Made by a program: the position numbers and the translations under genes. Shown here piece after piece: positions 1-34,034 of a DNA stretch of 34,034 nt (the stretch's first letter is position 1; each line of letters begins with the position of its first letter). The DNA is from Acidobacteriota bacterium (GTDB lineage Bacteria; Acidobacteriota; Thermoanaerobaculia; Multivoradales; Multivoraceae): positions 8,848 to 42,881 of the forward strand of contig WTGL01000021.1 of assembly GCA_011523565.1 (NCBI GenBank). The letters are read 5' to 3'. The notes below the pieces were generated by a model. The model was not told the DNA's origin. It did no database searches and saw only the letters and a program-made list of their open reading frames with translations.

Positions 1-1
1 G

Positions 2-172
2 CGCCTCCGCATCGCCAAGCTCGACGTCGACCACGCCCAGGACGTGGCCGTTCGTTACGGCGTACAGGGCATCCCGCACTTCATCCTGTTCAAGGATGGC
101 GAGATCCTGGGCCGCATGACCGGCGCCGCGCCGAAGATGCGGTTCGAGGCCTTCCTGAACGATCACGTCTGA
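2..172 (+). CDS. trxA: Thioredoxin-family protein, C-terminal part (cut by window start)
   Basis: The reading frame enters from the left edge and gives the last 56 residues of a thioredoxin fold. Visible are the strand with KLDVDHAQDVAVRYGV, the conserved cis-proline loop (GIPHF), the next strand (ILFKDGE) and the closing helix. Thioredoxins reduce protein disulfides in the cytoplasm. The redox-active CxxC motif would lie upstream of the window, so activity cannot be confirmed. The C-terminus matches the usual end of a single-domain thioredoxin of about 105-110 residues. The stop lies 22 bases before the next start, so the two genes may be cotranscribed. A longer thioredoxin-like protein ending in this domain cannot be excluded. 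Confidence 0.8.
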   Translation, partial: RLRIAKLDVDHAQDVAVRYGVQGIPHFILFKDGEILGRMTGAAPKMRFEAFLNDHV

Positions 173-194
173 TCCGGAATCTGGCGCCGGCGTG

Positions 195-1421
195 ATGGCC
201 TGGACGCGGAACGAGCTGCTGGGGGACCTCCTTGCAGCGGAGAACGCCGAGGCCCTTCTGGTCCTGGCTGGGTCGAGCCGTGACCCGGACTTGGCGCCCT
301 TCGTCGGGGGTGGTCGGCTGGGAGACGCCTGTGTGGTGGGGCATGGCGGCGGGGCCTGGCTCGTGTACTTCACGTCGATGGAACGGGAGGAAGCGGCCCG
401 GGCGGAGGCGGGGGGTGTCGAGCTGATCCACCCGGCCGACTTCGGGATGGAGACTCTGCGTCGGGAAGGGAAGACTCTCGAGGAGATCTTCGCGGCGGCC
501 GTGAGGGCCGCACTCGATCGGGCCGGCGTCGTTCCGGGTCGAGTGGCGCTTGCCGGTCGGCCGGCGGCGGGCCTTGCCGTGGCAATGGCGGGAAGGCTCG
601 AAGAGGGGGGATGGAAGCCTGTCTCGGGACGCGGACTGATGCTCGCGCTCCGCCGCACCAAGACGAAGGGCGAGACCGAGGGAATCGCATCCGCCGCGCG
701 AGCAACCGTCGAGGCCTTCGAATCGGTGGCGCGGATGCTGGCCGACAGCTCGGTCCGGGAGCGTGGAGAACTCTGGCTGGGCGAGGAACGCGTCACCGTG
801 GCCCGGGTCAAGGCCTTCGCGGCGCAGGTGTTCGCTGCCCACGGTCTGGAACAGCCTGAGAGTTCCATTGTCGCTCCGGCGGAAGAGGGGGCCACCGGGC
901 ACAGCACCGGTACGCCGGAACGGGGCCTGAGGGCGGGCGGGTCCATCGTCGTCGACCTGTTCCCGCGCGGCCTGCTGTTCGCCGATTGCACAAGGACCTT
1001 CTGTGTGGGAGAGCCGCCGGAGGAGCTGGCGAGGGCGCACGGCCTGGTGCTGGAGGCGCTCGAGACGAGTCTCGAAGCCGTCCGTCCCGGCGTACGGGGC
1101 TGGACGCTCCACGAGCGGGTGTGCCGCCTGTTCGAGTACGAGGGCTTCGAGGTGCCCGACAAGAATCCCGGGGCCCAAAGCGGCTACTTCCACCTGCTGG
1201 GTCACGGTGTCGGCTACGAACTGCACGAGCTGCCCAGCTTCCGGGAGACTGGACCCGGCACGGAGGCGTTTCGGGCGGGCGACGTGGTGACGATCGAGCC
1301 CGGGCTCTACGACCCGGAAGCCGGGTGGGGAGTACGACTCGAGGATCTCGTGGTCGTGACGGAGGACGGCATGAGGAACCTCACGCCACTGCCCTACGAT
1401 CTCGATCCCCGCGCCTGGTAG
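195..1421 (+). CDS. M24 family metallopeptidase (Xaa-Pro aminopeptidase-like)
   Basis: This 408-residue protein is a two-domain pita-bread peptidase. Residues about 1-155 form a creatinase-like N-terminal domain, and residues about 165-400 form the M24 catalytic domain. All five metal ligands expected of the family are present: D254 (VVDLFP), D264 (FADCTRT), H337 (GHGVG), E368 (TIEPG) and E383 (VRLED). The family removes N-terminal residues next to proline or cleaves related X-Pro dipeptides using two metal ions, normally in the cytoplasm. No signal peptide is seen. A GTG directly before the chosen ATG (192) is an equally possible start, and neither has a clear ribosome binding site. The gene ends convergent to guaB. 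Exact substrate is not inferable. Confidence 0.88.
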   Translation: MAWTRNELLGDLLAAENAEALLVLAGSSRDPDLAPFVGGGRLGDACVVGHGGGAWLVYFTSMEREEAARAEAGGVELIHPADFGMETLRREGKTLEEIFAAAVRAALDRAGVVPGRVALAGRPAAGLAVAMAGRLEEGGWKPVSGRGLMLALRRTKTKGETEGIASAARATVEAFESVARMLADSSVRERGELWLGEERVTVARVKAFAAQVFAAHGLEQPESSIVAPAEEGATGHSTGTPERGLRAGGSIVVDLFPRGLLFADCTRTFCVGEPPEELARAHGLVLEALETSLEAVRPGVRGWTLHERVCRLFEYEGFEVPDKNPGAQSGYFHLLGHGVGYELHELPSFRETGPGTEAFRAGDVVTIEPGLYDPEAGWGVRLEDLVVVTEDGMRNLTPLPYDLDPRAW

Positions 1422-1457
1422 GCGCCCTTGAAGCCGTGCGGTACTCCGGTGTCGGTC

Positions 1458-1477
1458 GGCCGGTTCGGGAACCGGCC
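1458..1477. terminator. Hairpin between convergent genes
   Basis: A perfect 8-bp stem GGCCGGTT/AACCGGCC closes a CGGG loop in the 86-base gap between the converging aminopeptidase and guaB ends. No T-tract follows on either strand, so termination is inferred from position and stem strength only. Confidence 0.45.
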
Positions 1478-1507
1478 CCCGCTGGCCCCCGGACTGGCGG
1501 GCGCTGC

Positions 1508-2989
1508 CTAGCTCCGGTCGACCCAGTAGTTGGGCGCTTCCTTCGTGATGACCACGTCGTGGGCGTGGCCCTCCTTCTGGCCCGCGGCGGTGACCCGGAC
1601 CATGCGGGCCCGGGTTCGCAGTTCTCCGATGCTGGCGCAGCCGGACAGGCCCATGCCGGAGCGCAGACCGCCGGTCAGTTGGGCGATCACCTGGTGGACA
1701 CTGCCCTTGTGGGGGACCATGCCTTCGATGCCCTCCGGCACCAGCTTCGAGAGCGGTTCGTCATCGGCCTGGAAGTACCGGTCGGCGCTGCCCTCGGCCA
1801 TCGCGGACAGGGAACCCATGCCGCGGTAGGCCTTGTAGCTGCGCCCCTGGTAGAGGATCGTCTCGCCGGGGCTTTCCTCGGTGCCGGCGAGCAGCGAGCC
1901 GACCATCACGCCGTGGGCGCCGCAGGCCAGCGCCTTGGTCAGGTCACCCGAGAAGCGGATGCCGCCGTCGGCCACGATGGGCACGTCTCCGGCTTCGGAA
2001 GCGGCGTCGCGGATCGCCGTGACCTGGGGCATGCCGGCGCCGGTGACGACGCGCGTGGTACAGATGCTGCCCGGTCCGATGCCGACCTTGATCCCGTCCG
2101 CGCCGCGTTCGGTGAGCGCCCGCGCACCCTCGGCGGTCGCCACATTCCCGACCAGGAGCTGAGCGTCGGGCAGCGCCTCGCGGATTCGGGCCAAGGCACT
2201 GAGCACGCCGCGGCTGTGGGCGTGCGAGGAGTCCACGACGAGCACATCGACCTGTGCCGAGGCCAGCGCCCGCGCCCGTTCCAGGTAGTTCCCGGCCGTG
2301 CCGACCGCCGCCGCCACCCGCAGCCGACCGAGGTCGTCCTTGCAGGCGATCGGGTACTCCATCATCTTCTGGATGTCCTTGACGGTGATCAGGCCCTTCA
2401 GGTTGCCGTCGTCGTCCACGACCAGCAGTTTCTCGATCCGGTGGTGGTGGAGTTGGGCCTTGGCCTGCTCCAGCGTCGTTCCCTGGGGGACCGTGACCAG
2501 GTTCTCGTGCGTCATCAGCTCGGAGACGGGACGGCTGGTGTTCGTCTCGAACCGCAGATCGCGGTTGGTCAGGATGCCGACGAGGTGCCCGTCGCGATCG
2601 GTGACCGGAACGCCGGAGATCTTGTAGCGGGCCATCAGGTCGAGCGCTTCGTGAATCCGCTGCTCGGGCCGGATCGTGATCGGGTTGACGATCATGCCCG
2701 CCTCGGAGCGCTTGACCCGGTCGACCTCCGTGGCCTGGGCCTCGATGGAGAGGTTCTTGTGGATGACCCCGATGCCCCCCTCCTGGGCCAGGGCGATCGC
2801 CAGTTCGGCCTCGGTCACGGTGTCCATCGCGGCCGAGATCAGGGGAATGTTCAACTCGATTCCGCGGGTGACGCGGGTGTCGAGACGGACGTCGTTCGGA
2901 TGCACCTCCGAGAGGCCCGGGGCCAGGAGGACATCGTCGAAGGTGAGGGCGAGTGCGGGGGTGTCACCCCCTGAATCCGACGTTTCCAT
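1508..2989 (-). CDS. guaB: Inosine-5'-monophosphate dehydrogenase
   Basis: This 493-residue enzyme oxidises IMP to XMP with NAD+, the committed step of GMP synthesis. The TIM-barrel starts with [11 protein letters not shown]. Two CBS domains are inserted at residues about 95-215. The catalytic loop GPGSICTTR carries the nucleophilic cysteine near residue 310, and the mobile flap follows ([10 protein letters not shown], then the conserved arginine-tyrosine of DRYFQ). Length and domain order are normal for bacterial GuaB. The ATG at 2989 gives the usual short leader before the barrel; an in-frame upstream ATG at 3037 would add 16 atypical residues. It lies 73 bases downstream of secA on the same strand. 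Its product feeds gmk, which is elsewhere in this window. Confidence 0.96.
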
Positions 2990-3062
2990 GCCGAACGCTA
3001 TCAACTGGGAGGCTATGGCGCACCCAGTCCCGGCCACACGCAGCGCTTGGCGTTGAGAGTTC

Positions 3063-5518
<2,456 letters not shown>

Positions 5519-5536
5519 CGACTCGTTCCGGGGAGA

Positions 5537-5611
5537 AGCGACGCCGCGGCCGGCCGGATCGCCGATCGACGGGTTCCTGGGTGTCAGGGCCGCGCTGCGT
5601 CCGGCGTCGCT
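5537..5611 (-). repeat. Long-range inverted repeat in the secA leader
   Basis: The arms AGCGACGCCG (5537-5546) and CGGCGTCGCT (5602-5611) are perfect complements 55 bases apart. They fill most of the 97-base gap between the M23 peptidase stop and the secA start. In the transcript they could fold the secA leader. A regulatory role is inference; no leader peptide is apparent. Confidence 0.3.
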
Positions 5612-5615
5612 ACCG

Positions 5616-6503
5616 CTAGCTCTGGTCTCGCATGAACTCGAACGGGTCGCGGTTGTCGCCGGCGAGCCGGACTTCATAGTGCAGGTGGTAGCCGGTCGCG
5701 CGTCCGGAGTTGCCGACCCGGCCTAACGTCTCCCCGCGGCGGACCTCCTGGCCCTCTTCGACCAGGATCTCCGACAGGTGACCGAAACGGGTCTCGTAGC
5801 CGAAGCGGTGGACCACGTAGACCGCGCGGCCCAGGTTGCCCGCCCGCTCCGCGCGAACCACGATGCCGTCGGCGGTGGCGACGACTTCCTGGCCGCGGTC
5901 GGCCGAGATGTCGATGCCGTCGTGATGGGCGCGCTGCCCGGTGATCGGATCGCGGCGGAAGCCGAAACCACTGTTGATCACGCCCCGGACCGGCGAGATC
6001 ATGGGCGTGGAGCGGAGCAGGAGCAGCCGATTCTCGACGGCACCGTTCACCTCGTCCAGCTGACCGTCGAGCCGGGAGGCTCGGGCTTCAAGCAGGGACA
6101 GGTCGTAGCGGTTGGGAGCCGCGGGGCTCGGGTAGCTGCCGCCTGCGCCGGTTTCGGACGGACGGTTCTCCGGCTCGGCGCCGACCATCTGCTCGAGGCC
6201 GGCGACGATCGAGAGTTCGCGCGTGCGGTCCTCGGCGTCCGTCAGGGCCTGCTGCAGGCGCGAGATGCTGGCTTCGAACGAGTCGTTGGCCCGGCGCAGT
6301 TCCTCGTTCTCGCTCTCGATCCGGGCGAGGTCGCGCAGTTCCGCCGCCGAGCGCATCTGGGCGACGGTGGCCCAGCCGACGAACCCCAGCACGAGGACGG
6401 CGGCGGCTGCGAGCGCGGTCAACCAGCGGCTGCTGACGCGGAACTGCCGCGTCCGCTTCTGGGAGTGCGGCACGAAGACGATGGTGTGGAGCCTTGATCG
6501 CAT
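5616..6503 (-). CDS. M23 (LytM-type) peptidoglycan endopeptidase, membrane-anchored
   Basis: This 295-residue protein begins with a basic cytoplasmic segment, one transmembrane helix (about residues 28-48, [19 protein letters not shown]) and a coiled coil (about 55-95, rich in E, L and R). It ends in an M23 peptidase domain (about 165-290). Zinc ligands are visible as the H-x3-D motif in HHDGIDIS near residue 195 and the HLH motif in GYHLHYEV near residue 270, so it should be catalytically competent. M23 enzymes cut peptide cross-links in the periplasmic cell wall; TM-coiled-coil versions also act in cell division or envelope remodelling. It is first in a - strand run with secA and guaB, behind a near-consensus promoter. 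Confidence 0.9.
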
Positions 6504-6578
6504 GCTGGGAGAGCCTGTCCGGGGCGGGGTGGCAGCGAGGGTCGGATGCCGCAGCCGTACCTATAGATGTGCCCGAAT

Positions 6579-6607
6579 ATTATCCGCCTTGGGCGGACCC
6601 ATGTCAA
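6579..6607 (-). promoter_or_regulatory. Near-consensus sigma-70 promoter for the M23 peptidase gene
   Basis: On the - strand a perfect -35 TTGACA (6602-6607) is followed, after exactly 17 bases, by the -10 GATAAT (6579-6584, five of six consensus positions). Transcription would start near 6572, leaving a leader of about 70 bases before the ATG at 6503. The rest of the 239-base gap up to comM shows only the comM terminator hairpin. Confidence 0.75.
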
Positions 6608-6688
6608 GAACACGGACCGGCTGAGGGCGGCAGCCTGGACCGGGTCGGCGAAGGCACTCTAGCAGGAGATGGGAACCCCGGTCAGGGG

Positions 6689-6729
6689 GGCGGCCGGACG
6701 GGGCTGAGGGGAATCCCCGCCCGGCCGCC
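6689..6729 (-). terminator. GC-rich hairpin downstream of comM
   Basis: The arms GGCGGCCGG-a-CGGGG and CCCCG-c-CCGGCCGCC pair over 14 positions with one a/c mismatch around an 11-base loop, 13 bases past the comM stop. It lacks a clear U-tract. It sits where a terminator is needed, before the M23 promoter. Confidence 0.5.
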
Positions 6730-6742
6730 TTCCGCTTCGACG

Positions 6743-8248
6743 TCACGGTCCGGTGCGATCCAGAGGCCGGTACTGGATCGCTTCCGCGACGTGCGTGACG
6801 TCGACCTTGGGGGACCTGTCGAGGTCGGCGATGGTGCGAGCCACCTTGAGCGCCCGGGTCAGAGCCCGTGCGGACATCGCCAGGCGCTCGAACGCGGCGT
6901 CGATGAGGCTCTGCGCGGCGCTCGTGGGTCGGCAATGCCGATCGAGATGCCGTCGCGTCATCGCGCTGTTCAGGGGTGTCGGATGGTCCGCGGAGAACCT
7001 GGAGGCCTGGGTGCCGCGCGCTGCGGACACCCTTTCGGCGATCGAGGCCGAGGTCTCGGATGCCGGCCCCTTCAACTCGTCGAGACTCGGTACCGGCATT
7101 TCGATGTGGAGATCGATGCGATCGAGCAGGGGCCCGGAGAGCTTCCGGCGGTAGCCGTCGACGTCGCGGGTCGTGCACACGCATTCCGCGCGCGGGTCTC
7201 CCAGATGGCCGCAGCGGCACGGGTTGGAAGCGGCGACCAGGGTGAAGCGGGCCGGGAAGGTGAGCCGCGCCTGCGCTCTGACCACCGTTACGGTGCCATC
7301 TTCGAGCGGCTGGCGCAGCGCCTCGAGCGCGTCGCGACGGAACTCGGGCAGTTCATCGAGGAACAGCACGCCCCCGTGGGCGAGGCTGATCTCTCCGGGT
7401 CTCGGCATGGAACCGCCTCCGATCAGCCCGGATGAGGAGACTCCGGCATGGGGGCTGCGGAACGGGCGTGCCCACAGCAGACCGTTCATGCGGGCGGCGC
7501 GAGCCAGAGAGTGGATCTTGGTTACCGTGATCGCCTCGGATTCGGTGAGCGGCGGCAGAATGCCGGGCAGCCGGCGGGCGAGCATCGTCTTGCCAGTTCC
7601 CGGCGGCCCGACGAAGAGCACGTTGTGTCCGCCCGCCGCCGCGATCTCGAGCGCCCGCTTGGCGGTTTCCTGGCCGCGCACGTCGGAGAAGTCCGGGACC
7701 GCGGCCTCGGTGTCGCCGCGGGGGAGGGGAGTCGCCGGACCGATGGTCAGGTCTCCGCTCAGGTGCTGGATCGCATCCCGCAGATGAGTGATCGGCACGA
7801 CCGGCGTACCGGACAGCGCCGCGGCCTGCCGGCTGTTCGCCGCCGGAAGCAGGAGTTCGCGGATTCCGTGCCGGCAGGCCAGCTCAGCGACCTGCAGGGC
7901 GCCCCGGATCGGACGTACTTCGCCGTCGAGGCCGAGTTCGCCGCAGGCCATTCGCCCCTCCAGCGAGTCGGGCGTCAGTTCCCGATGAGCGGTCAGCAGA
8001 CCCAGGGCGATCGGCAGATCGAGCTGGTTGCCTTCCTTCTTCAGGTCGGCGGGGGCTAGGTTGATGACCACATTGCGGTTCTTCAGGTCGTATCCGCTGT
8101 TGCGGATTGCCGACCGGACCCGATCGCGGCTTTCGCGAACGGCGGTATCCGGGAGCCCGATCAACTGCATCGCGGGCAGACCGAAGTCGGCCCCGACCTC
8201 CACCTGGACCTCTCGCGCTTCGATGCCCCAGGGCGTCGCGGAACTCAT
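6743..8248 (-). CDS. comM: YifB/ComM-family Mg-chelatase-like AAA+ ATPase
   Basis: This 501-residue protein has the three-part YifB/ComM layout. An N-terminal Lon-like domain spans about residues 1-180 (GLPAMQLIGLPDTAVRESRD, NLAPADLKKEG). An AAA+ module follows, with Walker A GPPGTGKTML near 213-222, the signature SPHAGVSSSGLIGGG and Walker B GGVLFLDELPEF. A C-terminal Mg-chelatase domain starts at SNPCRCGHLG. In Vibrio and Haemophilus, ComM is a hexameric helicase that promotes branch migration during natural transformation; close homologues occur in many bacteria that are not known to be competent. The start at 8248 gives the family-typical N-terminus (MSSATPWGIEAREVQVEV); an upstream ATG at 8341 would add 31 unconserved residues and has been rejected. 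Confidence 0.93.
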   Translation of the reverse strand: MSSATPWGIEAREVQVEVGADFGLPAMQLIGLPDTAVRESRDRVRSAIRNSGYDLKNRNVVINLAPADLKKEGNQLDLPIALGLLTAHRELTPDSLEGRMACGELGLDGEVRPIRGALQVAELACRHGIRELLLPAANSRQAAALSGTPVVPITHLRDAIQHLSGDLTIGPATPLPRGDTEAAVPDFSDVRGQETAKRALEIAAAGGHNVLFVGPPGTGKTMLARRLPGILPPLTESEAITVTKIHSLARAARMNGLLWARPFRSPHAGVSSSGLIGGGSMPRPGEISLAHGGVLFLDELPEFRRDALEALRQPLEDGTVTVVRAQARLTFPARFTLVAASNPCRCGHLGDPRAECVCTTRDVDGYRRKLSGPLLDRIDLHIEMPVPSLDELKGPASETSASIAERVSAARGTQASRFSADHPTPLNSAMTRRHLDRHCRPTSAAQSLIDAAFERLAMSARALTRALKVARTIADLDRSPKVDVTHVAEAIQYRPLDRTGP

Positions 8249-8327
8249 GTAGGCGATCACATGGACTAAGACGCGAAACCGCGCCAGAACCTGGATCGGG
8301 TGAGTGTGAGGGGCGCCTTGAACGCGA

Positions 8328-8355
8328 GAGAGCGCAGGCATGAGCCTGCGCTCTC
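8328..8355. repeat. Perfect 12-bp hairpin with ATGA tetraloop
   Basis: GAGAGCGCAGGC (8328-8339) pairs perfectly with GCCTGCGCTCTC (8344-8355) around the loop ATGA. It lies about 80 bases upstream of the comM start. It also lies downstream of the 29-codon gene on the same strand, so it could terminate that transcript or structure the comM leader. There is no T-tract on either side. Confidence 0.5.
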
Positions 8356-8449
8356 GGATTGTCCCCGGCCTGAGTGGATGCGTTTTCGCGGTGGGCGTTC
8401 GGCGCCCGCTGGGCCTCGCCTCGCTCTCGTTGGCCTCGGCGCGGTCGGA

Positions 8450-8507
8450 CCGGATCAGCGATCCGGCGGACGCTCGGGCTCTTCAGGCGACGGTCGAGCG
8501 GCCGGAT
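8450..8507 (-). promoter_or_regulatory. Two overlapping, mutually exclusive hairpins downstream of the 29-codon gene
   Basis: Hairpin A has arms 8461-8467 plus 8471-8476 (ATCCGGC, CGCTCG) pairing with 8495-8507 (CGAGCG, GCCGGAT); a three-base bulge interrupts one side. Hairpin B pairs CCGGATC (8450-8456) with GATCCGG (8460-8466). The two share 8461-8466 and cannot form together. Hairpin A starts 14 bases past the mini-gene stop on the - strand. This is an attenuator- or terminator-like arrangement; function is inferred. Confidence 0.35.
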
Positions 8508-8520
8508 GTCGTTCGTCCAC

Positions 8521-8610
8521 TCAGGCTGCGGACTTGGCGGCCCCCGGCTTGTCTTCCCGGGCGGTCAGCCTCGGGATGGCCGGGGGCGGGAGATGGCCCG
8601 GCGGAGTCAT
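8521..8610 (-). CDS. Putative 29-residue peptide of unknown function
   Basis: This short gene would be missed by usual length cut-offs. It starts with ATG at 8610 and ends in TGA. The peptide begins MTPPGHLPPPAIPRL and ends REDKPGAAKSAA. It is proline-rich at the front, charged in the middle and alanine-rich at the end, with no cysteine and no membrane segment. Support comes from the signals around it. An anti-SD-complementary AAAGGAGG (8615-8622) sits four bases before the ATG, much stronger than most sites in this window. A promoter with perfect TTGACA lies at the correct distance upstream, and hairpins follow the stop. I do not recognise a family. It could be a regulatory leader peptide, a modified-peptide precursor, or a chance frame beside a non-coding RNA. 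Confidence 0.5.
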   Translation of the reverse strand: MTPPGHLPPPAIPRLTAREDKPGAAKSAA

Positions 8611-8639
8611 GGTGCCTCCTTTCACTGAACGCTGGATAC

Positions 8640-8668
8640 ACCGTAGGAGCGGAGGTTGACTCTGTCAA
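8640..8668 (-). promoter_or_regulatory. Promoter for the 29-codon gene
   Basis: On the - strand, TTGACA (8663-8668), a 17-base spacer and TACGGT (8640-8645, retaining the first two and last consensus positions). A start near 8633 leaves a leader of roughly 20 bases that carries the strong ribosome binding site. Confidence 0.5.
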
Positions 8669-8669
8669 G

Positions 8670-8687
8670 CGTCCGACCGGTCGGACG
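8670..8687. promoter_or_regulatory. 18-bp perfect palindrome, likely operator
   Basis: CGTCCGACCGGTCGGACG is fully self-complementary. It lies one base upstream of the -35 box of the leftward promoter and about 22 bases upstream of a rightward -10 box. The half-site GGTCGGAC occurs again at 8443-8450. Palindromes with a GACCGGTC core are typical of TetR-family dimers, but no regulator gene is adjacent, so the binding protein is unknown. Confidence 0.5.
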
Positions 8688-8709
8688 GTGAGGGCAGTCC
8701 CCAGTGGCG

Positions 8710-8715
8710 TAGAAT
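8710..8715 (+). promoter_or_regulatory. Possible -10 box for the acyltransferase/glycosyltransferase cluster
   Basis: TAGAAT matches five of six -10 consensus positions, and transcription from it would start near 8722. No acceptable -35 hexamer lies 16-18 bases upstream, so an activator or another sigma factor would be needed if it is used. Confidence 0.25.
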
Positions 8716-8760
8716 CGTGTCCAGGAATCGTGTCGATCAATCGCGTCGACCCACTGGGTG

Positions 8761-8794
8761 CCATCCGTACGGCCGATGACGGCCGTACGGATGG
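8761..8794. repeat. Perfect 14-bp inverted repeat
   Basis: CCATCCGTACGGCC (8761-8774) and GGCCGTACGGATGG (8781-8794) are exact complements around the loop GATGAC. It is the first of two tandem hairpins in the region just before the acyltransferase gene, and probably in its leader RNA. Confidence 0.7.
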
Positions 8795-8798
8795 TTCA

Positions 8799-8823
8799 CG
8801 GGTGGCGCGGAACGCGCCACCCG
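8799..8823. repeat. Perfect 11-bp inverted repeat with GAA loop
   Basis: CGGGTGGCGCG (8799-8809) pairs with CGCGCCACCCG (8813-8823). It is four bases downstream of the previous hairpin. The candidate GTG start at 8802 lies inside the left arm and would be sequestered when the stem forms. Confidence 0.65.
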
Positions 8824-10265
8824 GGTACAGGAAGCGTTGCCTGACGCTCTTTCTGCGGGCGCTGGCGAGGCTGTTCTTTCGCAGCGTCGAGGTGGTGGGG
8901 CGTGAGAACGTGCCGCGCGAGGGAGGCGGGCTGCTCGTCGCGTGGCATCCGAACGGTCTGGCCGACGGCATCCTGATCCTCGGTTTCTGTCCGCGGCCGG
9001 TCACGTTCGGGGCTCGTCACGGTCTGTTCCGCCTGCCGCTGATCGGCTGGCTGCTGCGCGCGGTCGGGGCGGTGCCGCTCTACCGGGCCCGGGACCGCGG
9101 TGAGGCCGGCGCCCCCGCGAGCGACCGGGAGCGCCGCGCCGCGAACCACCGGAGTCTCGCCGCTCTGGCGGCCGCGACCGGCGAGTCCTTCGTCGCCATT
9201 TTCCCGGAGGGAGCGACGCACGACGAGCCGAACCTGCTCGAGTTGCGGGCCGGAGCAGCGCGCCTGTTCCAACTGGCGCGCCAGGGTGGCGGCGACCCCG
9301 CGCTGGTGCCGGTTGGGCTGCACTACGAACGCAAGCACGCGTTTCGATCGCGGGCGCTGGTGGCGTTTCACCCGCCCGTTGAGGTGGGGGCGGATCCCCG
9401 CCTTTGCGGCAGCGATACGCCGGAGTCGAAGGCCGGCGAAGCGGGCGGGGACACGTTCGTTCCCCGGCTGACGGGGATGATCGAACAGCAACTGATCGAG
9501 GTCACCCACCCGACGGAGAGCTGGGGCATTCACCGGGCGATGGAACGGGTGCGGTCGCTGGTGCGGGCTGAGGGCGCGGCACGGGAGGGAGAACGCCTGC
9601 GGCGGGCTCCGATGCAGGAACGGGATCAGGGGTTCGCGCGCGTCTGGGCCGGCTACCGCAGCCAGAGGACGAACGATCCGGAAGGGACGAAGCGGCTCAT
9701 CGTCAGGGTGACGCGCTATGACGAAGCGCTGCGACTGCTGGGCCTGAACGATCGGGAACTGGACGGTGTACCCGTGATGCGGACGGCGCTACGCCTGCTT
9801 CTTGTCGGCGCCGAGGCGCTGGTCATGCTGCTCCTCCTGCCGACGCTGGTCCTGGTCGGCAACCTGATCAACCTGCCGGCCGCGTTGCTCGTCGTGTTCG
9901 GGGCGAAGAAGTTCTCGAAGACCAGAAAGGAGCAGGCGGGACTCAAGATGGCGTTGGGTCTCGTCATTCTGCCGGCGGCGTGGATCGTGGCGAGCGTCGC
10001 GGTCAGTATCGCCTGGACGGAGCCGCTGCCGGGATTCGACTGGATCCCCGAGGCCCTGTGGGTGCGCGTTGCCGGGATGCTCGGGCTCTGCGCCCTTTCG
10101 GCCCTGCTCGGCCTGCGCTACCACCGCCTGATTGCGGAGCTGGGTCACGGTCTGAAAGCGCTGTGGACCGTGGGTCTGCGCACCGGAGCGGTGAAGCGGT
10201 TGCGCCGGCGGCGCGCCGAGCTGTACGACGAGGTGGTCGCTCTGGAGGCAACTCTCGACTGGTAG
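8802..10265 (+). CDS. PlsC-type 1-acyl-glycerol-3-phosphate acyltransferase-like membrane protein
   Basis: The N-terminal half is an acyltransferase domain. The catalytic H-x4-D motif is HPNGLAD, FPEGATHDEPN is the glycerol-phosphate-binding block, and VPVGLHY follows. The C-terminal part, from about the middle of the gene product, adds a linker and two to three hydrophobic segments (around EALVMLLLLPTLVLVGNL, VILPAAWIVASVAVSI and AGMLGLCALSALLGL), so it is an inner-membrane enzyme. Related proteins acylate lysophospholipids or other acceptors. The start is uncertain. GTG 8802 is listed conservatively, but CTG 8841 has AGGAAG six bases upstream, follows both leader hairpins and begins directly at the amphipathic helix (LFLRALARLFFRSVEV). 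GTG 8730 would translate through the palindromes and is unlikely. It heads the cluster of glycosyltransferases. Confidence 0.85.
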   Translation: MARNAPPGYRKRCLTLFLRALARLFFRSVEVVGRENVPREGGGLLVAWHPNGLADGILILGFCPRPVTFGARHGLFRLPLIGWLLRAVGAVPLYRARDRGEAGAPASDRERRAANHRSLAALAAATGESFVAIFPEGATHDEPNLLELRAGAARLFQLARQGGGDPALVPVGLHYERKHAFRSRALVAFHPPVEVGADPRLCGSDTPESKAGEAGGDTFVPRLTGMIEQQLIEVTHPTESWGIHRAMERVRSLVRAEGAAREGERLRRAPMQERDQGFARVWAGYRSQRTNDPEGTKRLIVRVTRYDEALRLLGLNDRELDGVPVMRTALRLLLVGAEALVMLLLLPTLVLVGNLINLPAALLVVFGAKKFSKTRKEQAGLKMALGLVILPAAWIVASVAVSIAWTEPLPGFDWIPEALWVRVAGMLGLCALSALLGLRYHRLIAELGHGLKALWTVGLRTGAVKRLRRRRAELYDEVVALEATLDW

Positions 10266-10277
10266 TCTGCCGGCGCT

Positions 10278-10646
10278 GTGTGGCCGTACGGCGCTCTTCT
10301 GGTGCTTCTCGCTGCCGGTGCGGTGGCCGGTGCGACGTTCGTCCTGGTGCGGGTGCGGCAGCGGATTCACTCCCTGCGTCTCGAGGTGACCCGGGTTGCG
10401 ACGTTGTGCGGCGCGCTGCAGGACCGGATCGACGAGATGTCGGACCGGGCCGCTGAGGTCGAGGAGGCGCTGTTCTTCGAGTTGTATCCGGCGGAGGTGC
10501 TGCCGCTCATTGACAAGCTGGACCGGAGCGGCCGGTTGACCGAAGGGACGGCGGACCAGTTGCGCCGTCTGACGCTCGACATACGCGCCGAAGGCTGGTC
10601 CGACCAGGTGGCCGACAGCGGTTTCAGGGTTCCACGAGCGACGTAG
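10278..10646 (+). CDS. Small membrane-anchored protein preceding GT4 (module copy 1)
   Basis: This 122-residue protein starts at GTG 10278, 12 bases after the acyltransferase stop. It has one N-terminal transmembrane helix (about residues 5-25, ALLVLLAAGAVAGATFVLV), then a helical segment likely to be coiled (about 28-70). A C-terminal block of about 35 residues follows, centred on AEVLPLIDKLDRSGRL and LRRLTLDIRAEG. The same block recurs in the small protein at 11789-12118, and in both cases a near-identical type of glycosyltransferase starts within five bases. That makes a partner or membrane-tether role for the enzyme plausible. I do not recognise a named family; the short LxxLxxxGxLT pattern is loosely like SHOCT-type helical hairpins, which is a guess. 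Confidence 0.7.
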   Translation: MWPYGALLVLLAAGAVAGATFVLVRVRQRIHSLRLEVTRVATLCGALQDRIDEMSDRAAEVEEALFFELYPAEVLPLIDKLDRSGRLTEGTADQLRRLTLDIRAEGWSDQVADSGFRVPRAT

Positions 10647-10650
10647 GGCC

Positions 10651-11772
10651 ATGCGCATCGGCTTCGATGTCGCCAAGGTCTTCGGGCCGCGCGACGGCAT
10701 AGCCAGCTACACGTCGAGCCTGCTGGAGGTGCTGGCGACTCGGGCGGAGCAGGGCGGCGAGTTCTCGCTGCATCTCTACGCCGGCGACGTCGAGACCGGA
10801 CCGCGCGACTGGGATCGGGCTCTGGGCCATCTGCCGGCGAGCGCGATCCCTCATCCCGGTCGTCACCCCGATCAGGACGAGCTCGACCTCTTCCACACGA
10901 CGTCGTTCACCGACACCGGTTTCTTCGACGGTCCGGTCCTGTTCACGGTCCACGATCTGACGTTCCTTACCCACCCCGAGCACCACCGTTCAGTCAATCG
11001 CGCCCATTGCCTGCGATCGACCCTGCGCGCCATCTGGCGGGACGCGACGCTGGCGGTCGATTCGCAGGCGACGGCGGCCGAGGTACGTCGCTGGTTCCAC
11101 GTGCCGCCCGAGCGGATGCGGGTGGTCTATCCGGCAGCGTCGCCGGTGTTCGTCGTACTGGAGGGCGGAGAGCTGGCTGGAGCGGAGCAGCGACTCACCA
11201 GTCGCTTCGGGCTGAACGGTCCGTTCGTGCTGACGGTCGGCACGCTCGAGCCGCGCAAGAACGTTGCCCGGCTGATCGAGGCGTACGCCGGCCTCGACCC
11301 GGATCGGCGGCGCAACACGCCTCTGGTGCTGGTGGGTGACGGGGGCTGGAAGCCGGAGGCCGTCTTCGCCGGGGAGTGGCCCGACTTCGTGCGGCGTCTC
11401 GGCCGGGTCGACGAGGCGGATCTCGTGGCTCTGTACAACGCGGCGTCGGTCGTTGCTTATCCGTCCCTGGTCGAGGGATTCGGCCTGCCCGTCGTGGAGG
11501 CGATGGCGTGTGGTACGCCGGTGTTGACATCGAACGCCTCCTCCCTGGCCGAGGTGGCGGGCGACGCCGCGGTGTGCGTCGACCCGCTCGACGTCGATGC
11601 GATTCGCGGCGGTCTGGAGGCCTTGCTCGGCGATCCGTCGCTGCGCCGCCGGTGCCGCGAAGCGGGCTTTCGGCGCGCCGCCGGGTTCTCGTGGGAGAAG
11701 ACGGCGGACCAGGTGATCGGCATCTACCGGGAGCGCGCGGCTGCCGCGCCGGAAGGCACCGCGGGAGGGTGA
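10651..11772 (+). CDS. GT4-family glycosyltransferase (module copy 1)
   Basis: This 373-residue GT-B enzyme of the GT4 type has an N-terminal Rossmann-like acceptor domain (GFDVAKVFGPRDGIASYTSS), a central strand VHDLTFLTHPEH, and the donor-domain opening VLTVGTLEPRKNVARLIEAY. The E-x7-E motif is EGFGLPVVEA. GT4 enzymes use nucleotide-sugars with retention of configuration to build LPS, O-antigen or exopolysaccharide chains at the cytoplasmic membrane face. It has no signal peptide. It starts four bases after the small helical protein. Its closest visible relative is the enzyme at 12124-13227, with roughly 60% of residues identical by eye. The sugar and acceptor cannot be told from sequence. 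Confidence 0.88.
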   Translation: MRIGFDVAKVFGPRDGIASYTSSLLEVLATRAEQGGEFSLHLYAGDVETGPRDWDRALGHLPASAIPHPGRHPDQDELDLFHTTSFTDTGFFDGPVLFTVHDLTFLTHPEHHRSVNRAHCLRSTLRAIWRDATLAVDSQATAAEVRRWFHVPPERMRVVYPAASPVFVVLEGGELAGAEQRLTSRFGLNGPFVLTVGTLEPRKNVARLIEAYAGLDPDRRRNTPLVLVGDGGWKPEAVFAGEWPDFVRRLGRVDEADLVALYNAASVVAYPSLVEGFGLPVVEAMACGTPVLTSNASSLAEVAGDAAVCVDPLDVDAIRGGLEALLGDPSLRRRCREAGFRRAAGFSWEKTADQVIGIYRERAAAAPEGTAGG

Positions 11773-11788
11773 TGTACGCTGGCGGGGC

Positions 11789-12118
11789 ATGCGGCGGGTG
11801 ACCCGGCTCCTGGAGTTGCTTCGGCCCCTGGTCGTCCTGCTTGGACGTGGCACCCGATCAGCCGCGGCCCGGCCGTTGCGGGCGGTCCTGCGCCGGGCAA
11901 TCGGCAGCGAGCGCTATGAACGGCTGCGCCTTGGCGTCTGGGTCCGAACGAAGCAGGCCGTGAGGATCGATCCGCTGCACGCCGACATCCTTCCGCTGAT
12001 CGAGCAACTCGAGGGCGAGGGTTGCCTGATGGCCGGCGCTGCCCCGAAGCTGCGGTCCGTAGCCCTGGGCATTCGGGCCGAGACGAGAACGGAAGCGCGG
12101 GCTTCGAGGCGGGGCTGA
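11789..12118 (+). CDS. Small helical protein preceding GT4 (module copy 2)
   Basis: This 109-residue protein has a hydrophobic and strongly basic N-terminal half (LLELLRPLVVLL, then many arginines). Its C-terminal block (ADILPLIEQLEGEGCL, LRSVALGIRAE) aligns without gaps to the one in the protein at 10278-10646: about 17 of 35 positions are identical. The N-terminal halves of the two are unrelated: copy 1 has a clear membrane anchor, while copy 2 looks like an amphipathic or membrane-associated helix. Spacing is 16 bases from the preceding glycosyltransferase and five bases to the following one, so all are one transcription unit. No family is recognised. Confidence 0.65.
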   Translation: MRRVTRLLELLRPLVVLLGRGTRSAAARPLRAVLRRAIGSERYERLRLGVWVRTKQAVRIDPLHADILPLIEQLEGEGCLMAGAAPKLRSVALGIRAETRTEARASRRG

Positions 12119-12123
12119 CAGGC

Positions 12124-13227
12124 ATGCGCGTCGGTTTCGACGTGAGCAAGATCTTCGGCCCCCGGGACGGCGTGGCCCGCTACTCGGTCAGTCTTCTGCA
12201 GGCGCTCGCCGAGGAGGCGGAGGAGCGCGACGGCACGCCGGCTCTCCATCTCTACTCCCTGGGCGCGGAGGCGGACTCGGCCGCCTGGAGGGCCCTGCTG
12301 GATGAACTCCCGGGAAACGTACGGAAGGGACCCGGTCGCTGGCCGCGCCGGCGCGACCTCGACGTCTTCCACATCCCGTCGTTTTCGGATCCTGCCTGCT
12401 TCGACGGCCCGGTCGTCTTCACGATCCACGATCTGACATTCCTGACCCACCCTGAGTTCCACGTACCGGACAACCGGAATCAGTGCCTGCTCGGCACTCT
12501 GCGGGCGGTCTCGCGGCAGGCCACGATTCTGGCCGTTTCGGAAGCGACCGCGAAGGAAGTGCGCCAGTGGTTCGTGCTGCCTGAGGATCGGCTGCGGGTT
12601 GTCTACGAAGCGGCGTCGCCGGTCTTCGTGGCCTTCGAGGGCTCGGAGTTGGCAGCCGCCCGGGAATGTCTGGCGACACGCTTCGGGCTCGAGGGTCGGT
12701 TCGTGCTCTCGGTCGGCTCGCTCGAGCCGCGCAAGAACATCGCCCGTCTGGTCGAGGCCTACGCCGGGCTCGACCAGAAGCTGCGGGAGAGTACGCCCCT
12801 GGTGCTCGTGGGCGGCAGCGGTTGGAAGGAGGATGCCGCGTTCGGCGGCGCCTGGCCGGGTTTCGTGCGGCGCCTGGGTGCTGTCGAGGAGGAGGACCTG
12901 ATCGCCCTGTACAACGTTGCCTCGGTGGTGGCATATCCGTCCCTGGTCGAGGGGTTCGGCCTGCCGGTGGTGGAGGCGATGGCCTGCGGCACGCCCGTGC
13001 TGACATCGAACACGTCTTCGCTCGCCGAGGTTGGCGGAGACGCCGCACTGTGCGTCGATCCGACCAACGTGGCGGCGATTCGCCGCGGCCTGGAAGCGCT
13101 GCTCGGCGACGCGGCCCTGCGGCGCCACTATCGGCGGGCCGGTTTCGTTCGCGCAGCCGGGTTCTCCTGGCGGACGGCGGCGAAGGAAGTGATCGAGATC
13201 TACGGCGGGATGGTGGGCGCGGGCTGA
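12124..13227 (+). CDS. GT4-family glycosyltransferase (module copy 2)
   Basis: This 367-residue enzyme is a paralogue of the one at 10651-11772 along its entire length: GFDVSKIFGPRDGVARYS, IHDLTFLTHPEFH, VLSVGSLEPRKNIARLVEAY, E-x7-E in EGFGLPVVEA, and ends in AAGFSW. The same retaining nucleotide-sugar transfer chemistry is expected. ATG 12124 was chosen because it gives the same N-terminus as copy 1 (MRVGFDV against MRIGFDV); a longer frame open from 12022 overlaps the small protein and adds unconserved residues. Its stop overlaps the next start by one base (TGATG). Many synonymous differences from copy 1 show that the duplication is old and not an assembly artefact. Confidence 0.88.
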   Translation: MRVGFDVSKIFGPRDGVARYSVSLLQALAEEAEERDGTPALHLYSLGAEADSAAWRALLDELPGNVRKGPGRWPRRRDLDVFHIPSFSDPACFDGPVVFTIHDLTFLTHPEFHVPDNRNQCLLGTLRAVSRQATILAVSEATAKEVRQWFVLPEDRLRVVYEAASPVFVAFEGSELAAARECLATRFGLEGRFVLSVGSLEPRKNIARLVEAYAGLDQKLRESTPLVLVGGSGWKEDAAFGGAWPGFVRRLGAVEEEDLIALYNVASVVAYPSLVEGFGLPVVEAMACGTPVLTSNTSSLAEVGGDAALCVDPTNVAAIRRGLEALLGDAALRRHYRRAGFVRAAGFSWRTAAKEVIEIYGGMVGAG

Positions 13228-14468
13228 TGAACGAGACCGCAGTAGGGCCGCGGTCGATCGGCGTCGTCGCCTATGAGATGGAGGGGGAACCGACCGGGGT
13301 CGGCCGCTACACCGAGGAACTCCTGACAGCGCTTTGTCGAACACCTCGGGCGGAAGGGTGGAAGTTGCGGCTGTTCTTCAAGGGCTGTCGTTTCGAACAC
13401 CCGCTGTGGAGCGAGCCGGCCGCCGGGGACTGCCCCGTGGAGCCGATCTTCGACTGCCGGCCGGGTGCCCATCCGATTCTCTGGGAGCAGTTCCGGTTGC
13501 CCAGACTGCTGCGGAACGAGCAACTGGACGTTCTCTTCTCGCCGGGCTACAGCCTGCCGCGCACCCCGGGTCGGCCATCCCTCGTGACGATTCACGATCT
13601 CTCGTTCGAGCACCTGCCGGGGGACTTCGGCTTCCGTGAGTTGTGGCGGCGGCGCTACCTTGCGCGCAGCGCCGCGCGGGCGGCGACCAGGGTGCTGACC
13701 GACACCAGGCGCACGGCAGCCGATCTGCGGCAACGATACGGCCTGCCGGCGGATCGTGTCGCCGTTGTTCCGCTGGGCGTGTCGCCCCGCTTCGCCGCAG
13801 CCCGCGAGTCGAGAGGTACGGAAAGGCGGGAGCGGGACCGGGTGCTGGCGGAACTGGGTGTTCGGCGGCCGTATCTGCTGGTTCTGGGCTCGATCCTTCC
13901 GCGCCGGCGGCTCGACCTGGTGCTGCGTGCTCTGGGCCGCCTCCAGCGCGAGCCGGGTCCGGGCGGCTCGGGATCGGATGCCGGGCCCGTGAACCTGGAT
14001 CACCTCCGCCTGGTCATCGCGGGCCGAAACCAATTGCCTCGTCGTGGAGAGCTCGACCGGCTGATCCGGGCCGGCGACAGGAAGGAGCGGGTGGTCCGTC
14101 TCGGCTACGTGGACGACGATCTGCTGCCGCCGCTGTACGCGCGGGCCTGGGGAACGGTCTACGTGTCGGACTACGAGGGATACGGTCTGCCTCCTCTCGA
14201 GTCGCTCGCGGCCGGGACTCCCGTGCTCGTCTCGGACGCGCCGGCCCTGGCGGAGTTGTGGCCCGAGTATCCGCTGCGATGCGCCAGGCTTGAGATCGAC
14301 GCGTTGACGGAGGGTCTAAGGCGGCTGCTGCTGGATGACGAAGCCCGCCGGTTGGCGAGGGGGGAAGGACCCGAGCGTGTGCGGTCCCTGACCTGGGACC
14401 GTGCCGCTGAGCGCTTCGCCGATCAGGTGGAGGCGGTCTGGCGCATGGCGCGGGAGAAGGGGCCGTGA
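13227..14468 (+). CDS. GT4-family glycosyltransferase, third in cluster
   Basis: This 413-residue GT-B enzyme has IGVVAYEMEGEPTGVGRYTE at the start, the IHDLSFEHLP strand, donor-domain entry YLLVLGSILPRRRLDLVLRA and E-x7-E in EGYGLPPLES. It is more distant from the two duplicated enzymes than they are from each other, and no small helical protein precedes it. The insertion around GPGGSGSDAGPVNLDHL is a low-complexity loop. It shares a one-base overlap with the preceding gene and a four-base GTGA overlap with the following one, so translation is probably coupled. It likely adds a further sugar to the same glycan; specificity is unknown. Confidence 0.87.
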   Translation: MNETAVGPRSIGVVAYEMEGEPTGVGRYTEELLTALCRTPRAEGWKLRLFFKGCRFEHPLWSEPAAGDCPVEPIFDCRPGAHPILWEQFRLPRLLRNEQLDVLFSPGYSLPRTPGRPSLVTIHDLSFEHLPGDFGFRELWRRRYLARSAARAATRVLTDTRRTAADLRQRYGLPADRVAVVPLGVSPRFAAARESRGTERRERDRVLAELGVRRPYLLVLGSILPRRRLDLVLRALGRLQREPGPGGSGSDAGPVNLDHLRLVIAGRNQLPRRGELDRLIRAGDRKERVVRLGYVDDDLLPPLYARAWGTVYVSDYEGYGLPPLESLAAGTPVLVSDAPALAELWPEYPLRCARLEIDALTEGLRRLLLDDEARRLARGEGPERVRSLTWDRAAERFADQVEAVWRMAREKGP

Positions 14469-15418
14469 GCGGATCGGATCCCCCGGCGGTCAGCGCCCTG
14501 GTGGTCAACTACAACTCCGGGGACTGGCTCCGGCTTTGCCTGGAGAGCCTCCAGGCGATCGCCGAGGCGTGGCGGCGGGACGATCCGGCGAAGCCCGATT
14601 TCCCGTCCGGCCTGGAGGCGGTCGTGGTCGACAACGCGTCGAGCGACGGTTCGCTGGGGACGGTTCGCGAGTTCGAAGCGGCCGGTGCCCCGGGCCTGCC
14701 GGTCCGACTCGTCGAGGCGGGCCGAAACCTCGGCTTCGGCGCTGCCTGCAATCTGGCCGCCGCGAAGTCGGCCGGCCGTCATCTGCTGTTCCTGAACCCG
14801 GACGCATGGATCGACGAAGAGTCGTTGCGGCGTCTGGTCGAGGCGCAGGAGTCCGATGACGGGCTCGCTGTAGCCGCACCCTGTCTCACTTACCCGAACG
14901 GGTCGCCGCAGTTCGTCTGGGCGCCGCCTGTGGGCGTTCTCGGCGAGGCGGTCCAGAGGTTCCGCAACCGGTTCGAGGAAGCGGCGTGGAACCACGGCCG
15001 GCTGCCGCGCCTGCTGAAACCCTGTGTCGGCGCGGGTTGGTACACGGCAGCCTGCCTGCTTGTGCGCCGCGCGGCCTTCTATGCCATCGGCGGATTCGAC
15101 GAGAGGTTCTTTCTCTACTTCGAGGACGCGGACCTGTGCCTTCGACTCCGCCGGGCCGGCTTCAGGCTGCGCGAGGTGGCCGGGGCGCAGGCGTGGCATG
15201 TGCGGGGCGCGGTGACGGGAACGGATCGCGAACGGCGACTGACGCCCGCGGCGGAGCGCTTCTACCGCGCCTCCCAGTTGCGCTACTACGGACTCCATCG
15301 GCCGCGCTGGGAGCGCGCGTACCTGCGCCGGCGACTGCGCCGGAAGTTCCGCCGGCTCGAGGACGAGGAGCAGAGGCGAGCTCTGCTGCGCCTGCTGGAG
15401 GGAGGCGACGGCTGCTAA
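14465..15418 (+). CDS. GT2-family glycosyltransferase (rhamnosyltransferase-like)
   Basis: This 317-residue GT-A enzyme starts at GTG 14465 inside the previous stop. Visible are the nucleotide-binding opening SALVVNYNSGDWL, VVDNASSDGS, GRNLGFGAACN, the DxD-like FLNPDAW and the acceptor-side FFLYFEDADLCLRLRRAGF. This is the WbbL/RfbF type of inverting GT2 that often transfers rhamnose in O-antigen or related polymers; rhamnose itself is only a family-level guess. The C-terminus is strongly arginine-rich (LRRRLRRKFRRLEDE), likely a membrane-surface contact. It is the last glycosyltransferase of the rightward cluster. Confidence 0.87.
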   Translation: MSGSDPPAVSALVVNYNSGDWLRLCLESLQAIAEAWRRDDPAKPDFPSGLEAVVVDNASSDGSLGTVREFEAAGAPGLPVRLVEAGRNLGFGAACNLAAAKSAGRHLLFLNPDAWIDEESLRRLVEAQESDDGLAVAAPCLTYPNGSPQFVWAPPVGVLGEAVQRFRNRFEEAAWNHGRLPRLLKPCVGAGWYTAACLLVRRAAFYAIGGFDERFFLYFEDADLCLRLRRAGFRLREVAGAQAWHVRGAVTGTDRERRLTPAAERFYRASQLRYYGLHRPRWERAYLRRRLRRKFRRLEDEEQRRALLRLLEGGDGC

Positions 15419-15456
15419 GGTGCGAGCCGGCAAGGCCCAATGCGGAGGAAACACTG

Positions 15457-16236
15457 ATGTCCCATGTTCGTACCGGGTGCATTCTCGCTCTTCTCTTCGT
15501 TCCGGCCGCCGCGCCGGCCCAGGGCCAGGAGAACGCGTTTCAACGGGAGCTGCCAGCCGCCGAGGACTTCCGGCTGGTGAACGCGGATGTCCGCGCCGAC
15601 ACTCTTGATGGCCGCTCCGCGCTGCGGATGGCCGGCGACGAGGCGGTGCTGGCTTCGGTCGGGGCACAGAGGCGGGAGCTGATGCAGGAGCTGCGCGCCC
15701 GCGGCGAACGGCCCGGACCTGAGGCCTTCGAGGCCACAAGGAGGAACTTCCTCGCGGTGGTCCAGGACGTCGAGTTCGGCGACGGCACGATCGAGGTGGA
15801 GCTCGCCGGCCAGCCCGCGACAGGGGCGCAGGGAGGAGCGCGAGGGTTCGTCGGCGTCGCCTTCCGGGTCCAGGAGGACGACGAGACCTACGACTGCTTC
15901 TACTTGCGGCCGACGAACGGTCGCGCCGACGACCAGGTCCGGCGCAACCACAGCGCCCAGTACATTTCCCACCCGGAGTGGACATGGTTCCGGCTCCGCG
16001 AGCAGACCCCGGGCAGGTACGAGACCTACGTGGACATCGGCCCGGCGGAGTGGATCGCGGTGAAGATCGTGGTGGCCGGCGAGACGGCGAGGTTGTACGT
16101 GAACGGCGCGGCGCAGCCGACCCTGATCGTCAACGATCTGAAGTCCGGTGCCGATGCGCGGGGCAAGGTCGCCCTCTGGATCGAAGGGTCGACGGTGGCC
16201 CATTTCCGCAACCTGCGCATTTCGCCGGCGGGGTAG
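15457..16236 (+). CDS. Secreted concanavalin-like (DUF1080-type) domain protein
   Basis: This 259-residue protein begins with a short signal peptide ([14 protein letters not shown], cleavage likely near residue 23) after a good GGAGGA site. The remainder is a beta-rich sandwich: [75 protein letters not shown], and the closing strand [10 protein letters not shown]. This is the pattern of the LamG/3-keto-disaccharide hydrolase (DUF1080) fold, which binds or cleaves glycans outside the cytoplasm. Catalytic residues cannot be assigned, and a binding role alone is possible. It lies 38 bases after the glycosyltransferase cluster, consistent with a role related to extracellular glycans but not proof of one. 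Confidence 0.75.
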
Positions 16237-16237
16237 G

Positions 16238-16285
16238 AGCTCGTGGACCGTCCGGGGCAGGGCCGCTTCCCGCGGGCCGCGAGCT
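16238..16285 (+). terminator. Hairpin between the secreted-protein gene and thyA
   Basis: AGCTCG (16238-16243) pairs with CGAGCT (16280-16285). The stem continues inward with GG/CC and CCG/CGG around one mismatch and a wobble pair. It starts two bases past the upstream stop and ends 15 bases before the thyA ATG. It may act as a terminator or attenuator; no T-tract follows. Confidence 0.4.
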
Positions 16286-16300
16286 GAGTCGAAGGCAGGA

Positions 16301-17095
16301 ATGCGCCAGTACCTCGACCTGCTGCAAGAGGTGCTCGATGACGGCGTCGTACGGGACGACCGGACCGGTACCGGTACTCGCAGCGTGTTCGGCCGGCAGT
16401 TGCGCTACGACCTGGCCGACGGATTCCCGGCACTGACCACGAAGCGGCTCCACCTGCGCTCGATCATCGTCGAGTTGCTCTGGTTCCTGCGCGGGGATAC
16501 GAACGTCGCTTTTCTGCACCGACACGGGGTGACGATTTGGGACGAATGGGCCGACGAGGAGGGCGACCTGGGGCCCGTCTACGGCTCGCAGTGGCGGTCC
16601 TGGGCGACGCCGGACGGACGGTCGATCGATCAGATCAGGGCGGTCACCGAACAGATCCGGGGCGAGCCGAACTCGCGGCGGCTGATCGTCAGCGCCTGGA
16701 ACGTCGCCGACGTCGATTCGATGGCCCTGCCGCCCTGCCACACGCTGTTTCAGTTCTACGTCGCGAACGGACGCCTCTCCTGTCAGCTCTACCAGCGCAG
16801 CGGCGACCTCTTTCTCGGAGTTCCCTTCAACATCGCCTCGTACGCCCTGCTGCTCATGATGGTCGCCCAGGCCTGTGAACTCGCCCCCGGCGAGTTCGTC
16901 CACACGTTCGGCGACGCCCACCTCTACAGCAACCACGTGGAGCAGGCGCGCGAACAGTTGTCCAGGCAGCCGCGGCCCTTGCCCAGAATGCTGCTGAATC
17001 CGGACGTGCGATCCGTTTTCGATTTCGGGCTGGAGGACTTCGAACTCGTGGACTACGACCCGCATCCCCCGATCCGCGCCGCGGTCGCGGTCTGA
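16301..17095 (+). CDS. thyA: Thymidylate synthase
   Basis: This 264-residue ThyA methylates dUMP to dTMP using methylene-tetrahydrofolate, producing dihydrofolate. The catalytic cysteine is C146 in [12 protein letters not shown], the same number as in E. coli. Other family blocks are [11 protein letters not shown] near the N-terminus, [52 protein letters not shown] and HLYSNHVEQ. Length is identical to the classic enzyme. A GGCAGGA site precedes the ATG. It is followed one base later by folA, the enzyme that recycles the dihydrofolate formed here, so the pair forms the usual thymidylate-cycle operon. Confidence 0.97.
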
Positions 17096-17096
17096 G

Positions 17097-17603
17097 ATGC
17101 GGCTCTCGGTGATCCTGGCGGCGGCGACGAACGGCGTCATTGGGCTGGACGGCCAGCTTCCCTGGCGGCTCCAAACGGACGTGCGGCGCTTCAAGCGGCT
17201 GACCGTGGGCCATCACGTCGTGATGGGGCGGCGCACATGGGAGGAGATCGGATGCCGGCCGCTGCCGGGAAGGGAGTGCATCGTCCTGAGCACGCGAACG
17301 GACTTCGAGGCGGCGGGCGCGGCGACCTGCCGTTCGCTCGAAGAGGCGCTTTCGGCGGCCCGCGGGGCGGGCGAGGAGGAGGTCTTCGTGATCGGCGGTG
17401 CCGGCCTGTTCGAGGCGGCCTTCCGTTTCGCCGACCGCGTCTACCTGACCCGCGTGCTGGCGGAGGTCGAGGGCGATACAGCGGTCGATCTCGAAGCGCT
17501 CGAGAGATGGCGGGTCGAGAGCTTCGAGGATGTTCCCGCCGGCCCGAACGACGATCACGCCACCCGTTTCGAGATCCTCTCGCCGCCCGAAGACCTGGGA
17601 TGA
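17097..17603 (+). CDS. folA: Dihydrofolate reductase
   Basis: This 168-residue enzyme reduces dihydrofolate to tetrahydrofolate with NADPH. The substrate-binding acid is D28 in LPWRLQTDVRRFK, and the Met20-type loop region is NGVIGLDGQLPW. VMGRRTWEEIG and the cofactor-binding VFVIGGAGLFEAA follow. Length is typical of chromosomal FolA. The gene starts one base after thyA and overlaps queG by four bases (ATGA), so the three are translationally coupled. Confidence 0.95.
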   Translation: MRLSVILAAATNGVIGLDGQLPWRLQTDVRRFKRLTVGHHVVMGRRTWEEIGCRPLPGRECIVLSTRTDFEAAGAATCRSLEEALSAARGAGEEEVFVIGGAGLFEAAFRFADRVYLTRVLAEVEGDTAVDLEALERWRVESFEDVPAGPNDDHATRFEILSPPEDLG

Positions 17604-18682
17604 ACTCGGCGAAGAACCGCGCCGAACTGTTGATCGGCTGGGCGGTCGAATCCGGTTTCGACCGCGCGGGGGTGGCGTCCCTGGAACCGCGAGCCGGCGC
17701 CGGGTCGTCCTTCCTTCGCCGGCTGGAGCGGGGCCTGTTCGCTTCGATGGCCTGGCTCGGCAGGCGGACGCGGAGGCGTCTGGTGCCGGCCTCGGTGCTG
17801 GACGGTGCGCGATCCGTGTTGTGCGTGGCGCTTCACTACCACCCCCTCGAGGGCGAGGCCGAGCCGCGGGGTGACCTGTGGCCGCGAGTGGCCCGCTACG
17901 CTCGCGGGGATGACTACCACCAGTTGATGGAGCGGCGGCTGCGCGCGCTTGCCGGTCGCATCCGGGAGGCGTTTCCGGGCTCGGGTGCCAGGGTCTACGT
18001 GGACACCGGACCGGTGCTCGAGAGGGACCTGGCGGCGCGGGCGGGCCTTGGCGCGATCGCCAAGAACACGCAGTTGCTCGACCGGACGGGATCGTGGTTC
18101 CTGCTCGGAGAGCTGTTCCTGACCCTGGAGCTCGAACCGTCCGAACCGCTGGCCGAGGATCTGTGCGGCAACTGCCGGCGCTGTCTCGACGCCTGTCCGA
18201 CCGGGGCGCTGCCCGCGTCCTATGTCCTGGACTCCCGCAAGTGCATCAGCTACTGGACGATCGAGCACCGGGGCGAAGTGCCGGAGCGGATGCGATCCCT
18301 GGTGGGGGACTGGGTTTTCGGATGCGACGTCTGCCAGGAGGTGTGTCCCTGGAACGAGCATCGCGCGCCGCCGGCGGCGGCCGAGCGGAGCGGGGAGTTC
18401 TCCTTGCCGGCGCATCGCGCGGAGCTGGATCTCGTGGCGCTTCTCGCGATCTCGGAGGATGAGTACCGGGCGCGCTTTCGCGGCAGTCCGATGAAGCGGC
18501 CCGGTCGCACGGGATTGCGGCGCAACGCCGCGCTGGCGATGGGCAACCGCGGCGAAGCCGTCTACATCCCGGCGCTCGAACGGGCGCGGGGAAGTTGTGA
18601 CCCCGTCGTCCGGAGTCACGCGGCCTGGGCCCTGGAACGGCTGCGAGCTCGCGCCTCGGAGCGGCCGGAAAGCGGAGCATAA
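17600..18682 (+). CDS. queG: Epoxyqueuosine reductase
   Basis: This 360-residue QueG carries out the last step of queuosine synthesis in tRNA, reducing epoxyqueuosine with cobalamin and two [4Fe-4S] clusters. The ferredoxin-like cluster motifs are CGNCRRCLDACPTGAL and CDVCQEVCPWNEH. The N-terminal cobalamin-binding domain contains RYARGDDYH, VDTGPVLERDLAARAGLG and GKN-type IAKNTQLL. A HEAT-like helical repeat forms the last 80 residues (GLRRNAALAMGNRG, VVRSHAAWALERLR). Length and order match the family. It shares a four-base overlap with folA, and its stop is about 60 bases before the rpsA promoter. Confidence 0.95.
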   Translation: MNSAKNRAELLIGWAVESGFDRAGVASLEPRAGAGSSFLRRLERGLFASMAWLGRRTRRRLVPASVLDGARSVLCVALHYHPLEGEAEPRGDLWPRVARYARGDDYHQLMERRLRALAGRIREAFPGSGARVYVDTGPVLERDLAARAGLGAIAKNTQLLDRTGSWFLLGELFLTLELEPSEPLAEDLCGNCRRCLDACPTGALPASYVLDSRKCISYWTIEHRGEVPERMRSLVGDWVFGCDVCQEVCPWNEHRAPPAAAERSGEFSLPAHRAELDLVALLAISEDEYRARFRGSPMKRPGRTGLRRNAALAMGNRGEAVYIPALERARGSCDPVVRSHAAWALERLRARASERPESGA

Positions 18683-18716
18683 GTGTCGTGGAATGAGTGT
18701 TTAGGCCAAGGACGCA

Positions 18717-18736
18717 GGCGCTGCAAGAGGAGCGCC
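18717..18736 (+). terminator. Short hairpin after queG
   Basis: GGCGCT (18717-18722) pairs with AGCGCC (18731-18736) over an eight-base loop, 34 bases past the queG stop and just before the rpsA -35 box. It is a weak terminator candidate without a T-tract. Confidence 0.3.
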
Positions 18737-18742
18737 GGCCGG

Positions 18743-18771
18743 TTGACCGCTTGCGACCGCGTCCCTATACT
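18743..18771 (+). promoter_or_regulatory. Sigma-70 promoter of rpsA
   Basis: TTGACC (18743-18748) and TATACT (18766-18771) are separated by exactly 17 bases, each matching five of six consensus positions. The start would be near 18778, giving a leader of about 130 bases. Confidence 0.8.
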
Positions 18772-18787
18772 TGTCCGTCTGACCCTT

Positions 18788-18811
18788 GGCGTCCGTTCGG
18801 GCCTCGACGCC
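18788..18811 (+). promoter_or_regulatory. Hairpin in the rpsA leader
   Basis: GGCGTC (18788-18793) pairs with GACGCC (18806-18811). A small GCTG/CAGC stem follows immediately. The rpsA leader of E. coli is structured and bound by S1 for autoregulation; an equivalent role here is inference from position. Confidence 0.35.
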
Positions 18812-18908
18812 TGCTGTCGGCAGCGCGTTGCGGCCCGATTGTCGGTGCGCCGCCTACCTGGAAACGCCCACCGCACGGTTCACAGCCGAAGCGAGAACAC
18901 AGGAACTC

Positions 18909-21041
<2,133 letters not shown>

Positions 21042-21069
21042 GAAGGTCGGCTAAGGGGAGGAGCCGAAA

Positions 21070-21393
21070 ATGAAAGATGCGATCCAGATCTCTGAAGCCA
21101 TCCGCCGCGGGATGACCAAGGCTCACCTGGTCGAGGAAGTGGCGCGTAGCACCGACTTGACGAAAAAGGACGCCGAGGTCATCGTGAGCACGGTGTTGGA
21201 GAGCATCGTCGACTCCTTGAAGGACGGCGACAAGATCGAGCTCCGGGGTTTCGGGAGTTTTCGCATCCGCGAGCGCGGTTCCAGGATTGGGCGCAACCCG
21301 AAGACCGGCGCCCGGGTTGACGTTCCGTCCAAGAAGATCCCCTACTTCAAGCCTGGCAAGGAACTCAAGGAACTCCTGAACTCCGACGAGTAG
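21070..21393 (+). CDS. HU/IHF-family DNA-binding protein (IHF-beta-like)
   Basis: This 107-residue protein bends DNA as a dimer. The helical base (KAHLVEEVARSTDLTKKDAE) is followed by the beta-arm signature GFGSFRIRERGSRIGRNPKT, with the intercalating proline in GRNP, and the C-terminal PYFKPGKELKELLN. The last block resembles IHF-beta more than HU, and the position after rpsA is that of ihfB in enterobacteria. ATG 21070 is preceded by a strong AGGGGAGGAG site. It adds 14 residues before the usual family start (MTKAHL at 21112), which has no comparable site. Whether it works as a homodimer is unknown because no partner subunit is in the window. Confidence 0.93.
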   Translation: MKDAIQISEAIRRGMTKAHLVEEVARSTDLTKKDAEVIVSTVLESIVDSLKDGDKIELRGFGSFRIRERGSRIGRNPKTGARVDVPSKKIPYFKPGKELKELLNSDE

Positions 21394-21394
21394 A

Positions 21395-21414
21395 CCGGGC
21401 TCCGCAAGGCCCGG
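21395..21414 (+). terminator. Hairpin after the HU/IHF gene
   Basis: CCGGGC (21395-21400) pairs with GCCCGG (21409-21414) over an eight-base loop, directly after the stop. There is no T-tract, so it may be only a weak or processing-related stem inside a longer operon. Confidence 0.35.
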
Positions 21415-21437
21415 GCCCCGCCCCCCGCCGCGCACAG

Positions 21438-21851
21438 ATGACGACGACTTCGCCTTCAGCCGGGCCTCCAGCCGAGCCCCGGGTCGTTCTCCGGACCGTG
21501 CTTGTGGCGATCGCGGCCTGGGCGGTGCCGGGTTCGGGTCACCTGATTCTGCGTAAGCCGCGGCGCGCCGCCGTCGTGTTCGGCGTGGTCCTCTTCTCGT
21601 TCCTGTTCGGTTGCTGGCTCCGGGGTCACCTCTACGTCGTCGTGCCGGAGCAACCGCTCAGCCGGCTGGCGACCCTGAGTTCGATGGGCGCCGGCGCCCC
21701 GTACTTCGTGGCTCGCTACCTGGTCGAGTACAGCGGTGACATCCTGTCCTCGACGTTCGAGTACGGCAAGGCCTTCATGCTGACCGCCGGTCTTCTCAAC
21801 CTCCTGGCGGTTCTGGACGCCTGGGACATCGCCAGCGGATCGAAGGACTGA
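21438..21851 (+). CDS. Small multipass membrane protein (DUF6677/TM2-like)
   Basis: This 137-residue protein has hydrophobic segments at about residues 20-36 (LVAIAAWAVPGSGHLIL), 44-62 (RAAVVFGVVLFSFLFGCWL) and 114-130 (FMLTAGLLNLLAVLDAW). The WAVPGSGHL motif followed by a basic turn and a second helix is the pattern of TM2/DUF6677-type small membrane proteins, which I associate with acidobacterial genomes. The function is unknown. It is followed six bases later by another tiny membrane protein and then lpxB, which suggests an envelope role. Confidence 0.7.
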   Translation: MTTTSPSAGPPAEPRVVLRTVLVAIAAWAVPGSGHLILRKPRRAAVVFGVVLFSFLFGCWLRGHLYVVVPEQPLSRLATLSSMGAGAPYFVARYLVEYSGDILSSTFEYGKAFMLTAGLLNLLAVLDAWDIASGSKD

Positions 21852-21856
21852 CGAAC

Positions 21857-22054
21857 ATGTTGACGAGTCACTTCGCCCTGATGGTGATTTACGCCCTCCA
21901 GGTCAGCCTGTTCTTTGCCGTGCTGTGGCGGCGGCGGTTCAAGGACCGGGTGCGGCTGTTTCTTCAGATGATGGTCGGCATGGTCGGCGGGGGCCTGGTG
22001 CTGGCCTGGTTGATGTACCCGTTCCCATGGTCGCCGGCGGCGCCGATTCCCTGA
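21857..22054 (+). CDS. 65-residue membrane protein upstream of lpxB
   Basis: This very short protein has two predicted membrane helices, at about residues 6-24 (FALMVIYALQVSLFFAVLW) and 36-54 (LQMMVGMVGGGLVLAWLMY). A short positive loop (RRRFKDRVR) separates them, placing the loop in the cytoplasm. The last 28 bases overlap lpxB in another frame. No family is recognised with certainty. Tight spacing to the neighbours on both sides argues that it is real and cotranscribed, possibly working with the preceding membrane protein. Confidence 0.65.
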   Translation: MLTSHFALMVIYALQVSLFFAVLWRRRFKDRVRLFLQMMVGMVGGGLVLAWLMYPFPWSPAAPIP

Positions 22055-23280
22055 GGTCGGGCTCGCTGATCGAGGGCAGCCCGGCCGTTCTGATCTCAGC
22101 CGGCGAGGCCTCCGGCGACCACCACGCGGCGCGAATGATGGAAGCCGCCGGTCGGCTGGCCGGGGACGGAGGCCCGATCCGGTTCTTCGGACTCGGCGGC
22201 GACGCGATGGCCGCCGCGGGCCTGGAGCCGGTCGCGCACAGCAACGAAGTGGCCGTGGTGGGCATCTTCGAGGTCCTGCGGGAGCTGCCGCGGATTCGGA
22301 GGGTCTTCCGCCGGTTGCTACGGGCGGTCGAGGAACGCCGGCCGGAGTTGGCGGTGCTGGTCGACTTTCCGGACTTCAACCTGCGTCTGGCGCGACGGCT
22401 TCGGCGGCGGGGCGTCCCGGTGCTCTACTACGTCTCGCCGCAGGTGTGGGCGTGGCGCCGTCGCCGGGTGGCGGCGATCGCGCGCCTCGTGAAGCGCATG
22501 CTGGTCCTCTTTCCCTTTGAAGTCGAGGTGTACCGGGGGCTCGAGCTCGACGTGGAGCACGTCGGCCATCCCCTCGTCGACGAAGTGCCGGAGTTCGCGT
22601 CCGTCTGGGAGCAGGAGGCGGATCTGCCCGCTCGCGTAAGGGTGGCGCTGCTGCCGGGGTCCCGTAACAGCGAGGTGCGGCGGATCCTGCCGCCGATGCT
22701 GCGGGCAGCGGCCGCCCTGGTGTCGGACGGACGCGATGCGCGGGAAGACGGTTCGGCCGCCAACGCTGCGCGCGTTCGCCTGATCCTGGCCCCCACGGTG
22801 GCTACCAGCCTTGTCGATCGACTGGTTGCGGCGAGTCCGCTGGCGCGCCAGGACCTGGAGATCGTGCGTTCGGGGCGGTTCGCGGCATTGGCCGGCTCTC
22901 ATCTCGCTCTCTGCGCATCCGGTACCGCGACCCTTGAGGTTGGGCTCCTGGGCACTCCGATGGTCGTGGTCTACCGCGTGTCGCCGCTGACGGGTCTCCT
23001 CGGCCGGTGGTTGGTCGACCTTCCGTTCATCAGCCTCGTCAACCTGGTTCTCGGTCGCCGGGTCGTTCCGGAGTTGCTCCAGGGCGAGGCCGGTGCGGCG
23101 CGGATGGCGGCGACGGCGCGGGATCTCCTGTCGGAGCGGCCCCGCATCGACAGCATGCGCGCCGCCCTGGCCGAACTCAGGCCGGCGCTCGGAGCGTCCG
23201 GAGCCAGCGAGCGCGCGGCGCGCAGCCTCCTTCAGGAGCTGGGCGCGGTCAGGGAATCCGAGGAAGGAGGTCGACCCTGA
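22027..23280 (+). CDS. lpxB: Lipid-A-disaccharide synthase
   Basis: This 417-residue GT19 enzyme joins UDP-diacylglucosamine and lipid X into the lipid A disaccharide at the inner-membrane face. Characteristic blocks are ISAGEASGD near residue 24-32, FFGLGGDAM, VDFPDFNLRLARRLRRRG, YYVSPQVWAWRRRRV, FPFE, HVGHPLVDE, LLPGSRNSEVRRILP and ASGTATLEVGLLGTPMVVVYR. Its presence shows an LPS-bearing outer membrane. ATG 22027 overlaps the preceding small gene by 28 bases and gives a short leader. The stop overlaps the probable CTG start of yicC. Confidence 0.94.
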   Translation: MVAGGADSLRSGSLIEGSPAVLISAGEASGDHHAARMMEAAGRLAGDGGPIRFFGLGGDAMAAAGLEPVAHSNEVAVVGIFEVLRELPRIRRVFRRLLRAVEERRPELAVLVDFPDFNLRLARRLRRRGVPVLYYVSPQVWAWRRRRVAAIARLVKRMLVLFPFEVEVYRGLELDVEHVGHPLVDEVPEFASVWEQEADLPARVRVALLPGSRNSEVRRILPPMLRAAAALVSDGRDAREDGSAANAARVRLILAPTVATSLVDRLVAASPLARQDLEIVRSGRFAALAGSHLALCASGTATLEVGLLGTPMVVVYRVSPLTGLLGRWLVDLPFISLVNLVLGRRVVPELLQGEAGAARMAATARDLLSERPRIDSMRAALAELRPALGASGASERAARSLLQELGAVRESEEGGRP

Positions 23281-23285
23281 GGAGC

Positions 23286-24176
23286 ATGACCGGGATCGGG
23301 GAGGCGACGGACCAGAGCGGCCCCTGCCGCGTGACCGTCACGGCCCGGTCCGTCAACCACCGTTATCTCGACTTCGCGGTACGACTGCGGGCACCGTACC
23401 GGCTCCTGGAGCCTGAACTGCGCGCGCTGGTCGCTTCGAGGATCCGCCGCGGCCGGGTCGAGCTGGGGGTCGAGATCGAGACCGCTCGCGACGCCCCGAC
23501 CGTGGAACTCTGCGACGAGACGGCGGATGCCCTGCAACGGACCGCCCGTCGCTGGCGGCGCCGGGGTCTCGTCGTCTCGGAGCTCAGCGCCGGCGAACTG
23601 ATGTCGGCCGTGCGCGGTTCGCGGCCGGAGCAAGTATCGCCGGTCATGGGAGCGGAGGAACGGGCCCTCGCGGTGCGGGTCAGCCGGCGTGCCGTGGCGG
23701 CTCTGGTGGCCGAACGCGAACGGGAGGGACGGGTCCTGGAAGCCGCGCTTCGCGGTCATCTCTCCGAGCTGCGGCGCAACGTGGACGCACTTGTCGCGCG
23801 CCGCAGGGAAGTGGTCGATCGAGCCCCGGACGAATTGGAACGGCGGATGCGCGAACTGCTCGAGGGATCCGAGGCGGGAGGCGCGTCCGGCGCCGGGCTG
23901 GACCCCGCGCGTATGGTTGAGGAGGTAGCCCTGCTGATCGAGCGCAGCGACACGGCGGAGGAACTGGAACGGCTCGGCGGCCACCTGGACGGCTTTGAGA
24001 CGGCGATGGCCGAAGAGGGCGCGGTGGGGCGGCGGCTGGACTTCCTGACCCAGGAGATCCTGCGCGAGTTGAACACGGTCGGGTCGAAGTGCCGTGACCT
24101 GGCGATGCAGCGGGCAGTCGTCGAGGGTAAGGTGCTCTGCGAGCAGTTGCGGGAGCAGGTGCAGAACATCGAATGA
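23286..24176 (+). CDS. yicC: YicC-family endoribonuclease-like protein
   Basis: This protein of about 296 residues opens with the family hallmark SMTGIG(E)A, contains SVNHRYLDFAVRLR and ends in QEILRELNTVGSKCRD, KVLCEQLREQVQNIE. YicC proteins of E. coli and Bacillus have been described as RNases acting on small RNAs. ATG 23286 is listed, but the ribosome binding site AAGGAGG (23264-23270) is 15 bases from it. It is six bases from an in-frame CTG at 23277, which would restore the common RSMTG N-terminus. It overlaps gmk by four bases (ATGA), as is common in many bacteria. Confidence 0.9.
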   Translation: MTGIGEATDQSGPCRVTVTARSVNHRYLDFAVRLRAPYRLLEPELRALVASRIRRGRVELGVEIETARDAPTVELCDETADALQRTARRWRRRGLVVSELSAGELMSAVRGSRPEQVSPVMGAEERALAVRVSRRAVAALVAEREREGRVLEAALRGHLSELRRNVDALVARRREVVDRAPDELERRMRELLEGSEAGGASGAGLDPARMVEEVALLIERSDTAEELERLGGHLDGFETAMAEEGAVGRRLDFLTQEILRELNTVGSKCRDLAMQRAVVEGKVLCEQLREQVQNIE

Positions 24177-24835
24177 CTGCGGGCACGGCGAGAGGAGAGC
24201 TGTTCATACTCTCGGCGCCGTCCGGCGCCGGCAAGACGACGCTCGTGCATCGGGCGATGGAGCTCGTCGCCGGGGTCGAATTCTCGATCAGCCACACCAC
24301 CCGCCGCTCGCGCGAGAACGAAGTAGACGGCGTCGACTACCACTTCGTGGCTCCGGAGACGTTCGAGTCCATGGTGGCGGAGGACCGGTTCCTGGAGTGG
24401 GCGGAGGTTCACGGCAACCGCTACGGAACATCGGTCGACGAGGTTCTGCCGCGGATCGAGAGGGGAATGGACGTCCTGCTGGACATCGACGTGCAGGGAG
24501 CGGCACAGGTCATGGCCACCGGCGGCGTCGCGGGCCGGTTGGGTACGGCCGTTCACAGTGTCTTCGTCATGCCCCCGAGCCCCGAGGCGCTGGTGGCGCG
24601 GCTGCGTGGACGCGACCTGGACGAGGCGCCGGCCATCCGGCAACGGCTTCAGGGTGCGCTCGATGAACTGGGGCGGGTGCGCGACTATGACTATGTTATT
24701 GTCAACGACCGCGCCGAGGTGGCCAGCGAGACCCTGGCGGCCATCATTCTCGAGAAACGACAGCGAAGGGAGCGGATGCGGGAGCGCGTACGCCGCGTTC
24801 TCGCGGATTTTCATGCACATGGCCCGTTTTCCTGA
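24173..24835 (+). CDS. gmk: Guanylate kinase
   Basis: This 220-residue enzyme phosphorylates GMP to GDP with ATP. The P-loop is SAPSGAGKTT (residues 14-23), the GMP-binding region is SISHTTRRSRENEVDGVDYHF, and LLDIDVQGAAQV and NDRAEVA follow. It is close to the usual 205-210 residues. It starts inside the yicC stop and overlaps rpoZ at its end. The yicC-gmk-rpoZ-coaBC order is a widespread conserved cluster. Confidence 0.96.
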   Translation: MTAGTARGELFILSAPSGAGKTTLVHRAMELVAGVEFSISHTTRRSRENEVDGVDYHFVAPETFESMVAEDRFLEWAEVHGNRYGTSVDEVLPRIERGMDVLLDIDVQGAAQVMATGGVAGRLGTAVHSVFVMPPSPEALVARLRGRDLDEAPAIRQRLQGALDELGRVRDYDYVIVNDRAEVASETLAAIILEKRQRRERMRERVRRVLADFHAHGPFS

Positions 24836-25085
24836 GAAAGTAGACAGCAAGTTCCGTTTCGTCCTTCTGGCCGCGCGCCGAGCCGAGCAGTTGATCCGGG
24901 GCGCCCAGGAACGCATGCCCAAGGAGAGCCCGAAGTTCGCCCGTCATGCGATGAGCGAGATGGAGCGCGACCTCGTGGAGTGGGACTACGGCGAGGCGCC
25001 CGAGTCTTCGGAACCGGATAGCGCCGGGGACGGCAACCCGCAGCCCGGGGACGATGCCTTCGGGCAGCGAAGCACAGTCCATTGA
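24819..25085 (+). CDS. rpoZ: RNA polymerase omega subunit
   Basis: This 88-residue protein starts in a different frame inside the last 17 bases of gmk. The core FRFVLLAARRAEQLIRGAQ, with the conserved arginine-arginine-alanine helix, is the omega signature. Omega chaperones the beta-prime subunit of RNA polymerase. The later part (KFARHAMSEMERDLVEWDYG) is the pattern seen in shorter omegas of Gram-negative phyla. A second ATG six bases upstream (24813) is an alternative start. The last 32 bases overlap coaBC, so the protein is nested at both ends. Its acidic, glycine- and proline-rich C-terminus is encoded mostly before that overlap. Confidence 0.88.
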   Translation: MARFPEKVDSKFRFVLLAARRAEQLIRGAQERMPKESPKFARHAMSEMERDLVEWDYGEAPESSEPDSAGDGNPQPGDDAFGQRSTVH

Positions 25086-26367
25086 CCCTGGCGTGCCCGA
25101 CGCGCCTGCAGGGGTTGCCCAGGGCAAGGTCCTTCTCGGCATAAGCGGCGGGATCGCCGCCTACAAGGGCGCTTACCTCGTCCGCAGGCTTCGGGAGCGG
25201 GGGATCGCCGTCCGTTGCGCGCCGACCCTGGCGGCGGAGAGCTTCGTCTCGCCGCTGACGCTCGAGGTGCTGAGCGGCGAACGGGTCTACGGCCAGAGCT
25301 ACCTGTCGCGCGACGGTGGTGTGGACGGCGCCGAGCTTCATGTGGAGGCAGCGCAGTGGGCCGATCTGCTCTGCGTTGCGCCGGCGACCGCCAACACACT
25401 GGCCCGTCTGTCCCTCGGTCTCGCGGATGACTTCCTGAGCACGACGGCCCTCATGTTCGAGGGACCCGTCGTGGTCGCGCCCGCGATGCACGACGCGATG
25501 TGGCGCAAACCCCAGGTCGGCGCCCAGGTCGAGGCGCTGAGGAGCCGCGGCGCGGAGATCGTGGGGCCCGTAGAGGGCGCGCTGGCTTCGGGCGAACAGG
25601 GCTGGGGGCGCATGGCGGAACCGGAGACGATCGTGGACGCCGTTTGCCGGGCGTTGGCGCTTCCTGACGGCGGAGCGGCCTCGCCGGTGGGTCCTCTGGG
25701 CGGCAGACGGGTGGTCGTCACCGCCGGTCCGACCTTCGAGGCGATCGACCCGGTGCGCTTCCTCGGTAACCGGTCGAGCGGCCGCATGGGCTTCGCCCTG
25801 GCGCGTCAGGCGGCGCTTCGCGGCGCGGAGGTCGTTCTCGTCGCCGGGCCCGTCAGCCGGGGAACCCCCGACGGCGTGCGGCGGATCGACGTCGGGTCCG
25901 CGGTGGAGATGGAGGCGGCGCTCGCGGAGACGGCGCCGTCGGCCGACCTGATCGTGATGGCCGCGGCAGTCGCCGACTACCGGCCTCTCCGGTGCGCGGA
26001 CGAGAAGCTCAAGAAGTCCGGCGCCGACCGTCTGGTTCTCGAGCTGGAGCAGAACCCCGATCTTCTGGCCGGCCTGGCGACGGTGGCGCCCCAGGCCGTG
26101 CGAGTCGGCTTCGCGGCCGAGACCGAGCGCCTCGAGAGCTCGGCGCGGGGCAAGCTGAAGGCGAAGCAGGCGCACTGGATCGTCGCCAACGACGTGTCGC
26201 GGCCGGACATCGGCTTCGAGTCGGTGGACAACGAAGTGGTCGTCTTCGGCCGGAGTGACGTTCCGGTCCGCTTCGCGAAGCAGTCGAAGGACGAACTGGC
26301 CGGCCGGCTGCTGGAGCTGTTTGCCGGCGACCTGGCCGGCGGAGACGCCCCGGGCGAGAGCTCGTGA
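25054..26367 (+). CDS. coaBC: Bifunctional phosphopantothenoylcysteine decarboxylase/phosphopantothenate-cysteine ligase
   Basis: This 437-residue fusion makes 4'-phosphopantetheine for coenzyme A. CoaC, an FMN flavoprotein domain, covers residues about 23-200: GISGGIAAYK, catalytic H96 in ELHVEAAQ, APATANTLAR and PAMHDAMW. CoaB covers about 210-430: VVVTAGPTFEAIDPVRFLGN, NRSSGRMG, MAAAVADYRP and the KLKK lysines. Two departures from the E. coli pattern are visible. The PxMN asparagine is histidine (PAMHDAMW), and the active-site flap cysteine is replaced by S179 (LASGEQGWGRM against ACG..G.GRM). The ATG overlaps rpoZ by 32 bases; the stop overlaps udg by four. Confidence 0.94.
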   Translation: MPSGSEAQSIDPGVPDAPAGVAQGKVLLGISGGIAAYKGAYLVRRLRERGIAVRCAPTLAAESFVSPLTLEVLSGERVYGQSYLSRDGGVDGAELHVEAAQWADLLCVAPATANTLARLSLGLADDFLSTTALMFEGPVVVAPAMHDAMWRKPQVGAQVEALRSRGAEIVGPVEGALASGEQGWGRMAEPETIVDAVCRALALPDGGAASPVGPLGGRRVVVTAGPTFEAIDPVRFLGNRSSGRMGFALARQAALRGAEVVLVAGPVSRGTPDGVRRIDVGSAVEMEAALAETAPSADLIVMAAAVADYRPLRCADEKLKKSGADRLVLELEQNPDLLAGLATVAPQAVRVGFAAETERLESSARGKLKAKQAHWIVANDVSRPDIGFESVDNEVVVFGRSDVPVRFAKQSKDELAGRLLELFAGDLAGGDAPGESS

Positions 26368-27098
26368 CGCGACTTCGACTCTCCGTGGGCCAGGAACTCG
26401 GCCTGCTGCGAGAGCTCGGTTTCGAGGACGCCTATCCGCCACGCCGCACGCAAGGAGTCCGGGAGGGTGCGGACGACCGCTCGGGGCGCCTGCACGCGGC
26501 AACGGAAGGAGTCCGGGAGGAAGCCGGCGACCGCTCGGTACGGCTGCAGGCGGTAGCGGTCGAGGCCCAGTCCTGTACCGCGTGCCGGCTGTGCGAGCAG
26601 CGCAACACGGTCGTGTTCGGCGACGGTGACGCGAATGCGGACCTGATGTTCGTCGGCGAGGGACCCGGTTACAACGAGGATCGGCAGGGCCTGCCCTTCG
26701 TGGGTCGTGCCGGCCAGCTCCTGAACCGGATCATCCGCGCGATCGATCTGCGGCGCGAGGACGTCTACATCACGAACGTGGTCAAGTGCCGGCCTCCGAA
26801 CAACCGGGATCCGCAGCCCGACGAGACCGCGGCCTGCCGCTCGTTTCTGGACCGGCAAGTGGAGCTCATCGAGCCCCGGGTGGTCGTCGCTCTGGGCCGG
26901 GTCGCGGCCCAGCAACTGCTGCAGACCCGGGACTCCCTGGGCCGCCTTCGCGGGCGCTGGCACGAGGTTGGGGGCGTTCCGGTGCGAGTCACCTACCATC
27001 CAGCGTTCCTGCTGCGGGATCCGTCGTACAAGCGCGCCGCCTGGGAGGACATGCAGCTCGTCCGCGATCGCCTGCTGGACACCGCTGAAGATGGCTGA
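26364..27098 (+). CDS. udg: Type 4 (family 4) uracil-DNA glycosylase with duplicated N-terminal insert
   Basis: This 244-residue enzyme removes uracil from DNA. The [4Fe-4S] ligands start with C71-x2-C74 (SCTACRLC), and the later cysteines are in KCRPPNNRDP and AACRSF. Motif A is VGEGPGYNEDRQGLPFVG, and motif B is VTYHPAFLLRD. The core from about residue 65 is ordinary. The stretch before it (about residues 30-65) is a charged two-fold repeat beginning GVREGADDRS and GVREEAGDRS, not part of the catalytic domain. The start is GTG 26364, four bases inside coaBC. It overlaps the next gene by eight bases. Confidence 0.93.
   Translation: MTRLRLSVGQELGLLRELGFEDAYPPRRTQGVREGADDRSGRLHAATEGVREEAGDRSVRLQAVAVEAQSCTACRLCEQRNTVVFGDGDANADLMFVGEGPGYNEDRQGLPFVGRAGQLLNRIIRAIDLRREDVYITNVVKCRPPNNRDPQPDETAACRSFLDRQVELIEPRVVVALGRVAAQQLLQTRDSLGRLRGRWHEVGGVPVRVTYHPAFLLRDPSYKRAAWEDMQLVRDRLLDTAEDG
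26452..26559 (+). repeat. 54-base tandem duplication in the udg N-terminus
   Basis: Units 26452-26505 and 26506-26559 begin with the same 15 bases (aaggagtccgggagg) and agree at 44 of 54 positions. The length is 18 codons, so the frame is kept. Divergence at mostly scattered positions shows it is not a recent slip. Confidence 0.85.
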
Positions 27099-28098
27099 CG
27101 TCTACGAGGATGTGAGCGAGGCGATCGGTCGCACGCCCATGGTTCGTCTGCGTCGCTCCGTGAAGACCGCGCATCGCGGAATCGCGGTCTTCGCGAAGCT
27201 CGAGTACCTCAACCCGATGGGCAGCGTGAAGGACCGCGTGGCGCGGTACCTCGTGGACCGGGCGCTGGCCTCGGGGACCCTGTCGCCGGGCGGCGTGGTG
27301 ATCGAGGCGTCGTCGGGCAACACGGCGATGGGATTGGCGATGATGGCGACGAACCGGGGCCTTCGCTGCCTGGCGGTCGTTCGCCGCCAGACCAGCCGGG
27401 AGAAACTGGACTGCCTTCGAGCGCTCGGTGTCGAGCTGGTCCTCGTGGACGGCGATCTGCCTCCGGAGCACCCCGAGTCGTACAACCGCAAGGCGCAGAG
27501 CCTGGTGGCTGCTTGTCCCGGCGCCTTCTTTCCCGATCAGCACAACAACCGGGAGAACAACCAGTGCCACTACGAGACGACCGCTCCCGAGATCTGGCGT
27601 CAGATGGACGGGCGCATCGACGTCTTCGTCGGCGGCATCGGCACGGGCGGAACGGTCTCCGGAGTGGGCCGGTACCTGAAGGAACGGGATCCGAAGATCG
27701 AGGTGATTGCGGTCGATGTCGAAGGTTCCGTGTTCAGTCGCCACTTCGCGGCTCTGTCGGGGTCGGCCGACGACTCGGCCCCTCCCGGGCGCTACCTCCT
27801 CGAAGGACTGGGCGATGAGGAGATCATCGACTGCCCGGAGTTCGAGGTCTTCGACCGGATGCTCCAGGTGAGTGATTCGGAGGCGTTCCTGGCCGCCCGC
27901 GAACTCGCGCGGGACGAGGCGATGCTCGTAGGCGGCTCGAGCGGCGCCGCGCTCTGGGGCGTGCGCGAGATCCTGCCCGGCCTGCAGCCCGGCGCCCGGG
28001 TTGTCACCCTCTTCCCGGATTCGGGCACCCGCTACCTGAGCACGATCTACAACGACGACTGGCTCCGCGAACAGGGCTTGCCGACGGCGCGCGACTAG
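27091..28098 (+). CDS. cysM: PLP-dependent cysteine synthase / cystathionine beta-synthase family protein
   Basis: This 335-residue fold-type II PLP enzyme has the Schiff-base lysine K47 in NPMGSVKDRVA and the substrate loop ASSGNTAMGLA. GGIGTGGTVSGVGRYLKE binds the phosphate, and a serine-rich GGSSGAALWG follows. The family forms cysteine from O-acetylserine and sulfide, or joins serine and homocysteine. The segment GAFFPDQHNNRENNQCHYETT is more like cystathionine beta-synthases and CysM than CysK. No CBS regulatory domain follows, and the length is that of a stand-alone catalytic core. The specific reaction is not settled. It overlaps udg by eight bases and ends convergent to the CPBP gene. 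Confidence 0.88.
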   Translation: MADVYEDVSEAIGRTPMVRLRRSVKTAHRGIAVFAKLEYLNPMGSVKDRVARYLVDRALASGTLSPGGVVIEASSGNTAMGLAMMATNRGLRCLAVVRRQTSREKLDCLRALGVELVLVDGDLPPEHPESYNRKAQSLVAACPGAFFPDQHNNRENNQCHYETTAPEIWRQMDGRIDVFVGGIGTGGTVSGVGRYLKERDPKIEVIAVDVEGSVFSRHFAALSGSADDSAPPGRYLLEGLGDEEIIDCPEFEVFDRMLQVSDSEAFLAARELARDEAMLVGGSSGAALWGVREILPGLQPGARVVTLFPDSGTRYLSTIYNDDWLREQGLPTARD

Positions 28099-28113
28099 CG
28101 TGCCCGCGGGGGC

Positions 28114-28854
28114 TCAGCCGGCGAAGACCAGGTCGTAGCCCACCGCCATGATGGCGAGGTCGAGGCATATGTGGCTGATCCAGGGGGCCAGGAGGCGGTT
28201 TCCCGTGGAGCGGTAGAGCAGGCACCACAGGGCGCCGCCCAGGAAGACGGGTAGGGACATGACGACCAGGACGAGGATCGACGCGTCGCCCAGATACACC
28301 GCGATGACGACGACATGGTGCGCTGCGAAGCCCGCGGCGGCGACCAGCAGAGACCATTCGGGAGATGTCAGGCGGCGTAGCCGCCCATAGACAAACGCCC
28401 GCCAGTACACCTCCTCCAGCCAGGAGTGGAGGAAGCTGATGAGAAGCGCCGCGACGATGTAGCGGCTCAGGGTGTCGAGGTGGAAATCGGCCAGCTTGAC
28501 GGTGATCGCCTCGGCCGCGGTGGCGGCCATCTCGCCGCCGCGAAACAGCACGACGTAGCTGAGCCAGGTGAAGGCTGCGCCGGCGATCCCGGTGCCCAGC
28601 CCGAGGGCCACGGAACGTCCGGTGCGCGAGGGTCCAGCCGCGGCCGCCAGCAGGATCCCCAGGGCCGCTACAGGTCCGGCGAATTGCAGGACCTTGGCGC
28701 CGAGGTAGACCGGTGCGACCCAGGCCGTACCCTCCAGCCAGACGAAGTAGGCGAGCGAGGCGACGGTCGGCAGGGTCATGGCAGCGATCAGGGCCGTCCA
28801 CCAGACCCTTCGGCTTCGCGGGCCGATCGCGACTTCCTGGCCTTCAGACCTCAT
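28114..28854 (-). CDS. CPBP-family intramembrane metalloprotease
   Basis: This 246-residue protein has about seven hydrophobic segments. The active-site motif is EEVYWRAFVYGRL (E-E-x3-R), followed by the histidine motif AHHVVVIAV and the last HICLDLAI. These are the metal-binding sites of the CAAX-protease/bacteriocin-processing (CPBP/Abi) family, glutamic-type intramembrane peptidases. Substrates are unknown for most bacterial members; some mature peptides or provide self-immunity. ATG 28854 overlaps the preceding glycosyltransferase stop by four bases, so it is the last gene of the - strand envelope unit. It meets the cysteine-synthase gene tail to tail with a 15-base gap. Confidence 0.85.
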   Translation of the reverse strand: MRSEGQEVAIGPRSRRVWWTALIAAMTLPTVASLAYFVWLEGTAWVAPVYLGAKVLQFAGPVAALGILLAAAAGPSRTGRSVALGLGTGIAGAAFTWLSYVVLFRGGEMAATAAEAITVKLADFHLDTLSRYIVAALLISFLHSWLEEVYWRAFVYGRLRRLTSPEWSLLVAAAGFAAHHVVVIAVYLGDASILVLVVMSLPVFLGGALWCLLYRSTGNRLLAPWISHICLDLAIMAVGYDLVFAG

Positions 28855-30113
28855 GGTCGTTGGCGCTTGGACAGGGCCTGCAGGTAGGCGTCGCGATACG
28901 CGGCGGCGACCTGGTCCCAGGTCAGGTGCGAAACGGCCCTGGCGCGGGCTCTGGCACCCATCCGGAGGCGGCGCTCCGGAGAGCGCAGGAGTTCGGCGAT
29001 CGCGTCGCCGAGAGCGTCGCGGTCCTGTTCCGGGACGAGCAGCCCTTCGACGCCGGACTCGATCGCGAGTGGAATACCCGAGATCGCGCTGGAAACGACG
29101 GGCAGCCCGCTCGCCAGGGCTTCCAGGATCACGTTGGGCAGTCCGTCGACGTTGCCCTGCGGGTCGTGGACGGCGGGTAGCACGAAGAGGTCGGCACCTC
29201 GGTACAGGGCGGGCAAATCGTCGTGAGCCACCGGTCCCGGAAAGTGAACTCGCGAGCCGGGTTCCTGCTCCCAATCCGCTACGGCGGATCGCAGGGCGGC
29301 CATCTGGTCGCCGCCGCCCGCGATGACGGCGTGCAGGTCGTCGAACTCGGCCAGGAGCCGGGGCACGACATCGACCAGGACGTGGAAGCCCTTCTTGGTC
29401 GCTAGCCTTCCGACACCGAGCAGCACCGTGGCGTGGCCGGGGATGCCGAGCCGTTCACGCCAGCCGTTGCCGGCGACCGGGTCCGCGGCCTCCGCGGCGG
29501 GACAGAAAAGGTCGACGTCGACACCGTAGGGGATGACGTGGCAGGGCTTGTTCCGGTAACCCAGCTTCACGACGCGCTCGACGAGTTCCGGCGAACAGCC
29601 GGTCAGGAGGTCGCAGCGCCTCAGGGCGCGCCGGATCGCCGGACGAACCAGGGCCTTCTCCGCCAGAAAGACATCACTGCCGTGCAGGCCAGCGGCGATC
29701 AGGACGCCCCGATTGCTGAGGCCCGGCCACAGCGCCACGAGTCCGTTCGGCGCCAGCCAGTGCGCGTGCAGCAGGTCGCACTCTTCGCGGGCGAGATGGC
29801 GGCCGACCGCCGAGGCGGCGGCGCGCAGATAGAGTGGCGCCGCCAGTCCGGCGCCGAGCCTGACGCGTTCGTCCGCCGCCAGACTGCGCCCATAGCCGAG
29901 CACCTCCAGCCTTCGCGGGGCGTAGGCGAAGGTGCGGACCTCGACGCCATCGTCGATCCAGGACCTGCGGACACCCTCCGCGCGAGGCGCCAACACTGTG
30001 ACACGGTCGCCGCGGCGGACCAGACCGCGGGCCAGTTCGCGGATGAAGGGGCCGGCCATATCGCCCGGCCAGCGGGGGTAGGTCTGCGTGAGGAAGAGGA
30101 TCCGCAGAGCCAA
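28851..30113 (-). CDS. GT4-family glycosyltransferase
   Basis: This 420-residue GT-B enzyme starts MALRILFLTQTYPRWPGDMA, the opening of GT4 enzymes that act on lipid-linked or membrane glycans. GLHGSDVFLAEKALVRPAIR, IPYGVDVDLFCP, the donor-domain entry LLGVGRLATKKGFHVLVD and the E-x7-E region (NVILEALASGLPVV) follow. It should transfer a hexose-type sugar from a nucleotide donor, with retention. The start is TTG 30113, because no ATG or GTG gives this conserved N-terminus and GAGGG precedes it. It lies seven bases after the GT2 gene stop and overlaps the CPBP gene by four bases. Confidence 0.86.
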   Translation of the reverse strand: MALRILFLTQTYPRWPGDMAGPFIRELARGLVRRGDRVTVLAPRAEGVRRSWIDDGVEVRTFAYAPRRLEVLGYGRSLAADERVRLGAGLAAPLYLRAAASAVGRHLAREECDLLHAHWLAPNGLVALWPGLSNRGVLIAAGLHGSDVFLAEKALVRPAIRRALRRCDLLTGCSPELVERVVKLGYRNKPCHVIPYGVDVDLFCPAAEAADPVAGNGWRERLGIPGHATVLLGVGRLATKKGFHVLVDVVPRLLAEFDDLHAVIAGGGDQMAALRSAVADWEQEPGSRVHFPGPVAHDDLPALYRGADLFVLPAVHDPQGNVDGLPNVILEALASGLPVVSSAISGIPLAIESGVEGLLVPEQDRDALGDAIAELLRSPERRLRMGARARARAVSHLTWDQVAAAYRDAYLQALSKRQRP

Positions 30114-30120
30114 ATCGCCC

Positions 30121-31098
30121 TCAACCGACCCGTTCGCGAACCGAATAGCTGTCGTGGCGGCGGAAGTTCTTGAAGGTGATCAGTTCGCCGATCAGTCCGG
30201 TGGTGACGATCTGTATGCCGACCACCATGAGCAGGACGCCAAGCAGCAGCAGGGGCCGGTTGGAGAGGGTCTCGCCCGCGAACCAGAGCCCGGCCAGGTA
30301 GGCGCAGACGCCGAAGCCCAGGGCAAAGCTGATCAGGCCGATCGGTCCGAAGAGATGCAGCGGCCGGCGGGTGAAACGGCTGATGAAGAGCACCGTGATC
30401 AGGTCGACCGGGCCCTTGTAGGACCGATCCCAGCCGTAGCGGCTGCGGCCGACCCGACGGGGGTGGTGAGCGACCGGGATCTCGCCTACATTGAAGCCGC
30501 GCCGGCTGGCGAGGACCGGAATGTACCGGTGGAGTTCGCCATAGACGGCCACCTGCTCCAGAACCTCCCGGCGATACGCCTTGAAGCCGGAGTTGAAGTC
30601 GTGCAGCTTCACATTGGAGAGCGTCCGCGTGACCCAGTTGAAGACCCTCGACGCGATGCGGCGCCGAAGGGGGTCGCGGCGGTTCCGCTTCCAGCCGCTG
30701 ACCAGGTCGAGCGGGCCGTCTTCGAGGGCCTGCAGGAGTCTCGGAATCTCGTCCGGGTCGTCCTGCAGGTCGCCGTCCATCGTCACGAGAATGCGGCCGC
30801 GGGCGTGGTCCACTCCAGCCGAGAGCGCCGCCGCCTTGCCGAAGTTCCGGCGCAGACGGACGAGGCGGACCCGTGAGTCGCGCTCGTGTTCCCGACGAAC
30901 CGCCTCGGACGTGCCGTCGGTCGAGCCGTCGTCGATGAACAGGAGCTCGCAGCGGGCGCCCATCGCGTCCAGGTTCGCCAGGACGCGCTCCGCCAGATCG
31001 GCGACGGTGGCCTCCTCGTTGAGCACCGGTACCAGCACGCTGACATCGAGCGGCGTGGCTTCAGCGCCGGCGTCGCTGTTACGGCGCGGGCTCCTCAT
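30121..31098 (-). CDS. Polyprenyl-phosphate GT2 glycosyltransferase (DPM/GtrB/ArnC-like)
   Basis: This 325-residue enzyme has a GT-A domain at residues about 15-230: VSVLVPVLNEEATVADLAER, FIDDGSTDGT and the metal-binding MDGDLQDDPDEIP. Two C-terminal transmembrane helices follow (about 250-275, LFGPIGLISFALGFGVCAYL, and 285-312, LLLLGVLLMVVGIQIVTTGL). This is the layout of enzymes that load a sugar onto undecaprenyl or dolichyl phosphate at the inner membrane. It would make the lipid-linked donor used by later steps, possibly the neighbouring GT4. The first ATG at 31098 overlaps the kinase-like gene by 20 bases; a TTG one codon earlier is an alternative. Confidence 0.9.
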   Translation of the reverse strand: MRSPRRNSDAGAEATPLDVSVLVPVLNEEATVADLAERVLANLDAMGARCELLFIDDGSTDGTSEAVRREHERDSRVRLVRLRRNFGKAAALSAGVDHARGRILVTMDGDLQDDPDEIPRLLQALEDGPLDLVSGWKRNRRDPLRRRIASRVFNWVTRTLSNVKLHDFNSGFKAYRREVLEQVAVYGELHRYIPVLASRRGFNVGEIPVAHHPRRVGRSRYGWDRSYKGPVDLITVLFISRFTRRPLHLFGPIGLISFALGFGVCAYLAGLWFAGETLSNRPLLLLGVLLMVVGIQIVTTGLIGELITFKNFRRHDSYSVRERVG

Positions 31099-32755
31099 CA
31101 ACCGGAGCGTACTCGATCCTCTGGCCGTCGACGATCAACGCCGGCGGCTCGGATTCGAGGTCGAACTGCACCGTGGTCTCCTGCCTGGAACGTACCCGGA
31201 TCTGTTGATCGATCCGCTCCTCGGGCCGCCAGGTCGGGTTCTTGAAGACGCTCAGGACATGGGTGCCGACTGGCAGTTGCAGTCCTTCGATCGGTGCCCA
31301 TCCGATCGCCTCGTCGCCGATGCGCACGAACACCGGACGTGCCGATTCCTCCGCTGGAGCCACGCGGAGGAATCCGGGTCGTACGAGGGGCACGGGCGTC
31401 TCGAGCAGGCGGCCCGACGGGACCTGGGTCACCACCTGTTCCCGGATCTGGTAGTCGCGGGTGGCAAGTTCGAAGGTGAGCACGTGGTCGACGCCGGCTT
31501 CGACTTCGAACACTCTCCGGCGGTCGAGAAGGACCGGCTCGCGGCCGGCCACGGACACCGTGATCTCCGGGTGCCAGGCGGGCGCCAGGGCGAGGCGGCC
31601 GGTGCCGGCGCTCGCCGAGTGGGCAGGTGTCGGCCGGCTTGGGGCCGTGTAGGCCGGCGCGGTGCCGTTCGCTGGAGAAGCCACGTCGTCGGAGGGGACT
31701 GGGTCGGGCATCGCGACCGCCGTGCCCGGCCGTTCAGTCTCGGTGATTGCCGCTTCCCCGGCGACCGGAGCGTCGGAACCGGCGACGGCCGGACTACCCT
31801 TGGACCACCAGAGCGTGCCGCCGAGCCAGAGCGCGGTTCCAGCCACGGTGGCGAACGTCAACCAGCGGCGTCGGAAACGCGAACGCGACGGCCGCTTGAT
31901 GGCCGCCGCCACCTTCTCGAGACTCGGCGGTGAGTCTCCGTCCTTCCCGGGAACGCGGCCCCGGAGTTCGACATCGGCCAGGGAAGCCTCGGTCGCGGTC
32001 AGCTCGTGGGCCGCGGCTTCGAGCGCGCCGAGAACGGACGTGAAGTCGCCTGGGCGGTCCGCTGGATCGTCATGAAGGCAACCCTCGAGGACGGGGAGCA
32101 GCCGGCGCGGAAAGTCGGCGGGCAAGTCCTTGAGCGACACGGAAGTCGCGGACTTGAGCCGGCGCGGAACGGCCTGGTGTCTTCCGGGCCGATAGGTCAG
32201 CAGGCGGTGAAGCAGGACGCCGAAGGCATAGAGGTCGGTGCGCGCGTCGACAGGGTTGCCGCGCAGGAGTTCCGGGGCGCGGTAGCGGAGCTCGCCCGTG
32301 GTGCGCGGATTGGCGAAGCCTCGCAGCACCGCCGTGCCGTCCGGGCGGATCGTGACCATGCCGGGGTGCAGGTCGCCATGAACGACACCCATCCCATGGG
32401 CGTACTCCAGTGCGCGCGCGGTCTGCGCCAGCCAGGCGAAGGCGGTCTTCCTCCGCAGTTCGCCGCCCTGCTTGAGCCTCGTCTCGAGAGTCTCGCCGTC
32501 GCAGGCCTCCTCGATGCGGCACGAGGTGGTTCCGTCGATGCCGAAGTCGAGAATGCGGGCGACATGGTCGTGCTCGAGCGCCGCGGCGCCGGTGGCCCGT
32601 TCGAGAAAGCGAGCCTGCGCGTCCGGCACCTCCGCCGCCCAGACGTCGATCGTCGCCAGCGCACCGTCCGTCGAGTTGCGGCCGACGTACGAAGCAGCTC
32701 CGGCGTGGGCTTCAAGGCGGCGGACGATCTCGAAGCCGCCGATCTGTTTGCTCAT
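31079..32755 (-). CDS. Membrane-anchored protein-kinase-fold protein, probable pseudokinase
   Basis: This 558-residue protein has a kinase-like fold (about residues 5-275), a transmembrane helix (about 300-320, LTFATVAGTALWLGG) and an extracytoplasmic part. That part is rich in P and A and ends in a PEGA-like beta region (LPVGTHVLSVFKNPTW). The fold is clear from VVHGDLHPGMVTI (catalytic loop), RYRAPELLRG and DLYAFGVLLHRLLT. However, the ATP-anchoring lysine strand reads ATIDVW, the catalytic-loop asparagine is methionine, and the DFG motif is RGFA with no aspartate. Serine/threonine kinases normally need all three. A signalling or scaffold role is inferred. ATG 32755 is preferred to an upstream ATG at 32845 that extends past the promoter. 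Confidence 0.8.
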   Translation of the reverse strand: MSKQIGGFEIVRRLEAHAGAASYVGRNSTDGALATIDVWAAEVPDAQARFLERATGAAALEHDHVARILDFGIDGTTSCRIEEACDGETLETRLKQGGELRRKTAFAWLAQTARALEYAHGMGVVHGDLHPGMVTIRPDGTAVLRGFANPRTTGELRYRAPELLRGNPVDARTDLYAFGVLLHRLLTYRPGRHQAVPRRLKSATSVSLKDLPADFPRRLLPVLEGCLHDDPADRPGDFTSVLGALEAAAHELTATEASLADVELRGRVPGKDGDSPPSLEKVAAAIKRPSRSRFRRRWLTFATVAGTALWLGGTLWWSKGSPAVAGSDAPVAGEAAITETERPGTAVAMPDPVPSDDVASPANGTAPAYTAPSRPTPAHSASAGTGRLALAPAWHPEITVSVAGREPVLLDRRRVFEVEAGVDHVLTFELATRDYQIREQVVTQVPSGRLLETPVPLVRPGFLRVAPAEESARPVFVRIGDEAIGWAPIEGLQLPVGTHVLSVFKNPTWRPEERIDQQIRVRSRQETTVQFDLESEPPALIVDGQRIEYAPVDEEPAP

Positions 32756-32792
32756 GGACTCATGCGAAGAAGTTGATCGTTGGCAGAAGCCG

Positions 32793-32801
32793 ATAATAGC
32801 A
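32793..32801 (-). promoter_or_regulatory. Extended -10 promoter of the pseudokinase unit
   Basis: On the - strand TGC-TATTAT (-10 at 32793-32798) fits an extended -10 with five of six core positions, and there is no good -35. It lies within an unusually AT-rich 110-base stretch between the divergent pseudokinase and thrC genes. I see no clear rightward promoter there. Confidence 0.4.
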
Positions 32802-32897
32802 CGTTTTCGACGTAAGTTGTTGTTTCTCAGTATGTTGTGTTTCACCTAGCCACCGCGTGTGGTGACTGCTGTAATCTCGCGAGCCGGGATCGGTTTG

Positions 32898-34034
32898 ATG
32901 CGGGGGAACGGGAACACCTGGGCCAGAGGACTCGTCTGCTCGGCCACCGGAGTCCGGGCGCCGCTTGACGAGCCGGCCTTTCTGTCGCCCGCGGGCAAGC
33001 CCTGGCTGGTCGAGTACGAACTCGACACGAACCGTGGACGAACGATCGCCGGTGCGCTCTGTGGCCGGCCGTGGACGCTGTGGCGCTACCGCGAGCTGTT
33101 GCCGGTTGTCGATTTCCACAGCCGGGTCGATCTCGGCGAGGGCGGAACACCGGTCCTTCGGCTTCATCGACTGGCGCCCGCCGGCGTGCGCCTCTTCCTG
33201 AAGAACGAGGCCGGTAATCCAACCGGTTCCTTCAAGGACCGAGGGCTCTCGCTGGCGGTGAACCGGGCGCGGGAGCTCGGAGCCCCCGGTATCCAGCTTC
33301 CGAGCGCCGGCAACGCTGCCGTCGCGGCCGCGGCCTACGCGGCCGCCGCCGGGCTGCCCTGTCGGGTGGCTCTGCCCGAGGACACGCCGGCAACGGTTCG
33401 CCGGCGCTGCCGGCGCTTCGGCGCCGAAGTCATCGAGACCGGCGGGACGCTGGTCGAGGCCGGCGCCGCGCTCCGGGAGCGGGGCGGCGACTTCTGGGAT
33501 CTCTCTACCCTCCGCGAGCCGTACCGTGCCGAAGGCAAGAAGACGATGGGCTTCGAGGTCGCCGAGCAGTTCGGTTGGCGGCTGCCGGACTGGATCGTCT
33601 ATCCGACCGGCGGCGGCACCGGCATCGTGGGCATGATGAAGGCGTTCGCCGAACTCCGCAGGCTTGGCCTCCTGAGCGGTCCCCCGGCGAGGTTCGCGGT
33701 CGTGCAGATGGCTGGATGCGCGCCCATCGTGCGTGCCCACGAGGCGGGCGGCGAGGCGGCCGACCCGTGGCCGGAACCGGACACGGAGGTGTGGGGGCTG
33801 CGGGTGCCCAGGGCAATCGGTGACTTCCTCATCCTGCGGGCGCTGCGCGACAGCGGTGGCGCGGCCGTGGCGGTGGAAGAAGTCGAGGTCGCGGAGACGG
33901 CGGCCCGGGCGGCGTCGGAGGAGGGAGTTCTGGTCGGCCCCGAGACGGCGGCCGCCCTGGCCGGGCTCTCGCGCCTGAGCGACTCCGGTACCATCCGTCG
34001 CGGCGAGTCCGTGCTGGTCTTCGCGACCGGCCAT
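32898..34034 (+). CDS. thrC: Threonine synthase (cut by window end)
   Basis: The reading frame from ATG 32898 stays open to the right edge, giving 379 residues. The PLP lysine is K113 in NPTGSFKDRGLSLAV. The phosphate-binding loop is PSAGNAAVAAAAYAAAAG, and YPTGGGTGIVG is the glycine loop. An N-terminal domain (TWARGLVCSATG, LWRYRELLPV, LGEGGTPVL) precedes them, as in the longer threonine synthases. It converts phosphohomoserine to threonine. The last codons (VLVFATGH) resemble the usual C-terminal strand, so little is missing. It starts divergently from the pseudokinase gene, 142 bases away. Confidence 0.9.
   Translation, partial: MRGNGNTWARGLVCSATGVRAPLDEPAFLSPAGKPWLVEYELDTNRGRTIAGALCGRPWTLWRYRELLPVVDFHSRVDLGEGGTPVLRLHRLAPAGVRLFLKNEAGNPTGSFKDRGLSLAVNRARELGAPGIQLPSAGNAAVAAAAYAAAAGLPCRVALPEDTPATVRRRCRRFGAEVIETGGTLVEAGAALRERGGDFWDLSTLREPYRAEGKKTMGFEVAEQFGWRLPDWIVYPTGGGTGIVGMMKAFAELRRLGLLSGPPARFAVVQMAGCAPIVRAHEAGGEAADPWPEPDTEVWGLRVPRAIGDFLILRALRDSGGAAVAVEEVEVAETAARAASEEGVLVGPETAAALAGLSRLSDSGTIRRGESVLVFATGH

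Follow-up and report, generated by a model that had tools for sequence, protein, structure and literature searches.

A structured RNA family of Acidobacteriota with a possible 5' cassette for loading and pausing ribosomes

The 29-codon open reading frame (ORF) that lies upstream of comM in the analysed window, by which we mean the whole stretch of 34,034 nucleotides from the genome of an Acidobacteriota bacterium, was found to be the 5' part of a larger conserved product, which is, as judged from its sequence conservation, a structured RNA. Comparison of its members argues that this family of structured RNAs in Acidobacteriota is real and well supported; the family is undescribed, being without a match in Rfam or Pfam. 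The family itself, its signals, the fold of the RNA in the home genus, the fixed spacing and a peptide that is no longer conserved once the fifth to tenth codon has been passed were all evident from the sequences. The reading that we prefer, and to which we give about an even chance, is that an independently transcribed RNA of approximately 310 nt carries a 5' cassette for loading and pausing ribosomes, with the peptide as a by-product.

All of the signals that belong to this unit were located on the minus strand. An operator-like inverted repeat, GTCCGACCGGTCGGAC, which is a perfect 16-base palindrome (8671-8686), lies directly 5' of the -35 box TTGACA (8663-8668), which was invariant in the 21 genomes of the genus and which appeared as TTGAC[A/G] at the equivalent position in most of the homologues. 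After a 17-base spacer, it is followed by the -10 box TACGGT (8640-8645), which fits the pattern TANNNT; T1, A2 and T6 were kept across the genus and the middle varied, and TANNNT was present 16-18 bases after the -35 box in nine of the 15 distant homologues. The Shine-Dalgarno (SD) sequence AAAGGAGG (8615-8622) was predicted to pair partially with codons 2-3 (CTCC), and a GGAG/CUCC hairpin around the AUG was found in most of the predicted folds. The GGAGG was invariant in the genus and in nearly all of the distant homologues, being weaker at loci L232 and L234. The ORF (8521-8610) starts with the ATG at 8610 and ends with the TGA at 8523-8521. A previous sequence-only reading had described the palindrome, TTGACA with its 17-base spacer, SD, ATG, stop and hairpins as an ordered set that was unlikely to surround a random frame; direct reading confirmed the order, and the palindrome, -35 box, SD, ATG, open frame and both hairpins were present in 21/21 genomes of the genus. 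The palindrome core TCCGACCGGTCGG was likewise found at its position in all 21 genomes, none of which had more than three further copies of it. The idea that these sites form a regulon was rejected, as the further sites were merely scattered and the three that were read had no common context. Related inverted repeats were present at the same place in two genomes of the same family (G023 and G022), and palindrome-like inverted repeats were not seen at the homologous loci in other families.

Inside the ORF, there is a hairpin of 8-9 bp, H2 (GCCCCCGGC...GCCGGGGGC, 8540-8587), which had been overlooked in the earlier reading; it starts at ORF nucleotide 24 and its stem was invariant in the 21 genomes. 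It is followed by a branched 3' domain (8360-8534), whose long-range closing helix, GUCC/GCCUGAGUGGA with UCCACUCAGGC/GGAC, contains the stop codon and in which compensatory changes were detected in helix 4 (alignment columns 114, 115, 118 and 119). The hairpin that was previously placed at 8507-8461 is present, but it is not a separate one, belonging instead to the larger branched fold of 8534-8360. The terminal 12-bp hairpin GAGAGCGCAGGC/GCCTGCGCTCTC (8328-8355), of which the stem was invariant and the loop variable in the 21 genomes, is a probable terminator, although it has no U run. With the SD/start hairpin, these parts make up a deduced small RNA of about 310 nt (8327-8636), both ends of which are predicted from the sequence.

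The fold of 8636-8327 on the minus strand had a z-score of -5.64, with none of the 100 shuffles being as stable. The opposite strand also folded well (z = -3.81), and the minus strand is favoured as the RNA strand because G-U pairs were kept. In the genus alignment, 94.9% of the cells of the 93-pair structure were standard pairs, a percentage that is favoured by the structure having been derived from folds of the same sequences. Two-sided changes affected 13 pairs and 48 cells compared with 8.4 and 18.1 in the shuffles, and 0/500 shuffles reached these values; the count of pair types, unlike the percentage paired and the two-sided changes, was not above every shuffle. Thus, the secondary structure is conserved with compensatory changes, as was seen in the covariation within the genus and in the H2 arms, which covary across families. 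The search of Rfam gave no match above the gathering threshold for either the window or the homologues, and only sub-threshold chance matches were returned.

A DNA search of relatives located the locus in 21/21 genomes of the genus, always upstream of comM; it was not found in 39 other genomes, apart from unrelated weak matches, and the weak blastn matches in G037, G045 and G055 were rejected as unrelated or coding DNA. The home genus comprises sponge-type Acidobacteriota of the "Ca. Multivorans" group, with the sponge origin being deduced from names. On the comM tree, the palindrome had 0.35 substitutions per site, the -35 box 0.29, the terminal hairpin 0.56, codons 1-8 0.58 and codons 9-29 0.83, and the flanking spacers, both upstream and downstream, had 2.8-3.0. 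Codons 4-6 were invariant at the nucleotide level within the genus. A scan of the whole collection with the genus-level pattern returned the genus members and a single chance match, L062 from Bryobacterales, which was rejected because it lies inside another reading frame and has no promoter.

Outside the home genus, the cassette was found in 15 further genomes from 11 genera, which gives a total of 36 genomes. A sequence-only model of the RNA that was free of any codon constraint found two of them, a full-length copy in the same family (G023) and a 5' relative in another family (G066); both encode MTPPDH and have the promoter, the SD, ATG-ACN-CCN-CCN-GAC-CAY and the H2 hairpin at the same place. 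Thirteen more were obtained by pattern searches (G022, G031, G036, G043, G052, G179, G187, G375, G050, G058, G060, G049 and G051), of which G179, G187 and G375 are the three homologue genomes from outside the class. Codons 2-4 were included in most of the search patterns, and therefore their invariance outside G023 and G066 was partly imposed. A pattern in which codons 5-6 were left free found G050, G058 and G060; its forward matches clearly exceeded the reversed-pattern control, the many chance matches within genes were not counted, and among the matches that also had the context of the promoter or of H2, codon 5 was D or G without exception. Little can be concluded from absence elsewhere, as the patterns miss divergent copies; the viral contigs that were searched had no match. 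An R1 match in G094 (L137) was rejected since it appears to lie in a coding sequence, and so were the pattern matches L166, L167, L251 and L235, which are within other reading frames without a promoter. In the case of L170 (G241, near 1509, minus strand), an Hfq-like gene has MGPPDQ after AGGAGG; this was attributed to chance, since single matches were about as numerous in the reversed-pattern controls.

All 36 genomes encode M-[S/T]-P-P-[D/G] at the start of the frame, and hence a PPD or PPG motif. Codon 2 was ACN, UCU or AGU (Thr/Ser), codon 3 was CCA or CCG, codon 4 was CCG or CCU and codon 5 was GAC, GAU or GGC (Asp/Gly), and codon 6 was variable (His, Gln, Lys, Tyr or Pro). In the 18 representative loci, the hairpin always started at ORF nucleotide 23-26, and the H2 arms changed together: GCCCCCGG/CCGGGGGC, GCCCUCG/CGAGGGC, CUUCGAGUU/GAAUUCGAAG and CCCUGAGCU/AGCUCAGGG. 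CCC at ORF nucleotides 25-27, which was not part of the search patterns up to and including the one with codons 5-6 free, was present in 10 of the 13 distant loci (chance of about 1e-12). The ORF of L196 encodes MSPPDYS and stops at codon 8, yet the CCC and the hairpin follow; therefore, the constraint on the CCC is one on the RNA and marks the hairpin. U-tailed terminators were found at the equivalent place in L139, L168, L169 and L190. Taken from these signals, an independent transcription unit is predicted from the promoter in the genus and in most of the homologues and from the U-tails in several of them. A covariance model of the 3' domain of the genus found no homologue outside it, and many of the distant copies still fold into a branched domain at the 3' position. 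When the distant copies were aligned together with MAFFT, the 3' arms of H2 were misaligned because its loop varies in length.

In the preferred reading, the strong SD and the AUG would load a ribosome, which M-[S/T]-P-P-[D/G] would slow at the di-proline, a pause that EF-P would normally relieve. In previous work, PP(D) was reported as the PP(X) motif that pauses ribosomes most, the list also contained PP(G), and SP(P) was among the strongest of the XP(P) type; relative to the P site, the downstream edge of the paused ribosome was measured at about +17 (PMC6238534). Moreover, in the absence of EF-P, ribosomes were shown to pause at PPG when the A site holds Gly-tRNA and the P site holds peptidyl-tRNA-Pro (PMC4140641). 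A ribosome whose P site is occupied by Pro3 or Pro4 (ORF nucleotide 7 or 10) would therefore have its edge near nucleotides 23-27, which is where H2 starts, and a hairpin at nucleotide 23-26 would abut the leading edge of the paused ribosome. Whether the ribosome is held or is released through H2 would then decide how the RNA folds, how stable it is or how available it is; in the home genus, a released ribosome would go on as far as the stop codon, which lies in the helix that closes the 3' domain. From these features, we infer transcription, translation, pausing, EF-P dependence and a regulatory output. The EF-P gene is encoded in the genome, and in normal cells the factor may abolish the pause. 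Codons 2-3 often pair with the SD, and this pairing could account for their conservation even if they had no part in pausing; with the 3' domain being unrecognisable outside the genus, an output that is shared across the family is unproven. More tentatively, and with a probability that we place well under one half, the RNA might be a widespread standalone "ribosome-parking" RNA with a near-obligatory early pause and a hairpin at the leading edge of the ribosome, which would sense EF-P activity or ribosome status and act in trans through its folded 3' part.

Several other explanations of the locus were weighed. That the signals surround a random frame by chance is next to inconceivable. As a -10 box, TACGGT is weak, and a simple promoter/terminator pattern scanner reported neither a promoter nor a terminator at the locus, its silence being due to TACGGT fitting just TA...T and to the terminal hairpin having no U run; chance is refuted by the conservation in 21 genomes and by the 15 additional ones in which the signals recur at a fixed spacing. 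An ordinary gene for a functional peptide of 29-33 residues, as was originally proposed, is improbable. In its favour, the frame is 29 or 33 codons long in the genus and is open and free of indels in 21/21 genomes, and the changes in its first ten codons are biased to the third position (0/3/11 by codon position). Against it, purifying selection was not seen along the whole frame: the substitutions by codon position were 9/29/28 for the ORF versus 15/4/106 for comM, and omega, the synonymous/nonsynonymous comparison that had been suggested as a check, was 0.56 versus 0.087, which argues against an ordinary gene. The column-permutation test of protein conservation gave p = 0.13 when all of the codons were included, p = 0.04 over codons 2-10 and p = 0.58 over codons 11-28, and thus the 29-aa peptide is without protein-level selection after about codon 10; any importance of the peptide would therefore be confined to its start. 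The homologous ORFs have 7-41 codons with unrelated tails, with some of them stopping after 7, 9, 10 or 12 residues, and beyond the genus just residues 1-5 are kept. Additionally, the structure is kept for about 190 nt beyond the stop. The peptide does lack a known family, as the sequence-only reading had stated, with Pfam giving no match and the literature search on the peptide strings finding nothing. What stood of the proposed gene was its own expression unit and the conserved start of its frame. The finding of only a non-coding RNA, which had been named as the one that would speak against a gene, was nearly reached in that a structured RNA is conserved, but the start signals and codons 1-5 have been retained as well.

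A leader peptide with an attenuator of comM is very unlikely, even though, in the genus, comM follows the RNA closely on the same strand, the two being separated by a terminator-like hairpin. The comM gene has a promoter-like element of its own, GCGTCTTAGTCCAT (8260-8274, minus strand), which is conserved, is not accompanied by an SD and lies directly before the GTG start at 8260. A similar CGTCT..(T)AG element, also without an SD, was found just 5' of the comM start in several further families of the order, in which this RNA is missing upstream; therefore, comM probably has its own start signals and its own transcript, perhaps a leaderless one. At the distant copies, whose flanking genes were read by eye, no comM was recognised alongside or directly downstream, and the spacer between the hairpin and comM evolves fast and carries insertions. 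It is harder to set aside a start that works only as RNA, which we regard as possible, if rather doubtful: the SD and AUG would recruit a ribosome or 30S subunit solely to shield the 5' end or to set the fold, or else the C-rich UCUCCACCGG would pair with target mRNAs, and the di-proline codons would be conserved as RNA. The pairing of codons 2-3 with the SD in most of the folds, the invariance of codons 4-6 at the nucleotide level in the genus and the variability of codon 6 are consistent with it. On the other hand, Ser is encoded by both UCU and AGU, codon 4 is both CCG and CCU and codon 5 is restricted to Asp or Gly, which fits selection on amino acids, and beyond the genus the nucleotide conservation stops at codon 5, with H2 excepted.

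The candidate ribosome-pausing RNA that we prefer resembles the arrest-peptide leaders SecM, MifM, VemP and mgtL in having a short ORF and a putative pause that is tied to an adjacent RNA structure. These leaders, of which mgtL is proline-rich, act in cis upstream of the gene that they regulate, and the arrest usually occurs far from the start. Unlike them, the RNA described here has its own probable terminator, and its candidate pause is at codons 3-5. The dual-function sRNAs SgrS/SgrT and VcdRP of Vibrio cholerae (PMC8672173) are also alike in being independent transcripts of a few hundred nt with a short ORF after a strong ribosome binding site, a structured part and a terminator. However, the small protein that they encode is conserved and functional, and the segment with which they base-pair is defined, whereas here just the first five residues are kept, the ORF varies from 7 to 41 codons and the RNA is a candidate. 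The PPD/PPG core motif is common to the EF-P-dependent PPX pauses (PMC4140641, PMC6238534), but the known cases are in ordinary proteins, whereas here the motif has a fixed position at the start of a very short ORF, and a hairpin follows one ribosome footprint downstream. Acido-1 and other structured RNA candidates from Acidobacteria (PMC2864571) are non-coding RNA candidates from the same phylum; Acido-1 (RF01686), like every Rfam family, does not match the window or the homologues. If our reading is right, a poorly studied phylum has an RNA family that was missed by both annotation and Rfam, and the first five codons of its ORF are conserved and the protein is not. EF-P-dependent pausing in a dedicated standalone RNA would then become testable. 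It would also be a caution that well-signalled short ORFs can belong to RNAs and not to small proteins.

Some minor observations were made around the locus. The occurrence of the CGTCT..AG start in several families of the order suggests a conserved leaderless comM mRNA. At L009 (G013), insertions of tens of bases were found between the terminal hairpin and comM, as was also the case in G007 and G015, with the RNA itself being free of them. At 8756-8800, a 45-base stretch with the inverted repeat cgtacggccgtcatcggccgtacgg is a dispersed REP-like element that has many copies in the genomes of the genus. On the plus strand, 10651-11772 is a glycosyltransferase gene (Glycos_transf_1), and at about 11914-13344 there is a reverse-frame ORF that resembles the reverse-frame ORF of the glycosyltransferase gene, which perhaps indicates a second, similar gene.
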